Assembly (NCBI GenBank): GCA_001449105.1
Contig: LNIY01000117.1
Coordinates: forward strand, 62,001 to 126,000
Origin: Caulobacter vibrioides
GTDB taxonomy: Bacteria; Pseudomonadota; Alphaproteobacteria; Caulobacterales; Caulobacteraceae
Reading direction: 5' to 3'
Length of the DNA: 64,000 bases
Numbering within the stretch: the first letter of the stretch is position 1; each line of letters starts with the position of its first letter. The notes under the pieces are model-generated. The model was not told where the DNA came from. It worked only from the letters and a program-made list of their open reading frames with translations, and made no database searches. This document shows positions 1 to 64,000 of the stretch, one piece after another. A program made the position numbers and the translations under genes.

Positions 1-714
1 GATCGTGCCGGGATCCGCGCCCAGAACGACGGCGCAGGGCAGCGGCTCCTTCTTGCCGGCTTTCTTGTGGCGGGCGTAGTGCTGGGCGCCGCCGCGGTGG
101 GCCAGCCAGCGCATGATCGCCTTGTCCTTGCCCAGCACCTGCATGCGGTAGATGCCGAGGTTGAAGTCGTCCTCGCGGTCGTCGCTGGGACCCTTGGTGA
201 CCACCAGGCCCCAGGTGATCAGCGGCGCGGGCTCGCCCGGCCAGCAGGTCTGCACCGGCAGCCTGGACAGGTCGATCTGGTCGCCGGTCAGGACGACCTC
301 CTGCACCGGGGCCTTCTTCACCGTGCCGGGTCGCATCGACAGCACCGTCTTGGCCAGCGGCAGCATGTCGATGGCGTCCTTCAGGCCCTTGGGGGGCTGG
401 GGCTGACGCAGGAAGGCCAGCAGTTCGCCCACTTCGCGCAGCTCGCCGGCGGTGGTGCGAGGCTCGCCGCCCAGCGTGACGCCCATGGCCACCCGCTTGA
501 CCGTGCCGAACAGGTTGGCCAGGGCCGGCATGGGCGAGCGCGACCCGTCGGGCAGCAGCACGTGCTCGAACAGCACCGCCGGACCGCCGGCAGCCAGCAG
601 GCGGGTCTGGATCTCGGTCATCTCCAGGACGGACGAGACCGGCTCCTTGACCCGCACCAGCTCGCCCTGGGCCTCCAGCACGTCGATGAATTCGCGAAGC
701 GAACGGTAGGCCAT
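1..714 (-). CDS. ubiD: UbiD family decarboxylase, N-terminal part (runs off the window)
   Basis: UbiD removes the carboxyl group of 3-polyprenyl-4-hydroxybenzoate in ubiquinone synthesis, using prenylated FMN. The leftward frame begins at an ATG at 712-714, preceded by AGGAG, and stays open for 238 codons to base 1. The visible protein starts [19 protein letters not shown], as UbiD proteins do. It contains the conserved stretches [18 protein letters not shown] and NLGIYRMQV and an HRGG motif near residue 207. The C-terminal half lies outside the window, so completeness cannot be judged. It is divergent from the DUF4153 gene to its right. The family call is firm; the ubiquinone role follows from the family and general alphaproteobacterial physiology. 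Confidence 0.92.
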
Positions 715-781
715 GGGCGGGAAACTCCTGGAACGGCGCGGAACCTAGAAGCGGCGGTGCGTCGGGGCAAGGCGTGGAGAG

Positions 782-804
782 GGGCGAAGCGGCAAGCTTC
801 GCCC
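782..804. other. Perfect 9-bp inverted repeat between divergent genes
   Basis: GGGCGAAGC and its exact complement GCTTCGCCC are separated by five bases, in the 153-bp space between the divergent ubiD and DUF4153 genes. No T-run follows on either strand, so it is not an obvious intrinsic terminator. It could be a transcribed hairpin, an operator or a lone REP arm. Confidence 0.4.
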
Positions 805-867
805 TAGTCGCGCCCCGATGGACGTGCTCCCTTGCGCTCGCCTTCAGGAGTTGAGCGGAAAGACGTC

Positions 868-2634
868 ATGACCGATCCCGCGACCGAGACCGCCGATCCC
901 AAGGCCGTGCGCCGCGTCGCGGCCTTGCGCCTGGTCACGGGACTGGCCCAGGGCCTGCTGCTGTTCGGCCTCGACCACGCGCTGAAGACCAAGGCCTGGC
1001 CGGCCACCCAGCCGGCGGTGTTCGCCGCGATCGCCGCGGTGGTGATCTTCGTGCCGTTCGTGGTGCTGGCCGGGCTGTCGGCCATGCGCTGGAGCCGGCT
1101 GGCGGCCTGGAAGCTGGTCGCGGTGCTGGTGGTCGCGGGGCTGGCCGCCTACGCCGTCCACAGCGGTCAGGCCGAGATCCGGCCGCGGTCGGTGATCCCC
1201 GAGGGCGTGGCGATGCTGGCGATCGCCGCCCTGCTGTTCATCGGCCACCACCTGGTGCAGCCGGCCGAGATGGAGCGGCGGCCGATCGCGCGCTTCACCA
1301 CCTATTTCGACGAGACCTGGAAGCACGGGGTGCAGCTGGCGCTGTCGGCCCTGTTCACCGGCGCGTTCTGGCTGCTGCTGCACCTGGCCTCGGCCCTGTT
1401 CTCGATGATCGGCATCGAGGCGATCAACAAGCTGATCGACCAGCCGTGGTTCGCCTGGCCGGCCACGGCGGTGATGTTCGCCGCCGCCGTGCAGCTGACC
1501 GACGTGCGCGCGGGCCTGGTGCGCGGGGTGCGCAGCGTGTCGCTGACCCTGCTGGCCTGGCTGCTGCCGCTGATGGTGCTGATCGCGGCCGGCTTCCTGG
1601 CGACCCTGCCGTTCAAGGGGCTGGACCTGCTGTGGGCCACCAAGAAGGCCGCGGCCCTGCTGCTGACGGCGGCCGCCTTCCTGATCGTGCTGACCAACGC
1701 CGCCTACCAGGACGGAACCGAGCCGCCGCCGAAGGTGCTGGCCTGGGCGGCGCGGATCGCCGGCCTGCTGCTGGCCCCGATCACGGTGCTGGCCGCCTAC
1801 GCCATCTGGCTGCGGGTGAACCAGTACGGCCTGACCCCCGAGCGGGTCTACGGCGCGGCCTGCGTGATCGTCGCGGCCGGCTATGCCCTCGGCTATGCGG
1901 TCGCCGCCCTCAAGCCCGGCGCCTGGATGAAGCCGCTGGAGCCGACCAACATCGCCCTGGCCTTCGTCAGCGTCGCCGTGCTGCTGGGCCTGTTCACCCC
2001 GGTCGCCGACCCGGTGCGACTGTCGGTGAACAGCCAGCTGGCGCGGCTGGAGGCTGGCAAGGTCAAGCCCGAGGCCTTCGACTACGACTTCCTGCGCTTC
2101 GACGCCGGCAAGCGCGGCGAGGCGGCGCTGGCGACGCTGGCCAGGGACGAGAACCCGGTGATCGCCCGTGAAGCCGGCGCGGCCGCCAAGCGCGTCGCGC
2201 GTCGTCCGTTCCAACCCGACAAGGCCGATTTGAAGCGGTTGCCGGTCTATCCGGCGGGCAGGAGCCTGCCGGAAAGCTTCGTCACCGGCGAGCAGGACCC
2301 CTGGCTGTCCTACTGTGGCCGGCGCCCGGAGACGTGTTCCGCCGGTCTGGTCGACATCGACGGCGACGGCGTCGAGGAGGTGCTGGTCAGCACGTCCGCC
2401 ACGATCCTGATCTTCAAGTTCGACAAGGGCTGGAAGCGGTTCGGTCGGGCGGCCCCGGCCTGCGGCGACGCCAAGTTCGACGACCTGATGAAGACGGGGC
2501 GCTTCGGCGTGGCCCCGGCCGCCCCGCGCCAGGATCTGCTGGTTGGGGGGCGGCGCCTGCTGATCGATCCGGAGAACGACGGCTGCCAGGACGTGGCCCA
2601 GGGCGGATCGACCAACCCGGTGGCGGTTCCCTAG
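868..2634 (+). CDS. DUF4153 multi-pass membrane protein
   Basis: This 588-residue protein belongs to the DUF4153 family of inner-membrane proteins of unknown function. Around ten hydrophobic segments occupy residues 20 to 400, with the family-like region ARFTTYFDETWKHGVQLA near residue 145. A soluble C-terminal tail of about 180 residues follows and includes a DIDGDGVEEVLVS segment that resembles a calcium-binding or VCBS-type DxDGDG repeat. I chose the ATG at 868 over an upstream TTG in frame because the extra residues look non-coding and a purine-rich GCGGAAAG precedes the ATG. The stop shares CTAG with the convergent ABC transporter gene. Function is unknown. Confidence 0.85.
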   Translation: MTDPATETADPKAVRRVAALRLVTGLAQGLLLFGLDHALKTKAWPATQPAVFAAIAAVVIFVPFVVLAGLSAMRWSRLAAWKLVAVLVVAGLAAYAVHSGQAEIRPRSVIPEGVAMLAIAALLFIGHHLVQPAEMERRPIARFTTYFDETWKHGVQLALSALFTGAFWLLLHLASALFSMIGIEAINKLIDQPWFAWPATAVMFAAAVQLTDVRAGLVRGVRSVSLTLLAWLLPLMVLIAAGFLATLPFKGLDLLWATKKAAALLLTAAAFLIVLTNAAYQDGTEPPPKVLAWAARIAGLLLAPITVLAAYAIWLRVNQYGLTPERVYGAACVIVAAGYALGYAVAALKPGAWMKPLEPTNIALAFVSVAVLLGLFTPVADPVRLSVNSQLARLEAGKVKPEAFDYDFLRFDAGKRGEAALATLARDENPVIAREAGAAAKRVARRPFQPDKADLKRLPVYPAGRSLPESFVTGEQDPWLSYCGRRPETCSAGLVDIDGDGVEEVLVSTSATILIFKFDKGWKRFGRAAPACGDAKFDDLMKTGRFGVAPAAPRQDLLVGGRRLLIDPENDGCQDVAQGGSTNPVAVP

Positions 2635-4415
2635 GCGGCCCCCTCGCTGACCGCGTTCAGGCGGGCATAGACGCCGCCGGCCGCCTTGAGGTCGGCGTGG
2701 CGGCCTTCCTCGACGACCCGGCCGTTCTGGAACACCAGGATGCGGTCGGCGCCGCGCACGGTCGACAGGCGGTGGGCGATGACGATCGTGGTGCGGCCCT
2801 GCATCAGGGCCTCGGCGGCCTCCTGGACCAGGGCCTCGGTCTCGACGTCGAGCGACGAGGTGGCCTCGTCCAGAACGAGGATCGGGGCGTCGGTCAGGAA
2901 GGCGCGGGCGATGGCCACGCGCTGGCGCTCGCCGCCCGACAGCTTGATGCCGCGTTCGCCCACCAGGGTGTCGTAGCCGTGCGGCAGCTTGAGGATGAAG
3001 TCGTGGGCGCGGGCCTTTTTCGCCGCCTCCACCACCTGCTCGAAGGTGGCGTCTGGGCGGCCGTAGGCGATGTTGTCGAGCAGGCTGCGGTGGAACAGCG
3101 CCGGGTCCTGCGGCACCACGGCGATGGCGCGGCGCAGGGAGCCTTGCGTCACGCGGGCCACGTCCTGGCCGTCGATCAGGATCCGCCCGCCCTGCAGGTC
3201 GTGCAGGCGCTGGATCAGCTTGACGAAGGTCGACTTGCCCGAGCCCGTGGGCCCGACCAGGGCCACCTTCTCGCCCGGCGCGATGTCCAGCGAGAAGCGG
3301 TCGTACAGCGGCGCGCCGGCGTTGCGGTAGGCGAAGGTCACGCCCTGGAAGGCGATATCGCCCGGGCCGGGTAGGAAGTCGGGCGCGCCCGGCCGGTCGG
3401 CGATCTGCGGTGCAAGGGTGGCCCAGGCCGCGGCGTCCTCGCTGTCGTCGAGGCCCTTCTGCAGCATGCGGATGTTCTCGCCCATGTTGCGCAGGTAGCC
3501 GCTCATCAGCAGGAAGGCGGTGATGGCGAAGGCGACGTCGCCGGGGCCGGCCTTGCCTTGCAGCCAGCTCCAGACCATCGCGCCGGACAGCCCCGCCTGC
3601 AGCACCACCAGCAGCAGGTTCTGGCCCAGCCAGACGTCGGTGAAGCGGTTCCAGGTGACCATCACCGCGTCGCGCCAGGCGGCGGTGACCTGGGCCAGGC
3701 GCTCGGTCTCGCGGGCCTCGGCGCCGAACGCCTTGACGGTGGGGTTGGACGTCACCGCGTCGGCCAGGGCCCCGCCGATGGCGGAGTCCAGCGCGTTGGA
3801 CTTCAGGTTCGACGGGCGAACGTAGCGCTCGGTGATCCACAGGTTCACGGCCAGGTACAGCACCACCACGACCAGCGAGATGCCGCCGGCCAGCGGCTGG
3901 CGCAGCAGCATCATCACCGACAGGCCGACCAGCACGATCAGGCTGGGCACGAGCCAGATGGTGAAGGCGTCTGTGACGCTGTCATAGCCCCACATGGCGC
4001 GGGTCAGCTTGCGCACCGTGGCGCCGGCGAAGCTGTCGGCGTGCCAGTCGGACGAGAAGGCCTGGACGCGGGCGAAGCCCTCGTTGGTCATCTCCTCCAT
4101 GTTGCGGGCCGCCAGCGGAATCCAGAAGCGGTGGGCGACGTTGCGGATCAGCGAGAAGGCCAGATAGACGCCGACGAAGGCCGCCCAGGCGCCCCAGGCC
4201 TGGCCCTTCTGGCCGGCGGCGACCACGTCGATCAGCTTGCCCGAGGCCCACGGCAGGGCCAGGTCGAAGGCCACCGCGACCAGGGTCAGGATCACGCCGG
4301 CGGCGAAGATCGCTTTGCGGCGCAGCCAGAACCGCGCCAGGAAGCCCAGCACCTGGCCGTTGGACAACGCCCGGCGCTTGCCGCCGCCCTCGTCTTCGTC
4401 GTCGAAATCGCTCAT
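2631..4415 (-). CDS. ABC transporter, fused permease and ATPase (exporter type)
   Basis: A 594-residue half-transporter of the ABCB/MsbA type, which would work as a homodimer in the inner membrane to export a lipid, drug or peptide. Residues 25 to 310 form the six-helix membrane domain. The nucleotide-binding domain follows with Walker [10 protein letters not shown], signature LSGGERQR, Walker [13 protein letters not shown] and H-loop IAHRLSTV, all intact. The N-terminus is acidic ([12 protein letters not shown]). No periplasmic adaptor or outer-membrane channel gene is adjacent, so the substrate cannot be deduced. The gene ends in the same CTAG as the DUF4153 gene. Confidence 0.9.
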
Positions 4416-4496
4416 GGGCCGCTAGATAGGCCTGTTGCGGTCGATAAGGAACGTCCTGCGGGCGCCCTGCTGCCGGGTTTTGGCTTGGGGGCTTAG

Positions 4497-4668
4497 GCCC
4501 CTCCCCCGTGCAACGGGGGAGGGGGACCGGCGAAGCCGGTGGAGGGGGCGAGACTGGGCGCCGTGCCCGCCGTCGCCCCCTCCGTCACGCTGCGTATCCG
4601 CAGCGCGCCACCTCCCCCGTTTCTCGGGGGAGGAGCAGGGAGCAGTCGGCGAAGCCGACCGAGGGGGT
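4497..4668. repeat. Paired palindromic intergenic element, family A copy 1
   Basis: This space holds several GC-rich hairpins in opposed arms. CCTCCCCCG-tgcaa-CGGGGGAGG sits near 4500-4525, CCGGCGAAGCCGG near 4527-4540, CCTCCCCCG-tttct-CGGGGGAGG near 4611-4633 and CGGCGAAGCCG near 4648-4658. The same arms recur at 20763-20905. The element reaches the stop codon of the VOC gene. Its layout resembles REP/BIME elements. Confidence 0.7.
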
Positions 4669-5021
4669 CACTCGAACCCCGTCGCGCTCCAGACGGCCAG
4701 TTCGTTGCCGGCCGGGTCGATGAAGTGGAAGCGGCGGCCGCCGGGGAATTCGAAGATCGGCTTCACCACCACGCCGCCGGCCGCGACGACCTTGGCTTCC
4801 ATGGCCTCCAGGTCGTGGGCGTAGAGGATGACCAGCGGCTTGGCCGGCTCTTCCGTCACGTCGCCCACGAAGCCGCCGTCGGCGCCCTGGCCCTCGAAGG
4901 CGGCGTAGCCGGGGCCGTAGTCGGTGAAGCTCCAGCCGAAGGCGGCCGCGTAGAAGGCCTTGGTCGCCGGCAGCTCGCCGCCCGCCCATTCGATGTAGTC
5001 GATCTTGCCGTCTTCGCGCAT
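4668..5021 (-). CDS. VOC family (glyoxalase/bleomycin-resistance fold) protein
   Basis: A 117-residue single-domain protein of the vicinal oxygen chelate superfamily. It opens with KIDYIEWAGGELPATKAFY, the typical first beta-alpha unit of this fold. It closes with FHFIDPAGNELAVWS, the conserved final strand with the DPxGN turn and metal-ligand glutamate. Such proteins can be isomerases, dioxygenases or resistance binders, and the substrate cannot be told from the sequence. The ATG at 5019-5021 is preceded by GGGAG. It lies 43 bp downstream of the methyltransferase gene on the same strand and may be cotranscribed. Confidence 0.88.
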   Translation of the reverse strand: MREDGKIDYIEWAGGELPATKAFYAAAFGWSFTDYGPGYAAFEGQGADGGFVGDVTEEPAKPLVILYAHDLEAMEAKVVAAGGVVVKPIFEFPGGRRFHFIDPAGNELAVWSATGFE

Positions 5022-5064
5022 GGGCGTGCTCCCAGAAATGTTCTTATTATGTTCTAATCGGCGC

Positions 5065-5724
5065 TCAAGGCAGTGTCCAGACGCTGGTGCGCTTGATCGC
5101 CAGGTCTTCCAGCTCGCGGGTGGTCGGCACCTGGTATTCGGCCAGTTTCACCAGGCCGTCCTTGGGAAAGTAGGTGCGGCCCGGATCGCCGACCAGCACC
5201 GTGGCGCCCGTCGCGCGGCCTTGCGCCAGCCAGGCCATGACCGCCGTCGCCATCGGGCCTTCGTAGCAGATGTCGCCGGCCAGCAGCACGTCGGCCTGGG
5301 GCGGCGGGGCGTCCAGCAGGTTGCGGTCGGTGAAAGCGATCTCGACGCTGTTGGCCTGTGCGTTCATCGCCACGGCCGCCTCGCAGAAGACGTCGATGTC
5401 GGCCGCCAGCACGCTGGCCGCCCCCGCCTTCATCGCCGCGACGGCGACGATGCCCGAGCCGGTGGCGAAGTCGATCACGTGCTTGCCGCGCACGATCTCC
5501 GGATGGTCGAGCACGTAGCGCGCCAGGGCCTGGCCGCCGGCCCACGCGAAGGCCCAGAACGGCGGCGGCAGGCCGATTTCCTCCAGCGCTTCCTCGGTCA
5601 GCTTCCACAGCGGCGTGATTTCGTCGGCCAGATGCAGCACCAGCTCGGGCGCGTGCGGCGTCGGCAGCAGGCGGGTGTTGTCGGCGATGAAGGCCCGGCG
5701 GCCTTCCAGGGTCTGGACGATCAT
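5065..5724 (-). CDS. Class I SAM-dependent methyltransferase, ETF-beta lysine methyltransferase type
   Basis: A 219-residue methyltransferase with the SAM-binding motif I DFATGSGIVAVAA near residue 85 and an acidic motif II (AADID) about 20 residues later. The N-terminal sequence (FIADNTRLLPTPHAPELVLH) and the PFWAFAWAGGQALARYVLD segment match the family related to human ETFBKMT (METTL20), which methylates lysines of electron-transfer flavoprotein beta. Older annotations call such proteins L11 methyltransferase-like or nicotinamide N-methyltransferase. The SAM fold is certain. The ETF-beta target is inferred from family resemblance. Confidence 0.8.
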   Translation of the reverse strand: MIVQTLEGRRAFIADNTRLLPTPHAPELVLHLADEITPLWKLTEEALEEIGLPPPFWAFAWAGGQALARYVLDHPEIVRGKHVIDFATGSGIVAVAAMKAGAASVLAADIDVFCEAAVAMNAQANSVEIAFTDRNLLDAPPPQADVLLAGDICYEGPMATAVMAWLAQGRATGATVLVGDPGRTYFPKDGLVKLAEYQVPTTRELEDLAIKRTSVWTLP

Positions 5725-5758
5725 GGGCGGGTTATAGGCGTTTCGCGCCAGCGCGAGA

Positions 5759-5858
5759 CCCCCTCAGTCGCTCCGCGACAGCTCCCCCAGAGGGGGAGCA
5801 TCTTCCTGGCGCGGCGCTTCCCTCTGGGGGAGGTGGCCCGGAGGGCCGGAGGGGGTCA
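5759..5858. repeat. Paired palindromic element, family B copy 1
   Basis: About 100 bp made of two arms. The first contains GTCGCTCCGCGAC and CTCCCCCAGAGGGGGAG, and the second contains CCCTCTGGGGGAGG and GGCCCGGAGGGCC. The element is bounded by CCCCCTC and GAGGGGG. The reverse complement of the same sequence, nearly identical in both arms, is at 7234-7345. The stop codon of the desaturase gene (5856-5858) is the last triplet of the element. Confidence 0.8.
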
Positions 5859-6821
5859 GGCGACGACCGCCTTGCCCGAAGCCGCCCGCAGCACCGTCAG
5901 ATAGCCCGGCGCGGTCAGCATGCCCTCGGTCAGTCCCTTCTCCCGCAGCAGCCGGTGCGCCCGGGGCAGGTTCCAGCAGGGCACGTGCATGAACAGGTGG
6001 TGCTCGGCGTGGAAGTTGACGTGATAGGGGGCCACGAGCGCGCGTTCGATCCAGTTGGCGCGGGTGGTGCGGGCGTGGCGGAAGGGGTCGGGCTCGTCCT
6101 TGGCCACCAGGGCGTGCTCGGCGATGTTGCGCAGGCGGGTGACCAGCGGGAACCAGGTGGCCATCGGCACGAGCCACAGGGCGAACCACGCCCACCACAG
6201 GCCGGCGACGCTCAAGGCCGCCAGCATGGCCAGGTTGATCAGCAGGAACCGCTTCTGGCCGGCCGCGGCGCGGGCGAAGATCGCGCCCGGGGCCTGGCCG
6301 TCGCCGCGCTTCTTCAGGCCCGCGATGATCGGCCCGAACCGCTGCTTGAAGAAGGTCTGGCCGGTCAGGTCGCGGATGATCTTGCGGCGCAGCGAGGCCC
6401 GCGTGGTCGGGAACGGGGCTGACAGCACCAGGTCCGGGTCCTCGGCCTGCTGGGCGAACTTGTGGTGGGTCAGGTGATAGGGGCGGTAGCTGTTGAGCGA
6501 GGCGCCCAGCGGCGCTGCGCACAGCCACTCGCCCAGCCAGTCGTTGACCTTCAGGTTGGGGTGCAGGCCGCCGTGCGCGGCCTCGTGCATCAGGATCGCC
6601 AGGCCCAGCTGCCGCGCGCCGATCAGCATGACCGCGACGATGTAGGTCAGCGGATTGGGCCAGATCACGAACAGCGCCCCGGCCAGCAGGATCACGCCCC
6701 AGGCATGGGCGACCATGGCGATCCCCCGCCAGGACGAGCGCGCCGACAGGCGGGCCCATTCCTCGGGCGCGAACAGCTCCTGCGGCTTGATGCGAGCGGC
6801 GACGGCCATGGAACGGATCAT
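5856..6821 (-). CDS. Membrane fatty acid desaturase
   Basis: A 321-residue di-iron membrane desaturase or hydroxylase. The three histidine boxes are all present: HEAAHGG near residue 92, HLTHHKF near residue 128 and HAEHHLF near residue 275. Hydrophobic helix pairs precede the first box and lie between the second and third. The enzyme would introduce a double bond or hydroxyl group into a fatty acyl or related lipid chain in the inner membrane. The start could be 6821 or a second ATG at 6809; neither has a clear ribosome binding site. It is flanked by two inverted copies of family B repeats and is divergent from the LprI-like gene. Confidence 0.9.
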   Translation of the reverse strand: MIRSMAVAARIKPQELFAPEEWARLSARSSWRGIAMVAHAWGVILLAGALFVIWPNPLTYIVAVMLIGARQLGLAILMHEAAHGGLHPNLKVNDWLGEWLCAAPLGASLNSYRPYHLTHHKFAQQAEDPDLVLSAPFPTTRASLRRKIIRDLTGQTFFKQRFGPIIAGLKKRGDGQAPGAIFARAAAGQKRFLLINLAMLAALSVAGLWWAWFALWLVPMATWFPLVTRLRNIAEHALVAKDEPDPFRHARTTRANWIERALVAPYHVNFHAEHHLFMHVPCWNLPRAHRLLREKGLTEGMLTAPGYLTVLRAASGKAVVA

Positions 6822-6883
6822 CGCACATTCAGCTTTCAGCCGACAGAATGCCGTTAGGTCACGTCCGTTTCCGGAGAGTTTTC

Positions 6884-7225
6884 ATGCGTTTGCCGATCGC
6901 CGCCGCCCTCGTCTTCCTCGGCCTCGCCGGAACCGCGCAGGCGGCCAGCTTCGACTGCGCCAAGGCCAGGCGGGCCGACGAGCGAGCGATCTGCGCGGAC
7001 CGCGGCCTCGACAACAAGGATGTGCGGATGAGCGTGCTCTACGACATCAACAAGCGCACCATGGGCATGGGCGCGCGCGGGGCGCTGATGGACAGCCAGC
7101 AGGCCTGGCTGAACGATCGCGCCAATTGCAAGGCCAACCGCGCCTGCCTGGCGCGCGCCTACGACCGGCGGCTGGGCGAGCTGGAACGGTCGATGGAGCG
7201 GATCTACCGCGCGGGGCCGTTTTGA
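6884..7225 (+). CDS. Secreted LprI-like (DUF1311) protein
   Basis: A 113-residue exported protein. Residues 1 to 20 form a signal peptide (MRLPIAAALVFLGLAGTAQA, cleavage before A). The mature part has the cysteine pattern of the LprI N-terminal family (FDCAKAR, ERAICAD, NCKANRACL) followed by AYDRRLGELE. Family members include Mycobacterium LprI, a lysozyme inhibitor, so a periplasmic envelope-protection role is possible but unproven. The ATG at 6884 is preceded by GGAGAG, and a signal peptide begins exactly there, which argues against the upstream in-frame start. Confidence 0.85.
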   Translation: MRLPIAAALVFLGLAGTAQAASFDCAKARRADERAICADRGLDNKDVRMSVLYDINKRTMGMGARGALMDSQQAWLNDRANCKANRACLARAYDRRLGELERSMERIYRAGPF

Positions 7226-7233
7226 CGGGAAAG

Positions 7234-7345
7234 GCCCCCTCCGGCCCTCCGGGCCACCTCCCCCAGAGGGGGAGGATCTATGAACGCCGACGCCAAGAAG
7301 ATGCTCCCCCTCTGGGGGAGCTGTCGCGGAGCGACTGAGGGGGTT
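7234..7345. repeat. Paired palindromic element, family B copy 2 (inverted)
   Basis: This is the reverse complement of the element at 5759-5858. The outer arms (CCCCCTCCGGCCCTCCGGGC and the GTCGCGGAGCGAC hairpin) are essentially identical, while the spacer between arms differs. It sits between the 3' ends of the LprI-like gene and rho. With copy 1 it makes an inverted repeat flanking about 1.4 kb that contains the desaturase and LprI-like genes. Confidence 0.8.
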
Positions 7346-7369
7346 CACCACCCCCGCCGGCCAACAAAA

Positions 7370-7395
7370 AAGGCCCCGGATCGCTCCGGGGCCTT
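7370..7395 (-). terminator. Intrinsic terminator of rho
   Basis: An 11-bp perfect stem, AAGGCCCCGGA / TCCGGGGCCTT, with loop TCGC. On the minus strand it is followed by a run of T (the A-run at 7366-7371 on the plus strand). It lies 27 bp past the rho stop codon, so the transcript encoding Rho appears to end Rho-independently. Confidence 0.85.
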
Positions 7396-7400
7396 CTTCG

Positions 7401-7416
7401 TGTTTCACGTGAAACA
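7401..7416. other. parS: parS centromere site (ParB binding)
   Basis: TGTTTCACGTGAAACA is a perfect 16-bp palindrome identical to the chromosomal parS consensus bound by ParB in Caulobacter and most bacteria. It lies between the rho terminator and the rho stop codon, about 4.3 kb from the origin region. Other CACGTG hexamers in the window lack the flanking TGTTT/AAACA and were not counted. Confidence 0.95.
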
Positions 7417-7422
7417 CCAAGC

Positions 7423-8859
7423 TTAAGTATTCATGCTCTGGAAGAAATCGCCGTTCGTCTTCGACTGGCGCAGTTTCTCGAGCAGGAACTCGATGGCGTC
7501 CGAAGCGCCCATCGGGTTGAGGATCCGGCGCAGCACGTACGTCTTCTGCAGCTGGTCGCGCGGGGTGATGAGCTCTTCCTTGCGGGTGCCCGACTTGAGC
7601 ACGTCGATGGCCGGGAAGATGCGCTTGTCGGCCACCTTGCGGTCCAGGACGATTTCCGAGTTACCGGTGCCCTTGAACTCTTCGAAGATGACTTCGTCCA
7701 TGCGGCTGCCGGTATCGATCAGGGCCGTGGCGATGATCGACAGCGAACCGCCCTCTTCCACGTTGCGCGCGGCGCCGAAGAAGCGCTTGGGGCGCTGCAG
7801 GGCGTTGGCGTCGACACCGCCGGTCAGCACCTTGCCCGACGACGGGACCGTGGTGTTGTAGGCGCGGCCCAGACGCGTGACCGAGTCCAGCAGGATGACG
7901 ACGTCGCGCTTGTGCTCGACCAGGCGCTTGGCCTTCTCGATGACCATCTCGGCGACTTGCACGTGGCGCGTGGCCGGCTCGTCGAAGGTCGAGGCGATGA
8001 CCTCGCCCTTCACCGTGCGCTGCATGTCGGTGACTTCTTCCGGGCGCTCGTCGATCAGCAGGACGATCAGATAGCACTCGGGGTGGTTGGTCTCGATCGA
8101 CTTGGCGATGTTCTGCAGCATCACCGTCTTACCCACGCGCGGCGGGGCGACGATCAGGCAGCGCTGGCCCTTGCCGAGCGGAGCGACGATGTCGATGACC
8201 CGGCCCGAGCGATCCTTGATGGTCGGATCGGGCAGTTCCATGTTCAGGCGCTCTTCGGGATAGAGCGGCGTCAGGTTGTCGAAGTGCACCTTGTGGCGCA
8301 CGTTTTCCGGGCTCTCGAAGTTGATCTTCGAGACGCTGGTCAGGGCGAAGTAACGCTCGCCTTCGCGCGGCGAGCGGATCGCGCCCTCGACGCTGTCGCC
8401 GGTGCGCAGGCCGAACTTGCGGATCTGCGAGGGCGAGACGTAGATGTCGTCCGGACCCGGCAGGTAGTTGGCTTCCGGCGACCGCAGGAAGCCGAAGCCG
8501 TCCTGCAGCACTTCCATGGTGCCCGAACCGAAGATTTCCACGCCTTCCTCGGCGAGGGTCTTCAGGATGGCGAACATCATGTCCTGCTTGCGCATGGAGT
8601 TGGCGTTCTCGACCTCGAAGGTCTCGGCGAACGCCAGCAGGTCGGCCGGGGACTTTTCCTTCAGCTCCTGCAGCGACATGCGCGTCAGGCCCATCGCGGC
8701 GATGGCCGCGGTGATCTCGGAATTGTCGTCTTCGTCGTCGGCGCCGGCATCGAGGGCGGCGTCGTTGGCCTCGGCCACGATCTCGACGGCGGCTTCTTCC
8801 GTGGCGTCCACGGGAGCGTCCAGATCGAGCGGGGCTTGCGGATCGGTTTCTTCAGTCAT
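7423..8859 (-). CDS. rho: Transcription termination factor Rho
   Basis: Rho is a hexameric RNA-dependent ATPase that ends transcription and prevents R-loops. The protein is 478 residues, longer than E. coli Rho (419) because of an acidic, alanine-rich N-terminal extension of about 60 residues. The N-terminal region [20 protein letters not shown] and the primary RNA-binding domain ([19 protein letters not shown]) follow. The ATPase core has Walker A APPRVGKT, a Walker B region ([18 protein letters not shown]) and the Q/R-loop region. It is downstream of hemJ on the same strand with a 307-bp gap, so it probably has its own promoter. A small hairpin precedes the start codon. Confidence 0.98.
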
Positions 8860-9166
8860 GCACAGACTCGCGGTCGCCCGGATACGATCCGGGCTTGGAT
8901 AGAAATTCAGCCGGCTTCAGGCGAAGGCGGCGATGGGGTCGCGCCATGACGACGGCGCGGATCGATCAGGGGGACGGATCATGGGGCGCTCCAGGACGGG
9001 CGCGATCCGTGAAAGGCGGGAACGCAGCGGTATGACCGCAACGTCTGACCAAGACGGGAACCACAAGGCGGGTTCGCGGTCAAGCGCTACCGGAGGAGTC
9101 CTGTGGGCGATGACCACACAGGCCGGGGATTGAGACGGGAGAACGCGGGGGGTGCCCCACCGCCCG
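8860..9166 (-). other. rho leader region
   Basis: These 307 bp separate rho from hemJ. I see no convincing gene in them. A hairpin CCCGGAT-acg-ATCCGGG at 8877-8893 lies 17 bases upstream of the rho ATG, where a ribosome binding site would be, and no clear Shine-Dalgarno sequence is visible. In enterobacteria rho is autoregulated by attenuation in its leader, so a regulatory leader here is plausible but not shown. Confidence 0.4.
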
Positions 9167-9631
9167 CTAGTTGAGGTACTTGGTCGTCACCGACAGCACG
9201 ATGACGATCGCCGCCACGAAGGGCAGCTCGTTGGTGGCGCGCCAGAACTTCTCCGAGCGGGTGTTCTGGCCGGCCTCGAACTGCTTGCGGGCCTTCGACA
9301 GGAAGCCGTGCCAGCCGAACAGGAAGAACACGCCGGCCAGCTTGGCCAGCATCCAGGGCTTCAGCAGGAAGTCCCAGCCGCGGATGACGCCGTCCGCCAT
9401 GATCAGGCCCAGGCCGAAGATCAGGGCCGCGATCATCGCAGGATTGATGATCCCGCGCAGCAGCCGCCGCTCCATGACCTTGAAGGTCGCGTCCATCTCC
9501 GAACCGAGCGTGGCGCCGGTGTGATAGACGTATAGGCGAGGCAGGTAGAGCATCCCCGCCATCCAGGCGATCACGGCCAGGATGTGCAGGCCGCGGATCA
9601 GGTTGAAATGCTCGACCAGGAAGTCGGTCAC
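9167..9631 (-). CDS. hemJ: HemJ, protoporphyrinogen IX oxidase (UPF0093)
   Basis: HemJ is the heme-binding membrane protein that oxidises protoporphyrinogen IX in many alphaproteobacteria lacking HemG or HemY. The 154-residue protein has four hydrophobic helices. The opening block FNLIRGLHILAVIAWMAG contains the conserved histidine, and the block LPRLYVYH follows. It starts at a GTG (9629-9631) overlapping the hemH stop as GTGA, which indicates translational coupling. With hemE and hemH it forms a run of late heme-synthesis genes; ferrochelatase uses the HemJ product. Confidence 0.9.
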   Translation of the reverse strand: MTDFLVEHFNLIRGLHILAVIAWMAGMLYLPRLYVYHTGATLGSEMDATFKVMERRLLRGIINPAMIAALIFGLGLIMADGVIRGWDFLLKPWMLAKLAGVFFLFGWHGFLSKARKQFEAGQNTRSEKFWRATNELPFVAAIVIVLSVTTKYLN

Positions 9632-10692
9632 GCGCGGGCTCCAGAGGCGGTTTTGGGGCAGGATCGGTCGCTACCGCAGACCTGCGGCGCCTCCGAAGAA
9701 AGGGCCTCAGTCACGAGAGTCCCCAAACAATCGATGAACGCGGGCGCCACGCCAAGGGCCGGCACGCGGGCGTAGATCGACCCGCCATGCTCATAGGCCA
9801 GCTCGCGATACTCGACGTCCAGCTCGACCAGCGTCTCGATGTGCTCGGAGACGAAGGCGATCGGCGTGACGATCAGCGCCAGACCCTCCTGCGCCGCGGC
9901 CTTGACCTCGTCGTCGGTCGACGGGCCGATCCATTTCAGCGGGCCGACCCGGCTCTGATAGCTGATCTTCCAGTCGACCCCTTCGCCCAGGATGTCGCCG
10001 AGCTTGGCCACGACCGCGGCCGCGGTGGCCTCGACCTGGCGCTGGTAGGGATCGCCGGCGATGATCACCTTCTCCGGCAGGCCATGGGCCGAGAACAGGA
10101 TCCGCGCGGACCTGGGCGAGCCGGCCTTGGCGTACTCGGCGCGGATCAGGTCCGCGTGCGCCTGCACGAAGCCCTCGGCGGTCGGATAGCAGCAGATCGT
10201 CGTCGTGCGGCCCGGACCCTTGCGATAGGCGCGCTTCCACGCTTTCAGCGACGAGGCCGTCGTGGTGGTCGAATACTGCGGATAGAGCGGCAGCAGCACC
10301 ACCTCGTCGGGCTTCCAGGCCTTGACCGCCCTCGCCGTCTCGCCGGTCAACGGATCCCAGTAGCGCATGGCCACGAAGGCCTTGACCTCATCGCCCGGCA
10401 GACGCTCGGCCAGCACCGCCTCCAGCGCCCGCGCCTGCTTGTCCGTTTCCGGCAGCAGGGGCGAGCCGCCGCCCATCAGCGCGTAGTTGGCGCGCGCCAA
10501 CTTGGCCCGGGTGGTCGAGATCAGCGCCGCCACCGGATAGCGGATGAAGAACGGCGCCTGGATGATCGCCGGATCGCGGAACAGGTTGAACAGGAACGGC
10601 CGCACGGCCGCCTGGCCGTCGGGTCCGCCCAGGTTGAACAGGACGACGGCGATCCTGCGCCCGGTCTTCTGGCCGCTGTTCAGATCGCTCAA
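9628..10692 (-). CDS. hemH: Ferrochelatase
   Basis: Ferrochelatase inserts ferrous iron into protoporphyrin IX, the last step of protoheme synthesis. From a TTG start at 10690-10692 the protein is 354 residues, beginning LSDLNSGQKTGRRIAVV ahead of the canonical NLGGPD. This TTG overlaps the hemE stop (TTGA). An upstream in-frame ATG inside hemE would add an implausible tail. The active-site histidine is in ILFSAHGLPEKV. One internal CC pair and three cysteines in the last 40 residues (DCLG, VCGSDRSC) suit the [2Fe-2S] cluster reported for Caulobacter ferrochelatase. Cluster binding is inferred. Confidence 0.95.
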   Translation of the reverse strand: MSDLNSGQKTGRRIAVVLFNLGGPDGQAAVRPFLFNLFRDPAIIQAPFFIRYPVAALISTTRAKLARANYALMGGGSPLLPETDKQARALEAVLAERLPGDEVKAFVAMRYWDPLTGETARAVKAWKPDEVVLLPLYPQYSTTTTASSLKAWKRAYRKGPGRTTTICCYPTAEGFVQAHADLIRAEYAKAGSPRSARILFSAHGLPEKVIIAGDPYQRQVEATAAAVVAKLGDILGEGVDWKISYQSRVGPLKWIGPSTDDEVKAAAQEGLALIVTPIAFVSEHIETLVELDVEYRELAYEHGGSIYARVPALGVAPAFIDCLGTLVTEALSSEAPQVCGSDRSCPKTASGARA

Positions 10693-11729
10693 GCGACGCT
10701 TCCTTGGCCGGTCACCCGCTTCAGCACCTGCTCGACATGGGGGATGGGCGTATCGGGCAGGATGCCGTGGCCCAAGTTGAAGATATAGGGGCCCTGTCCC
10801 CACTGCTCCAGCATCTGATCCACCCGTTCATCCAGCGCCGCGCCCCCGGCCCGCAACAGCAGCGGATCGAGCGCGCCCTGGATGGTCTTGGTCTTCTGGA
10901 TCGTCTGGCCCAGCTTCGCCGAGGCCGAGGTGTCGAGCGCCACGCCGTCCACAGGCACGGCCTGCGCGTAGGCCTCGACGAGCGTTCCGGCCCCGCGGGG
11001 GAAGCCGATAAGGGGCACGGTCACGCCGCGCGCGCGCAGGCCCTCGACGATGGCGATATGGGGCTTGGTCACCAGACGCTCGAAAAGCGGCTCTGAGAGG
11101 CCCTCTGCCCAGCTCTCGAACAGCTTCAGCGCCTGGGCGCCGGAAGCGGCCTGCATGGCCAGATAATCCACCGTGGCGTCGACGAGGATCTGGATCAGTC
11201 GGTCCAGCTTGTCGGCGTGCTGGTAGGCGAAGGTGCGCGCGCCCGAGCGATCGCTGGAGCCGCCCTCGATCATGTAGGTCGCCACCGTCCACGGCGCACC
11301 GGCGAAGCCGATCAGGGCCTTGGACGGATCGATGTCGGCCCGAACCCGCGAAAGGGTCTCGCCGACCGCCTTCAGGGCCTCGCCGGCCTGCTGGGTCTTG
11401 TCGGCCATGGCGTCGAGATCTGGCAGCTCGCCCAGCTTGGGACCTTCGCCGGCCTCGAACCACACCTTCTGGCCCAGCGCGCCTGGGATCAGCAGGATGT
11501 CGGCGAAGACGATGGCCGCGTCATACGGAAAGCGGCGCAGCGGTTGCAGCGTGACCTCCGCGGCCTTTTCGGGGTTCAGGCAGAAGCTGATGAAGTCCGG
11601 CGTCGTCGCGCGCACGGCGCGGTATTCGGGAAGATACCGGCCCGCCTGTCGCATGAACCAGACCGGGGGCCTCTGGGCGGTCTCGCCGGCCAGCACGGAG
11701 AGAAACTTCGGGATCGGTGCGCTCGTCAT
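10689..11729 (-). CDS. hemE: Uroporphyrinogen decarboxylase
   Basis: HemE converts uroporphyrinogen III to coproporphyrinogen III. The 346-residue protein begins MTSAPIPKFLSVLAGE and has the signatures RPPVWFMRQAGRYLPEYR and GFAGAPWTVATYMIEGG. The reading frame is open upstream to 11882, but homology starts at the ATG at 11727-11729, and the upstream part is origin DNA. In Caulobacter, hemE borders Cori and promoters inside the origin read into it, which fits the position here. Downstream hemH and hemJ overlap by four bases each. Confidence 0.97.
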   Translation of the reverse strand: MTSAPIPKFLSVLAGETAQRPPVWFMRQAGRYLPEYRAVRATTPDFISFCLNPEKAAEVTLQPLRRFPYDAAIVFADILLIPGALGQKVWFEAGEGPKLGELPDLDAMADKTQQAGEALKAVGETLSRVRADIDPSKALIGFAGAPWTVATYMIEGGSSDRSGARTFAYQHADKLDRLIQILVDATVDYLAMQAASGAQALKLFESWAEGLSEPLFERLVTKPHIAIVEGLRARGVTVPLIGFPRGAGTLVEAYAQAVPVDGVALDTSASAKLGQTIQKTKTIQGALDPLLLRAGGAALDERVDQMLEQWGQGPYIFNLGHGILPDTPIPHVEQVLKRVTGQGSVA

Positions 11730-11786
11730 ACTAGGCGTTAAATCCCGGCGAGCCGTCCCACTCAAGTCCGTGAGACCCCGTACACC

Positions 11787-11825
11787 CTTATTCTTCTTAA
11801 AAATAAGAATCTTAGAAAGATAGGA
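11787..11825. other. AT-rich tract in the origin (candidate unwinding element)
   Basis: A tract of about 39 bp, mostly A and T, in otherwise GC-rich DNA. It contains overlapping inverted repeats CTTATT/AATAAG (11787-11792, 11802-11807) and ATTCTT/AAGAAT (11790-11795, 11805-11810), plus a GAATC site. Its low melting stability makes it the best candidate for initial duplex opening. An alternative is promoter DNA for hemE. Confidence 0.55.
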
Positions 11826-12001
11826 AGAAGGGGGTGGGCAAGTGCAACACGGGGATAAGTCCGCCCATGTGGAGGACTCCAACAGGCCCTACTCGGTATG
11901 CCCCAGCTTGGTACACATGGGAGTCATACCTTGTGAACTTCGTGGACAAGCTTCCAACCCGCCGGAATCCCTAAGGAACCCAGACGATGGTGAAGAGGAA
12001 A

Positions 12002-12016
12002 TTAACCATCCGTTAG
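12002..12016. promoter_or_regulatory. CtrA binding site in the origin
   Basis: TTAA-CCATCCG-TTAG matches the CtrA consensus TTAA-N7-TTAA at seven of eight half-site positions. Phosphorylated CtrA represses initiation by binding Cori sites in C. crescentus. A second, weaker candidate is TAAA-N7-TTAAC at 12181-12196. Confidence 0.75.
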
Positions 12017-12176
12017 GACTTTCCACAGGCGCGGGAGAACGCTCTGGCACAAGTCCGGGAGGGCAGGTTCAAGCTGGGGATTGTCCGGCGTCAACGAGGC
12101 CGTTTATCACAGGGGCGCGGCGTGACGTCGCGCCAGGGCGTATTTGGCGCCCGCTTGTCCCCAGAAGGCGCCCAGA

Positions 12177-13079
12177 GTGGTAAAGCAACCTTTAACGGAT
12201 GATCCACAGGATGGGGCCTCGGCTGAGACCGATCGCCACACCGCGCGGTTCGCCACCTACTTCCATATTCACCTGGTGTCGGACTCCACGGGCGAGACGC
12301 TGAACGCCATGGCGCGGGCGGTCTGTGCACGGTTCACCGACATCCTGCCTATCGAACACATCTACGCGCTGGTCCGTTCCATCCGCCAGTTGGACCGGGC
12401 GCTCGAGGAGATCGCCGGGGCGCCGGGGGTGGTTATGCACACCATCATCGACCCGAACCTGCGCTCGGCGCTGGAAGAGGGCTGCCGTAAGCTCGACATG
12501 CCGTGCATCGCGGCTCTCGACCCGGTGGTCAGCGCCATGTCGCGCTATCTGGGGGCCAAGATTTCCACGCGCGTGGGCGCGCAGCACGCGCTGAACAACG
12601 ACTATTTCGACCGCATCGAGGCCCTGGACTACGCCATCGCCCACGACGACGGCCAGGGCGGCCAGGATCTGACCCAGGCTGACGTCATCCTGGTGGGCGT
12701 GTCGCGTACGTCGAAGACCCCGACCTGCATCTATCTGGCCCACCGCGGCGTGCGCGCCGCCAACGTGCCGCTGGTGCCTGGCCGTCCGCCGCCCGAGCAG
12801 CTGTTCGAGCTGAAGAACACCCTGATCGTGGGTTTGATGACCACGCCCGAGCGGCTGATCCAGATCCGCCGCAACCGTCTTTTGTCGCTCAAGGAGAATA
12901 GAGAGAGCGACTATATCGACACCGACAGCGTGCGGGCCGAGATCATCGCCGCCCGCCGCCTGTTCGAGAAGAACGGCTGGCCGATCATCGACGTCCCCCG
13001 CCGCTCCGTCGAGGAAACCGCCGCGGCGATCATCAACCTGCTGTCGGGCGGCCGCGGCCAGGTCGAGGTGCTGGGATGA
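12177..13079 (+). CDS. PPSR-family regulatory kinase/phosphorylase (DUF299) of PEP synthase or PPDK
   Basis: Proteins of this family add and remove phosphate on a threonine of phosphoenolpyruvate synthase or pyruvate phosphate dikinase, switching gluconeogenic PEP formation. The conserved N-terminal block FHIHLVSDSTGETLNAMARA, the P-loop GVSRTSKTPTCIYLA and the C-terminal NGWPIIDVPRRSVEETAA block are all visible. The start is uncertain: GTG at 12177 (300 residues, GAAGG upstream) is preferred, with a TTG at 12144 in frame. The N-terminal 20 residues before FATYFHIH are variable in the family. It is the first gene right of Cori and heads a four-gene run of 4-bp overlaps. Confidence 0.93.
   Translation: MVKQPLTDDPQDGASAETDRHTARFATYFHIHLVSDSTGETLNAMARAVCARFTDILPIEHIYALVRSIRQLDRALEEIAGAPGVVMHTIIDPNLRSALEEGCRKLDMPCIAALDPVVSAMSRYLGAKISTRVGAQHALNNDYFDRIEALDYAIAHDDGQGGQDLTQADVILVGVSRTSKTPTCIYLAHRGVRAANVPLVPGRPPPEQLFELKNTLIVGLMTTPERLIQIRRNRLLSLKENRESDYIDTDSVRAEIIAARRLFEKNGWPIIDVPRRSVEETAAAIINLLSGGRGQVEVLG
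12200..12208 (+). promoter_or_regulatory. DnaA G-box type site
   Basis: TGATCCACA, the moderate-affinity DnaA G-box sequence described for Cori, differs from the E. coli R1 box by two bases. Related sequences nearby are CTTTCCACA at 12018-12026, TCCTCCACA on the minus strand at 11868-11876, TTATCACAG at 12104-12112 and CTTATCCCC on the minus strand at 11851-11859. W-box type TCCCCA occurs at 12158-12163 (plus) and 12075-12080 (minus). Confidence 0.65.
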
Positions 13080-13684
13080 GCGCCCCCTCCCCTACGCCAA
13101 TCGTGCTGGCTTCCACCAGCTGGACCCGCCAGACCATCCTCAAGAACGCCGGCGTGCCGTTCGAGGCCGTCGCCTCGGGTGTGGATGAAGAGGCCGCTAA
13201 GGCCGGCCTGCTGGCCGAGGAGGTCACGCCGCGCGACGTGGCCGACGCCCTGGCCGAGATGAAGGCGGTCAAGGTTTCCCACAAGCGTTCCGGCCTGGTG
13301 ATCGGTTCGGACCAGACGCTGGAGCTGAAGGGCCGGCTGTTCGACAAGGTCGACACCATCGAGGCCGCGCGCGCCCGCCTGATGGAGCTGCGCGGAGAAA
13401 TCCACAAGCTGCATTCGGGCGTCGTGGTAGCCCGCGACGGTCGGCCGATCTGGCGGATCGTCGAGACGGCCAAGCTGTCGGTGCGTCCGTTCAGCGAGGC
13501 CTGGCTCGACGGCTATCTGGAGCGCAACGGCGAGCAGATCCTGTCCTCGGTGGGCTGCTACATGCTGGAGGGTGAAGGCCTGCAGATGTTCGACCGGATC
13601 GACGGCGACTATTTCACCATCCTCGGGCTGCCGATGATCGGCCTGCTCGACTTCCTGCGGCTGCACGGAGCCCTCCAGGCATGA
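13076..13684 (+). CDS. maf: Maf-like nucleoside triphosphate pyrophosphatase
   Basis: Maf proteins hydrolyse non-canonical or specific nucleoside triphosphates to monophosphates and are linked to cell-division arrest. The 202-residue protein has the family start [17 protein letters not shown], the catalytic SDQTLEL block and a C-terminal [11 protein letters not shown] block. The usual SPRR in the first motif is replaced by SWTR, so substrate preference may differ from YhdE or YceF. Its ATG overlaps the previous stop as ATGA, and its own stop overlaps aroE the same way. Confidence 0.93.
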
Positions 13685-14544
13685 GTTTCAAGATTACCGG
13701 CCAGGCCCTGGTGGCCGGCGTCTGCGGCCAGCCGATCATTCACTCGATGAGCCCGCTGCTGCACAACGCCTGGCTGGCCGGCGCCGGGATCGACGGGGCC
13801 TATGTGCCGATGGGGCCGCCCGAAGAGCGTTTCGAGGCCTTCGTGAACGGCTTCCGGGGCGGGGTCATCCGCGGGCTCAACGTCACCATTCCCTTCAAGG
13901 AGAGAGCGCTGGCCTGCGCCGACGAGGCCAGCGACCTGGCCCGCCTGGCCGGGGCCGCCAACCTGCTGCGTTTCCGGCAGGACGGCACGATCTTCGCCGA
14001 CAACACCGACGGCCCGGGCCTCCTGGGCGCGATCGCCGCCCAGGCGCCGGACTTCGACGTCACGGCCGCGCCGGTGGTGATCCTCGGCGCCGGCGGCGCG
14101 GCGCGGGGCGCGGCCGCGGCCCTGCTGCTGGCCGGCGCGCCGGCGGTGCGGATCGTCAACCGAACCGTCGCCAAGGCCCAGGCCATCGCCGACGCCCTTG
14201 GCGACAAGGTCACCGCCGCCGGCGAAGCCGAGCTGCCCGCCCTGCTGGCCGACGCGGGCCTGGTGATCAACGCCACCTCGCTTGGCCTGGGCGGCGGCGA
14301 CGGCCCTTCCGCCGACCTGGCGCTGACGCCGGAAGGCTGCGTGGTGATGGACATGGTCTACAAGCCGCTGCGCACGGAGTTCCTGGCCCGGGCCGAAGCG
14401 GCCGGCCGGCCGACCGTGGACGGCCTGGAAATGCTGCTGCTGCAGGCCGTACCGTCGTTCGAGGCGTTCTTCGGCCAGGCGCCGCCGGCCGATGTGGATG
14501 TGCGCGCCGTCGCCCTGGCGCATCTGGGGGAAGGCGCGAAGTGA
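13681..14544 (+). CDS. aroE: Shikimate dehydrogenase
   Basis: AroE reduces 3-dehydroshikimate to shikimate with NADPH in aromatic amino acid synthesis. The 287-residue protein has the substrate-binding block [16 protein letters not shown] and the catalytic lysine motif NVTIPFKE. The nucleotide-binding glycine-rich loop is [13 protein letters not shown], followed by NRT, an NADP-type feature. The gene overlaps maf by ATGA and coaE by GTGA, so the four genes right of Cori are probably one translationally coupled operon. Confidence 0.96.
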
Positions 14545-15140
14545 TCATTCTTGGCCTCACCGGCTCGATCGGCATGGGCAAGTCGACCACGGCCAAGATG
14601 TTCGAAGCCGAAGGCGCGCCCGTCTATGACTCCGACGCCGCCGTCCACGCGCTCTATTCGGCGGGCGGCGCGGCCGTGGCGCCGGTCGAGGCGGCCTTTC
14701 CCGGCGTCGTGGTCGACGGCGCGATCGACCGCGCGCGGCTCAGCGCCCAGGTGGTCGGCGATCCCGAAGCCCTGGAGAAGCTGGAGGCCATCGTTCATCC
14801 GCTGGTCGGCGCGCATCGCATCGGCTTCTTCGAGAAGGCGCAACGGGATGGCCATGGCATCGTCGTGCTCGACGTGCCGCTGCTGTACGAGACCGGCGGC
14901 CAGAAGAACGTCCACAAGGTGGTGGTGGTCAGCGCCCCCGCCGAGGTGCAGCGCGAGCGGGTGCTGGCGCGCCCGGGCATGACGGCCGAGAAGTTCGAGG
15001 CCATCCTGGCCCGCCAGCTGCCCGACGCCGAAAAGCGGGCCCGCGCCGACTTCGTCATCGACACCGGCCGGGGCCTGGACGCCGCCCGCGACCAGGTGCG
15101 CGACATCCTGACCCTGTTGAGAACCTCCGCCCAAGCTTGA
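14541..15140 (+). CDS. coaE: Dephospho-CoA kinase
   Basis: CoaE phosphorylates dephospho-CoA in the last step of coenzyme A synthesis. The 199-residue protein starts at GTG 14541 overlapping the aroE stop. It has the P-loop [12 protein letters not shown] and the conserved [16 protein letters not shown] and LDVPLLYE blocks. Another CoA biosynthesis gene, coaBC, is 26 kb to the right. Confidence 0.96.
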
Positions 15141-15171
15141 TGCGGGAGTCGAACCGGCCCATTGAAAGGCC

Positions 15172-15897
15172 ATGGCCCGGGAAATCATCCTCGATACCGA
15201 AACCACCGGCTTCGATCCGAAGACGGGCGACCGCCTGGTCGAAATCGGCTGCATCGAGGTGGTGGATTTCATGCCCACCGGCCGCTCGTTCCACGAATAT
15301 TGCGATCCGCTGCGCGACATGCCGGCCGAGGCCGAGAAGGTGCACGGCCTGTCGGCCGCCTTCCTGACCGGCAAGCCGAAGTTCCACGAGATCGCCGACA
15401 AGTTCCTGGAATTCGTCGGCGACAGCGTCGTGGTCGCCCACAACGCCGCCTTCGACCGCAGCTTCGTCAATTTCGAGCTGGAGAAGTGCGGCCGTCCGCC
15501 GTTGCCGGAAGAGCGCTGGGTCGACACCCTGGCCATGGCCAAGAAGCGCTTTCCGGGCATGTACAACTCGCTCGACGCGCTCTGCAAACGCTTCAAGATC
15601 AGCCTCGACAGCCGCGACAAGCACGGGGCGCTGATCGACTCCCACCTGCTGGCCGAGGTCTATCTCGAGCTGCAGGGCGGCAAGGAGCGCGCGCTCGAAC
15701 TGACCCACGCCGTGACGGCCAACGCCGTCAGCGCCGCTCGCGCCGGCGGCTACGGCGCCCGTCCGCGTCCCCTGCCCTTCCGCTCGACCGAGGCCGAGCG
15801 CGTGGTGCACGCCGACTGGGTGAAGTCGACCCTGAAGGACAAGGCCGTCTGGCTGAAGTTCGATTTGCCCGAGCTGGTGCCGCCGTCGGCGGAGTGA
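15172..15897 (+). CDS. dnaQ: DNA polymerase III epsilon subunit (proofreading exonuclease)
   Basis: The 241-residue protein is the 3'-5' exonuclease of the replicative polymerase. It shows Exo I LDTETTGFDP, the Exo II region AHNAAFDRSFVN and Exo III HGALIDSHLLAEVY with the catalytic histidine. These are the DEDDh residues. The C-terminal 60 residues would contact the alpha subunit. The ATG at 15172 has GAAAGG upstream. It is separated from coaE by 31 bp and is likely cotranscribed. Confidence 0.95.
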   Translation: MAREIILDTETTGFDPKTGDRLVEIGCIEVVDFMPTGRSFHEYCDPLRDMPAEAEKVHGLSAAFLTGKPKFHEIADKFLEFVGDSVVVAHNAAFDRSFVNFELEKCGRPPLPEERWVDTLAMAKKRFPGMYNSLDALCKRFKISLDSRDKHGALIDSHLLAEVYLELQGGKERALELTHAVTANAVSAARAGGYGARPRPLPFRSTEAERVVHADWVKSTLKDKAVWLKFDLPELVPPSAE

Positions 15898-15907
15898 CCC
15901 TCTATCA

Positions 15908-15930
15908 ACCTCTCCCTATGGGAGAAGGTG
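15908..15930. repeat. Single palindrome arm of repeat family C
   Basis: ACCTCTCCCTATGGGAGAAG with flanks forms a hairpin of about 9 bp per side in the short space between the convergent dnaQ and xth genes. The same core CTCCCTATGGGAG occurs at 38015-38036 and 56538-56553. It may serve as a bidirectional transcription stop. Confidence 0.6.
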
Positions 15931-15939
15931 AAAAAAGGA

Positions 15940-16746
15940 TCAGACTTTCAAATCCGCCGTCACCGGGGCGTGGTCGCTGGGGCGTTCCCATTCGCGCACG
16001 GTGTCGTGCACCTTGGACGAGACCTTGCCGTCGAGGATGGCCGCGTCGCGCAGGCCAGGGCTGGCCAGGATGTGGTCCAGGCGCAGGCCGCGGTTGGACT
16101 TGCGGAAGTCGGCGGCGCGGTAGCTCCACCAGGAAAACAGCTTCTCGGGCTCGGGCGTGGCCAGGCGCGGCAGGTCCAGCAGGTCCATCGACTTGATCAT
16201 CGCGTCGAAGGCTTCCAACTCGGCCGGGGTGTGGCTGACCACCTTCAGCATCTGGCGGTGGCTCCAGACGTCGTTTTCGCCAGGCGCGATGTTCAGGTCG
16301 CCGGTGACGATCAGCGGATCCTTAGGATCGCGGCGCTTCAGGGCGGCGGTCAGGGTCTCGTAGAAATCCAGCTTGTGGTCGAACTTCGGGTTGGCGACGC
16401 GGTCGGGCAAATCACCGCCGGCCGGGATGTAGAAGTTCTGGATCTCGACGCCGGCCACCTTCACCGCCACGCACCGGGCGTGGCCCTCGCGGCAGTTCAT
16501 CAGGGTCGGCACGTCCTCGATCGGCAGGCGCGAGGCGATGGCCACGCCGTGCCAGCCCTTCTGGCCGGCGATCTTGATGTGGTTGAGCCCCATGGCCTCG
16601 AAGGCCTCGCGCGGGAACTCGCCTTCCTGGCACTTGATCTCCTGCATGCACAGGACGTCCGGCCCCTGCTCGTCGACGAAGCGAGCGGCCTGCTCGGCGC
16701 GGAGGCGGACGGAATTGACGTTCCAGGTGGCGATACGGAGGCGCAT
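15940..16746 (-). CDS. xth: Exodeoxyribonuclease III / AP endonuclease
   Basis: The 268-residue protein is an Xth-type base-excision repair enzyme. It has RIATWNVNSVR, QEIKCQEGEFP (metal-binding glutamate), YIPAGGD, GDLNIAPGENDVW and the terminal ERPSDHAPVTADL with the catalytic aspartate-histidine pair. It would cleave DNA at abasic sites and degrade 3' ends. It points towards Cori and is convergent with dnaQ. A terminator for upstream leftward transcription lies just before it, so it probably has its own promoter. Confidence 0.95.
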   Translation of the reverse strand: MRLRIATWNVNSVRLRAEQAARFVDEQGPDVLCMQEIKCQEGEFPREAFEAMGLNHIKIAGQKGWHGVAIASRLPIEDVPTLMNCREGHARCVAVKVAGVEIQNFYIPAGGDLPDRVANPKFDHKLDFYETLTAALKRRDPKDPLIVTGDLNIAPGENDVWSHRQMLKVVSHTPAELEAFDAMIKSMDLLDLPRLATPEPEKLFSWWSYRAADFRKSNRGLRLDHILASPGLRDAAILDGKVSSKVHDTVREWERPSDHAPVTADLKV

Positions 16747-16782
16747 GGCGCTCCCCTACCTTCACCGCGCGCGGACCACAAA

Positions 16783-16814
16783 GAAAAACGCCCGGACACG
16801 CGAGGCGTCCGGGC
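16783..16814 (-). terminator. Intrinsic terminator downstream of lolA
   Basis: The stem CGCCCGGAC / GTCCGGGCG (16789-16797, 16806-16814) is followed on the minus strand by TTTTTC, read from the A-run at 16784-16788. It would end leftward transcription from lolA before xth. The remaining space to 16997 is AT-rich and contains a TAAAAGT/ACTTTTA inverted repeat (16904-16910, 16922-16928) but no gene. Confidence 0.75.
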
Positions 16815-16997
16815 GAAAGTCAGGTCTCTCATGCCGCCGCCGGGAGGGGATAGATCCGGCACGGTTTGCGAAGAGCGGGTCGGGCGCTCATCGCCATGCG
16901 TGATAAAAGTGCCACGCCGAAACTTTTAGTCAAGAGAAAAACAGCTTCTCTATTGCATGTTGTGAGAATGTCACAAACGGGACCGTTTACACCGATG

Positions 16998-17648
16998 TCA
17001 GCCGGTGGCCGGCTTGCCGGTGCGGCGACGCGGATCGGTCAGCACGAACAGCTTCGGATCGATGGCGCCGACCTTGTCGAGGCCCGACAGCCGCACGCGG
17101 GTCTGGCCGCCCTTCACGTCGCTGATGGTCCAGCCGATCAGTTCGGGCTCGTTGCTGAAGTTCATCTCCAGCCGGCCCAGGGTCTGGCGGCGGGCGTCCT
17201 GGGCGACGATCGTGAAGCCGTCGGCCAGCTTGCGCACGCTGGTGATCTTCACGCCGCGATCCAGGCGCACCTCGCGGGCCAGCAGCAGCGCCAGCGGCGT
17301 GCGGCTCAGCGGATAGCTCTCGAAGGTCTTCAGGCGGCTGTCGAAGATGTTGACGTTGTTGCCGTTGCTGACGACCAGCAGGCCGTTGGGACCGTCGTAC
17401 TCGAAGCGGGCCTTGCCGGGGCGCTGCAGCCACAGGGTGCCCTGGGTGGTCACGCCGCGCGGATCGGTCTGGACGAAGCGGCCCTTGGCGTTGGTCAGGC
17501 CCTGGATATAGGCCGTGGCCTTGGCGATCAGCGCCTTGTCCTCGTCCGACAGCTCCTGGGCGAGCGCCGGCAGGCCGAAGGCGGCGGCCATCAGGCCCGC
17601 GCCGCCGGCGGCGATCAGGGTGCGACGGTTCGTAGTGGTCTGCGTCAT
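16998..17648 (-). CDS. lolA: LolA-family outer-membrane lipoprotein carrier
   Basis: LolA ferries lipoproteins across the periplasm from LolCDE to the outer membrane. The 216-residue protein has a signal sequence with a twin-arginine-like start (NRRTLIAAGGAGLM) ending near ALAQE. The family core follows: KGRFVQTDPRGVTTQGTLWLQRPGKARFEYDGP, then a conserved NFSNEPELIGWTISD segment. Length and pattern fit alphaproteobacterial LolA. It is the last gene of a leftward group before the terminator at 16783-16814. Confidence 0.88.
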   Translation of the reverse strand: MTQTTTNRRTLIAAGGAGLMAAAFGLPALAQELSDEDKALIAKATAYIQGLTNAKGRFVQTDPRGVTTQGTLWLQRPGKARFEYDGPNGLLVVSNGNNVNIFDSRLKTFESYPLSRTPLALLLAREVRLDRGVKITSVRKLADGFTIVAQDARRQTLGRLEMNFSNEPELIGWTISDVKGGQTRVRLSGLDKVGAIDPKLFVLTDPRRRTGKPATG

Positions 17649-17809
17649 GCGAACTCCTTCACCTCCACCTTTGCCCTGTGCGCGCGTCGCGGGAAAGGCC
17701 GTGGACGGGCCGTTTTCCGGCGCTGCGATGAAGGGCCGTTCAGGTTGGGGCTGAAAGAAACGCCGCCGAACAGCGGAGGTTTCGCTTAAGGGCCGGGGTG
17801 AAAGCCGGA

Positions 17810-18379
17810 TCAGGCCGCCTTCTTGGCGTCCTTGTCCTTCTTGGCCTTCTTTTCCTTCTTCGGCTTGTCGGCCTTTTCGGCCTTGGGCTTCTTGGCCTTG
17901 GGCTCGGGACGCGGCGCGGTGAGGTCGACGGCGGCCATCTCGGCCAGCAGGTCGAGGAAGCCGTCGCGCTTGCCGGCCTTCAGCAGCGACAGGATGCGGG
18001 CGTCGGCGGCCGCCACGCGCGGCAGGCTCTCTTCCAGGATCAGGCGGCCGGCCTCGGTGAGGCGCACGGAGTTGGCGCGGGCGTCCTGTTCCGAACGCTG
18101 ACGTTCCAGGTGGCCCTTGGCGATCATCCGGGCGACCATGTCGGCCAGGGTCGAGCGGTCGATGCCGGTGGCCTTCACCAGGCCGGTCTGGGTGACGCCC
18201 TCGTGCTGGGCCACCGCGGCCAGGACCGCGAACTGGCGCTGGGTGATTCCGCCGGCGCCGGTCTCTTCCACATAGATGTCGAGGGCGGTCTGCAGCACCC
18301 GGTGCAGCAGGTGGCTGGGCGAGCGGTCCAGCACCCCGACCTCGCGCGCCGCGCTCTTGTCACTCTTGTGCTTGGCCAT
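17810..18379 (-). CDS. MarR-family transcription regulator with a lysine-rich C-terminal tail
   Basis: The 189-residue protein carries a MarR winged-helix domain at residues 20 to 145, with TQRQFAVLAAVAQHEGVTQTGLVKATGIDRSTLADMV in the DNA-recognition part and the wing SEQDARANSVRLTEAG. The last 37 residues are about half lysine with alanine, proline and glutamate (KAKKPKAEKADKPKKEKK). This tail is not part of the MarR fold and resembles histone-H1-like tails. MarR dimers usually repress adjacent genes and respond to small ligands, neither of which can be named here. The lysine codons are clearly in frame with the domain, so it is not a frameshift artefact. Confidence 0.88.
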   Translation of the reverse strand: MAKHKSDKSAAREVGVLDRSPSHLLHRVLQTALDIYVEETGAGGITQRQFAVLAAVAQHEGVTQTGLVKATGIDRSTLADMVARMIAKGHLERQRSEQDARANSVRLTEAGRLILEESLPRVAAADARILSLLKAGKRDGFLDLLAEMAAVDLTAPRPEPKAKKPKAEKADKPKKEKKAKKDKDAKKAA

Positions 18380-18463
18380 GTCGTCCGCCCCATTTCCGCT
18401 GACGGACGTCCAGCTAGCACGCCAACGCGTCGGTTTGACGACAGATGGTCCGTGGTCGGCGGA

Positions 18464-19072
18464 TCAGAAGCCGGCGTCGGGCGGCTCGGGGGTCTTCTGA
18501 TCGTCCGGCTTGGCCATATGCTTCATGATGAAGGGCGTCTGGGTCAGCGAGAAGACGATCGCCAGCGGCAGCAGGGCGATTCGGAACTTCACCCAGGTGG
18601 GCGTGTCCTGGGTCAGGCGGACGATCTCGTTGGCGATGGCCGCCAGGGCGAAATAGCCGCCATAGCGCAGGGTCAGGGTCCGCCAGGCGGCGTCCGACAT
18701 GTGCAGCGCCTCGCCCATCAGCGCCTTCAGCGGCGCGCGGCCCATGAATACGCCGCCGATCATGAAGGCGGCCAGGGCGCCGTTCACGACGGTGACCTTG
18801 ATCTTCACGAACACGTCGCTGTGGAAGACGAGGCCCAGCACGCCGAACACCAGCGCCATGACGCCCGAGAACAGCGGCAGCAGGGCCACCCGCCGCTCGA
18901 CGGCGTAGCCGACGACGAGGGCAAGGGCCGAGGCGGCGACCAGCACCCAGGTGGCGGTCTGGAAGTTCTTGGTGACGAAGTAGGTGACGGCGAAGGCGAT
19001 CGGCGCGCCGTAGTCGACGGCGGTGCGCACCCAGGCGGACTTCTTCTTGGCTTCGGACTTGGGTTCGGTCAC
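18464..19072 (-). CDS. yciB: Inner membrane-spanning protein YciB / septation protein A family
   Basis: The 202-residue protein has five or six hydrophobic helices and the family end TWVKFRIALLPLAIVFSLTQTPFIMKH. YciB (IspA/IspZ) affects septation and envelope integrity in enteric bacteria and Shigella. It starts at GTG 19070-19072, four bases downstream of the ftsY stop, so it is almost certainly cotranscribed with ftsY. This pairing of ftsY with a septation protein gene is common in alphaproteobacteria. Confidence 0.9.
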   Translation of the reverse strand: MTEPKSEAKKKSAWVRTAVDYGAPIAFAVTYFVTKNFQTATWVLVAASALALVVGYAVERRVALLPLFSGVMALVFGVLGLVFHSDVFVKIKVTVVNGALAAFMIGGVFMGRAPLKALMGEALHMSDAAWRTLTLRYGGYFALAAIANEIVRLTQDTPTWVKFRIALLPLAIVFSLTQTPFIMKHMAKPDDQKTPEPPDAGF

Positions 19073-19076
19073 GCGC

Positions 19077-20018
19077 TCAGTCCTCCAGCCCGACCAGCGA
19101 GCGCGAGAAGGCGCGCGCGTCGAACGGCTGCAGGTCGTCGACGCCCTCGCCGACGCCGATCAGCTTGATGGGGCTGTCCGAGGCGCGGGCGACGGGGATC
19201 AGCACGCCGCCGCGGGCGGTGCCGTCCAGCTTGGTCATGACGATGCCCGAAACGCCGACGCTGTTGCCGAACACCTTTTCCTGGGCCAGGGCGTTGCGGC
19301 CGACGGTGGCGTCGAGCACCAGGAGGGTCTCGTGCGGGTAGTCGGGGTCGACCTTCTTGACCACGCGGATGACCTTCAGGAGCTCGTCCATCAGGCCCTG
19401 CTTGTTCTGCAGGCGGCCGGCGGTGTCGATCAGCACGACGTCGTAGCCCTCGGCCTTGGCGCGCTCGACGGCCTCGAAGGCCAGGCCGGCGGCGTCGCTG
19501 CCGGTGGGCTTGGACATGAAGTCGGCGCCGGCCCGGTCGGCCCATACCTTCAGCTGCTCGACGGCGGCGGCGCGGAAGGTGTCGCCGGCGGCGATCAGGA
19601 CGCGGGCGCCCTTCTCGGTCAGGTCGGCGGCGATCTTGCCAAGCGTCGTGGTCTTGCCCGAGCCGTTGACGCCGATGAACAGCACGACATAGGGGCGCGG
19701 ACCGTCCAGCGGATCGAAGCGGCCCTCGCGGTCGGCCAGCTCGGCGGTGATCAGCTCGGCCAGGGCCTCCTTGACCTCCCGGTCGCTGGAGGCCTTGCCG
19801 AAGCGGGCCTTGCCGAAGGCGTCGGTGATGCGGGCGGCGATCTGCGGACCAAGGTCCGCCTCGATCAGCATCTCCTCCAGCGCGTCGAGCTGTTCCTGGT
19901 CCAGCGGCTTCTTGGTGAAGGCGCCGGTCACCTGCTCGGTCATCGCCTGGGACGACCGGGTGAGGCCGGCCGTGAGACGCTGGAACCAGCCTTGTTTCTG
20001 CGAGGAGTTTTCGCTCAT
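19077..20018 (-). CDS. ftsY: Signal recognition particle receptor FtsY
   Basis: FtsY docks ribosome-SRP complexes at the inner membrane and hydrolyses GTP with Ffh, which is also encoded in this window. The 313-residue protein has only a short N-terminal region before the NG domain, as is usual in alphaproteobacteria. It contains G1 GVNGSGKTTTLGK, the DTFRAAAVEQL insertion-box motif, DTAGR and TKLDGTARGG. It points towards Cori and is divergent from the TRIC-type channel gene. Confidence 0.97.
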   Translation of the reverse strand: MSENSSQKQGWFQRLTAGLTRSSQAMTEQVTGAFTKKPLDQEQLDALEEMLIEADLGPQIAARITDAFGKARFGKASSDREVKEALAELITAELADREGRFDPLDGPRPYVVLFIGVNGSGKTTTLGKIAADLTEKGARVLIAAGDTFRAAAVEQLKVWADRAGADFMSKPTGSDAAGLAFEAVERAKAEGYDVVLIDTAGRLQNKQGLMDELLKVIRVVKKVDPDYPHETLLVLDATVGRNALAQEKVFGNSVGVSGIVMTKLDGTARGGVLIPVARASDSPIKLIGVGEGVDDLQPFDARAFSRSLVGLED

Positions 20019-20132
20019 CCGCGCTCCTGTAGCGACCCGGCGGGAAAAGTGAAGACGAGATTTACGATTCGAGGTTAGCGCGGCGGCGGTGGAACGGTTG
20101 CGCTTGGGCTCCGACCATGGCGTTTAGAGAAC

Positions 20133-20762
20133 ATGGATCCCTTGGCCGCCGCCCTTTTCTGGCTCGACTACGCCGCCGCCGCCGTGTTCGGCGCGACCGG
20201 CGCGCTGGCGGCCGCGCGGCGAAAGCACGATATCGTCACCTTCGGTTTCTTCGCGGCGATCACCGGCGTGGGCGGCGGCACGCTGCGCGACCTCCTGATC
20301 GGCGCGCCGGTCTTCTGGATCCAGCGGCCGGGCTACATCCTGGCCTGCCTGGCCGCCGCCCTGGTGATCTGGCTGCTGGGCCAGCGCGGCTGGCGGTTCC
20401 GGGCTCTGCTGTGGCTCGACGCCCTGGGCATGGCCGCCTACGCCGTGGTCGGCACGGCCAAGGCCCTGAGCCTGGGCGTGCATCCCTTCACCTCGGTGAT
20501 CATGGGCGTGCTGACCACGGCCTTCGGCGGGGTGGTGCGCGACGTGCTGGCCGAGGAGCCGAACCTCCTGCTGCGCCGCGAGATCTACATCACCGCCGCC
20601 CTCCTGGGCGCGGCCGTGTTCGCGATCCTGCAATGGTGGCGCGTGCCGTTCTGGCCGGCCGGGATCGCGGGCTTCACGGCGGCCTTTTGCCTGCGGGCGG
20701 GGGCCATCAAGTTCGGCTGGAGCCTGCCGGGGTTCATGGGCGGGGAAGAGAAGAGCCAGTAG
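20133..20762 (+). CDS. Trimeric intracellular cation channel family (UPF0126) membrane protein
   Basis: The 209-residue protein has seven predicted hydrophobic segments and the internal duplication typical of bacterial TRIC/YicG proteins. The two repeat motifs are GVGGGTLRDLL near residue 50 and GGVVRDVL near residue 135. Prokaryotic TRIC proteins form potassium-permeable trimers; the physiological role in bacteria is unclear. The stop is directly followed by a family A repeat. Confidence 0.9.
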   Translation: MDPLAAALFWLDYAAAAVFGATGALAAARRKHDIVTFGFFAAITGVGGGTLRDLLIGAPVFWIQRPGYILACLAAALVIWLLGQRGWRFRALLWLDALGMAAYAVVGTAKALSLGVHPFTSVIMGVLTTAFGGVVRDVLAEEPNLLLRREIYITAALLGAAVFAILQWWRVPFWPAGIAGFTAAFCLRAGAIKFGWSLPGFMGGEEKSQ

Positions 20763-20905
20763 CTCCTCCCTCGCTTTAGCGGGGGAGGTGGCGCGGCGCT
20801 ATCAGCGCCGTGACGGAGGGGGCGAGTGACAGAGCGCCTCGCGTGCCGCCGCCCCCTCCACCGCTTCGCGGTCCCCCTCCCCCGTTTCACGGGGGAGGAA
20901 CTTGG
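20763..20905. repeat. Paired palindromic element, family A copy 2
   Basis: This element fills the space between the convergent TRIC and GFA genes. Arms include CCTCCCTCGCTTTAGCGGGGGAGG at the left and CCTCCCCCGTTTCACGGGGGAGG at the right, with GGCGCTATCAGCGCC and CCACCGCTTCGCGGT hairpins between them. It shares arm sequences with 4497-4668. Confidence 0.7.
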
Positions 20906-20907
20906 GA

Positions 20908-21342
20908 TCACATATCCCGATCAGGATGCTGCCGGCTGACGACGGGGCTCGCCGAGCCGCCCATCGGCGGGCGCACGGGCATGTCGGCCAGGTGCTCCAT
21001 CCAGGCCGGGCGGGCCTCGATCGCCAGCTGCACGACCGGCTCCACCGCCGACGGGTCGTCGAAGGCGAAGACGGCCAGGTCGATCTTTTCGGCGCTCCAT
21101 TCGAAGGTCAGCGGCGTGCCGCAGGCGGCGCAGAAGCCGCGGCGGATCGCGTCCGAGCTCTGGAAGGTCGCGCGTTCGCCGCGGGTCCAGGCCAGGTCGG
21201 CCTGGTTCACGGTCACCAAGGCCCCGAACGGACCGCCGAACGCCTTCTGGCACATGCGGCAATGGCAGATGGAGGCTCGGCCGGGCTCGCCCTCCACCCG
21301 GAACCGCACCGCGCCGCATTGGCAGCCGCCGCTCAAGCCCAT
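20908..21342 (-). CDS. GFA (Gfa/CENP-V) family zinc protein
   Basis: The 144-residue protein has the GFA fold cysteine set: CQCGAV at the start, CHCRMCQKAFG near residue 27 and CAACGTPL near residue 72. These bind two zinc ions. The family was named after glutathione-dependent formaldehyde-activating enzyme, but most members have no known substrate. The ATG at 21340-21342 follows GGAG. It is divergent from the nuclease-like gene. Confidence 0.9.
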   Translation of the reverse strand: MGLSGGCQCGAVRFRVEGEPGRASICHCRMCQKAFGGPFGALVTVNQADLAWTRGERATFQSSDAIRRGFCAACGTPLTFEWSAEKIDLAVFAFDDPSAVEPVVQLAIEARPAWMEHLADMPVRPPMGGSASPVVSRQHPDRDM

Positions 21343-21520
21343 GATCCCCTCCGCAGGCGCTCCACAGGCGCGGCGGCAACAGAGGCGAGATCGGAGATGA
21401 CAGCAAGGCCCGACGCGGTGTCCAACGAATGCAGTAATGCGTTCGAGTTAGTAAATCGTGAGAAAATACAACCGCTTCGATAGGGCGTACCGATTGCTCT
21501 CGCGCAAGGCGGAGGGCTCG

Positions 21521-21931
21521 ATGAAGGCGTGGCGACTGATCCTGGCGGCGGCGTTCCTGGCCGCGCCCGCCGTGGCGCTGGCCGATCCCTGCGAGGGCGC
21601 CCTGCCGGCCCCGGGCGCCCGCTTCGATGGTCCGGTGCGCTATGTCGGCGACGGCGACAGCCTGTGCGTGGGCAGGAGCAGCGATCCTTCGACCTGGATC
21701 GAGGTGCGGATTTCCGACTTCTACGCCCCGGAGCTGCATTCGGCCGGCGGCCGGGCGGCCAAGACCATGCTCGAGGACGTGGTCTGGCGGCAGTACCTGC
21801 AATGCCGGGCGATCAAGCACTCCTACGACCGCGTGGTGGCCCGCTGCACGATCGACGGCGCCTCGGTGGGCGACCTGCTGCGCGCGCGCGGCGGCGTCGA
21901 GGGCGGCAACGGCCGGGGCGGGCGGCGCTAG
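21521..21931 (+). CDS. Secreted SNase-like (thermonuclease fold) protein
   Basis: The 136-residue protein has a signal peptide (MKAWRLILAAAFLAAPAVALA) and a staphylococcal-nuclease-type OB fold: VRYVGDGDSLCVG, IEVRISDFYAPELHS and SYDRVVARCTIDG. The DGDS, arginine, PE and DR positions of the nuclease are recognisable. The GIDTPE block reads DFYAPE, so the calcium ligand aspartate and the following threonine are replaced by tyrosine and alanine. Two cysteine pairs suggest disulfides. It may be inactive or use another metal site. The ATG at 21521 has GGAGGG upstream and a signal peptide beginning there. The stop overlaps the convergent EEP gene in CTAG. Confidence 0.8.
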   Translation: MKAWRLILAAAFLAAPAVALADPCEGALPAPGARFDGPVRYVGDGDSLCVGRSSDPSTWIEVRISDFYAPELHSAGGRAAKTMLEDVVWRQYLQCRAIKHSYDRVVARCTIDGASVGDLLRARGGVEGGNGRGGRR

Positions 21932-22899
21932 GTCTTCGGCGTCAGCTGGAAGGTCACGCGATAGCCGTCGTGGTCCGACAGCACCGGCTCGTTGGCGCCG
22001 TCGAAGGTGGCTTCCACCCGAGTGGGCGTGACGTCGACCTTGTCGCCGTCGAGGAAGCCGATCAGGTCCTGGGTGTCGAGCCAGGGCGCGTCGCCGTCGT
22101 AGGATATCTGGGTGTCGCAGGCGCCTGGCAGGTTGTGGCACCAGCGGCTGACCACCTCGAACGGATAGTCGGCCATCACATAGTCGAAGCGGTCGGGCGC
22201 GTGCATGACGTTGAAGTCGCCGCCGACGATCAGCGGCGCGCCGGGCGTGCGGTCGGCGGCCATGAAGCGCTTGAACTCGTCGGCCTGCAGGTGGTGGGCC
22301 ATGCGGTTGCGCGACCGGGGCACGCGCGAGGCGCCCTTTGAATTGAGGTGGGTGTCGGCCACCTCGACCGGGGTCGGCAGGCCCGGCACGTTCAGGCTGA
22401 CCAGCATCACGCCCTTGTTGGCCAGGCAGTCCAGGCCCGCGCAGTAGCGATAGGCGTGGGACGTCACGTTCTCGATCGGATGGTTGCTCAGCACCCACAG
22501 GCCGCTGGAGCCCCACTTGCCCAGCCCCTCGCCCTTCCGGCGGTAGGCCACGCGGCGGTAGTCGGGCTTCTCGTCCTTGGCCCACAGGCTGGCGTCGCGC
22601 TGTTTGCGCTTGGGGCCGCGCGCCACATAGGGATAGCCCGAGCGGTCGATCAGCTCGCCGATCTCCTTGCGGAAACCCTCCTGGATCAGGACGACGTCGG
22701 GCTCGGTCCCGGCGGCGCGCATCTTGGCCAGCTCGTCGCCGATCTGCCGCAGGGCCTTGCCGCGACCCTTCTTCACTGGCCAGGGCAGGCCGGCGACGTT
22801 GTAGGTCATGACGCTGAAGCTGACCGGCGCGTCCTGCGCCCGCGCCGCCATCGGCGCCGCCAGAAGACCCGCCAGAACGATCGCGAACAGGCGCCTCAA
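21928..22899 (-). CDS. Secreted endonuclease/exonuclease/phosphatase-fold hydrolase
   Basis: The 323-residue protein has a signal peptide (MRRLFAIVLAGLLAAPMAARA) and an EEP domain: VMTYNVAGLPWP, the catalytic glutamate in DVVLIQEGF, VADTHLN, GGDFNVM and the terminal LSDHDGY. The family includes sphingomyelinases, phosphoinositide phosphatases and nucleases. The extracytoplasmic location favours a lipid phosphodiesterase or extracellular DNase, but I cannot choose. The start is TTG at 22897-22899, overlapping the mtaB stop as TTGA, so it closes the dapF operon. Confidence 0.85.
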   Translation of the reverse strand: MRRLFAIVLAGLLAAPMAARAQDAPVSFSVMTYNVAGLPWPVKKGRGKALRQIGDELAKMRAAGTEPDVVLIQEGFRKEIGELIDRSGYPYVARGPKRKQRDASLWAKDEKPDYRRVAYRRKGEGLGKWGSSGLWVLSNHPIENVTSHAYRYCAGLDCLANKGVMLVSLNVPGLPTPVEVADTHLNSKGASRVPRSRNRMAHHLQADEFKRFMAADRTPGAPLIVGGDFNVMHAPDRFDYVMADYPFEVVSRWCHNLPGACDTQISYDGDAPWLDTQDLIGFLDGDKVDVTPTRVEATFDGANEPVLSDHDGYRVTFQLTPKT

Positions 22900-24227
22900 G
22901 CGGCGCGCTCGGCGATGACGCGGGCTCCATCGTGGCCGGTGACCCGGAAGGTCACGATCTCGCCGGCCGGCGCCTCGCCGGTGAAGGCGATCTCGGTGAA
23001 GTCCTCCGCCCGGGCCAGGCCCTCGCGTTCGACAAGGCCCGCAAGGGTGCGGCCGACTTGCGATTGCAGGTGGCGTTCCAGGCCGCGCTGGCCGGCTTCG
23101 CGCAGGCGCCTGGCGCGGTCCTTGATCACCGGACCCTTCACCGGCGGCATCCGCGCGGCCGGCGTGCCGGGGCGGGCGCTGTAGGGGAAGACGTGCAGGA
23201 AAGCCAGGCCCGCCTCCTCCACGAGGCGGACGGTGTTTTCGAACGCCTCCTCGCTCTCGGTCGGGAAGCCGGCGATCAGGTCGGCGCCGAAGGCCACGTC
23301 CGGGCGCACGGCGCGCACGCTGGCCACCAGGTTCAGGGCGTCGGTGCGATTGTGCCGGCGCTTCATGCGCTTGAGGATCAGATCATCGCCGGCCTGCAAG
23401 GACAGGTGCAGGTACGGCATCAGCCGGGGCTCTTCGGCGAACAGCTTCAGCAGGTCCGGATCGATCTCGGCGGCGTCGATGGAGGACAGACGCAGGCGCG
23501 GCAGGTCGGGGGCCATGCGCAGGATGCGGCCCACCAGCTGGCCCAGGGTCGGCTCGCCGGGCAGGTCGGCGCCCCAGGAGGTGACGTCGACGCCGGTCAG
23601 CACCACCTCGCGATAGCCCTCGGCGGCCAGCTTGCGCACCTGCTCGACCACTTCGCCGGCTGGAGCCGAGCGCGAGTTCCCGCGGCCATAGGGGATGATG
23701 CAGAAGGTGCAGCGGTGATCGCAGCCGTTCTGGACCTCGACATAGGCCCGGGCGCGGTCCTTGAGGCCGTCGATCAGGTGACCGGCGGTCTCCTTGACCG
23801 ACATGATGTCGTTGACCCGCACGCGGGCCGTTGTCTCGGTCAGTGCGCCGGGCGCGGCCTTCTCGGCGTTGCCGAGCACCAGGTCGACTTCCGGCATGGC
23901 GGCGAAGGCGGCCGGATCGATCTGGGCGGCGCAGCCAGTGACGATGATCCGCGCGCCCGGACGCTCGCGGCGGGCCTTGCGGATCGCCTGGCGGGCCTGG
24001 CGCACGGCCTCGTTGGTCACCGCGCAGGTGTTGAACACCACGGCGTCCGAAAGACCATCCGCGGCGGCGCGGGCGCGCATGGCCTCGCTCTCGTAGGCGT
24101 TCAGGCGGCAGCCGAAGGTGACGACGTCGACGCCGTTGGCGCCGGGCATGATGGTGGCCGGACCGCCCTCCTCGCCCACTTCGGGCTGGGGCTTCGGCGT
24201 GGCCTTGATGACCGTGTAGACGCTCAT
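22896..24227 (-). CDS. mtaB: tRNA threonylcarbamoyladenosine methylthiotransferase MtaB
   Basis: MtaB is a radical SAM enzyme that converts t6A37 of tRNA to ms2t6A37. The 443-residue protein has an N-terminal UPF0004 domain with cysteines in FGCRLNAYES, FNTCAVTNEA and VTGCAAQ. The radical SAM motif is CDHRCTFC near residue 170, and a C-terminal TRAM-like region follows. The ATG at 24225-24227 overlaps the SDR stop as ATGA; a much longer open frame upstream is a shadow of the SDR gene. A dapF-mtaB-ftsY order is frequent in alphaproteobacteria, and here ftsY is separate. Confidence 0.95.
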   Translation of the reverse strand: MSVYTVIKATPKPQPEVGEEGGPATIMPGANGVDVVTFGCRLNAYESEAMRARAAADGLSDAVVFNTCAVTNEAVRQARQAIRKARRERPGARIIVTGCAAQIDPAAFAAMPEVDLVLGNAEKAAPGALTETTARVRVNDIMSVKETAGHLIDGLKDRARAYVEVQNGCDHRCTFCIIPYGRGNSRSAPAGEVVEQVRKLAAEGYREVVLTGVDVTSWGADLPGEPTLGQLVGRILRMAPDLPRLRLSSIDAAEIDPDLLKLFAEEPRLMPYLHLSLQAGDDLILKRMKRRHNRTDALNLVASVRAVRPDVAFGADLIAGFPTESEEAFENTVRLVEEAGLAFLHVFPYSARPGTPAARMPPVKGPVIKDRARRLREAGQRGLERHLQSQVGRTLAGLVEREGLARAEDFTEIAFTGEAPAGEIVTFRVTGHDGARVIAERAA

Positions 24228-25051
24228 GACGCGATGAACGCCGCGAAGGCGTCCTTCCAGTCGTCGTGCCAGCGCGACAGGGCCGGGCGGTTCTCGATGA
24301 CGTCGCCCATGGCCCAGGCCATGCGCTTTTCGTCCAGCGCGCGCGGCACGTCGTTGTCCGGGCACAGGATGTAGAAGTCGCCGGCGGCGATGCGGGCCAG
24401 CATGAAGTGGACGACCTGTTCGCTCGTCCAGGCCGCGTCGGGCTTGCCGCCCGGGCCGCGCTTGGTCATGCCGGTGAAGGTGTAGCCGGGGATCAGCAGG
24501 TGGGCGCTGACCTGGCAGTCGACGATCTCGCGCAGGGTGTGGGCGAGCCCTTCCGTCAGGGCCTTCACCGCCGACTTGGAGACGTTGTAGGCCGTGTCGC
24601 CCGGCGGCTGGGTGATGCCCTGCTTGGAGCCGGTGTTGATGATCAGGCCCGGACGGCCGCTCTCGGCCATCTCTTCGCCGAACACCTGGACGCCGTTGAT
24701 CACGCCCCACAGGTTGACGTCGAGAATGCGCTTCCAGGCGTCGTCGCCCGAGAAGGCGTCGCCGCCGCCGCCCACGCCGGCGTTGTTCATCAGGACGTCG
24801 ACGGCGCCGAAGCGTTCGACGGCCAGATCGCGCAAGGCCTCGACGGCGGCGCGGTCGGCCACGTCGGTCGGCACGGCCAGGGCGCCGATCGCCTCGGCTT
24901 CCTGCTTGAGCTTGCGGCCGGTGACGTCGGCCATGATCACGTTGAGGCCCAGCTCGACGAAGGCCTTGGCCGCGGCCAGGCCGATGCCGTCGGCCGCGCC
25001 GGTGACGACGGCCGTCTTGCCGGGCGCCAGGGCGGGGTGCAGCTCGCTCAT
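24224..25051 (-). CDS. Short-chain dehydrogenase/reductase
   Basis: The 275-residue Rossmann-fold oxidoreductase has the cofactor motif TGAADGIGLA (TGxxxGxG), the NNAG motif in VLMNNAGVGGGG, a serine in INTGSKQG and the catalytic YNVSK pair. The aspartate after the second strand (MADV) suggests NAD(H) preference. The ATG at 25049-25051 overlaps the dapF stop by ATGA, so it is embedded in the dapF-mtaB operon. Its substrate is unknown. Confidence 0.9.
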   Translation of the reverse strand: MSELHPALAPGKTAVVTGAADGIGLAAAKAFVELGLNVIMADVTGRKLKQEAEAIGALAVPTDVADRAAVEALRDLAVERFGAVDVLMNNAGVGGGGDAFSGDDAWKRILDVNLWGVINGVQVFGEEMAESGRPGLIINTGSKQGITQPPGDTAYNVSKSAVKALTEGLAHTLREIVDCQVSAHLLIPGYTFTGMTKRGPGGKPDAAWTSEQVVHFMLARIAAGDFYILCPDNDVPRALDEKRMAWAMGDVIENRPALSRWHDDWKDAFAAFIAS

Positions 25052-25902
25052 GCCGACACGGTCTCCGGCAGCTTGCCGGTGAATTCCAGGGCCACCGGGC
25101 CGGTCATGATCACGTGGCCGTCGGCCTCGCGCCATTCGATGACCAGCGGGCCGCTCTCGAACTCGACGGTGGCGGTGCGGTCGGTCAGGCCGCGACGCAC
25201 GGCGGCGACCTGGGCCGCGCAGGCGCCAGTGCCGCAGGCGGCGGTCAGGCCAGCGCCGCGTTCCCAGACCTTCAGCTTGATGTGGTCGCGCGAGACGACG
25301 TGGGCGAAGCCGACATTGACGCCTTCAGGGAACAGCGGGTGGTGCTCGACCAGGCTGCCGGTCTTCTCGGCGAACTCGTCGCTGACCGGAGCGTCGACGA
25401 AGAACACCACGTGCGGATTGCCCATCGAGACGCACACCGGGGTGTGCACCCACGGGGCGTCGATCGGACCGACCTGCAGCTCGACCCGGGCGGTGTCCAT
25501 CTCTTCGGCCAGCGGGATCTGGTTCCAGTCCAGGCGCGGGGGACCCATGTCGACCGTCACGCGCTTGTCGCCGGCCATCACGCCCGACAGGCGTCCGGCG
25601 CTGGTGTCGAAGGTCACCCCGTCCTTGCCGCCCGACTGCATCAGCAGCCAGGCCACGCAGCGCGTGCCGTTGCCGCAGGCGCCGGCCGGCTCGCCGTCGG
25701 CGTTCCAGAAGCGCACATAGGCCGAGGCGCCTTCCGCCTTCGGCGGATCGATGGCCACCACCTGGTCGCAGCCGATCCCGCCCTGGCCGCGTTTGGCGAT
25801 CGCGCGGATCTCCTCGGCGGACGGGTCGAAGGGCTGGGTGAGGGTCTCGATGACGACGAAGTCGTTGCCGAGCCCGTTCATCTTCAGGAAGGTGCGGCTC
25901 AT
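25048..25902 (-). CDS. dapF: Diaminopimelate epimerase
   Basis: DapF interconverts LL- and meso-diaminopimelate for lysine and peptidoglycan synthesis. The 284-residue protein has both catalytic cysteines, in ACGNGTRCVA and ACGTGACAA, and the start KMNGLGNDFVVIE. The ATG at 25900-25902 is chosen because homology begins there, although the frame is open further. It heads a leftward operon dapF, SDR, mtaB, EEP with four-base overlaps at each junction. Confidence 0.97.
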   Translation of the reverse strand: MSRTFLKMNGLGNDFVVIETLTQPFDPSAEEIRAIAKRGQGGIGCDQVVAIDPPKAEGASAYVRFWNADGEPAGACGNGTRCVAWLLMQSGGKDGVTFDTSAGRLSGVMAGDKRVTVDMGPPRLDWNQIPLAEEMDTARVELQVGPIDAPWVHTPVCVSMGNPHVVFFVDAPVSDEFAEKTGSLVEHHPLFPEGVNVGFAHVVSRDHIKLKVWERGAGLTAACGTGACAAQVAAVRRGLTDRTATVEFESGPLVIEWREADGHVIMTGPVALEFTGKLPETVSA

Positions 25903-25961
25903 GGCCGGGCTATATAGTCGAAAGCGATGCAAAATGCACCGCAGCGGGACGACGCAGTGAG

Positions 25962-26561
25962 ATGGCGACAAAGGATATTCGCGAACAACTGACCGAGGCG
26001 ATGCGGGAGCGCCGGCTTATGCGCTTTCACCGGCGCTTCGAGGACGGCTGGGTGAGGGGCTATGTGGTCGGCGTGGGCCCGGTGTTCCTGATGCTGGCCG
26101 AAGTCGGCGACGACGTCCGCTTCGACGGTTTCGGCTGCTATCGCCTGGTCGAGGTCAAGAACCTGGAGCCTGCGCCCTATCCTGAATTCGTCGAGGCGGC
26201 CCTCGACAAGCGCGGCGAGGTCTTGCCCGAGCCCCCGGCCGTGGCGCTCAACAGCATCGGCGACATACTGGCCACCGCCGGCCGTCTGTTCCCGGTGCTG
26301 ACGGTCCACACCGAGGCCGGCAAGGCCAGCGACTGCCACATCGGCGCGATCGCCGGCGTCGAGGGCGGGGTTGCCTGGATGCAGGACATCGGTCCCGACG
26401 CCGTCTGGGAGGCCAGGCCCGCCGCTAGGCCGCTCGACACCGTGACGCGGGTCGATTTCGGCGGCGGCTACGAGACAGCCCTGGCCCTGGTCGGCGGGCC
26501 GCCGCCCGTGATGATCGAGGTCGAACGGGTTCCCCTGCGGCTGGTCGCCGACAATGGCTGA
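25962..26561 (+). CDS. Hypothetical protein with a possible Sm-like N-terminal domain
   Basis: The 199-residue protein has no signal peptide or membrane segment. Residues 8 to 60 (RERRLMRFHRRF, YVVGVGPVFLMLAEVGDD, FDGFGCYRLVEVKNL) follow the strand pattern of small Sm-like or SH3-type barrels. The C-terminal part (IGDILATAGRLFPVLTVHTE and a later beta-rich region) is not recognised. Its stop codon overlaps the potassium channel gene by eight bases, so the two are made from one transcript. It may be a cytoplasmic partner or unrelated. No function is assigned. Confidence 0.75.
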   Translation: MATKDIREQLTEAMRERRLMRFHRRFEDGWVRGYVVGVGPVFLMLAEVGDDVRFDGFGCYRLVEVKNLEPAPYPEFVEAALDKRGEVLPEPPAVALNSIGDILATAGRLFPVLTVHTEAGKASDCHIGAIAGVEGGVAWMQDIGPDAVWEARPAARPLDTVTRVDFGGGYETALALVGGPPPVMIEVERVPLRLVADNG

Positions 26562-27330
26562 GGATCTTCGCCTGCGCGCCCGGCTCCGGGCCCTCTATCA
26601 CGGCGCTTCGCCCGTGGCCGTGCGCTTCCGCTATGCGGTGATCCTGATCGACCTGATCATCATCGCCTTCTTCGTGGCCGCGCCGCTGATGCACCACCAC
26701 GGGGTGACGTTCTACCTGATCGACTACGGGGTCGCGACGTTCCTGGCCGCAGACCTCGTCGCCCGCGCCATCGCCCACGGCGACATGAAGAGCTGGCTTA
26801 AGAAGCCGATCACCTGGATCGACCTCTTCGTGCTGGCCACGCTGATGTTTCCGGCCTGGCTGTTCAACTTCGGCTTTCTGCGGGTGCTGCGGCTGTGGAC
26901 CCTGGTGCACAGCGAGTTCTTCTGGCGCACCGTGGCCAGGCGCTACGACGACACCCGCATCGAGGACATCACCCGCGCGGCCTCGTCGCTGCTGACCTTC
27001 GTCTTCGTGGTCACCGGCTTCGTCTATTCCAGCTTCGCGGGCCGGCACGAGGGCATCGCCGGCTATGTGGACGCGCTCTACTTCACCGTCACCAGCCTGA
27101 CGACGACGGGCTATGGCGACGTCACCCTGCCGGGCGTGTGGGGCAAGCTCCTGTCGATGGCGGTGATGATCGGCGGGGTGTCGCTGTTCATCGGCCTGAT
27201 CCAGTCGATCCTGCGGCCGCACAAGGTGACCTTCCCGTGCCCCGACTGCGGCCTGCGCAAGCACGACCCCGACGCGGTGCACTGCAAGGCCTGCGGCAAG
27301 CTGCTGTGCATTCCCGACGACGGGGCGTGA
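26554..27330 (+). CDS. Voltage-gated-type potassium channel with C-terminal zinc ribbon
   Basis: The 258-residue protein has six hydrophobic helices and a pore loop ALYFTVTSLTTTGYGDV with the K+ selectivity sequence TGYGD. The S4-like helix (FLRVLRLWTLVHSEFFWR) has few basic residues, so voltage sensitivity is doubtful. After the last helix comes a four-cysteine zinc-ribbon-like tail, CPDCG and CKACG about 16 residues apart, followed by KLLCIPDDG. Such a tail is uncommon in bacterial K+ channels and could sense metal or redox state, or bind a partner. It is cotranscribed with the upstream hypothetical gene. Confidence 0.88.
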   Translation: MAEDLRLRARLRALYHGASPVAVRFRYAVILIDLIIIAFFVAAPLMHHHGVTFYLIDYGVATFLAADLVARAIAHGDMKSWLKKPITWIDLFVLATLMFPAWLFNFGFLRVLRLWTLVHSEFFWRTVARRYDDTRIEDITRAASSLLTFVFVVTGFVYSSFAGRHEGIAGYVDALYFTVTSLTTTGYGDVTLPGVWGKLLSMAVMIGGVSLFIGLIQSILRPHKVTFPCPDCGLRKHDPDAVHCKACGKLLCIPDDGA

Positions 27331-27340
27331 GGCCCTTCAT

Positions 27341-27440
27341 CCGTAAAATCCCCGCGAAGGCGGGGACCCAGGCTTTTTCTGAAATGCGTGACGCTCGACG
27401 ATAAAACACCTGGGCCCCCGCTTTCGCGGGGGTTTTACGG
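27341..27440. repeat. Paired palindromic element, family D
   Basis: A 100-bp element bounded by CCGTAAAA and TTTTACGG. The left arm has CCCCGCGAAGGCGGGG followed by ACCCAGG. The right arm has CCTGGG followed by CCCCCGCTTTCGCGGGGG and TTTT. The right hairpin with its T-run (27415-27436) looks like a plus-strand terminator for the channel operon, and the left arm could act in the other direction. Confidence 0.7.
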
Positions 27441-27514
27441 AAAGTGAGACCGGGACTCCGTCGAGGTCAAAAATGGCCTAGTCAGCGCGCGGAATGGCAT
27501 TAACGTCCCCCGCC

Positions 27515-29671
27515 ATGCTGACGCTCCGTTCCGTTTCGCCCGCCGCCCTGGCCCTCGCCCTCCTCGCCGCCGGCCCCGCCCGCGCCCAGGAGCCCGCCGA
27601 TCCCCACCTGGCGCTGGAAGGCGTCGAGACGCCCTCGTCGCTGGACTGGGTCAAGGCCGAGAACGCCAAGACCCTGCCCGTGCTGACGGGCGACGCGCGC
27701 TACCAGGGCCTGCACGACGCGGCCCTGAAGGTGCTGGCCGCCAAGGACCGCATCGCCGCCCCGAGCTTCGTCGGGACCAGCGTGTTCAACTTCTGGCAGG
27801 ACGCCGACCACGTACGCGGCGTCTGGCGGCGCACGAGCCTGGAGAGCTACCGCTCGGCCGACCCCAAGTGGGAGACGGTCATCGACCTGGACGCCCTGGC
27901 CAAGGCGGAAGGCAAGAACTGGATCTGGAAGGGCGCCGACTGCCGTCCCAAGACCCACGACCGGTGCCTGGTCTCGCTGTCCAATGGCGGCAAGGACGCC
28001 GTCGAGGTGCGCGAGTTCGACCTGGCCGCCAAGAGCTTCGTGAAGGACGGCTTCTTCCTGCCCGAGAGCAAGCAGACCATCGACTGGCTGGACGCCGACA
28101 CCTTGATCCTGACCCGCGACTGGGGCGCGGGCACGACCACCGACAGCGGCTATGGCATGGTGGTCAAGACCCTCAAGCGCGGCCAGGCCCTGGACCAGGC
28201 CGTCGAGGTGTTCCGCGGCGAGAAGGCCGACGTCAGCGCCCGTCCGCACGTTCTGCGCGACGCCAAGGGCAATCGCGTGGTGCTGATCGAGCGCGCCACC
28301 GACTTCTTCCACACCAAGACCTTCCTGCTCGACGACGCCGGCAAGGCGACCCTGCTGCCGATCCCCGAGCGCTCGTCGATCCGGGGCATGGTCGGCGGCG
28401 ACCTGATCCTGACGGTCGAGGAGGCCTGGAACTACGAGAAGATGCCGTCGCTGGGCCGCAACTTCCCGGCCGGCGCCCTGGTCTCGGTCAGCCCCAAGGC
28501 CCTGCTGCCCAAGCCGGCGGCGGCCAAGGACGACATCGTCATCAGCAACGACTGCGACCCCTGCACGATCTTCGCGCCGGGCGCGCGCCAGTCGATCGAC
28601 CAGGTGGCGGTGACCGACAACCGCGTGGTCGCGGTGATCTACGACAACGTCAAGGGCGGCATCCGCAGCTTCAGCGACCACGGCGAGTTCGGCTGGCGCA
28701 GCCAGGGCCTGCCGGGCCTGGACAACGCCGCCGTCTCGATCGTCGCCACCGCCGACGCGGGCGACCAGGTGTTCTACACCGTCGAGGGCTTCATCACCCC
28801 GACCCAGCTGAAGCTGGCCGACGCGACCAAGGCCGGCGCCGAGACGGTCAAGACCCTGCCGGCCCGCTTCGACGCCTCCAAGCTGCAGGTCGAGCAGAAG
28901 GAAGCGACCAGCAAGGACGGCACGAAGATCCCCTACTTCCTGGTCAGCCAGAAGGGCGCCAAGCCCGACGGCTCGGCCCCGACCCTGCTGCACGCCTACG
29001 GCGGTTTCCAGATTTCCAAGCTGCCCGTCTACGACCCGCTGATCGGCAAGCTGTGGCTTGAGCGCGGCGGTTCCTACGCCGTGGCCAACATCCGGGGCGG
29101 CGGCGAGTTCGGCCCGGCCTGGCACGAGGCGGCGCTGAAGGCCAACCGCCAGCGGGCCTATGACGACTACTTCGCCGTGGCCGAGAACCTGATCTCGACC
29201 AAGGTCACCAGCCCGCGCCACCTGGGCGCCTACGGCCGCTCGAACGGCGGCCTGCTGATGGGCGTGGCCCTGACCCAGCGGCCCGACCTGTGGAACGCCG
29301 TGGTGGTCGAAAGCCCGCTGCTGGACATGATCCGCTACACCAAGCTGCCGGCCGGGGCCTCGTGGATCGGCGAGTATGGCGACCCGGACAAGCCGCAGGA
29401 ACGCGCCTGGATCGAGACCTACAGCCCGTACCAGAAGCTGAAGGCCGGGGTGAAGTATCCGCTGGCCTACATCACCACCTCGACCAAGGACGACCGGGTG
29501 CACCCGGGTCACGCCCGCAAGTTCTCGGCTCGCCTGGCCGACCTGGGCCAGCCCTACATGTACTACGAGAACACCGACGGGGGTCACGCCAACGGGGCTG
29601 ACCCCGCGGCGAACGCCAAGCGCTGGGCGCTGCACTACACCTACCTGTCGCGCCAGCTGATGGATCACTAG
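27515..29671 (+). CDS. Prolyl oligopeptidase family (S9) serine peptidase, first of tandem pair
   Basis: About 718 residues with a signal peptide ending near GPARAQE, so it is periplasmic. A beta-propeller-like domain spans roughly residues 60 to 440. The alpha/beta-hydrolase domain then has the nucleophile motif GAYGRSNGG, the aspartate in STKDDRVHPGH and the histidine in TDGGHANG. The usual N-terminal DPYLWLED block is degenerate (DPHLALEGVE). A CDPC pair in the propeller is absent from the neighbour. An ATG at 27494 is also in frame, but 27515 gives a better signal peptide. The stop abuts the next ATG directly. Confidence 0.9.
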   Translation: MLTLRSVSPAALALALLAAGPARAQEPADPHLALEGVETPSSLDWVKAENAKTLPVLTGDARYQGLHDAALKVLAAKDRIAAPSFVGTSVFNFWQDADHVRGVWRRTSLESYRSADPKWETVIDLDALAKAEGKNWIWKGADCRPKTHDRCLVSLSNGGKDAVEVREFDLAAKSFVKDGFFLPESKQTIDWLDADTLILTRDWGAGTTTDSGYGMVVKTLKRGQALDQAVEVFRGEKADVSARPHVLRDAKGNRVVLIERATDFFHTKTFLLDDAGKATLLPIPERSSIRGMVGGDLILTVEEAWNYEKMPSLGRNFPAGALVSVSPKALLPKPAAAKDDIVISNDCDPCTIFAPGARQSIDQVAVTDNRVVAVIYDNVKGGIRSFSDHGEFGWRSQGLPGLDNAAVSIVATADAGDQVFYTVEGFITPTQLKLADATKAGAETVKTLPARFDASKLQVEQKEATSKDGTKIPYFLVSQKGAKPDGSAPTLLHAYGGFQISKLPVYDPLIGKLWLERGGSYAVANIRGGGEFGPAWHEAALKANRQRAYDDYFAVAENLISTKVTSPRHLGAYGRSNGGLLMGVALTQRPDLWNAVVVESPLLDMIRYTKLPAGASWIGEYGDPDKPQERAWIETYSPYQKLKAGVKYPLAYITTSTKDDRVHPGHARKFSARLADLGQPYMYYENTDGGHANGADPAANAKRWALHYTYLSRQLMDH

Positions 29672-31816
29672 ATGCGTAACCTGACCCTGGCCCTACTCGC
29701 CGCCACGAGCCTCATGACCGTATCCGCCCACGCCGCTCCCGACACCGCGCCCGCCGCCGCCCGCACCCCGCTGGCCGAACTCGGCAAGGACGATCCCTAC
29801 ATCTGGATGGAGGAGATCGAGGGCCAACGCGCGCTCGACTGGGCCAAGGCCCAGAACGACCGCACCCTGCCGGTGCTGCAGGGCGATGCGCGCTACGCCG
29901 GCCTGCACGACGCGGCCCTGACCATCGTCAACGCCAAGGACCGGATCCCGGGCGTGTCGTTCGTGGCCGAGGACGACCTGCGGAACTACTGGCAGGACGC
30001 CGACCACGTGCGCGGCGTCTGGCGCACCACCACCCTGGCCAGCTACCGCACGGCCCAGCCGGCCTGGTCGACGATCCTCGACCTCGACGCCCTGGCCAAG
30101 GCCGAGGGCAAGAACTGGGTCTGGAAGGGCGCCGACTGCCTCGCGCCGGAAAGCCGGTATTGCCTGGTCTCGCTGTCGAACGGCGGCAAGGACGCGGTGG
30201 TCGTGCGCGAGTACGACACCAAGACCAGGACCTTCGTGGCCGGCGGCTTCGAGCTGCCCGAGGGCAAGCACCGGTTCGACTGGATCGACAAGGACACCCT
30301 GATCGTCGCCACCGACTGGACCCCGGGCGAGGTCACCACCTCGGGCTATCCCTACGTGGTCAAGCTGGTCAAACGCGGTCAGCCCCTGTCGGCCGCCAAG
30401 GAAGTCTATCGCGGCGCCAAGGACGACGGCGGCTACGGCGTCAGCCCCTACGCCCTGCGCGACCACGACGGCGTGGTGCGGGCGGTGTTCGTGCTGCGCC
30501 CGCTCGACACCTTCAACGCCGAGACCCACCTGGTGGTCGGCGAGACGACGGTGAAGCTGCCGTTCCCGCTGAAGTCTTCGATCCAGGCCCTGATCAAGGG
30601 CCAGCTGGTGTTCAGCGTCGAGCAGGACTGGGCCGAGCAGGGCCTGAAGACCGGCGATCTGGCCGCCTTCGACCTGGCGGCGCTGAAGGCCGACCCGCTG
30701 AAAGCCAGGTCGACCCTGATCCTGCGGCCGACGGCCCGGGAGTCGGTGCAGGGCGTCAACACCACCCGCGACCGCCTGGTCGTGGCGTTGTTCGAGAACG
30801 TCAAGGGCGCGGCCTATGCGTACGACTTCAAGGGCGGCGCCTGGACCCGCAGCAAGCTCGACCTGCCGGCCAACTCGTCGGTCAGCCTGGGTTCGGCCTC
30901 GGACAAGGACGACCGCATCTTCGTCAGCGTGACCGGCTACCTGACCCCGACGACCTACTGGCTGGCCGACGCGGCCACCGGCAAGCTCGACCAGGTCAAG
31001 GCCGCCCCGGCCAAGTTCGACGCCTCGACCCACGTGGTCGAGCAGTTCGAGGCCACGTCGAAGGACGGGACAAAGATCCCGTACTTCCTGGTCCGCCCGA
31101 AGAACGCCAAGTACGACGGCTCGACCCCGACCCTGCTCTACGCCTATGGCGGCTTCCAGGCGTCGATGACGCCGGGCTACTCGCCGACCATGGGCAAGCT
31201 GTGGCTGGAGCGCGGCGGCGCCTATGTGGTCGCCAACATCCGCGGCGGCGGCGAGTTCGGTCCCAGCTGGCACGAGCAGGGCCTGAAGGCCAACCGGCAG
31301 CGGGTGTATGACGACTTCTTCGCGGTGTCCGAGGACCTGATCGCCCGCAAGATCACCTCGCCCCGCCGGCTGGGGATCATGGGCGGCAGCAACGGCGGCC
31401 TCTTGATGGGCGTGGCCCTGACCCAGCGTCCGGAGCTCTACAACGCCATCGTCATCCAGGTGCCGCTGTTCGACATGGTTCGCTACAGCCAGATCGGCGC
31501 GGGCTCGTCGTGGATGGGCGAGTACGGCGATCCGCAGATCCCGTCCGACCTGGCGGTGATCGAGAAGTACTCGCCCTACCAGAACCTCAAGGCCGGCCAG
31601 AAATACCCCGAGGTGTTCATCGAGACCTCGACCAAGGACGACCGCGTCCACCCGGCTCACGCCCGCAAGGCGGCGGCCCGGCTGGAGGCCCTGGGCTACC
31701 CGGTGCTGTACTACGAGAACGTCGACGGCGGTCATGCCGCCAGCGCCAACCTCGCCGAGACCGCCCGCCGGGTGTCGCTCGAGTACACGTATCTGACCCG
31801 CAAACTGATGGACTGA
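29672..31816 (+). CDS. Prolyl oligopeptidase family (S9) serine peptidase, second of tandem pair
   Basis: The 714-residue protein has a signal peptide ending SAHA/AP. The canonical DPYIWMEEIEGQRALDW start of prolyl oligopeptidases is present. The nucleophile motif is GIMGGSNGG, the aspartate is in STKDDRVHPAH and the histidine in VDGGHAAS. It is collinear and clearly homologous with the gene immediately upstream (zero intergenic bases), so the two arose by tandem duplication. Both probably degrade short peptides in the periplasm. It retains the more canonical sequence. Confidence 0.92.
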   Translation: MRNLTLALLAATSLMTVSAHAAPDTAPAAARTPLAELGKDDPYIWMEEIEGQRALDWAKAQNDRTLPVLQGDARYAGLHDAALTIVNAKDRIPGVSFVAEDDLRNYWQDADHVRGVWRTTTLASYRTAQPAWSTILDLDALAKAEGKNWVWKGADCLAPESRYCLVSLSNGGKDAVVVREYDTKTRTFVAGGFELPEGKHRFDWIDKDTLIVATDWTPGEVTTSGYPYVVKLVKRGQPLSAAKEVYRGAKDDGGYGVSPYALRDHDGVVRAVFVLRPLDTFNAETHLVVGETTVKLPFPLKSSIQALIKGQLVFSVEQDWAEQGLKTGDLAAFDLAALKADPLKARSTLILRPTARESVQGVNTTRDRLVVALFENVKGAAYAYDFKGGAWTRSKLDLPANSSVSLGSASDKDDRIFVSVTGYLTPTTYWLADAATGKLDQVKAAPAKFDASTHVVEQFEATSKDGTKIPYFLVRPKNAKYDGSTPTLLYAYGGFQASMTPGYSPTMGKLWLERGGAYVVANIRGGGEFGPSWHEQGLKANRQRVYDDFFAVSEDLIARKITSPRRLGIMGGSNGGLLMGVALTQRPELYNAIVIQVPLFDMVRYSQIGAGSSWMGEYGDPQIPSDLAVIEKYSPYQNLKAGQKYPEVFIETSTKDDRVHPAHARKAAARLEALGYPVLYYENVDGGHAASANLAETARRVSLEYTYLTRKLMD

Positions 31817-31908
31817 TCGCGCAAGGTCCGTAAACCGGACTGCAATCTCTGAGCGTCATGATCCGAGCTGGCCTTCTGGAGGCTCGGATCAGCGCTCGGG
31901 GGGCGCCC

Positions 31909-32994
31909 GTGAAGATCGACGTCGTCGACGCCCTGCAGCTTACGCCGGAGGACAGCGCCCGCTGGACCGCCCTGCAGACGCTGCAGCCGCGCCTGGATTC
32001 TCCTTTCCTGTCGCCCGAATGGGCCAAGGCTGTCGCCATCGCCCAGGGCGAGAAGGGCGACCGCGTGAAGGTCGCCGTGATCCGCGCCGAGGACGGCCAG
32101 GCCCTGGCCTTCCTGCCCGCGCGCATCAAGGCTGGCGTGGCCATGCCCGCCGGCGCGCCGATGTGCGACTATCAGGCCCTGGTTTCGATGCCCGACGTGG
32201 CCGTCGATCCGCGCCATCTGCTGGCCGCCCTGAAGGCCCAGCGCCTGGACTTCTGCCACATGCTGGCCGACGACGAGACCCTGGCCCGGCACGGTCGCGG
32301 CCAGGCGGACTCGTGGATCGTCGACGTCTCGCCCGGCTACGAGGCCTATGCCGCCGACCGCAAGACGGCCGGGGTGGGCGTGCTCAAGGACATCGACAAG
32401 AAGCGCCGCAAGGCCGAGCGCGAGGTCGGACCCTGCCGCTACACGCCGATGTCGGACAGCCGCGCCGACTTCGACCAGCTGGTCGCCTGGAAGCGCGAGC
32501 AGCTCTTGGCCACCGGCCAGACCGACCTCTTCAAGACCGACTGGGTCACCAAGCTGGTCACCGACCTCTTCGAGCGCCGCGACGGCGATTTCGGCGGCGG
32601 GCTCTACACCCTGCATCTGGGCGACGAACTGGCGGCGGTGCATCTGCACCTGCGCGGCAAGCACACGATCCACGGCTGGCTGATCGCCCACAACGCCAAG
32701 TTCGACCGCTATTCGCCGGGCTTGCTGCTGTTCCAGGACATCCTGAAGGGCATGCACGCCGGGTCGTACCATCGCCTGGATCTCGGCACCGGGGACTACC
32801 GCTTCAAGCGCGAGCTCTCCAACGCCCGCCAGACCGTGGTGTTCGGCTTCTACGGCGCGCCCTCGCCGGCCACCTTCGTGCGTTCGGCCGCCTGGGGCGT
32901 GCGCCAGGTCGCCGAAGCCCTGCCGCTGGGCCGCATGTCGGCTCTGCCGGGCAAGGCGATGCGCCGCATCGACCTGCTGCGCGGCCTGCACTGA
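31909..32994 (+). CDS. GNAT/FemAB-like acyltransferase, HfsK-like candidate
   Basis: The 361-residue soluble protein belongs to the BcsL/CelD-type acetyltransferase group, which has two GNAT folds. Visible blocks are SPFLSPEWAKAVA near the start, LAFLPARIK, and in the second fold AVHLHLRGKHTIHGWLIAHNAKFDRYSPGLLLFQDILK. The ending LDLGTGDYRFKRELSN is characteristic of the group. In Caulobacter the c-di-GMP-binding holdfast modifier HfsK is of this type, and orthology is plausible but unproven. I prefer GTG 31909 (preceded by a G-run) to ATG 31858, whose extra 17 residues look non-coding. Confidence 0.75.
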   Translation: MKIDVVDALQLTPEDSARWTALQTLQPRLDSPFLSPEWAKAVAIAQGEKGDRVKVAVIRAEDGQALAFLPARIKAGVAMPAGAPMCDYQALVSMPDVAVDPRHLLAALKAQRLDFCHMLADDETLARHGRGQADSWIVDVSPGYEAYAADRKTAGVGVLKDIDKKRRKAEREVGPCRYTPMSDSRADFDQLVAWKREQLLATGQTDLFKTDWVTKLVTDLFERRDGDFGGGLYTLHLGDELAAVHLHLRGKHTIHGWLIAHNAKFDRYSPGLLLFQDILKGMHAGSYHRLDLGTGDYRFKRELSNARQTVVFGFYGAPSPATFVRSAAWGVRQVAEALPLGRMSALPGKAMRRIDLLRGLH

Positions 32995-33049
32995 GGCTGG
33001 CCAAGCCTTCCGCGCCGGCTAAGCTGCCGGCGGGGACGGGAGGATAGTC

Positions 33050-33418
33050 ATGCGGCGGCTGCTTCTGCCGATGGTGCTGTGCGTGGGCGGCTGCGTCTCG
33101 GGCGTCTCCGCGTCCGGCGCCCCGCCCAGCGCGAGGGCCCTCGCCCGTATCGAAACCGGCATCGCCGCGATCGAGGACATCCAGGCCGTCGGGGTCGGCG
33201 ACGCCGCCGGCATGGCCCGCGCCGCCCGCACCCGCGTACGCGGCCTTCGCTGTGCTCCAGCCGAGGCCGGCCGCTTCCGATGCGACTACGAAACGGCGCT
33301 TCGGATCGCGCCCGGCGAATGGACGCCGCGGACGCGGACCTTCGAGCTGGTGCGCCGGCCCTCGCCCAGCCAGCCCCATGCCGAGGGCTGGATCGTGGTC
33401 GAACCGGCGGCGCGCTGA
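33050..33418 (+). CDS. Small predicted lipoprotein, unknown function
   Basis: A 122-residue protein with a short signal sequence ending in a lipobox-like VGGC at residues 12 to 15 (MRRLLLPMVLCVGGC). The mature part has a helical stretch rich in alanine and two cysteines (LRCAPAEAGRFRCDYE) that could pair. A terminal basic-hydrophobic strand region follows (TRTFELVRRP, GWIVVEPA). GGGAGGA precedes the ATG. I do not recognise a family. Confidence 0.7.
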   Translation: MRRLLLPMVLCVGGCVSGVSASGAPPSARALARIETGIAAIEDIQAVGVGDAAGMARAARTRVRGLRCAPAEAGRFRCDYETALRIAPGEWTPRTRTFELVRRPSPSQPHAEGWIVVEPAAR

Positions 33419-33422
33419 GGCC

Positions 33423-33953
33423 CTACCCGGCCTTGCCGGTTTCCAGATAGGCTTTCAGGCGGTCCTGCTGCTGGCCCAGCACCTGGTCGACGATGGGCGC
33501 GATCTTGTCGAGGCCGCCCCTCATGTAGCCGCCGGCGTCGTAGCTCCAGGTCACCGTGGTCTTGCCGTCCTTCTCGGCCAGGGCCCAGATCATGTGGCCG
33601 CTCGCGCCCGACAGCTGCAACGGCCCCAGGCCCCCGAACAGGGTCAGCTGCTTGCCGGGCTGGGCGTTGACCGTGGTCATGTGCAGCACCGAGCCGCCAT
33701 TGGGCATCTTCTCGCAGAAGCAGGCCCCCGAAGCCGCGCCCAGCGACAGGTTGGCGGCCGAGCCCGACCAGGTGTGATCGCTGCTCCACCACTTGGCCGG
33801 CTGCACCAGCGCGGCCCAGACCTCGGCCGCCGGCTTGGCGACGACCACCGAGCGCTTGGTCGCAAAGCCGTTGGGCTGGGCGTCGACCACCTCGGCGCTG
33901 GAGGCGCCGGCGGACAGCAGGGCGAGAGCAAAAGCGGTGGCGGCATGCTTCAT
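33423..33953 (-). CDS. Exported SRPBCC (START-like) domain protein
   Basis: The 176-residue protein has a signal peptide (MKHAATAFALALLSAGASSA) followed by a START/Bet v1-like domain: KRSVVVAKPAAEVWAALVQPAKWWSSDHTWSG, then GGLGPLQLSGASGHMIWAL. This pattern is found in AHSA1-type and polyketide-cyclase-like proteins that bind hydrophobic ligands. Periplasmic export is unusual for cytoplasmic AHSA1 proteins and suggests a lipid-binding role. The ATG at 33951-33953 is chosen because the signal peptide starts there. Confidence 0.85.
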   Translation of the reverse strand: MKHAATAFALALLSAGASSAEVVDAQPNGFATKRSVVVAKPAAEVWAALVQPAKWWSSDHTWSGSAANLSLGAASGACFCEKMPNGGSVLHMTTVNAQPGKQLTLFGGLGPLQLSGASGHMIWALAEKDGKTTVTWSYDAGGYMRGGLDKIAPIVDQVLGQQQDRLKAYLETGKAG

Positions 33954-34010
33954 GGCGCGTCTCCGGGGCCGAAGTTCCGCGATGAAGCGCCGCCGTTGGA
34001 TTGGAGACAA

Positions 34011-34034
34011 GAAAAAACCCCGCACGAGGCGGGG
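34011..34034 (-). terminator. Intrinsic terminator after the PemK-like gene
   Basis: The stem CCCCGC / GCGGGG (34018-34023, 34029-34034) is followed on the minus strand by six T (A-run 34012-34017). It would end leftward transcription from the PemK-like gene and murI. The 115 bp between here and 34150 contain no recognisable gene. Confidence 0.7.
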
Positions 34035-34149
34035 CTGAATCTACGCCGTGAAATGGCTTGATATCGCCACGCTCCACGACGGCCCCCCGGAGAGGGTCTT
34101 AGACGCGGATGGTCAAACCAGAGCCGCTAACGAGAACATATGTAGAATT

Positions 34150-34575
34150 CTAGAGGTGCTTTGTCAAGTGAGACAGGCCGAGGCCGGCTAGAACACAGCC
34201 TCTAATTCCAGAGATCGTTTGTCTGGACAGCTTATGAAAATAGTACTTTCTGCGCCCATCGTCGTGTTTTCCAGTTCGAATGAAGTCCAGACGATCGAGC
34301 GATACGGCACAGATCATATCCGCTTTGACCCAGAGGCCCAAACTCACCCACCTATCCGGCAGGGGTGGGTCGAGGTCGATCCGACAGTGATAGTCCATGG
34401 CGGGCGCCGGCGCGGTGGTGCTCAGAGGGACGACCGTGCAGAGGCCAGGCCGGCCGCGGATCTTCGGGCTGATGACCACGACAGGTCGCCGCTTGACCAT
34501 CTCCGGTACGCGAAAGCCGCCACCGAAATCGCACATCAGTACGGTTCCGGTATCCGGATGCTCCCTTATCGCCAC
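34150..34575 (-). CDS. Solitary PemK/MazF-family endoribonuclease toxin
   Basis: The 141-residue protein resembles type II toxins of the PemK/MazF (CcdB/Kid) fold, which cut mRNA. KRRPVVVISPKIRGRPGLCTVVPLST contains the conserved RPVVVIS strand and the VPLST strand, and WVKADMICAVSLDRLD the family PxxV-type segment before the last helix. It starts at GTG 34573-34575 with AAGGA upstream. No antitoxin gene is found on either side: murI is 79 bp upstream on the same strand, and downstream is a terminator. Base composition is visibly poorer in GC than its neighbours, suggesting transfer. Confidence 0.78.
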   Translation of the reverse strand: MAIREHPDTGTVLMCDFGGGFRVPEMVKRRPVVVISPKIRGRPGLCTVVPLSTTAPAPAMDYHCRIDLDPPLPDRWVSLGLWVKADMICAVSLDRLDFIRTGKHDDGRRKYYFHKLSRQTISGIRGCVLAGLGLSHLTKHL

Positions 34576-34654
34576 GCCAACTTCCTTGCGGTCGCTCCGG
34601 GGTCGAATTTGACGACAACCTCAGGGCGTAATCAAGCGACAGCTGCCGTTGACT

Positions 34655-35506
34655 CTACGCCTTCTCGAACACCAGCGGGCCGCCCCAGAAGCTCTGGACG
34701 AGGCCGTTCTGGGGGCCGGGCTGGCCGGTGGTCAGGAAGGCGCGACCGCCGCCCGTACCCGGGTCGTACTCGGGATGACGCTCCAGGTAGCGCTCCAGGG
34801 AGTCGGCGGTCGAGGCCGGCTGGTGGATCACCGGCGTGCCGGCCGGCAGCGCGGCGCGGAAGATGTCGGCGATGATCTCGTAGTGGGTGCAGCCCAGCAC
34901 GGCGCGATCGGGATAGCGGCCGATGCGGGTCTTCAGGGCCTGGACATAGCCTTCGACGGCCTTGGCCAGCTCGACCACGCCGGCGTCGGCCTCGATCATC
35001 GGCACGAGATCCGGGCAGGCTTGCGAGAACACCGCCAGATCCTGCTTTCGCTTGTCGATCTCGATCTCGTAGACGCGTGAGTTGGTCGTGCCCTGGGTGG
35101 AGAACACGCCCAGCACGTCGAGCTGCTCGACCTTGTCGCCGCGGCGCTCGGCCTCGTGTTCCCAGGGCAGGCCCGTGGCCGCCTCGATGGTCGGCACGAT
35201 GATGCCCAGGATGTTGATCGGACGGCCCAGCTGCTTGCGGTAGCCCGGCAGCCAGGTCTGCTGCAGGCGGCGAAGGGCGATGGCCGAGGCGGTGTTGCAG
35301 GCCAGGACCACCAGGCTGGCGCCGGCCTCGAACAGGCGCTCGCAGCCGGCCCGCGTCAGGTCGACGATCTCCTCGCCGGGACGGCCGCCATAGGGGGCGT
35401 TGGCCTGGTCGGCCAGATAGACGAAGTCCGCCTGGGGCAGACGCTGCACGAGGGCGCGGTGGACGCTCAGCCCGCCCACGCCGGAGTCGAAGACGCCGAT
35501 GGTCAT
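34655..35506 (-). CDS. murI: Glutamate racemase
   Basis: MurI makes D-glutamate for peptidoglycan. The 283-residue protein has the start GVFDSGVGGLSVHRAL and the two catalytic cysteines in VLACNTAS and LGCTHYEII. The pairing residues around DQANAPYGGR are also present. It is divergent from the M3 peptidase gene. The PemK-like gene follows 79 bp downstream on the same strand. Confidence 0.96.
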   Translation of the reverse strand: MTIGVFDSGVGGLSVHRALVQRLPQADFVYLADQANAPYGGRPGEEIVDLTRAGCERLFEAGASLVVLACNTASAIALRRLQQTWLPGYRKQLGRPINILGIIVPTIEAATGLPWEHEAERRGDKVEQLDVLGVFSTQGTTNSRVYEIEIDKRKQDLAVFSQACPDLVPMIEADAGVVELAKAVEGYVQALKTRIGRYPDRAVLGCTHYEIIADIFRAALPAGTPVIHQPASTADSLERYLERHPEYDPGTGGGRAFLTTGQPGPQNGLVQSFWGGPLVFEKA

Positions 35507-35639
35507 GCAGCGAGCATTAGACCCGGTCGCGTGCGTCGTCCATGCGCCGGGGCGGCTTCGGCAAAAGGTTACGGTCCTGTCATGTGACGGGGCCGCGACC
35601 TTGGCCTAGGGTCCGGCCACACTCAACGGAGAGCCTTCC

Positions 35640-37781
35640 GTGCAACGTCGCACCTTCCTTCTCACGACCGCCGCGGCCGCCGCCGCGAGCGCCGCCGCGC
35701 CCGGCCTTTCCTTCGCCGCGGAGACCAACCCCTTGCTCGCCCCCTGGACCGGTCCGTACGGCGGCGTTCCCGCCTTCGACAAGATGAAGGTCTCCGACCT
35801 GACGGCGGCCGTCGATACGGCCATCGCCCGGAACCTGTCCGAGGTCGACGCCATCGCCGCCAACAAGGCCGCGCCGACCTTCGCCAACACCATCGCGGCG
35901 CTGGAAGACACCGGCCGCACCCTGGCCGACGTCGCCTGCTACTACGGCATCTGGGGCTCGAACATGAGCTCGCCCGAGTACCAGGCCATCGAGCCGGCGA
36001 TCGACGCCAAGTTCTCGGAGATCGGCGACAAGATCACCCAGAACGCCGCGCTCTTCGCGCGCATCGAGGCGGTCTACAACAGCCCCGAGAAGGCCAAGCT
36101 GACCCCTGAGCAGCAGCGCCTCGTCTGGATCTACTACACCAACTTCGTGCGCTCGGGCACCAAGCTGGCCCCGGCCGCCAAGGCCCGCGTGGCCGCGATC
36201 AACACCGAGCTTTCGGGCCTGTTCACGAAGTTCAGCCAGAACCTGCTGGCCGACGAAGAAACCTATATCGAGCTGACCCCGGCCGACCTGGTCGGCCTGC
36301 CCGACGCCATCAAGGGCGCGACGGCCTCCAGCGCCGAGCAGCGCAAGCTCCCGGGCAAGAACATCATCGTCAACACCCGCTCCAGCGTGGACCCCTACCT
36401 GACCAACTCGCCGGTGCGCGCCACCCGCGAGAAGGTCTGGCGGGCCTTCGTCAACCGCGGCGACAACGGCGGCGCGACCGACAACAACGCCCTGATCGCC
36501 AAGATCCTGAAGCTGCGGGCCGAGCGCGCCAAGCTGCTGGGCTTTGCGACCCACGCCCACTGGCGCCTCGAGAACGCCATGGCCAAGACGCCCGACAAGG
36601 CCATGGCCCTGATGGAAGCCGTCTGGACGCCCGCCATCGAGCAGGTCGCCAAGGACGTGGCCGACATGCAGGCCATCGTCGACGCGGAAGTTAAGGCGAA
36701 TGGGGGGGCGAGCTTCAAGATCGAGCCCTGGGACTACCGCTACTACGCCGAGAAGGTCCGCAAGGCGAAGTACGACCTCGATATGAACGAGGTGAAGCCG
36801 TACATGCAGCTGGAGAAGCTGCGCGAAGGCATGTTCTGGGCCGCCGGCCAGGTCTACGGCTTCGAGTTCAAGAAGGTCGACGGCCTGCCCGTCTACCACC
36901 CGACCATGACCGTCTACGAGGTGCTGCGCGACGGTAAGCACGTGGGCCTGTGGTACTTCGACCCCTACGCCCGTCAGGGCAAGCGCTCGGGCGCCTGGAT
37001 GAACGCCTATCGCAACCAGGAGCGCTTCAAGAAGCCGATCTCGACGATCGTCTCCAACAACTCCAACTTCATCGAGGGCAAGCCCGGCGAGCCTGTGCTG
37101 ATCTCGTGGGACGACGCCAACACCCTGTTCCACGAGTTCGGCCACGCCATCCATGGCCTGAACAGCGACGTCACCTATCCGACCGTCTCGGGCACCAACG
37201 TCGCCCGCGACTATGTCGAGTTCCCCAGCCAGCTCAACGAGCACTGGCTGTCGACGCCTGAGGTGCTGAACAAGTTCTGCGTCCACTACAAGACGGGCGA
37301 GCCGATCCCGCAGGCCCTGGTGGACAAGATCAAGAAGGCCTCGACCTTCAACCAGGGCTTCGACACCACCGAGTACCTGGCCAGCGCCCTGATCGACATG
37401 AAGCTGCACCTCGCGGGCGGCGTCGATATCGATCCGGACGCCTTCGAGCGTGACGAGCTGGCCAAGCTGAAGATGCCCAAGGAGATCGTCATGCGGCACC
37501 GCACGCCGCAGTTCGGTCACGTGTTCTCGGGCGACGGCTATTCGGCCGGCTACTACAGCTACCTGTGGGCCGACACCCTGACCGCCGACGTCGCCGAGGC
37601 CTTCCAGGAGGCGCCGGGCGGCTTCTACGACAAGCCCACCGGCCAGCGCCTGATCAAGACCATCATGTCGCGCGGCAACTCGGTCGACCCGGCCGAGCAG
37701 TTCCGCGCCTTCCGCGGCCGCGACGTGAAGATCGGGGCCCTGATGCGCGACCGCGGCTTCCCGGTTCCTCCGGGCGCGTGA
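35640..37781 (+). CDS. M3 family zinc metallopeptidase (peptidyl-dipeptidase Dcp / oligopeptidase type)
   Basis: The 713-residue protein has the M3 zinc site HEFGHAIHG near residue 497 and the downstream motif EFPSQLNEHW containing the third ligand region. Near the C-terminus is FSGDGYSAGYYSYLWADTL, which is typical of Dcp/OpdA. The N-terminus MQRRTFLLTTAAAAAAS is a twin-arginine-like signal, so the enzyme is probably periplasmic and cleaves short peptides. The start is GTG 35640 preceded by GGAGAG. Length fits Dcp. A strong terminator follows. Confidence 0.93.
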   Translation: MQRRTFLLTTAAAAAASAAAPGLSFAAETNPLLAPWTGPYGGVPAFDKMKVSDLTAAVDTAIARNLSEVDAIAANKAAPTFANTIAALEDTGRTLADVACYYGIWGSNMSSPEYQAIEPAIDAKFSEIGDKITQNAALFARIEAVYNSPEKAKLTPEQQRLVWIYYTNFVRSGTKLAPAAKARVAAINTELSGLFTKFSQNLLADEETYIELTPADLVGLPDAIKGATASSAEQRKLPGKNIIVNTRSSVDPYLTNSPVRATREKVWRAFVNRGDNGGATDNNALIAKILKLRAERAKLLGFATHAHWRLENAMAKTPDKAMALMEAVWTPAIEQVAKDVADMQAIVDAEVKANGGASFKIEPWDYRYYAEKVRKAKYDLDMNEVKPYMQLEKLREGMFWAAGQVYGFEFKKVDGLPVYHPTMTVYEVLRDGKHVGLWYFDPYARQGKRSGAWMNAYRNQERFKKPISTIVSNNSNFIEGKPGEPVLISWDDANTLFHEFGHAIHGLNSDVTYPTVSGTNVARDYVEFPSQLNEHWLSTPEVLNKFCVHYKTGEPIPQALVDKIKKASTFNQGFDTTEYLASALIDMKLHLAGGVDIDPDAFERDELAKLKMPKEIVMRHRTPQFGHVFSGDGYSAGYYSYLWADTLTADVAEAFQEAPGGFYDKPTGQRLIKTIMSRGNSVDPAEQFRAFRGRDVKIGALMRDRGFPVPPGA

Positions 37782-37811
37782 TCGGTCCGCTGACCTGAGC
37801 TGAAACGAGAG

Positions 37812-37844
37812 CGCCCCGCCTGGGAAACCAGGCGGGGCGTTTTT
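37812..37844 (+). terminator. Intrinsic terminator of the M3 peptidase gene
   Basis: A 12-bp perfect stem, CGCCCCGCCTGG / CCAGGCGGGGCG, with loop GAAA and five T, starts 30 bp past the stop codon. Confidence 0.92.
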
Positions 37845-37851
37845 GCTAGAT

Positions 37852-38036
37852 CCTCCCGCCCAGGAAGCCCTTCTCCCATAGGGAGAAGGAGGGGCCCGCG
37901 CCGCAGGCGTGGGAGGATGAGGGGTTACGCGGTCTGCCGTGCCTGCGCGATCGTGGGCAATTCATCGAGGGTGTAACCCCTCACCCTCCCGCCGCTACGC
38001 GGCGGGCCCCTCCCTCTCCCTATGGGAGAGGTGGAC
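37852..38036. repeat. Paired palindromic element, family C copy 1
   Basis: A 185-bp element between the convergent M3 peptidase and chemoreceptor genes. The left arm has CTTCTCCCATAGGGAGAAG, GGGGCCCGCGCCGCAGGCG and GATGAGGGGTTAC. The right arm has GTAACCCCTCACCCTCC, CCGCCGCTACGCGGCGGG and CTCTCCCTATGGGAGAG. The arms are inverted relative to one another around a unique spacer, as in a BIME. A second copy is at 56405-56555. Confidence 0.75.
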
Positions 38037-38037
38037 T

Positions 38038-39834
38038 TCAGGCCGCCCGCCTCGCCGCGCTCGCGCCCGTCCCGATCTTGAACCGGCTGATCAGGCGCGC
38101 CAGTTCGGCGGCCTCGTTCGACAGCGAGTGGCTGGCGGCGGTCGATTGCTCGACCATGGCGGCGTTCTGCTGGGTGGCCTGGTCCATCTGGTTCACCGCG
38201 ACATTGACCTGGGCGAGGCCGGTGGCCTGTTCCTGGGCGCCGGCGGCGATCTCGGCGACGGTGTGGTTGATGTCCTGCACGCCGGCGGTGATGCGGCGCA
38301 GGGCCTCGCCGGTCTGGCCGACCAGGGCCACGCCCGTCTCGACCTGCTGGCCAGACGCGCCGATCAGGCTCTTGATCTCCTTGGCGGCCTCGGCCGAGCG
38401 CTGGGCGAGCGCCCGCACTTCCGAGGCCACGACCGCGAAGCCTTTACCCGCATCACCCGCCCGCGCCGCTTCCACGCCGGCGTTCAGAGCCAGCAGGTTG
38501 GTCTGGAAGGCGATTTCGTCGATCACCCCGATGATGTTGCCGATCTCGCGCGACGAGGCCTCGATCTGCGTCATGGCCGCCACCGCGCGCTCGACCACCT
38601 CGCCGCCGGCCTCGGCGTCCTTGCGGGCGGTGTCGACCGACTTGCGGGCACGGCCGGCGCCTTCGGCGGCCCGGCGCACCGTGGCGGTGATCTCGTCGAG
38701 GGCGGCGGCGGTCTCTTCCAGGCTGGCGGCCTGTTGTTCGGTGCGGCGCGACAGGTCGTCGGCCGCGTGGCTGATTTCGCCCGAGCCGGCGCGGATGCCG
38801 CCGACCGCGCCGCTGATCGTCGCCATGGTCTGCTGCAACTGGTCCATGGCGGCGTTGAAGTCGCTCTGCAGCTTGCGATAGGCGGGCGGGAAGGCCTGGT
38901 CGAGGCGCGCGGTCAGGTCGCCGGCCGCCAGCTGTTCCAGCGCCTGGCCGACCTGGGCGACGACGGCGGCCTGTTCGCGGGCGGCGGCCGCGCGATCGGC
39001 CTCGTTGGCGCCGCGTTCGATCTCGGCCTGGCGGCGATGCTCGGCGGCCTCGCCCTCGACGCGCAGCTTTTCGATGGCGGCGTCCTTGAAGGTCAGCACG
39101 GCCTGGGCCATCGACCCGATCTCGTCGCGACGGCCCAGGGCTGGCACGGCCACGGCGTTGTCGCCGCCGGCCAGACGGCGCATGGCGGTGGTCATGGCGT
39201 CGACCGGCGCGGCGATGCTGCGGGCCAGCAGCCAGCCCATCAGCACTGCGATGGCCACGGCTGCGGCGCCGCCCAGGGCCAGGGCCAGTCCGGCGGCGGT
39301 GAAGGCCTTGTCCTGGGCGGCGATGCGGACGGCCAGTTCGGCGCTCTCGGCGTCGTCTATAGCCTTCAGGGCCTTGCGGACATTGGTCAGGCGGCCGCTC
39401 TTGCCGACGCCGACCCGGGCCGTCTCCAGCTGGGTCGGATCCTTGGCGGTCGCGATCTGGGCCCGCGTCTCGGTGCGGAACACGGCCACGGCCTGGTCCA
39501 GTTGCGCCAGACGGGCTTTCTGGTCCTCACGGTCGGCGCCGTCGGTCAGGGTCTGCCGGGCCTCGTCGTACTTGGCCTGAAAGTCGTCGTACTTGGCGAC
39601 GAAGGACGGATCGAGGCTCGCGACGAAGCCGCGCGCGGCGTTCTGCTGCTCGACCAGCTCGGCCGAGGCCTTCTCGACCGTCGCGCGATAGGCGTAGCTC
39701 TCGGCGTTCAGCGCGGTGACGCGCTGGATCGACGACAGGCCGTTCCAGGCCAGGGCCCCGGCGCCCGCCACCGCCGCCACCAGGACGGCGAAGGCGATGA
39801 CCAGCTTGTGCGCCACCTTAAAGTTGCTGAGCAT
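38038..39834 (-). CDS. Methyl-accepting chemotaxis protein
   Basis: The 598-residue chemoreceptor has a first transmembrane helix at residues 10 to 30, a periplasmic helical sensor of about 160 residues and a second helix near residue 205. A HAMP domain with further helical linker follows. The signalling tip is [41 protein letters not shown]. The first helical bundle of the sensor is alanine-rich and has no recognised ligand motif. The C-terminus ends AARRAA, with terminal alanines like those of Caulobacter ClpXP substrates. No che genes are adjacent. It starts at ATG 39832-39834. Confidence 0.95.
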
Positions 39835-40210
39835 TCGAGAACTTCCCAGGATAGAATTGGGAAGAGTTTCGGATTTTCGGATTAATGGATGTTATTCATG
39901 ACTGCGAAAATCGCCGCCGGCCCTTGTTTTCGACAGTTTCCCGGCGAGGAAGTCGTTCCAACATAGGGATAGACGCGTGGATGCGGCATCTCGCCGCATC
40001 GCTGGACTCGCCAAGGCGGAACCGGCGATATTCGTCCGTGTACAGAGTACTTGCGAATACCCTGAATGCGGTCGCCGTTTCGGGGAGTTTTCGTTCTATA
40101 CGCGCAGGGCGAGAACTATGAGATAAGGAACGAGGCGTGGTCGCAACCGGGGGGCGGGGCCGCGCGTATTGCAAGCATGGCCGAGCTTTCGGCCGAGCAA
40201 GGACGTCCCG
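39835..40210. other. 376-bp intergenic region with lower GC
   Basis: This space is upstream of the leftward chemoreceptor gene and contains several AT-rich patches, for example around 39850-39900 and 40020-40060. It also has a GCGGCATCTCGCCGC hairpin near 39977. It probably holds the chemoreceptor promoter. I find no gene or RNA that I can name. Confidence 0.35.
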
Positions 40211-40321
40211 ATGGAAGCCCCTCGTCCCCTGCCCATGATCCGCCCCATGCTGTGGCTGGCGGCGGCCGCCTTTACAGCCGGCTTCGGCGGCTATCTGCTG
40301 GTGGGCCTGGGCGCGCGGTAG
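40211..40321 (+). CDS. Predicted 36-residue single-helix membrane protein
   Basis: The short frame encodes MEAPRPLPMIRPMLWLAAAA and then FTAGFGGYLLVGLGAR. It has a single hydrophobic helix with a proline/arginine-rich cytoplasmic start and a glycine-rich end. A weak purine patch (GCAAGGACG) precedes the ATG. It lies in the space left of dut, convergent with it. Coding is inferred from composition alone. Confidence 0.45.
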   Translation: MEAPRPLPMIRPMLWLAAAAFTAGFGGYLLVGLGAR

Positions 40322-40376
40322 GATCGCTCCCGTCCTTCCCGCCGTCGCGGCGGAAAGGACGGAGCGCCGAAAGACC

Positions 40377-40838
40377 TTACCGGCCGCCGGTCGAGCCGAA
40401 GCCGCCGGCGCCGCGATCGGTGTCGTCCAGGGCCGCCACCAGGTTCCAGGCCGCCTGCACGACGGGGGCGATCACCAGCTGGGCGATGCGGTCGCCGCGA
40501 CGGATGACGAAATCCTCTTCGCCCAGGTTGGCCAGGATCACCTTCACTTCGCCGCGATAGTCGCTGTCGATGGTGCCGGGCGAGTTCAGGCAGGTGATCC
40601 CCGCCTTGGCCGCCAGACCCGAACGCGGCCGCACCTGCGCCTCGAAACCCTGCGGCACGGCGAAGGCCAGGCCCGTCGGCACCATGAAGCGGGCGCCGGG
40701 CTTCAGCGTCAGGGGCGCGTCCTCCTCGACGGCGGCGCGCAGGTCCATGCCGGCGGCGCCGACGGTCTCGTAGGCGGGCAGCGGCAGGCCGTGGGCGTGG
40801 GCGAGCTGGACGACGGGGATATGAGGCGTGGTGGTCAT
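40377..40838 (-). CDS. dut: dUTP diphosphatase
   Basis: Dut hydrolyses dUTP to dUMP, keeping uracil out of DNA. The 153-residue trimer-type enzyme has all five motifs: [38 protein letters not shown] and the terminal [12 protein letters not shown]. It starts one base after the coaBC stop, so the two are cotranscribed, a common bacterial arrangement. Confidence 0.96.
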
Positions 40839-40839
40839 G

Positions 40840-42048
40840 TCAGGTCAGGGCTTCCGCGATGCGTTGGGCGATGGCCTGGGCGACGGCGTCCTTGGACGCG
40901 CGCTCCCAGCGTTCGGTGTGGTCCTTGGCGATCAGCAGGACCGCGTTCTCGGTACCGCCCATGACGCCCGGCTCGGTGACGTCGTTGGCGATGATCCAGT
41001 CGCAGCCCTTGCGCGCCAGCTTGGCCCGGCCGTGGGCCTCGACGTCGTCGGTCTCGGCCGCGAAGCCGACCACCAGTTTCGGGCGGTCGGGGCCGGTCGC
41101 GGCCAGGGTCGCCAGGATGTCGGGGTTCTCGACGAAGGTCAGGGCCGGCGGGCCGCCCTTGTCCTTCTTCAGCTTGGAGCCGAACACCTCGTCGACCCGC
41201 CAGTCGGCGACGGCGGCCACGAACACCCCGACGTCGGCCGGCAGCGCGGCCTGCGACGCGGCGAGCATCTCGCGGGCGCTCTCGACGTCGACGCGGGTGA
41301 CGCCCGGCGGGGTGGCCAGGGCCACGGGGCCGCTGACCAGGGTGACGCGGGCGCCCAGCCTGGCCAGCGCCTCGGCGATGGCGTAGCCCTGGCGGCCGCT
41401 GGAGCGGTTGGTGACGCCGCGCACCGGATCGATGGCCTCGAACGTGGGACCGGCCGTCACCAGGGCGTGCTTGCCGGCCAACGGCCGCGCCGCCGAGCCC
41501 TGCAGCATCTTCACGATCGCCTCGAAGATTTCGGGCGGTTCGGCCAGGCGGCCGGGACCGAACTCGCCGCAGGCCATGGCGCCTTCGTCCGGACCGACGA
41601 AGGTCACGCCGTCGGCCTTCAGGGTCGCCACGTTGCGCTGTACGGCCGGGTGCAGCCACATGCGCACGTTCATGGCCGGGGCCATCAGCACGGGCTTGTC
41701 GGTGGCCAGCAGGGTGGTCGAGGCGAGATCCCCGGCCAGGCCGTTGGCGGCCTTGGCGATCAGGTCGGCGGTGGCGGGGGCGACCACCACCAGGTCGGCT
41801 GATCGCGACAGCTGGATGTGGCCCATCTCGGCCTCGTCGGTCAGCGAGAAGAGGTCGTCGTAGACCTTGTCCTCGCTGAGCGCGGCCAGCGACAGGGGTG
41901 TGACGAACTCGGCGCCCGCCTTGGTCAGGATCGGCCGCACGCCGACGCCGGCCTTGCGCAGCAGGCGGGGCAGCTCCAGGGCCTTGTAGGCCGCCACGCC
42001 GCCGCCGACGATCAGGAGCACGCGCTTGCCGCCCGGGATGTCGCTCAC
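40840..42048 (-). CDS. coaBC: Bifunctional phosphopantothenoylcysteine decarboxylase/synthetase
   Basis: CoaBC joins cysteine to phosphopantothenate and decarboxylates the product in CoA synthesis. The 402-residue protein has the flavoprotein decarboxylase half with [10 protein letters not shown] and the active cysteine loop [11 protein letters not shown]. The synthetase half has [21 protein letters not shown], with the NxSSGxxG motif, and FAAETDD. Both halves look intact. It is the first gene of the coaBC-dut unit. Confidence 0.96.
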
Positions 42049-42214
42049 CTTGAAGGCCTCTCGTCCGCCGGTTCCCCTCCGCGCATAGAGCGCCTCGCGC
42101 CCGCAGGCAATCGGCGCGCGCGTCGGCGATGTGAAAGCTTAACGGTGGGGCTCGACTCGCGTTCTTTTTTCGTTCACTAATCGTTAAGGTGGTAAACAGC
42201 GAGGTGTGACGATC

Positions 42215-42790
42215 ATGACGGGAGCGTGGCGTTTCGGACTTCTGGCCTTGCCGGCCCTGCTGCTGGCGGCCTGCGACGGCGGGGCATCGGCGGTGAAGGC
42301 CCCCAGGGGCGGCGAGACCGCCTCGGCCGAGGGCGTCAACAGCGGCGGCGGCGCACCGGCCGGGACGGAGGTCGCCGAGGCCTCCGCGGCGGCGCGGCAG
42401 GCGGCCGATCCGCGCGATGCGCCGGTGCGGTTGATCGCCGGCAAGCCGATGTGGGCGGCCAACCGCACCCGTTCGGCGGAAGAGAACGCCCAGCGCGGCT
42501 TCGAGCGGTTCGGCGAGGCCTTCGGGGCCCGCGACGTCGACGACTATGTGCGCAAGACCCACGCCTTCGTGGCCAGGCCGCCGGCCGGCGTCCAGACCCT
42601 GACCCGGTCGAACGGCGACACCCTGATCTACGACCCGGCCGGCAACGTCTTTGCGGTGGTCACCCGGGCCGGGGCGCCGCGCACCATGTTCAAGCCCGAC
42701 GACGGCGCCGACTACTGGCGTCGCCAGAAGGAGGGCCAGAGCCGCCGCACCGTCGCGTCCGAGCGACGCGGGTCCGACCGGAACGGCTGA
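42215..42790 (+). CDS. Predicted lipoprotein with a toxin-domain-like C-terminal region
   Basis: The 191-residue protein has a lipoprotein signal with lipobox LLAAC at residues 16 to 20 (ATG 42215; an in-frame GTG at 42206 is less well spaced from GAGG). A low-complexity Gly/Ala/Glu linker follows. Residues about 95 to 180 (RFGEAFGARDVDDYVRKTH, LTRSNGDTLIYDPAGNVFAVV, RTMFKPDDGADYWRRQK) resemble a C-terminal domain I know from polymorphic or contact-dependent toxins. That resemblance is from memory and is not proof of toxicity. No immunity gene is recognisable; the next gene is DUF5076. Confidence 0.7.
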   Translation: MTGAWRFGLLALPALLLAACDGGASAVKAPRGGETASAEGVNSGGGAPAGTEVAEASAAARQAADPRDAPVRLIAGKPMWAANRTRSAEENAQRGFERFGEAFGARDVDDYVRKTHAFVARPPAGVQTLTRSNGDTLIYDPAGNVFAVVTRAGAPRTMFKPDDGADYWRRQKEGQSRRTVASERRGSDRNG

Positions 42791-42812
42791 TTTCGCGCGA
42801 CAGGGGGAAGGC

Positions 42813-43154
42813 ATGAAGGAGCAGCCGATACCGGACGCGGCGCTGCGCGATCCGACGGCCACCGAGCTGGCGCGGATCTGGGTGGCCGAGCATGGTCTGC
42901 ACTGCGGCCTGTGCATCGGGATCTATGACGAGACGCCGATCGACGAGGCCAGGGCCTGGGGGATGATGCTGGCCGACCTGCTGCGCCATCTCGGTCGCGG
43001 CCTGTCGGACTATTATCGCCGCGATCCGGTCGAGGTGGTCGACGTTCTGCTGGAGGCCATGCGCGACGAGCTGGCCAGTCCCAGCTCGCCGATCCAGGGC
43101 GGCCTGACCTCGCGCGACGATGAGCCGGACGCCGGCCAGGTCAAGGCGCACTGA
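42813..43154 (+). CDS. DUF5076-like protein
   Basis: The 113-residue cytoplasmic protein begins MKEQPIPDAALRDPTATEL, followed by IWVAEHGLHCGLCIGIYDE and a helical half with AWGMMLADLLRHLGRGL. This pattern matches DUF5076 proteins found in Caulobacterales and neighbours; no function is known. GGGGGAAGG precedes the ATG. It is 22 bp after the lipoprotein gene and probably cotranscribed. Confidence 0.75.
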   Translation: MKEQPIPDAALRDPTATELARIWVAEHGLHCGLCIGIYDETPIDEARAWGMMLADLLRHLGRGLSDYYRRDPVEVVDVLLEAMRDELASPSSPIQGGLTSRDDEPDAGQVKAH

Positions 43155-43344
43155 GGAAAACCAGGGGCGTCGCGAACGCGCGTGCGCCATGTCACAGTCG
43201 CGGGTTCTACCCGTGGCCAAGGGCGAAGGTTCGGTCGTGCCGGCGGCCGGATGGCCGGGCGCGGCCGGGGCTGGGCTCCGCCGTGTCCGGACGCCTGACA
43301 CGAGGTGCGTCCCGGAAAGCGTGGGGAAGAGAAGGTTGGGGGCG

Positions 43345-44424
43345 ATGCGGGTGATCGATCGACGAGGAATGCTTGGCCTGTTCGCCGCCGCGGGGGCGAG
43401 CGCCCTGACGTCCGGAGCGGGGGCTTCCGGAGCGGGAGCGCAGGGGTCGGGCCGCGCGGTTCTGGAACCGGCGCCGTCGAGGCCGGTCGGTTTTCCCAGG
43501 CCCGACCGCGAGGTGCGGCTGACGGTTCCGGGCGGGCGGGTCTATGCGCGGATCAACGGTGATCTCGACGCCGCCCTCAGCGGCGCGGGCCGGCCGCCGA
43601 TCGTCATGGTGCACGGCGGGCCGGGCGGCACGCATTCGGGATTCCTCGACGCTCTGGCCCTGTCGGACGAGCGGGCGGTGATCCTCTACGACCAGCTCGA
43701 CAGCGGGCTGTCCGACCATCCGATGGACCCGGCCAACTGGACGGTGGACCGCTTCGTTGACGAGTTGGAGGCGGTGCGCGAGGGACTGAAGATTCCGCGC
43801 TGGCACGTGCTGGGCCACAGCTGGGGCGGCACGGTCGCCCTGGAATACGGGGCGCGCCGCGCGCCGGCCCTGGCCAGCCTGATGCTGGCCAGCCCGCTGG
43901 TCTCGACCCGCAGCTGGATCGCAGACGCCAACCTGTTGCGCGGCGACCTGCCGCCCGTTGTGCAGGACCAGCTGACCCGCTGCGAGGCGCCGCCGCCGTC
44001 GCCGCTCGACAAGGCCTTCTCGGTGGCCTGCGACGCGGCGACGAACGCCTTCTACGGGGCCTTCCTGACCCGCGAGCCGCCGTCGCCGGCGCATCGCGCT
44101 TACCGCCCGGCCGGCGATCGGGGCTTCAACCCGGTGCTCTACAAGACGATGTGGGGCGCGACCGAGTTTTCGGCGACCGGCACGCTGAAGGCCTATGACG
44201 GCGAGCCCCTGCTCGACCGGCTGGACGGGCCGCGCACCCTGTTCATGGTCGGCCAGTACGACGAGGCCCGACCGGCGACGACCATCGCCTTCTCCCGTCG
44301 CGCCCGGGGATCGGAACTGGCGGTGGTGCCCGGCGCCGGCCACGCCACCTTCACCGATCGTCCGGAAGAGACGGTGGCCGTGCTGCGTCAGTGGCTGCGT
44401 CGGATGGACAGGAGGCCGTCGTAA
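43345..44424 (+). CDS. Alpha/beta hydrolase, proline iminopeptidase (S33) family
   Basis: The 359-residue protein has a twin-arginine-like leader (IDRRGMLGLFAAAGASALTSG), so it is probably exported folded. The hydrolase core has the oxyanion HGGPGG motif, DQLDSGLSD, the nucleophile elbow GHSWGG, the acid in VGQYDEA and the histidine in PGAGHATF. HGGPG plus GHSWGG is typical of proline iminopeptidases and related L-amino-acid amidases. The ATG at 43345 is chosen because the leader starts there. It stands alone with 190 bp upstream and 158 bp downstream, and nothing was recognised in either. Confidence 0.9.
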   Translation: MRVIDRRGMLGLFAAAGASALTSGAGASGAGAQGSGRAVLEPAPSRPVGFPRPDREVRLTVPGGRVYARINGDLDAALSGAGRPPIVMVHGGPGGTHSGFLDALALSDERAVILYDQLDSGLSDHPMDPANWTVDRFVDELEAVREGLKIPRWHVLGHSWGGTVALEYGARRAPALASLMLASPLVSTRSWIADANLLRGDLPPVVQDQLTRCEAPPPSPLDKAFSVACDAATNAFYGAFLTREPPSPAHRAYRPAGDRGFNPVLYKTMWGATEFSATGTLKAYDGEPLLDRLDGPRTLFMVGQYDEARPATTIAFSRRARGSELAVVPGAGHATFTDRPEETVAVLRQWLRRMDRRPS

Positions 44425-44582
44425 GGCGAGCCATGGATCCGTAACGATCCGCGGTCGCAGAGGTCGGCGCTTATGCACCGTCGAGGTGCTGGTGGCGGTG
44501 CTGCTCCGGTGATCCTGCCGGCGCGGCGCGGCGCGCGGTGGGCGTCGGGCGGTCGCAGAGGGACGTCGCAGAGGGGCGTCGC

Positions 44583-45638
44583 CTACCGCCGCTTCTTCCG
44601 GGCTCCGGCGGCGGCGGCCTTCTTGCGGCTGCCCGGCTTGACCGCCTTGCCCTTGCCGGCCTTGCCCGAGCGGGCGCTGGCCTTGCCTTTTCCGCCGCCC
44701 TTCTTGGCGGCTGCGGCGCACTTGGCCTTGGCGGCTCTCAGCGCCTTGCCGGTCTTGCCTCGGGTCGAGCAGGGGGCGGCGCGGGCAGGGGCGGGCGAGG
44801 CCGTGCGGGTCGCGGCGGGGGCGACGCGAGGTGGCCAGATCACCGGGCCGCGCGCGGCGACGGCGTAGCCGGCCGGCAGCACAGGCGCGCCGGTGCGTTC
44901 GATGGCGACCGTGGCCGGCGCCGCGCCGTCCTCGGTCAGGCGGCCGCTCCAGGCGCCGTCGGGACCGGCGCTGAGCGCCAGTGTCGAGCCGACGCCGGGG
45001 CGGGCCATGAACCGCACGGCCGCGCCGCCGTCATAGGTGCGCTCGATGCTGTCGATCAGGCCGGTAGAGCCCACCGCGCCGGGGCGCCGCAGATCGCGCC
45101 AGGCGCCCTCGACCGGGCCGTAGCCGCCAGCCGGGTCGGCGATCTGCAGCGAATAGAGGGCCGACCCGTCGGCGCCGCGCAACACCCAGCCGCCGTCGAG
45201 CGGTCCCTGCAGGCCTTGGGCGGCGGCGATCGAGCCCTTCACTCGCAGCTCATAGGCCTGTTCGACGCTCATCGCCCCGCCCGCCGGGGCCGGCGCGGCG
45301 GTCTCGGGGGCCGGGATGGGCAGGATGGTCGGCTTATGGCGGGGGGCGGGCGCGGCCGGCGCCTCGTCCTCCTCGTCGGTGGTCTGGGGACCGCTGGCGG
45401 CGATCAGGTCGGCCAGGGGATCGGTCGCGGCCGGCGGCGCGGCGACCTGCGGCACGGCGGAGGCGGGGGGCGTCGACTGCACCGCCGCCGGCGGCGCGGC
45501 CACCAGCGGGAGCGCTGCTTCTTGCGCCGGCTGGGCCGGCGGATTGGTCGTCACCACCTCCGAGGCCGGCGCCTGGGCGAGGGCGCTGGCCGGAAACGAC
45601 AGCAGGGCGGACAGGGAGACGGCGAGAAGACGACGCAT
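44583..45638 (-). CDS. Exported protein with Pro/Ala-rich linker and strongly basic tail
   Basis: The 351-residue protein has a signal peptide ending near ALAQA. Residues 25 to 125 are rich in proline and alanine (a probable disordered linker). A compact region of about 150 residues follows (MSVEQAYELRVKGSIAAAQGLQGPLDGGWVL to about IERTGAPVL). The last 65 residues are dominated by lysine, arginine, glycine and alanine (KKGGGKGKASARSGKAGKGK, ending GARKKRR). The tail could bind nucleic acid, lipopolysaccharide or peptidoglycan. It follows the CitE-like gene by 11 bp. No family is recognised. Confidence 0.75.
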   Translation of the reverse strand: MRRLLAVSLSALLSFPASALAQAPASEVVTTNPPAQPAQEAALPLVAAPPAAVQSTPPASAVPQVAAPPAATDPLADLIAASGPQTTDEEDEAPAAPAPRHKPTILPIPAPETAAPAPAGGAMSVEQAYELRVKGSIAAAQGLQGPLDGGWVLRGADGSALYSLQIADPAGGYGPVEGAWRDLRRPGAVGSTGLIDSIERTYDGGAAVRFMARPGVGSTLALSAGPDGAWSGRLTEDGAAPATVAIERTGAPVLPAGYAVAARGPVIWPPRVAPAATRTASPAPARAAPCSTRGKTGKALRAAKAKCAAAAKKGGGKGKASARSGKAGKGKAVKPGSRKKAAAAGARKKRR

Positions 45639-45649
45639 GGGGGTCCTTA

Positions 45650-46528
45650 TCAGCCCGCCGTCTTCGCGGCGATGGCCTCGGAAACGGCGACCAGCCGCTC
45701 GGCCTGAACCAGGTGCAGGCGCTCGGCCATCTTGCCGTCCACCCGCAGGGCGCCCTTGCCGGCGTTCTCCGGCGCGGCGAAGGCGGCGATCACCGCCCGG
45801 CTCCAGGCGATCTCGTCGTCGCCGGGCGAGAACACCCGATTGCAGATGGGAAGGTGCTTGGGATGGATCAGGGTCTTGCCGTCGAAGCCGAAGTCGACCG
45901 CCTGTCCGCAGACGGCTTCCAGCGCCGCGAGGTCCTCGATGTCATTGTGGACGCCGTCGAGGATCGACAGGCCGTGGCCGCGCGCGGCGGCGACCGCCAG
46001 CGACAGGATCGGCAGGAAGGCCTCGCGGCCCGGGGTCTGCCGCGAGCGCATCTCCTTGGCCAGGTCGTTGACGCCCATCACCCAGGCCGACAGGCGGGTC
46101 GTTCTGGCCGCCTCGCCGATCTCCCACAGGTGGAAGGCGGCCTTGGCGGTCTCGATCATCGTCCACAGGCGGGTGTGGATCGGCGCGGCGTGCAGGGCTG
46201 CGTCATAGGCGTGGACGTCGGCGGCGTCGTTGACCTTGGGGACCAGCACCGCGTCGGGACCGGCCTCGGCGGCGGCCCTCAGGTCGTCGGCGCCCCAGGG
46301 GGTGTCGAGGCCGTTGGTGCGGATGACGATCTCGCGCGGGCCGAAGCCCCCGGCCTTCACCGCCGCCACGGCGGCTTCGCGGGCGGCCAGTTTCATCTCC
46401 GGCGCCACGGCGTCCTCGAGGTCGAGGATGATCACGTCGGCGTCGAGCGTGCGGGCCTTCTCCACCGCCTTGGCGTTGGAGGCGGGCATGTAGAGGGCGC
46501 TGCGGCGCGGCCGGGCGAGGTCGGTCAT
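45650..46528 (-). CDS. HpcH/HpaI aldolase / citrate lyase beta (CitE)-like CoA ester lyase
   Basis: The 292-residue TIM-barrel protein has RSALYMPASNAKAVEKA, the metal and catalytic region DVIILDLEDAVAPEMKLAAR, VLVPKVNDAADV and the C-terminal GFDGKTLIHPKHLPICN block. The family includes malyl-CoA, methylmalyl-CoA and citramalyl-CoA lyases and malyl-CoA thioesterases. No citrate lyase alpha or gamma genes are nearby, so it is a stand-alone CitE-like enzyme. The ATG at 46526-46528 is used, although the frame stays open further. Confidence 0.9.
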   Translation of the reverse strand: MTDLARPRRSALYMPASNAKAVEKARTLDADVIILDLEDAVAPEMKLAAREAAVAAVKAGGFGPREIVIRTNGLDTPWGADDLRAAAEAGPDAVLVPKVNDAADVHAYDAALHAAPIHTRLWTMIETAKAAFHLWEIGEAARTTRLSAWVMGVNDLAKEMRSRQTPGREAFLPILSLAVAAARGHGLSILDGVHNDIEDLAALEAVCGQAVDFGFDGKTLIHPKHLPICNRVFSPGDDEIAWSRAVIAAFAAPENAGKGALRVDGKMAERLHLVQAERLVAVSEAIAAKTAG

Positions 46529-46651
46529 GGCGGGATCATCCTGGCAGGGACACCGCGAGTGTAAAGCACCTGCCGCGAGGGCCGGGAAGCGGAGATATCG
46601 CGACAGGCGAAGCCATGGCGGGAAAGGGGAAAACGGGGTTAAGCTGAGACC

Positions 46652-47047
46652 ATGACCACGCGACCCGCCCCCACGCGCTACGACGAGACGGCCCGCAACG
46701 TGCTGGGCGGCGAACTGGTCCCCTGCTCGCTGGATCCGGTGACCGGCTTCTACCGCAACGGCTGCTGCGAGACGGGGCCGCACGACCTTGGCCTGCACAC
46801 CGTCTGCGCGGTGATGACCGAGGAGTTCCTGGCCTTCTCCAAGTCCACCGGCAACGACCTGTCGACCCCGCGTCCGGAGTTCGCCTTCCGGGGGCTGAAG
46901 CCCGGCGATCGCTGGTGCCTGTGCGCCGGCCGCTGGCGCGAGGCGCTGGACGCCGGCATGGCGCCGCAGGTGATCCTCGAGGCCACCCACGAGGAGACCC
47001 TGGCGATCGTGACGCTGGGCGTCCTGAAGGACCACGCCGCGGTTTGA
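46652..47047 (+). CDS. DUF2237 family protein
   Basis: The 131-residue protein has the hallmark block RNVLGGELVPCSLDPVTGFYRNGCC and the later GLKPGDRWCLCAGRW and LEATHEETL segments. The family is widespread in proteobacteria and cyanobacteria and has conserved cysteines that may bind metal; its function is unknown. The stop overlaps the start of the next gene by TTGA. Confidence 0.9.
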   Translation: MTTRPAPTRYDETARNVLGGELVPCSLDPVTGFYRNGCCETGPHDLGLHTVCAVMTEEFLAFSKSTGNDLSTPRPEFAFRGLKPGDRWCLCAGRWREALDAGMAPQVILEATHEETLAIVTLGVLKDHAAV

Positions 47048-47424
47048 TCGAGACCCCGGAAGCGTTCGTCCGGCTGCGCACCAGCCAGGATCCCGCCGAA
47101 TACGGTCGCGCCGCCCATGACGAGGCGCCCATCGAAGTGTGGATGGCGGTGATCGCCGGCTGGCCGGACATGCGCGAATGGGTGGCGCACAACAAGACCG
47201 TCCCGCTGGAGGTGCTGCGGGTCCTGGCCGCCGATCCCGGCTGTCGGGTGCGGCGCGCCGTGGCCGTCAAGCGCAAGCTCGACCGCGACCTGTTCGAACG
47301 GCTGGCCGGGGATCCCGACGAAGGCGTGCTGCGGGCCCTGGCTCACAACGCCAAGGTTCCGGCCGACATCCGCGCGGTCGTGGCGGCGCGTCTTGGAGAA
47401 CTCGCCGGCGCGAGGCTAGATTGA
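47044..47424 (+). CDS. Small HEAT-like repeat protein
   Basis: A 126-residue protein of short helical repeats: VWMAVIAGWPDMREWVAHNKTVPLEVL, LAADPGCRVRRAVAVKRKL, LAGDPDEGVLRALAHNAKVP. The repeating pattern of DP..VR.A.A.N...P matches bacterial leucine-rich-variant or HEAT-like repeats, which mediate protein contacts. The start is TTG 47044 overlapping the DUF2237 stop, so translation is probably coupled. The open frame upstream of the TTG is a shadow of DUF2237. Confidence 0.75.
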   Translation: MIETPEAFVRLRTSQDPAEYGRAAHDEAPIEVWMAVIAGWPDMREWVAHNKTVPLEVLRVLAADPGCRVRRAVAVKRKLDRDLFERLAGDPDEGVLRALAHNAKVPADIRAVVAARLGELAGARLD

Positions 47425-47471
47425 CCAGGTTCGCGGCCGGATCCTGGACCGCCGCGGATCAAGGGCGCTCG

Positions 47472-48833
47472 ATGATCGGTTACGAACGCAGGCTGCTGGT
47501 GCTGGTGGGGCTGATCGCGCTGGCCTTCCTGCCGTTGCTGGCCGCGTCGCTGTTCTTCCTGGCCCGCTTCTCGGTCGCCCAGGACAGGCTGGAGGCCGTC
47601 TACACCCGCACCGTGATCCTCGCCCACGACCTGCGCAGCGAGAAGATGCGGCAGAATTCTCTGGTGCCGGTGATCGTCATCAACGGCGAGAAGGGGCTGC
47701 TGGCCGAGCTGGAGCGGTCCAACCGGCGCTTCGACGCCATCGTCGGCGATCTGAAGGCCCTGGCGCGCGACGACGAGACGCGCGCCGCCCTGGACGCGGT
47801 GGCGGCCCTGCAGCGCCGCCTTCTGGTGCTGCAGAGGGCCGGCGTCGCCCAGCGCCTGGACGGCGGCACGATGAGCGGCGCCAACGCCTATTTCCAGAAG
47901 AACGCCGGGCCGCTGACCAGCAGCATCGATGCGGCCATCGACAAATTCACCGATCGGGCGGCCGCCCGTTACCAGGTCGAGCGGACGCGCAACCAGACCG
48001 TGGTGCGCGGGGTGTTCGGGGTGCTGACCCTGGCCTCGATCTGCGCCTTCGTGTTCTGCGCCTTCCTGGGTCGGCTGCTGCTGCGGCTGGTCGAGCAGAA
48101 GCGGACCTACGACCAGGTCGCCGCGCGGCTGGCCGAGCGCGAGAAGGCGATCTCGCTGGCCCGCAAGGAGGCGGTCGAGGTGGTGGCCCATGACCTCAAC
48201 AACCCGATCACCACCATCCTGTTCGCCAGCGAGAATCTGCTGGCCCAGCCGGGCGTTGATGGGCTGCCCAAGGTGCGGTCGGGCGTCGAGGCCATCCTGC
48301 TGGCCACCGAGACCATGCGGCGGCTGATCCGCAATATCCTCGACCATTCCAAGATCGAAGCCGGCGGCCTGGTGCTGGCCAGGGAGACGGTCGACCTGCG
48401 CCGGCTGCTGGCCGACATCGCCGACCAGTTCGCCCTGTCGGCCGCCCGCAAGGGCCTGGACTTCGCCTATGTGCCCGACACGGCCGAGCCGGTGCTCGAA
48501 GCCGACGGCGGCCGCATCGGCCAGGTGGTGGCCAACCTGCTGTCGAACGCCATCAAGTTCACGGAGCCGGGCGGGAGGGTGTCGCTGTCCAGCCGGGTCG
48601 AGGGCGAGGCGGTGGTGGTCGAGGTGCGCGACACCGGCTGGGGCATGAGCCCCGAGCAGGCGGCCCGGGTGTTCGAGCGTAACTGGCAGGGCGAAGCGGC
48701 CGCCCCCCACGGCAACGGCCTGGGCCTGGCGATCAGCAAGGCCATCGTCGAGGCCCATGGCGGCAGGCTGGGCGTCGACAGCCGGCCTGGCCAAGGTTCG
48801 GCTTTCAGCGTGGTGCTGCCGCTGGCGGCCTGA
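47472..48833 (+). CDS. Membrane sensor histidine kinase (orphan)
   Basis: The 453-residue protein has two transmembrane helices, at about residues 9 to 31 and 178 to 200. They bound a helical periplasmic domain of about 145 residues like the four-helix-bundle sensors of chemoreceptors. The dimerisation helix carries the phospho-accepting histidine in EVVAHDLNNPITTI. The ATPase has N box NLLSNAIKFTEPGG, D box DTGWGMS and G2 box GNGLGLAISKAI. No response regulator is adjacent. It is 47 bp downstream of the HEAT-like gene on the same strand. Confidence 0.92.
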   Translation: MIGYERRLLVLVGLIALAFLPLLAASLFFLARFSVAQDRLEAVYTRTVILAHDLRSEKMRQNSLVPVIVINGEKGLLAELERSNRRFDAIVGDLKALARDDETRAALDAVAALQRRLLVLQRAGVAQRLDGGTMSGANAYFQKNAGPLTSSIDAAIDKFTDRAAARYQVERTRNQTVVRGVFGVLTLASICAFVFCAFLGRLLLRLVEQKRTYDQVAARLAEREKAISLARKEAVEVVAHDLNNPITTILFASENLLAQPGVDGLPKVRSGVEAILLATETMRRLIRNILDHSKIEAGGLVLARETVDLRRLLADIADQFALSAARKGLDFAYVPDTAEPVLEADGGRIGQVVANLLSNAIKFTEPGGRVSLSSRVEGEAVVVEVRDTGWGMSPEQAARVFERNWQGEAAAPHGNGLGLAISKAIVEAHGGRLGVDSRPGQGSAFSVVLPLAA

Positions 48834-48845
48834 GGGCGACGCGGC

Positions 48846-49349
48846 TCAGCGCGTCTTGCGAAGCGCCAGGACGTGATCGGAAGGGCCGGCGATGCGCACC
48901 TCGCCGGCGATGTCGACCGCGGCTCCGCCCTCGCCGGCGACGTGCGAGCCGGAGAACTTCACCATCAGGCCCTCGCCCCCGCAGGACGGCCTTTCGAAGG
49001 CCAGCCGCAGCACCTCGCGGCCGGGCCAGCGGCGGGCAACCTCGTCGTCGATCAGCCGGGCGACGTCCAGGGCGCTGTCGGGCTGGGCGAACAGCACCCT
49101 GGCCTGGTCCTGCACCACGCCCTCGCCCCGGAACCAGACGCGGCCGCCGCAGGTCTCGGACTGCCAGCCGTGACAGACGCCGTCCATGACCATCGCGGGA
49201 TGGTCGACGGACCGGCCGGCACGAATGACGGCACAGGAGCCGTCGACCTCCTGCTCTATGCGGATGTTGGTCCAGTCCTCCAGCGGCTCCGGGCCGGAGG
49301 CCGGGGCGGCGAGGAGGGCGAAGGCGATGAGCAGCGGGGCGATGGCCAT
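48846..49349 (-). CDS. Exported protein of unknown function
   Basis: The 167-residue protein begins MAIAPLLIAFALLAAPASG, a signal peptide. The mature part contains five cysteines (GSCAVIR, GVCHGW, ETCGG, PSCGGEG) and a segment DSALDVARLIDDEVARRWPGREVL. I do not recognise the family. It is convergent with the histidine kinase gene, 12 bp away, and lies downstream of the LysR gene on the same strand. Confidence 0.7.
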   Translation of the reverse strand: MAIAPLLIAFALLAAPASGPEPLEDWTNIRIEQEVDGSCAVIRAGRSVDHPAMVMDGVCHGWQSETCGGRVWFRGEGVVQDQARVLFAQPDSALDVARLIDDEVARRWPGREVLRLAFERPSCGGEGLMVKFSGSHVAGEGGAAVDIAGEVRIAGPSDHVLALRKTR

Positions 49350-49369
49350 GGCCAAGGTTGCGCCGCGCG

Positions 49370-50260
49370 CTATGGGCCCGCAACGGGAGAGTCGTGGTCG
49401 ATCTCGCCGTGCAGCCAGGCGCGGAAGGCGGCCATGGCCGCGCCGTCGGGGCGCGAATGCAGTCGGGTCAGCCAGTAGCGGCCGGTGACCACCTCGGCGG
49501 CGAAGGGGCGCACCAGCCGTTCGGCCGACAGATCGGGCCCGAACAGGGCGGCGGGGGCGAGCGCCACGCCCTGGCCGGCGACGGCGGCGGCGACCATCAG
49601 CACCGAGTTGTCGAACATCGGCCCGCGCAGCGGCTGCGGCTCGGCCCCGGCGGCGGCGAACCAGCGGGTCCATTCATCGGCGCGGTAGGAACGCAGCAGG
49701 GTCTCGCGGGAAAGGTCGGCGGGGCCGGCCAGTCGCTGGGCGATGGCCGGGGCGCAGAGGGGCGTCAGCGGCGCGGTCAGGATCGGTTCGGCATGCACGC
49801 CGTGCCACGCCCCGTCGCCGAAGCGGATGGCCAGGTCCAGCCCCTCCCCGGCCAGGTCCACGCGGTTGTTGTTGGTCATCACCCGCAGGTCGACCTGCGG
49901 GCAGGCGCGGCGGAAGGCGTCGAGGCGCGGCAACAGCCAGCCGGCGGCGAACGAGCCGACCACCCCCAGGGTCAGCACCTCGCGCAGGCGGCCGTCGCTG
50001 TAGCGGTCGAGCACCGCGCCGATGCGGTCGAAGGCGTCGACCAGCACCGGAACCAGGGCCTGACCCTCGTCGGTGAGGGCCAGGCCCCGGGGCAGGCGAC
50101 GGAACAGGGAAACGCCCAGGCGGGCCTCCAACTGCGCGACCTGATGGCTGACCGCGCCCTGGCTGACGCACAGTTCGGCGGCGGCGCGGGTGAAGTTCAG
50201 ATGGCGGGCGGCGGCCTCGAAGGCGCGCAGGGCGTTGAGGGGAAGCTGGGCGCGATCCAT
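49370..50260 (-). CDS. LysR-type regulator (GcvA/AmpR subgroup)
   Basis: The 296-residue regulator begins MDRAQLPLNALRAFEAAARHLNFTRAAAEL, a helix-turn-helix typical of the GcvA/AmpR branch, with CVSQGAVSHQVAQLEARLG as the recognition part. The effector domain is of normal length. It is divergent from the B3 metallo-beta-lactamase gene with about 100 bp between them, the same arrangement as ampR-bla pairs. It is therefore the probable regulator of that gene. An alternative ATG at 50284 adds eight residues. Confidence 0.9.
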   Translation of the reverse strand: MDRAQLPLNALRAFEAAARHLNFTRAAAELCVSQGAVSHQVAQLEARLGVSLFRRLPRGLALTDEGQALVPVLVDAFDRIGAVLDRYSDGRLREVLTLGVVGSFAAGWLLPRLDAFRRACPQVDLRVMTNNNRVDLAGEGLDLAIRFGDGAWHGVHAEPILTAPLTPLCAPAIAQRLAGPADLSRETLLRSYRADEWTRWFAAAGAEPQPLRGPMFDNSVLMVAAAVAGQGVALAPAALFGPDLSAERLVRPFAAEVVTGRYWLTRLHSRPDGAAMAAFRAWLHGEIDHDSPVAGP

Positions 50261-50363
50261 GGCCAAGGCATGAACCAGGCTCATGGCTCCGTCCAGATAT
50301 GATGCTTTGTCGGCGTCGCTTTCGCCCGGCAGGTTCGCCGCGCCAACCAATGGGGAGAGCGGC

Positions 50364-51272
50364 ATGAAGACGAGATGGATCGCCGGGCTGGGCATGGCCG
50401 CAAGCACGCTGTTCATGGCGGGAGCGGCTGCGGCGCACGACCCGCTGCTGGCCCCGATCGAGCCGGAGTACGCCGCCCGCTGGCTGAAGCCCGAAGCGCC
50501 GATCAAGGTCTACGGCAATAGCTACGTTGTGGGCTTCGGCGGGCTGGGCGTGGGCCTGATCAAGACCAGCCAGGGCCTGATCCTGATCGACGCCGCCCTG
50601 CCCCAGGCCGTGCCGGCCATCGAGGCCAACATCAAGGCGCTGGGCTTCAAGGTCTCGGACATCAAGCTGATCCTCAGCACCGAGCCGCATTACGATCACG
50701 CCGGCGGTCTGGCCGCCCTGGCCCGCGACAGCGGCGCGACGGTGGCGGCCAGCGTCCCGGCGGCCGAGGCGCTGCGGCATGGACGGCCCGGCGCCGACGA
50801 TCCGCAGCTGGGCGACCTCGTCCCCTTCCCGGCGGTGACCAGGCTGCGGGCGGTCAAGGACGGCGAGGTGATCCGGCTGGGCGACGTGGCGGTGACCGCC
50901 CGCGCCACGCCGGGCCACACGGCCGGCAGCATGAGCTGGACCTGGACCTCGTGCGAGCGGCGCGACTGCAAGGCGGTGGTGTTCGGCTCCAGCCTCAATC
51001 CGGTGTCGTCGGACGGCTACCGGTTCTCCGACCCGAAGAACGCCGGGGTCGTGGCGAGCTTTCGCCGGAGCTTCGCGGTGGTGCGCGGCCTGAAATGCGA
51101 CGTGCTGATCAGCGCCCATCCCGACCAGTCCGGCGGCGACGAGCGGCTGGCGCGGGCCAGGCGCGGCGACAAGCCGAACCCCTTCGTCGATCCTGGCGCC
51201 TGCCGCGCCTATGCCGACCGCTACGCCGCGCGACTGGAGGCGCGGCTGGCCAAGGAACGGGCGGAACGCTAG
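50364..51272 (+). CDS. Subclass B3 metallo-beta-lactamase, Glu-for-His zinc-site variant
   Basis: The 302-residue protein has a signal peptide ending near AAAAH. It carries the B3 fold: VGFGGLGVGLIKTSQGLILIDAALPQA, zinc motif TEPHYDHAGG, TPGHTAGSMSW and the last ligand in LISAHPDQSGG. In the HxHxDH motif the first histidine is glutamate (E107-P-H109-Y-D111-H112). Variants with glutamate at this place have been described as a B3-E group, as I recall. The second zinc site (Asp111, His112 and the late His) is intact. GGGGAGAG precedes ATG 50364. It could hydrolyse beta-lactams or be a related hydrolase. The stop shares CTAG with the next gene. Confidence 0.88.
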   Translation: MKTRWIAGLGMAASTLFMAGAAAAHDPLLAPIEPEYAARWLKPEAPIKVYGNSYVVGFGGLGVGLIKTSQGLILIDAALPQAVPAIEANIKALGFKVSDIKLILSTEPHYDHAGGLAALARDSGATVAASVPAAEALRHGRPGADDPQLGDLVPFPAVTRLRAVKDGEVIRLGDVAVTARATPGHTAGSMSWTWTSCERRDCKAVVFGSSLNPVSSDGYRFSDPKNAGVVASFRRSFAVVRGLKCDVLISAHPDQSGGDERLARARRGDKPNPFVDPGACRAYADRYAARLEARLAKERAER

Positions 51273-52669
51273 GCCAGCGGCTTGAGTTCGCCCAGCACCG
51301 TGGGGATCAGCTCCGACACCGTCGGGTGGATCGGTACGGTGCGCTGCAGGACCGTATAGGGCGCCTTGGCGTACATGACGTCGAGGATGCCGTGGATGGC
51401 CTCGTCGCCGGAGGTTCCGAGGATCGCGGCGCCGAGGATCTGTTTGGTCTCGGCGTCGACCAGCACCTTCATGAAGCCCTTGGTCTCGCCCTTCTCGATG
51501 GCGCGGCCGACGCGGGTCATGGGGCGGGTTGCGACCAGGGCCGGGCGGCCTTGGCTGCGGACCTCGGCCTCGGTCATCCCCACCCGGCCCAGCGGCGGGT
51601 CGGTGTAGAGGGCGTAGGCGGTCAGGCGGTCGGTGACCTTGCGGGGGTCCCCATGGGCTTCTGGGTCCAGCAGGTTGGCGGCGATGATCTCGAAGTCGTT
51701 GTAGGCGGTGTGGGTGAAGGCCCCGCGCCCGTTGCAGTCGCCCATGGCCCAGATCGACGGGACGTTGGTGCGCAAGGCGTCGTCGACGGTGACGTAGCCG
51801 CGCTTGTCGACGGCCACCCCGGCGGCGTCGAGGCCCAGGTCGTCGGTGTTGGGCTTGCGGCCGACGGCCAGCAGAGTGTGCGAGCCCTTCACGGCGGGTT
51901 CGCCTTCCGTGCAGGAGACGTGGACGCAGACGCCCTCGTCGCCCCCTTCAGTCTTGCAGGGCGAGAAGCTGATGCACTCGGCGTTGAGGCGAACCGCGAT
52001 CCCCTCGGCCTCCAGGATCTCGCGCACGGCGTCGGACACTTCCGGATCTTCGCGGCCGATCAGGCGCGGACCCATCTCGACCACGGTCACGCGGGCGCCG
52101 AAGCGCCGGTACATCTGGGCGAACTCCAGCCCGATATAGCTGCCGCCGACGATGACCAGATGCTCGGGCAGGACGTCCAGCTGCATCATGCCGGTGTTGG
52201 TGAGATATGAGATGTCGCCGATCCCGGGCATGTCGGGCGCATTGGCCCGGCCGCCGACATTGAGGAATATCTTCGGGGCCTCCAGCACCTGGCCGTCGAC
52301 CTCGACGGTGGTGGGCGAGGTCAGGCGGGCGTGGCCTTCGAAGACCGTCAGGCCCTTCATGCCCTTCAGCCATGTCTCGACATTGCCGCGGGCGTTGCGG
52401 ACGACGGTCTGCTGGCGTTCCTTGACGGCCTTCATGTCGACGCCGACCTCGCCTTGCAGCGCCACGCCGTAGTCGGCGGCGCGGCGGGCCAGGTGCGCGG
52501 CGTATGCGCTGGCCACCAGGGTCTTGGTCGGCATGCAGCCGGTATTGACGCAGGTGCCGCCGAACAGCTTGCGCTCGACCAGGGCCACCTTCCATCCGGC
52601 GGCGGTCAGGCGGCCGGCGAGGGAAGGCCCGGCCTGGCCGGCTCCGATGATGATGGCGTCGAAAGTCAT
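51269..52669 (-). CDS. Mercuric reductase-like FAD-dependent disulfide oxidoreductase
   Basis: The 466-residue protein belongs to the class I pyridine nucleotide-disulfide reductases. It has the FAD motif IIIGAGQAGPSLAG, the redox pair GGTCVNTGCMPTKT and the NAD(P) motif IVGGSYIGLE. FAD contact is through IWAMGDCNG, and the terminal HPTVSELIP supplies the catalytic histidine of the partner subunit. It lacks the extra mercury-binding cysteines of MerA at its C-terminus (ends LGELKPLA). It may therefore be an RclA-like or other reductase. The ATG is at 52667-52669, two bases after the DUF4126 gene, so cotranscription is likely. Confidence 0.9.
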   Translation of the reverse strand: MTFDAIIIGAGQAGPSLAGRLTAAGWKVALVERKLFGGTCVNTGCMPTKTLVASAYAAHLARRAADYGVALQGEVGVDMKAVKERQQTVVRNARGNVETWLKGMKGLTVFEGHARLTSPTTVEVDGQVLEAPKIFLNVGGRANAPDMPGIGDISYLTNTGMMQLDVLPEHLVIVGGSYIGLEFAQMYRRFGARVTVVEMGPRLIGREDPEVSDAVREILEAEGIAVRLNAECISFSPCKTEGGDEGVCVHVSCTEGEPAVKGSHTLLAVGRKPNTDDLGLDAAGVAVDKRGYVTVDDALRTNVPSIWAMGDCNGRGAFTHTAYNDFEIIAANLLDPEAHGDPRKVTDRLTAYALYTDPPLGRVGMTEAEVRSQGRPALVATRPMTRVGRAIEKGETKGFMKVLVDAETKQILGAAILGTSGDEAIHGILDVMYAKAPYTVLQRTVPIHPTVSELIPTVLGELKPLA

Positions 52670-52671
52670 GC

Positions 52672-53136
52672 TCACGAAACCGCCGAGACGATCAGATAGG
52701 CGCCGCCAAGGGCGATCACGTCTTCGACAAGGGCCGCGGGCGTATCGCGCTTGAAGGCCTTGGCCAGCCGGCCGCGCAGCTCGGCGCCGCCCAGGGTGCC
52801 GATCACCGCGCCGACGACGCCAAGGATCGCGCCGACGATCCACGAGCCGCCGGCGAAACCGATGGCCGCGCCGGAAAAGCCGCCGGCGACGATCCGCGCG
52901 CCAAACTGCGGCGGAACCTTGCGGCTGGGGGTGAAGGGCAGCTGGTCGGTGACCAGCTCGACCGCCGCCAGACCCGTGAAGATCCAGGTGGCGATGTTGC
53001 CGCCCAGCCAGGCCAGCGGCGTGCCGGCCAGCGGGATCCAGCCCAGGTGCGCGCCCCAGACGACGGCGGCGGGGGCGGTCATGGCGCGCAGGCCGGCGAT
53101 CACGCCGATCAGCAGGGCGAGGACGTAGAGGGTCAT
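52672..53136 (-). CDS. DUF4126-like small membrane protein
   Basis: A 154-residue protein with four hydrophobic, glycine/alanine-rich segments: LYVLALLIGVIAGLRAMTAPAAV, IATWIFTGLAAVELVTD, FSGAAIGFAGGSWIVGAILGVVGAVIG and a C-terminal ALGGAYLIVSAVS. The pattern fits DUF4126 proteins of unknown function. The ATG at 53134-53136 is chosen because the first helix starts there. It precedes the disulfide oxidoreductase by two bases. Confidence 0.75.
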   Translation of the reverse strand: MTLYVLALLIGVIAGLRAMTAPAAVVWGAHLGWIPLAGTPLAWLGGNIATWIFTGLAAVELVTDQLPFTPSRKVPPQFGARIVAGGFSGAAIGFAGGSWIVGAILGVVGAVIGTLGGAELRGRLAKAFKRDTPAALVEDVIALGGAYLIVSAVS

Positions 53137-53233
53137 GCGTGAACTCCCGAGCGTCGCCGCGATCAGGCGCGCTCCGGGAGCAAAGCGCAAGCGCCGGGCG
53201 TCGGCTTGGATGTTCCGGCTGCGGTTCGCCCGA

Positions 53234-53773
53234 TCAGGCCTTCAGCCCGTACTCCCGCTCCAGGCGGTAGACCGAGCCTTCCTTGGTCTGCCAGCTGGAA
53301 TAGAGGCCGAAGCGGTCGACGTGGAACGGCGGCGAATGCAGCAGGTTGTGGCGCTGGATCCAGGCGCCGACCTCGGGTACGGCCGGGCGCTTCAGATAGG
53401 CCAGGGTGACGTGGGGCAGGTAGGTGCGGGTCTCGGGCTTCAGCTCGGCCTTGTGGGCGGCGCTCTCGTTGGCCTTCCGCAGGCGGCGCAGCAGCGGCTG
53501 GTCCTCGACCCCGGCCCAGACGGCGTGGATGTCGGCGCCTTCGCCGAAATGGCCCGCGCCCTTGAGCTCCAGGTCGAAGGCCGGAGCCTCGATCTCGGCC
53601 AGGGCCTCGTCGAGATCGGCGGCGACGGGCTCGGCCACGTCGCCGATGAAGCGCAGGGTGATGTGGAAGGCCTCGAGCGGCCGCCAGCGGGCGCCTTCGA
53701 TGCCGGATTGCCGGGCTTGCAGCGGCGCGCCGATCTCCGGAGGAATGGCGATCGCGGTGAACAGACGGATCAT
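53234..53773 (-). CDS. thpR: RNA 2',3'-cyclic phosphodiesterase (ThpR/LigT)
   Basis: The 179-residue 2H phosphoesterase has the two HxT motifs in FHITLRFIGDV (near residue 41) and LPHVTLAYLKRP (near residue 129). Family enzymes open cyclic phosphate ends of RNA and can ligate tRNA halves in vitro. The start RLFTAIAIPPEI is typical. It lies 46 bp downstream of the S41 peptidase gene on the same strand. Confidence 0.93.
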   Translation of the reverse strand: MIRLFTAIAIPPEIGAPLQARQSGIEGARWRPLEAFHITLRFIGDVAEPVAADLDEALAEIEAPAFDLELKGAGHFGEGADIHAVWAGVEDQPLLRRLRKANESAAHKAELKPETRTYLPHVTLAYLKRPAVPEVGAWIQRHNLLHSPPFHVDRFGLYSSWQTKEGSVYRLEREYGLKA

Positions 53774-53819
53774 GCCGACAACCTAGACGCCTTCCCGCGC
53801 CAGCTCAAAGCCTAGGAGG

Positions 53820-54875
53820 TCAAAGCCTCTGGTCGGCGGCGAGCGTTCCGGCCGGATCGGCGACGGCGTCGGCGCGCTCCTTCTCCGACTTCGGGGTCGA
53901 GACCAGCGGCTTGGCGACGGCCAGGGCCCGGCGGTAGGCCTCCGTCAGGGCCGCGTCGGGCGCGGGGGCGACATCGGGGATCACGCCGACCCCTTCCCAG
54001 CCCGCGCCGGTCAGGGGATGCACTACCTGGCCGTTGGGCACGAACACCGAGAGGCCGAAGCCCAGCGGCGGCGAGGGGCGGTTGGCGGGGTTGCCGCCGC
54101 CCCGGGTCTTTTCGCCCACCAGCACGGCGCGGCCGTTGGCCTTTAGGCTGTAGGCGAAGGCCTCGGCCGCCGAGAAGGTGCGGGCGGCGGTCAGCACGAA
54201 CACCGGCCTGTCGGCGTAGAGCGGCTCGCCCGGGCCTTGGCGAACCCTGCGCTGGTCGACCTCGACGAGGCCGTGGCCTTGCGTCCAGCGGATGGTCTCC
54301 AGCACCAGCGGCGTCTTCGACAGGTGGCCCAGCAGCCGCTCGTCGGCCGCGCCGCCGCCGCCGGTATTCTCGCGCAGGTCGATGACCAGGGCGTCGGTGT
54401 CCTTCAGCAGGCCCAGCGCGGCGTCGATCATCGCCGCGCCAGCGTCGCTCTGTTCGAAATAGCGCAGCTTCAGATAGCCGATGTTGGCCGGCAGGCGGCG
54501 GGCGGCCATCAGCCCGTAGGCCAGCCGCTGGTCGAGCAGGGCCTGCTCGGCGTCGGTGAGGACGGACGCCTGGGCGCTGGCGGTGGTCACCGAGACCTTC
54601 AGGTGCAGGTCGCCCGAGACGCCGACGGTGATGGCGCTCAGGGCCTCGGCCAGCTTGGCGCGGTCGTGGATGGCGGTGAGCTGGGCGCGGCGGGCGTGCA
54701 GGGCCTCCTGCACGGCGCGGGCCTTTTGCCGGTCGAAATAGCCGTCGAGGCTGCGGATCAGGGTTTCGACGACCTGGCGTGACTGGGCCAGGGACAGGGT
54801 CTCGCCGTCGGCGGCGAAAGCGGGGGCCGCGACCAGCAGGGCGATGGCGGCGGTGGCGGCGAGCAGGCGGCGCAT
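53820..54875 (-). CDS. Exported S41 family (C-terminal processing-type) peptidase
   Basis: The 351-residue protein has a signal peptide (MRRLLAATAAIALLVAAPAFA) and a tail-specific-protease domain. It shows IGYLKLRYFEQSD, ALVIDLRENTGGGG and the catalytic serine region TAARTFSAAEAFAYSLKA, followed by GEKTRGGGNP. A PDZ domain, present in CtpA/Prc, is not evident. It is closer to the interphotoreceptor retinoid-binding-protein-like S41 group. A periplasmic role is inferred; the substrate is unknown. Confidence 0.9.
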   Translation of the reverse strand: MRRLLAATAAIALLVAAPAFAADGETLSLAQSRQVVETLIRSLDGYFDRQKARAVQEALHARRAQLTAIHDRAKLAEALSAITVGVSGDLHLKVSVTTASAQASVLTDAEQALLDQRLAYGLMAARRLPANIGYLKLRYFEQSDAGAAMIDAALGLLKDTDALVIDLRENTGGGGAADERLLGHLSKTPLVLETIRWTQGHGLVEVDQRRVRQGPGEPLYADRPVFVLTAARTFSAAEAFAYSLKANGRAVLVGEKTRGGGNPANRPSPPLGFGLSVFVPNGQVVHPLTGAGWEGVGVIPDVAPAPDAALTEAYRRALAVAKPLVSTPKSEKERADAVADPAGTLAADQRL

Positions 54876-54986
54876 GGGGTCCCTCGTAGGCGGCGACCAT
54901 GGGCCACGGGACGCGGACCGGAGGCCAGTTAAGCTTGTGTCATGAGAGCCGTGCCGCCTCTTGGTGGTGCTTGCCGACCCATCATA

Positions 54987-54997
54987 TTGTCTGACAA
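54987..54997. promoter_or_regulatory. Candidate operator upstream of the alpha-galactosidase gene
   Basis: TTGTC-T-GACAA is a perfect 11-bp palindrome 54 bp before the GH27 start, set in a locally AT-rich patch (ATATTGTCTGACAAATA). Similar NGTCNGACN palindromes are bound by FCD-type GntR sugar-acid regulators. No such regulator gene is in the window. Confidence 0.4.
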
Positions 54998-55050
54998 ATA
55001 GCGCCGCTCAGGAGGATCGGCGTGAACGCCGACGGTGCGGGAGGCAGGCG

Positions 55051-56406
55051 ATGACGGGACCCTCGATGGATCGGCGCGGAGTGCTGCTGGCGGGATTGGG
55101 CGGCGGCATGGCGGCCGCCTCGGGCGTCGCGGCCGCGCCGGCGGGCGGCAAGGCGTTGCTGGCCCGGCGTCCTCCGATGGGCTGGAACAGCTGGAACAGC
55201 TTCGCCACCACGATCAACGAGGCCCAGGCGCTTGAGACCGCCCGGATCATGGCCGCCAGGCTGCTGCCGTTCGGTTACGACGTCTTCACGGTGGACATCC
55301 AGTGGTACGAGCCGGCGGCCGTCGGCTACGACTACAACCGCGCGCCCGAGCCGGCGATGGACGGCCATGGCCGCCTCGTTCCAGCCCCCAACCGCTTTCC
55401 CTCCAGCGCCGGCGGCCTGGGCTTCAAGCCGCTGGCCGACCAGGTCCATGCGCTGGGCCTGAAATTCGGGGTGCACCTGATGCGCGGCGTTCCGCGCGCG
55501 GCGGTGAAGGCGAACCTGCCGGTGCTGGGAACCGGCGTCCGCGCCGCCGACGTCGCCGATACGTCGAGCGTCTGTTCGTGGAATCCCGACATGTACGGGG
55601 TCGACATGCGCAAGCCCGGCGCCCAGGCCTATTACGACAGCGTCTTCCGGCTGTTCGCGCAGTGGGGCGTCGACTTCGTGAAGATGGACGACATGAGCCG
55701 GCCCTACGACGCCCATGCGGCCGAGATCGAGGCGGCGCACAAGGCGATCCAGGCTTCGGGGCGGCCGATGATCCTCAGCCTGTCGCCCGGCGAGACGCCC
55801 GTGCCGCGCGCCGAGCACGTGCGAAACTACGCCCAGATGTGGCGCATCTCCGACGACTTCTGGGACGAGTGGGCGATGCTGGAGGCCCAGTTCACGAGGC
55901 TGGAGAACTGGAACGCCTTCCGCGCCCCGGGCGCCTGGCCCGACGCCGACATGCTGCCGCTAGGCCGGTTGGCGCTGGGCAAGCGCGACAGCAAGTTCAC
56001 GCCCGACGAGCAACGCACCCTGATGACCCTGTGGTCGATCGCCCGCTCGCCGCTGATCATGGGCGGCGACCTGCGCCACCTGGACGAGGCGACCCTGGCG
56101 CTGCTGACCAATCGGCAGGTTCTGGCGGTCAACCAGGCCAGCACGGCCAACCAGCCGCACTTCGTCGAGGACGGCGCCCGGATCTGGTCGGCGCGGCCGG
56201 AGAGGCGCCCGGGCGAGCGTTACCTGGCGCTGTTCAACACGACCGGAAAGCCGAAGACGGTGGGGATAGCCTTGCGCGAACTGGGCCTGGAGGGCGGCGT
56301 GTCGGCGCATGACCTGTGGACTGGCGAGGCGCTGGGACGGGTGAGCGGCCGCGTGGAGCGGACCTTGCCGCCGCACGGCTCGGCGCTGCTGCGGTTGAGG
56401 AACTAG
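55051..56406 (+). CDS. Glycoside hydrolase family 27 alpha-galactosidase
   Basis: The 451-residue protein has a twin-arginine-like leader (MDRRGVLLAGLGGG) and a GH27 barrel. PPMGWNSWNSFATTINE is the family hallmark. The nucleophile aspartate lies in VDFVKMDDM near residue 212 and the acid/base region is RISDDFWDEW near residue 268. MTLWSIARSPLIMGGDLR and a C-terminal beta-sandwich complete it. It would remove terminal alpha-galactosyl residues from oligosaccharides or galactomannan. GGGAGG precedes the ATG at 55051. No sugar transporter is adjacent. Confidence 0.92.
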   Translation: MTGPSMDRRGVLLAGLGGGMAAASGVAAAPAGGKALLARRPPMGWNSWNSFATTINEAQALETARIMAARLLPFGYDVFTVDIQWYEPAAVGYDYNRAPEPAMDGHGRLVPAPNRFPSSAGGLGFKPLADQVHALGLKFGVHLMRGVPRAAVKANLPVLGTGVRAADVADTSSVCSWNPDMYGVDMRKPGAQAYYDSVFRLFAQWGVDFVKMDDMSRPYDAHAAEIEAAHKAIQASGRPMILSLSPGETPVPRAEHVRNYAQMWRISDDFWDEWAMLEAQFTRLENWNAFRAPGAWPDADMLPLGRLALGKRDSKFTPDEQRTLMTLWSIARSPLIMGGDLRHLDEATLALLTNRQVLAVNQASTANQPHFVEDGARIWSARPERRPGERYLALFNTTGKPKTVGIALRELGLEGGVSAHDLWTGEALGRVSGRVERTLPPHGSALLRLRN

Positions 56407-56555
56407 CGTCCTTCTCCCTGGAGGGAGAAGGTGGCGCGAAGCGCCGGATGAGGGGTTAGGGACTGAAGACGGCGTGCCGGCACGCCGGTTGGCGGCGTAA
56501 CCACTCACCCTCCCACCGCTGCGCGGCGGGCCCTCCCTCTCCCTATGGGAGAGGC
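56405..56555. repeat. Paired palindromic element, family C copy 2
   Basis: The element lies between the convergent GH27 and rimM genes. The left arm has CTTCTCCCTGGAGGGAGAAG and GATGAGGGGTTA. The right arm has TAACCACTCACCCTCC, CCGCTGCGCGGCGGG and CTCTCCCTATGGGAGAG. A GCCGGCACGCCGG palindrome lies in the spacer. The arms match 37852-38036. Confidence 0.75.
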
Positions 56556-57116
56556 TTAATCTTCCGCGTCCTCGTCGGACTGCGGGCCTTCGGGTTCGCC
56601 GACCAGGTTCGGCGGGTCGGCCAGGACGAGGCGTTCGGCTAGCTTCACTTCCGGCGCGGCGGCGCGGGTGAAGGGCAGGTACCAGGTCTGGCCGCCGAGC
56701 GGCGGAATGATCTCGAGCAGGTCGCCGGCGCCGAAGTCCTGGACGCTCTTGATCTTGCCCAGGTCCTCGCCGCTGGCGATGTGGCGCACGGCCATGCCGA
56801 TCAGGTCGGTCAGGTAGAATTCGTCTTCGTCGGGCTCGGGCAGGGCCGAGCGGGGGACGTAGAGCTTGAGGCCGCGCAGGGCGTCGGCGGCTTCCTTGGT
56901 CGCGATCTCGGCGCAGCGGCAGATCAAACCGTCTTTGACCGCTCTTGCCTGCGAGATCGACAGGGCGGTCGAACCGTCCTGGCGCAGGAGCCGCTTGAAG
57001 CCCTTCAGGGCCAGCGGCTCTTCGGTATAGGTGGAGATCCGCACCTCGCCGCGCACGCCGAAGCCGCCGGCCACGCGGCCGACCAGGATCATCGGGTCAT
57101 CGGGAGAAATCGGCAT
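56556..57116 (-). CDS. rimM: Ribosome maturation factor RimM
   Basis: RimM assists assembly of the 30S head through ribosomal protein S19. The 186-residue protein has the N-terminal barrel ILVGRVAGGFGVRGEVRI and the PRC-barrel domain DEFYLTDLIGM, QDFGAGDLLEII. An acidic tail (EGPQSDEDAED) ends it. The start may be the ATG at 57116 or an internal ATG at 57092. It follows rpsP on the same strand across a palindromic repeat. The expected trmD and rplS are not downstream. Confidence 0.95.
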   Translation of the reverse strand: MPISPDDPMILVGRVAGGFGVRGEVRISTYTEEPLALKGFKRLLRQDGSTALSISQARAVKDGLICRCAEIATKEAADALRGLKLYVPRSALPEPDEDEFYLTDLIGMAVRHIASGEDLGKIKSVQDFGAGDLLEIIPPLGGQTWYLPFTRAAAPEVKLAERLVLADPPNLVGEPEGPQSDEDAED

Positions 57117-57160
57117 CGACAGAAGGCTTTCCGGACCAGGCCGGGGTCGTTGGTGAAGCG

Positions 57161-57252
57161 AAACCCTCGCCCTTCGACGGGCTCAGGGTGAGGGTTTCTA
57201 CTGCTTCGGCCTGTGACATGGTCCTTATCCCGAGCTTGTCGAAGGACGAGGA
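57161..57252. repeat. Paired palindromic element, family F
   Basis: The left half is AAACCCTCGCCCTTCGACGG and GCTCAGGGTGAGGGTTT, and the right half is CCTTATCCCGAGCTTGTCGAAGGACGAGG. These are two opposed copies of a palindrome built on CCTTCGAC-N-GAGC, seen widely between genes of alphaproteobacteria. It lies in the rpsP-rimM gap. Confidence 0.65.
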
Positions 57253-57274
57253 CCACGTACAGTTCGGGAAGGGA

Positions 57275-57769
57275 TTAGCCTTCCGAAGCTTCTTCGGCGG
57301 GGGCTTCGGCCGGAGCTTCTTCAGCCGGGGCTTCTTCGGCAGCCGGAGCAGCAGCGGCTTCGGCGGCAGCCGCGGCGGCGGCTTCAGCAGCGGCCTTGGC
57401 GTCTTCCTTGGCTTGGGCTTCGGCGGCCAGACGCTCTTCTTCGCGCTGGGCGCGCTCGGCGGTGCGTTCCTTGGCCTTCTTGCCCGGCTCGGCCTTCTGC
57501 GGGTTGTTGCCGGCGGTCCAGGCGCCGACGCCTTGGGCGGCCAGGAAGCGGGCGACGCGGTCGGTCGGCTGGGCGCCCTTCTTGAGCCACTCCTGGATCG
57601 ACTCCAGCTTCAGGGTGACGCGCGCCGGGTCATCCTTCTTGAGCAGCGGGTTGTAGGTGCCGACCTTCTCGATGAAACGGCCATCGCGCGGCGAGTGGCT
57701 GTCGGCGATGACGATCGAGTAGTACGGACGCTTCTTGGCGCCGCCACGGGCGAGACGGATCTTCAGCAT
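57275..57769 (-). CDS. rpsP: 30S ribosomal protein S16 with an Ala/Glu-rich C-terminal extension
   Basis: The 164-residue protein has the S16 core at residues 1 to 80 ([39 protein letters not shown]). A tail of about 75 residues follows, rich in alanine and glutamate ([20 protein letters not shown], then [14 protein letters not shown] repeats). S16 is usually 80 to 90 residues; extensions of this kind occur in alphaproteobacteria. It is located 25 bp downstream of ffh. Confidence 0.96.
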
Positions 57770-57794
57770 TGTCGTAAGTCCTTGGGTCTAAAGT

Positions 57795-59318
57795 CTATTT
57801 TTTCTTGAACGGATTGAAGCCGGGCGGCAGGCCGCCCAGGCCGGAGAGCGGGTTGGCCCCGCCCCCGAGGCCCGGCAGACCGGGCAGCCCCGAAAGGCCT
57901 TGGCCTTCCGTCGCGTTGGGATCGCCGGCGGGCATCTTGCCGCCGCCGAGGGATTTCAAACGAGCCATGTCGCCGCCGCCGAGCATGCCGGCCATGCGGG
58001 CCAGGCCCTTGCCGCCGTCCTTGCTCATCGACTTGAACATGTCGGCCATCTGGCGGTGCTGCTTGAGCAGGCGATTGACCTCGGCCACGTCGACGCCCGA
58101 ACCGGCGGCGATGCGGCGCTTGCGCGAGGCGGCCAGGATGTCGGGCTTCTTGCGCTCTTCCTTGGTCATCGAGCTGATGATCGCCTGCTGGCGGCGGAAG
58201 ATGCTGTCGTCGATGCCGCTTTCGGCGATCTGCTTCTTGACCTTCTGGACGCCCGGCAGGAGGCCCATGATGCCTTCCATGCCGCCCATCTTCTGCATCT
58301 GCGACAGCTGGGACGACAGGTCGTCGAGGTCGAACTTGCCCTTGGCCAGCTTGCGGGCCATGCGCTCGGCTTCGGCCGCGTCGAGATCGGCGGCGGCCTT
58401 CTCGACCAGGGCCACGACGTCGCCCTGGCCCAGGATGCGGCCGGCGACGCGGCGGGCGTCGAAGACGTCGAGCTGGTCGATCTTTTCGCCGGCGCCGAGG
58501 AACTTGATCGGCAGGCCGGTGACGTGGCGCATCGACAGCGCGGCGCCGCCGCGGCCGTCGCCGTCGGCGCGGGTCAGGATCAGGCCGGTCAGCGGCAGGC
58601 GTTCGTGGAACGCCTTGGCCGTGCGCACGGCGTCCTGGCCGGTCAGGCTGTCGGCGACGAGGATCGTCTCGGACGGATTGGCGATGCGGGCGATTTCCGC
58701 CGCTTCGCTCATCATCGCCTCGTCCAGCGTCGTGCGGCCGGCGGTGTCGAGGATCAGGACGTCGTAGCCGCTGAGCTTGGCGGCGGTCAGGGCGCGCTTG
58801 GCGATGTCCGGGGCGCTCTGGCCGGCGACGATCGGCAGGCTCTCGACGCCGACCTGCTTGGCCAGGGTCGCCAGCTGCTCCATGGCCGCCGGACGGCGGG
58901 TGTCGAGCGAGGCGACCAGCACCTTCTTGCGCTCGGTCTTGGACAGGCGCAGCGCCAGCTTGCCGGTGGTGGTGGTCTTGCCCGAGCCCTGCAGGCCGGC
59001 CATCAGGATGATGGTCGGCGGGTTCAGGGCCAGGTTCAGGCCGGTGGGGACGTCGCCGCCCAGCATCTCGACAAGGCCGTCATAGACGATCTTGACCACC
59101 TGGTCGGCCGGCTTGACCGAGCGGATGACGGACTCGCCCTCGGCCTTTTCCTTGGCCTTGGAGATGAAGTCCTTGACGACCGGCAGGGCGACGTCGGCTT
59201 CCAGCAGGGCGACGCGGACTTCGCGCAGCGCCTCGTCGATGTCCTTTTCGGACAGCACGCCGCGACCGCCGAGGCGGTCGAAGACGCCTGAAAGTCGCTC
59301 TGTAAGGCCGTCGAACAT
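57795..59318 (-). CDS. ffh: Signal recognition particle protein Ffh
   Basis: Ffh binds SRP RNA and signal peptides and pairs with FtsY at the membrane. The 507-residue protein has the N domain (FDGLTERLSGVFDRLGGRGVL), the G domain (GLQGSGKTTTTGKLA, DTRRPAAMEQL, DTAGR, TRADGDGRGG) and the methionine-rich M domain with RRIAAGSG. A Gly/Pro/Met-rich end (GLSGLPGLPGLGGG) follows. It heads the ffh-rpsP-rimM group, transcribed towards Cori. No SRP RNA gene was recognised nearby. Confidence 0.97.
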   Translation of the reverse strand: MFDGLTERLSGVFDRLGGRGVLSEKDIDEALREVRVALLEADVALPVVKDFISKAKEKAEGESVIRSVKPADQVVKIVYDGLVEMLGGDVPTGLNLALNPPTIILMAGLQGSGKTTTTGKLALRLSKTERKKVLVASLDTRRPAAMEQLATLAKQVGVESLPIVAGQSAPDIAKRALTAAKLSGYDVLILDTAGRTTLDEAMMSEAAEIARIANPSETILVADSLTGQDAVRTAKAFHERLPLTGLILTRADGDGRGGAALSMRHVTGLPIKFLGAGEKIDQLDVFDARRVAGRILGQGDVVALVEKAAADLDAAEAERMARKLAKGKFDLDDLSSQLSQMQKMGGMEGIMGLLPGVQKVKKQIAESGIDDSIFRRQQAIISSMTKEERKKPDILAASRKRRIAAGSGVDVAEVNRLLKQHRQMADMFKSMSKDGGKGLARMAGMLGGGDMARLKSLGGGKMPAGDPNATEGQGLSGLPGLPGLGGGANPLSGLGGLPPGFNPFKKK

Positions 59319-59668
59319 GCGAAACCCTGGGTAAGAACCAAAGCTCCAAACGCGATCAGCCCCCGTGGACGATCACGTCGACGGGGGTCCTCGCCGTCCT
59401 CGTCCGCATGGTGTCCCGGGCTACCGGGGCGGGGTCGTGACGGTGGAGGCGCTGCTGATAAAGCGCCGGAAGTGGGCGCTTATGCGGGAGCGCTGTGGAA
59501 AATGCAAGGATTTCGAGTCGGTTGGGTCGGGTTCGTCGAGGGGCGGGCGCCGGCACGAAGCCCTTTGCCTTTCCGCGTTCGGAGGATTAAGGGCTTCATC
59601 GAACGCGTTCGACGGGATGCGGTCAGGGATTGGGGTCCCGTTTCGTCTGGTCTGCTCGCAAGGACTCC
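59319..59668. other. 350-bp divergent intergenic region
   Basis: This region separates ffh (leftward) from the OmpV gene (rightward) and should hold both promoters. It contains a GCCCCCGTGGACG...CGTCGACGGGGGT inverted repeat near 59359-59389, close to ffh. I find no RNA gene; the conserved SRP RNA loop sequences are absent. Confidence 0.35.
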
Positions 59669-60466
59669 ATGTCGACCAAGCTCCTGTCCGCCGCCGTGGC
59701 GGCTCTCGCCCTGCTGCCCGCCGCCGCCCTGGCTCAAGCCCTGCCCTACAAGGACATCGAAGCGCCCTCGACCTGGGAGGTCGATGTCGGCGGCGGTCCC
59801 GTCTACGGCTTCAGCCCCGGCGGCAAGGACCCGCACAAGACCAACTTCACCTTCTGGGGCAGCGCCCACTGGAAGGGCAAGGTCTACGCCAACGGCCTGG
59901 ACGGCCTGGGCTACAACGTCATCAACGACGAGACCCTTCACGTCGGCGCCCAGCTGCGCCCGCGCTGGGGCGGCCCGGACGATACCGACAGCGGCATCGA
60001 GAGCCCCGACACCGGCGCGGACCTGGCGCTCTACGCCTACAAGCGCACCTGGAAGGACTTCGTGGTCGGCGGCCGCATCGGCCGTGACGTCACCGGCGTC
60101 TCCGACGGCTGGGACTTCTGGGGCTCGGTGTCGCGCCAGGACGTGACCCCGGTGGGCCTGCTGCAGTCGATGGTCTATGCCCGCGGCGGCGACAAGAACA
60201 CCAACCGCACCTTCTACGGCGTCGACGCCAAGGACGTGGCGGCCGTACCGAGCCTGACGCAGTACGACCCCAAGGGCGGCCTGAACCAGGTGGGCGTGGC
60301 CTTCCTGATGATGACCCCGATCGGCGACAAGTACGCGGTCGGCACCTTCGCCAACTACGAGCGCATCCTGGGCGAGGCCGCCGACAGCCCGCTGATCGAG
60401 CGCTACGGCCAGCAGGACGAATACCGCGGCGGCCTGATCGTCGTGCGCCGGTTCATCGGGCGGTAG
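59669..60466 (+). CDS. MipA/OmpV family outer-membrane protein
   Basis: The 265-residue protein has a signal peptide (MSTKLLSAAVAALALLPAAALA) and beta-barrel alternation typical of the MipA/OmpV family: WEVDVGGGPVYGFSPGG, YKRTWKDFVVGGRIGRD and a C-terminal strand GGLIVVRRFIGR. MipA in E. coli links peptidoglycan enzymes, while OmpV homologues act in outer-membrane stress or uptake. The ATG at 59669 has AAGGA upstream. Confidence 0.85.
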   Translation: MSTKLLSAAVAALALLPAAALAQALPYKDIEAPSTWEVDVGGGPVYGFSPGGKDPHKTNFTFWGSAHWKGKVYANGLDGLGYNVINDETLHVGAQLRPRWGGPDDTDSGIESPDTGADLALYAYKRTWKDFVVGGRIGRDVTGVSDGWDFWGSVSRQDVTPVGLLQSMVYARGGDKNTNRTFYGVDAKDVAAVPSLTQYDPKGGLNQVGVAFLMMTPIGDKYAVGTFANYERILGEAADSPLIERYGQQDEYRGGLIVVRRFIGR

Positions 60467-60488
60467 GGGCCCCTACTCTCCCAAAGCT

Positions 60489-60628
60489 CGTCATCCCGGA
60501 AGCCGCGCAGCGGCTATCCGGGACCCAGGGGACTGGGCTCCGCGGTCAGATCAAACGCCCTAAGCGCGGCAGCCTCGCTGCGGCGGCCCCTGGGTCCCGG
60601 CTCTGCGCTTCGCTCCGGCCGGGATGAC
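60489..60628. repeat. Paired palindromic element, family E
   Basis: The element begins GTCATCCCGG with GCCGCGCAGCGGC and CCGGGACCCAGGGG. It ends CCCCTGGGTCCCGG, with GCGCTTCGC and CCGGGATGAC. The two halves are inverted around a spacer that contains a GCGGCAGCCTCGCTGC hairpin. It lies between the convergent OmpV and TraB/GumN genes. Confidence 0.75.
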
Positions 60629-60651
60629 GCACCTTGGAGGCGGTGAAAAGA

Positions 60652-61632
60652 TCACCCCGGCGAGGTCACCGTCGCGCCCTGCGCCTTCAGGCGGTCGAGC
60701 ACCCCGTTGCTGGGCAGCAGGAAGGCCAGGTCGACCACGGCCACCGTCACGCCGGGGCGTTCCAGCGCTTCGGACAGGGCCTTGGCCGACTGGCCGATCT
60801 GTTCGTTCAGAAGGCCCGCCCCGCCGGGGGCGCGCAGCAGGCAGCGCTGGGCGGCGCTGGACGAATAGCGAGCCCGGACGGCGGCGATGTCGCCGTTGGC
60901 CCAGTCCGTGCCGATGGTGTTCCAGCGCGGCGCCTCGTAGTCGATCTCGTTCAGGGCGTCGCGCAGACAGGCCAGATTGGCCTCGTCCGACAGCTTTCCG
61001 GCCACGCTGAGCACGGGACCCAGGCGGTACTGGCTCATGGCCTTGACCTTGACGCCCTTCGCCTTGGCCATCCGCTCGATGGTGCTGACCGGCTTGGCCT
61101 CGGACAGGCCGGCGGCCTGGCGGAAGTCGGACAGCACGATGAAGCCCGCCACGGCCGGCTTCCAGTCCTTGTAGGGCACGGCGGTGCGGCGGGCCTGGGT
61201 GCGGGCCTTGACGAAGCGGTCCTTGAGGTCGGGCGGCAGGCGCTCCTCCAGCTTCTTGCCGAAGCCTTGGCGCACGCCGCCGCCGCCGGTGAGGAAGAAC
61301 TTGGTCACCTGCATCGGCCCGACCGAGGCTTCCGGCGGAACCAGCACGAGATCGGCCTGGTCGAGGGCGCGGTTGAGGCGCGGGCTGTCCCACTTCAACT
61401 GGTGCGGCAGGGGCGCGGCCGAGCCGAGCACATAGAGCTTGGCGCCGTTCTTCTCGACCAGCCACAGGGCCGGCCCCGGCGGGCGGGCGACGACCAGCAG
61501 CTCCTCGACGACGGCGCTGCCGGGATCGGCCGGCTGCAGCTCGACGCTGGGCGTCTGGGCCACGGCCGGGACGGCGAAGGCGAGCGCCAGGGCGGCTACA
61601 GCCGCGACGGGGGCGGGTCTCGAAGCGGCCAT
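60652..61632 (-). CDS. TraB/GumN family protein, exported
   Basis: The 326-residue protein has a signal peptide ending near PAVAQ. The TraB/GumN core starts with ALWLVEKNGAKLYVLGSAAPLPH, a variant of the usual W.v....yLfGtiH.lp, with serine-alanine in place of the threonine-isoleucine-histidine. The end VTVAVVDLAFLLPSNGVLDRLKAQGATV is also typical. Because GTIH is GSAA here, a putative metal-binding histidine of the family may be missing. Function is unknown. The frame upstream of 61632 is a shadow of the DUF885 gene. Confidence 0.82.
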   Translation of the reverse strand: MAASRPAPVAAVAALALAFAVPAVAQTPSVELQPADPGSAVVEELLVVARPPGPALWLVEKNGAKLYVLGSAAPLPHQLKWDSPRLNRALDQADLVLVPPEASVGPMQVTKFFLTGGGGVRQGFGKKLEERLPPDLKDRFVKARTQARRTAVPYKDWKPAVAGFIVLSDFRQAAGLSEAKPVSTIERMAKAKGVKVKAMSQYRLGPVLSVAGKLSDEANLACLRDALNEIDYEAPRWNTIGTDWANGDIAAVRARYSSSAAQRCLLRAPGGAGLLNEQIGQSAKALSEALERPGVTVAVVDLAFLLPSNGVLDRLKAQGATVTSPG

Positions 61633-61764
61633 GGATCCTCCGTCTGCTTGCGGCCAGACATAGTGCGCGCCGGCGGATGGCGAAACGGGGGCGCGACTTG
61701 CGCCGGATCCCCAACGCATGGCTGTCTTGCGTCCAGGCTGTCGATGATCCTGGGAGGGGGAAGC

Positions 61765-63570
61765 ATGTTCAAGCGGTGGATGGGGGCTGCCTGCGTGGCC
61801 GCCGTGCTGGCCGGTACGCTGGCGTCGCCGGCCCAGGCCAAGGTTCAGGCTCCGAAGGCGACCGCGTCGGCCGGGATCGCTTCCCCCGCGTTGAAGGCGC
61901 TGGTCGACGAGCACTGGGCCTGGTGGCTGAAGGGCGCGCCGGTGCAGGCCACCCTGCTGGGCGTGCGCACCTATGACGACCAGCTGGACGATCCGTCCCT
62001 GGCCTTCGCCGACCGCCGCGCCGCCGAGGCCGCCGCCTTCCTGAAGCGCCTGGACGCCATTCCCGACGCGGCGCTTTCCCAGCCCGACCGGGTCAACAAG
62101 GCGATCCTGCACCGGATGCTCGCCGAACAGGTCGAGGGCAATCGGTTCGGCCAGCGCACCATGCTGTTCTCCAGCATCGGCAGCTGGCACCAGTATTTCG
62201 CCGCCCTGCCCGACATGCTGCCGTTCTTCACCAAGGCCGACTACGACAGCTACCTGACGCGGCTCGATCTCTATCCGGCCTACAACGCCGCCTCGATCGC
62301 CACCGTGCGCGACGGCCTGAACAAGGGCTACGTCCAGCCGTGCGCGCCGATGAAGGCGTTCGGCGCGACGATCACCGCCACCATCGCCAAGGATCCCGAG
62401 GCCTCGGCCTTCTACAAGCCGTTCAAGGGCAAGAAGCCCTCGACGATCTCCGACGCAGACTGGGCCGCCATGCAGGCCGGGGCCAAGGCGACGATCGCGG
62501 GCAAGATCAATCCGGCCTACCAGGCGCTGTCGGATTTCTACGAGAAGGACTACGCGCCCAAGTGCCGGACCAGCGTCGCGGCCGGCGCCCTGCCCCAGGG
62601 GGCGGCCTGGTACGCCTACCAGGTGCGGGTGATGACCACGACGGCGAAGACGCCGGACGAGATCCACCAGTTGGGCCTGTCGGAAGTGGCCCGCATTCGC
62701 GCCGAGATGGACGAGGTGGCCCGCAAGAGCGGCGTCGCGCCCGACCGCAAGGCCTTCATCGAGAAGCTGCGCACCGATCCGAAATACTACGCCAAGACGC
62801 CGGCCGAGCTGATGCGCGAGGCGACGTACCTGGCCAAGACCATCGACGGCTGGATGCCCAAGCTGTTCGGGACCCTGCCGCGCCTGCCCTACACCGTGCG
62901 CGAGATCCCGGCCGAGATCGCCGAGGGCAACACCACGGCCTATTACAACGCGGGCTTTGCGAGCACGGGCTCGCCGGGGGTCTACTTCGTCAACACCACG
63001 CACCTGGACCAGAGGCCGCTCTACGAGATGCCGGCCCTGACGGTGCACGAGGCCGTGCCGGGCCATCACCACCAGATATCGCTGCAGCAGGAACTGGACC
63101 TGCCTGAGTTCCGCAAGAACGCGGCCTTCTTCACCGGCTTTGTCGAGGGCTGGGGTCTGTATTCCGAGCGCCTGGGCATAGAGATGGGTCTCTACGACAC
63201 GCCCGAGAAGGATATGGGCCGCCTGTCCTACGAGATGTGGCGCGCCTGCCGGCTGGTGGTCGACACCGGCGTCCACTCCAAGGGCTGGACCCGCGACCAG
63301 GCCATCGCCTTCATGGTGGAGAACACGGCCCTCTCGCGCACCAACATCGAGGCCGAGGTCGACCGCTACATCACCTGGCCGGGCCAGGCCCTGGCCTACA
63401 AGCTGGGCGAGCTGAAGATCCGCGAGCTGCGCACGCGGGCCGAGACGGCGCTGGGCCCGAAGTTCGACCTGCGGGGCTTCCACGACGCGGTGCTGAAGAA
63501 CGGCTCCGTGCCCCTCGACGTGCTGGAGACCCAGGTCGACGCCTGGATCGCCAGCCAGAAGGCCGGCTAG
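61765..63570 (+). CDS. DUF885 family metallopeptidase-like protein, exported
   Basis: The 601-residue protein has a signal peptide ending near SPAQA. The DUF885 domain contains the zinc-site-like motif VHEAVPGHHHQ near residue 435, then FVEGWGLYSERLG, matching the HExxxGH pattern of this M32-like family. Upstream YYNAGFASTGSPGVYFVNTTHL is typical. It is likely a periplasmic peptidase. GGGAGGGGG precedes the ATG at 61765. The stop shares CTAG with the convergent partial gene. Confidence 0.9.
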   Translation: MFKRWMGAACVAAVLAGTLASPAQAKVQAPKATASAGIASPALKALVDEHWAWWLKGAPVQATLLGVRTYDDQLDDPSLAFADRRAAEAAAFLKRLDAIPDAALSQPDRVNKAILHRMLAEQVEGNRFGQRTMLFSSIGSWHQYFAALPDMLPFFTKADYDSYLTRLDLYPAYNAASIATVRDGLNKGYVQPCAPMKAFGATITATIAKDPEASAFYKPFKGKKPSTISDADWAAMQAGAKATIAGKINPAYQALSDFYEKDYAPKCRTSVAAGALPQGAAWYAYQVRVMTTTAKTPDEIHQLGLSEVARIRAEMDEVARKSGVAPDRKAFIEKLRTDPKYYAKTPAELMREATYLAKTIDGWMPKLFGTLPRLPYTVREIPAEIAEGNTTAYYNAGFASTGSPGVYFVNTTHLDQRPLYEMPALTVHEAVPGHHHQISLQQELDLPEFRKNAAFFTGFVEGWGLYSERLGIEMGLYDTPEKDMGRLSYEMWRACRLVVDTGVHSKGWTRDQAIAFMVENTALSRTNIEAEVDRYITWPGQALAYKLGELKIRELRTRAETALGPKFDLRGFHDAVLKNGSVPLDVLETQVDAWIASQKAG

Positions 63571-64000
63571 GGCGTCATGCAGGCGGCCTCGACCACCGTG
63601 GCGTCCAGCGTCCCGGCGGCCGGGGCCTGCCAACCCTGCTCGAAACGATAGGCGTCCTCGGCGCCTTCGAGATTGTTGGCCGGATAGCGGAAGGCCGCGG
63701 CGTTGCGGAAGCGACCCGCCGTGCAGTCGACCTCGACCAGCAGCTTTTCGGACAGGAAGGGCGGTGCGCCCGGCGCCTCGGCTTCCGTCCGCGGCTGGCG
63801 AAATTCGTGGCGGACCCAGACCTTGCCCTGGGGCGTCAGGCCGTCGTTGCCCTTGGCGGTCTTGGCGAACATCAGCACCGCCCCGTTCTCGCCGGCGGCG
63901 AAGAACGGCCAGCCGTCGCCCCGCACCTTCTGAGCCCAGCGCGGCATGGCCTTGGCCCTCTCGCCGGGCGTGACGACGACGCCGTCGACCGCGGTTTGGG
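63567..64000 (-). CDS. Hypothetical protein, C-terminal part (runs off the window)
   Basis: The frame is open from the stop at 63567-63569 to the window end. It reads QTAVDGVVVTPGERAKAMPR at the edge, so the methionine at 63947 is probably internal. The visible 144 residues have KVWVRHEFRQPR, a cysteine in VEVDCTAGRFR and a final AACMTP, a pattern seen in small exported proteins with a disulfide. I cannot assign a function. Confidence 0.65.
   Translation of the reverse strand, partial: QTAVDGVVVTPGERAKAMPRWAQKVRGDGWPFFAAGENGAVLMFAKTAKGNDGLTPQGKVWVRHEFRQPRTEAEAPGAPPFLSEKLLVEVDCTAGRFRNAAAFRYPANNLEGAEDAYRFEQGWQAPAAGTLDATVVEAACMTP

Follow-up and report, generated by a model that had tools for sequence, protein, structure and literature searches.

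Reduced CtrA input predicted at the probable chromosomal origin of a Caulobacter clade

Introduction

In the model species, CtrA holds back chromosome copying in swimming cells. How, then, would replication be controlled in a Caulobacter whose origin carries few and imperfect CtrA boxes? The question is raised by the gap between hemE and a PPSR-type gene in a stretch of 64,000 nucleotides (hereafter the window; positions 62001-126000 of contig C117, LNIY01000117.1) from a genome assembled in 160 contigs. An initial annotation of this DNA had proposed a Caulobacter-type origin (Cori), which in C. crescentus is governed by DnaA, CtrA and CcrM methylation, had noticed a single strong CtrA site besides a weak one, and had suggested that control of initiation may differ here. 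We have compared the gap with shuffled sequence and with the homologous gaps of relatives, and have surveyed the CtrA circuit outside the origin.

Results

Anatomy of the hemE/PPSR gap

The start codon of hemE occupies positions 11727-11729 on the minus strand and the gap therefore begins at 11730, whereas on the other side the PPSR frame probably starts at the GTG at 12177, as judged from the conserved frame (Table 1). With this start, the G-box and the weaker CtrA-like box would fall within the first codons of PPSR; thus, the annotation of the region as non-coding is accurate for 11730-12176 but not for its right edge, where these two elements lie inside the probable frame. The AT-rich tract, the TTAA-N7-TTAG motif, the G-box, the DnaA-like and W-boxes and four GANTC sites were all located where they had been reported. 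The two CtrA boxes, both imperfect, form pairs with DnaA elements, 12002-12016 with the box at 12019-12027 and 12181-12195 with the G-box.

Table 1. Elements of the origin region and its borders (window coordinates; "clade" refers to nine genomes and "others" to 36 further members of the Caulobacter group).
Feature	Position	Strand	Basis or conservation
parS site TGTTTCACGTGAAACA	7401..7416		exact match
hemE, uroporphyrinogen decarboxylase, left border	10689..11729	-	Pfam URO-D, 337 bits; adjoins gap in 79/80 relatives
Origin region, Cori homologue (bounds of the initial annotation)	11730..12208		strictly non-coding part 11730-12176
AT-rich tract, candidate unwinding element	11788..11822		sequence; function presumed
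Site homologous to CtrA box -446 of other Caulobacter, degraded in the window	11800..11814		fewer than 3 mismatches in 0/9 clade; perfect in 32/36 others
GANTC sites	11807, 11875, 11921, 11965		sequence
DnaA-like box TTATCCCCG	11850..11858	-	9/9 clade members
DnaA-like box TCCTCCACA	11868..11876	-	variant TTGTCCACC in several clade members
Site homologous to CtrA box -324 (C. crescentus group), not a box in the window	11923..11937		perfect in 19/36 others; 3 mismatches in 9/9 clade
DnaA-like box TTGTCCACG	11941..11949	-	9/9 clade members
Site homologous to CtrA box -276 of other Caulobacter, degraded in the window	11971..11985		4 to 6 mismatches in 9/9 clade
Near-consensus CtrA box TTAACCATCCGTTAG, TTAA-N7-TTAG	12002..12016	+	half-sites invariant 9/9; 6/7 spacer columns variable
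DnaA-like box CTTTCCACA, 2 bp past CtrA box 12002-12016	12019..12027	+	at most 2 mismatches in 8/9 clade; not in L030
W-box (TGGGGA on + strand)	12075..12080	-	9/9 clade members
DnaA-like box TTGTCCCCA with W-box TCCCCA	12155..12163	+	9/9 clade members
PPSR-type gene, right border	12177..13079	+	Pfam Kinase-PPPase, 307 bits; GTG start probable
CtrA box remnant beside G-box, TAAAGCAACCTTTAA	12181..12195	+	TAAA-N7-TTAA in 9/9 clade; perfect in 36/36 others
G-box TGATCCACA	12200..12208	+	exact in 7/9 clade; CGATCCACA in L010 and L011

To obtain expected motif counts, the segment 11727-12246 (520 bases) was dinucleotide-shuffled 2,000 times. It contains three CtrA-like sites with one mismatch or none versus 0.09 expected, a count reached in none of the shuffles; two of them overlap, one TTAA being common to both, and the frame 11991-12005 was left out as an independent CtrA box. 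DnaA-like 9-mers with at most two mismatches were six versus 0.96 in the shuffles, again with none of the 2,000 attaining that number. The corresponding figures were one versus 0.08 for the G-box with at most one mismatch (P = 0.077), two versus 0.48 for the W-box TCCCCA (P = 0.08) and four versus 1.87 for GANTC (P = 0.11). Therefore, the CtrA-like and DnaA-like parts stand above chance, whereas the GANTC sites, the W-boxes and the single G-box do not on their own, and the weight formerly given to the CcrM sites finds no support in their count. The gap of G072, a genome grouping with C. vibrioides DSM 9893 in our tree, likewise contains four GANTC sites (P = 0.15).

Evidence for the locus as the probable origin

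The gap is a homologue of Cori and very probably the place where chromosome copying starts. Of 152 relatives found, the best 80 were retained, and 79 of these have the order hemE-gap-PPSR, the exception being cut by a contig end; DnaA-like boxes are conserved, and the sequence TGTTTCACGTGAAACA, which we take to be the parS motif, occurs 4.3 kb from the gap. Along with the coarse skew fit obtained in a relative, these features agree with the proposal of a Caulobacter-type origin. The skew was studied in G003, a clade member closed in one contig of 5,659,202 bases with its PPSR match at 1,207,965-1,208,834. A two-switch GC-skew fit to 80 stretches of 20 kb placed the best origin at 1.22 Mb, with Cori at 1.209 Mb; this fit is shallow, leaving 63% of the variance, and positions from 1.18 to 1.32 Mb are nearly as good, with 0.90 Mb close behind (0.658 versus 0.630 at the best). 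Within 1.10-1.28 Mb the cumulative skew has a local minimum at 1,214,636, within 6 kb of Cori. Interpolation of the cumulative skew over the sparse stretches put the minimum elsewhere, at 5.51 Mb for the raw curve and at 1.87 Mb after subtraction of the mean, and the two-switch fit was preferred over it. In a control genome, G012, with Cori at the start of the record and 20 stretches, Cori was among the equal best fits and others were up to ~270 kb away. GC skew, which the initial annotation had named as a check, points beside this locus in the best fit for the closed relative, but shallowly and with other minima by interpolated skew. The parS sites of G003, at 1,213,613 and 1,217,199, are 4.8 and 8.4 kb from Cori. 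Synteny, skew and parS together support the locus as the origin, short of proof.

The polarity of GGGNAGGG, presumably an FtsK-type motif, was rejected as an origin marker. In G003, where it was read on stretches L160, L108, L161 and L129 across 1.12-1.21 Mb, it switches at ~1.14 Mb, on the PPSR side of Cori and ~70 kb away from it, at a place where GC skew does not flip; for the control G012 the best of the fits listed fell 200-300 kb from Cori. Being off in both genomes, it was used neither for nor against the origin. A plasmid similarity search gave no match.

Loss of perfect CtrA boxes in one clade

In a tree of five concatenated proteins (94 tips), the window, L006-L011, L030 and G003 (there as L192) form a clade (support 1.0) with a long stem branch and a sister group of 11 genomes (support 0.83); the best reading is that the window belongs to a Caulobacter of the radicis/zeae/endophyticus/hibisci clade. 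For the scoring of CtrA boxes at homologous places, these nine were put in one alignment with 36 further genomes of the Caulobacter group (the 36 others). Gaps were taken from 40 of the 72 genus genomes with a PPSR match, besides our own genome and G072; 28 of 121 gap sequences duplicated others, leaving 93 distinct ones, among which L037-L043 and L066 are counted although they are outside the 36. L044, with no hemE, was skipped, and G012, read in part, was excluded from the counts.

Three conserved CtrA boxes, -446, -276 and -66, are perfect in 32, 24 and 36 of the 36 others, respectively, and in none of the nine clade members. At -446 the remaining four others have a single mismatch (a TTAG variant) versus three or four mismatches throughout the clade, and at -276 eleven others have one mismatch and one has two. 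The clade sequence at -66, by the G-box, results from a synonymous change, GTT to GTA, which keeps a valine in the PPSR frame, and box -324 is missing from the clade as well. Since boxes -446 and -66, and in most cases -276, are present across the other Caulobacter groups, the loss is assigned to the clade stem. What is found in all nine is TTAA-N7-TTAG at -245, that is, at window position 12002. Both window boxes, 12002 and 12181, are one mismatch from consensus, which leaves no perfect box; the previously described pair of a strong and a weak site stands as a reduced array, but its stronger member is not perfect. An array of several perfect TTAA-N7-TTAA boxes of the C. crescentus type is absent, all nine clade gaps being devoid of any perfect box versus 2 of the 84 other distinct gaps (93 gaps in the wider family). 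TTAA tetramers follow the same trend, with 4 per gap in every clade member versus 7-10 in the 36 others, at a similar GC content (0.57-0.59 versus 0.56-0.62). The suggestion that CtrA control may differ thus gains from a comparison that was beyond the view of the initial annotation. A CtrA position matrix trained on the relatives' G-box-side box scored the 12181 remnant at 16.2 bits and the 12002 box at 9.7 bits; because such training favours the former, the matrix was left out of the ranking.

The two gaps outside the clade with no perfect box, L051 and L053, come from Phenylobacterium assemblies and are a possible second independent case.

The box at 12002 and the DnaA-like boxes

Across the aligned clade gaps, none of the eight half-site bases of the 12002 box changes, whereas variation is seen in six of its seven spacer columns. 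Invariant half-sites alone would arise with a chance of 0.12 at the conservation level of the clade; invariant half-sites with at least three variable spacer columns occur in 17 of 436 frames, and the spacer of the 12002 box is the most variable of these 17. This pattern points to a site that is read, and the succession of the box and, after 2 bp, CTTTCCACA echoes in sequence the CtrA box and G-box pair of the right end. The idea that the 12002 box is wholly new was rejected, as a box with at most one mismatch is found at that place in L198, L206, L020 and L027 (4 of the 36 others); the box is therefore shared or recurrent.

The hexamer TTGTCC, noted in the window at the boxes 11850, 11941 and 12155, has 3-5 copies in each clade gap versus 0-2 in 35 of the 36 others, L036 having four. 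DnaA-like boxes may thus have been retuned towards the TTGTCC type together with CtrA loss. Repeated words were also considered as sites of a new regulator, a candidate that was discarded since the longest clade-specific word, GCTTGTCC, falls in the DnaA-like boxes.

The CtrA circuit outside the origin

CtrA itself is nearly unchanged: in the clade it is 97-98% identical to the C. crescentus query and it is nearly identical across 18 genomes. Within its second half, N229S or V228I, near the C-terminus, are the sole differences by which the nine clade genomes depart from all tested non-clade ones. The CtrA-like box of the ctrA promoter, one mismatch from consensus, is kept in 18 of 18 genomes. 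In each of 17 genomes we counted 2-4 copies of the motif TTAAC-N6-TTAAC (0-3 for a reversed control pattern); at Cori at least one copy is present in 8 of 8 non-clade genomes and in none of the nine clade members, all of which share two copies elsewhere in the genome. The families DUF1465, GcrA and DUF1153, the first and last of which we take to be RcdA and SciP, were detected in 13 of 13 genomes. Finally, relative to G072 the DNA-binding core of DnaA carries a single difference, V46I (tail numbering), a change common to three non-clade genomes of the 14 compared.

Position of dnaA and continuity of the assembly

In G003 dnaA (1236297-1237694) lies to the hemE side of Cori at a distance of 27 kb, in G072 it lies to the PPSR side at 5.7 kb, and in our own assembly it is on another contig (C56:22805-24202). 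The window contig changes neighbourhood at 7225-7345, inside a dispersed repeat of ~110 bp, which reflects either an assembly misjoin or a strain rearrangement. Window positions 1-7225 match 867-875 kb of G003, and the sequence adjoining Cori in G003 is continued by C56:1-54.

Discussion

The locus would be a functional clade origin whose CtrA input has been cut to one or two imperfect boxes, a reading that we consider probable, if not firm. DnaA would assemble on the right-edge G-box and several weak DnaA-like boxes and open the AT tract. In other Caulobacter, phosphorylated CtrA at the three conserved box places would exclude DnaA in swarmer cells; on the stem lineage of the clade these boxes were lost or damaged, leaving a near-consensus mid-gap box beside a DnaA-like box and a box with a damaged half-site beside the G-box. 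With only those two imperfect boxes left, CtrA repression would be weaker or exerted through fewer contacts, and the timing of initiation would rest more on DnaA; weaker CtrA binding and its effect on timing are the parts of this explanation that we infer. It is tempting to go further and propose, tentatively, that the clade origin might have escaped silencing by CtrA or retain just a single composite CtrA/DnaA module, CtrA and its circuit being kept and the DnaA boxes retuned to take over timing.

Other explanations have to be weighed against reduced CtrA input. Control by CtrA could be essentially unchanged if the imperfect boxes at 12002 and 12181 bound the protein cooperatively and sufficed; both are a single mismatch from consensus with half-sites kept in 9/9, and imperfect boxes can still bind CtrA, as suggested by the TTAG half-site at -446 in 4/36 others and by the ctrA promoter box, itself one mismatch off in 18/18 genomes. 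We regard this as unlikely, as two of the three conserved boxes have decayed to 3-6 mismatches and TTAA tetramers are down to four from 7-10 at like GC content. That CtrA no longer acts at the origin, the 12181 remnant being kept by the protein code and the 12002 box being a chance or promoter box, would fit the lack of any perfect box and the position of the remnant inside the PPSR frame; the invariance of the 12002 half-sites amid variation in six of seven spacer columns and the DnaA-like box only 2 bp away make it quite doubtful. Very improbable is a third possibility, namely an origin that has moved and left this locus as a relic: the loss of CtrA boxes, the switch of GGGNAGGG polarity ~70 kb away in G003 and the shallow skew fit would be in line with it, but the best skew fit of G003 at 1.22 Mb, its local cumulative minimum within 6 kb of Cori, its parS sites 4.8 and 8.4 kb away and the retention of the DnaA-like boxes speak for an origin still in place.

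The origin with reduced CtrA input that we favour has in common with the C. crescentus Cori the hemE/PPSR locus, the right-edge G-box, the weak DnaA-like boxes, the AT tract and a nearby parS. It differs in that C. crescentus has five high-affinity CtrA sites, four of them conserved in freshwater Caulobacter, and none in the window is perfect; Cori is moreover described as the highest-affinity CtrA target in C. crescentus (PMC4468827). G-boxes near or overlapping CtrA sites are described in the same paper, and the simplest mechanism put forward there is that CtrA excludes DnaA (PMC4468827). In G072 we found four perfect CtrA boxes and one of one mismatch. An engineered C. crescentus Cori, each of whose five sites had been given a lower CtrA affinity (Bastedo and Marczynski 2009, as presented in PMC4468827), had a mild cell-cycle effect and mattered under nutrient and antibiotic pulses. 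It resembles the clade origin in having weakened Cori CtrA boxes with CtrA kept, whereas it was made in the laboratory and the clade represents a natural state, in which a different box was retained or acquired at 12002. If our reading is true, the clade origin would be a natural counterpart of such laboratory mutants.

The marine Caulobacter MCS10, in work by Shaheen in 2009, is said to have an origin with one CtrA site overlapping a DnaA box. In this marine lineage the use of CtrA at the origin probably evolved independently, according to PMC4468827, whereas the reduction in our clade lies inside the Caulobacter group, whose other members have several boxes. CtrA box loss in the clade is not treated in the accessible parts of PMC2877005 and PMC4221894. 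A literature search by title and start of the abstract, covering mostly papers outside subscription, returned none on the origin of C. radicis, C. zeae, C. endophyticus or C. hibisci. The natural loss of perfect boxes would make it testable whether CtrA at the origin serves dimorphic replication or mainly stress. Several named members of the clade are plant-associated.
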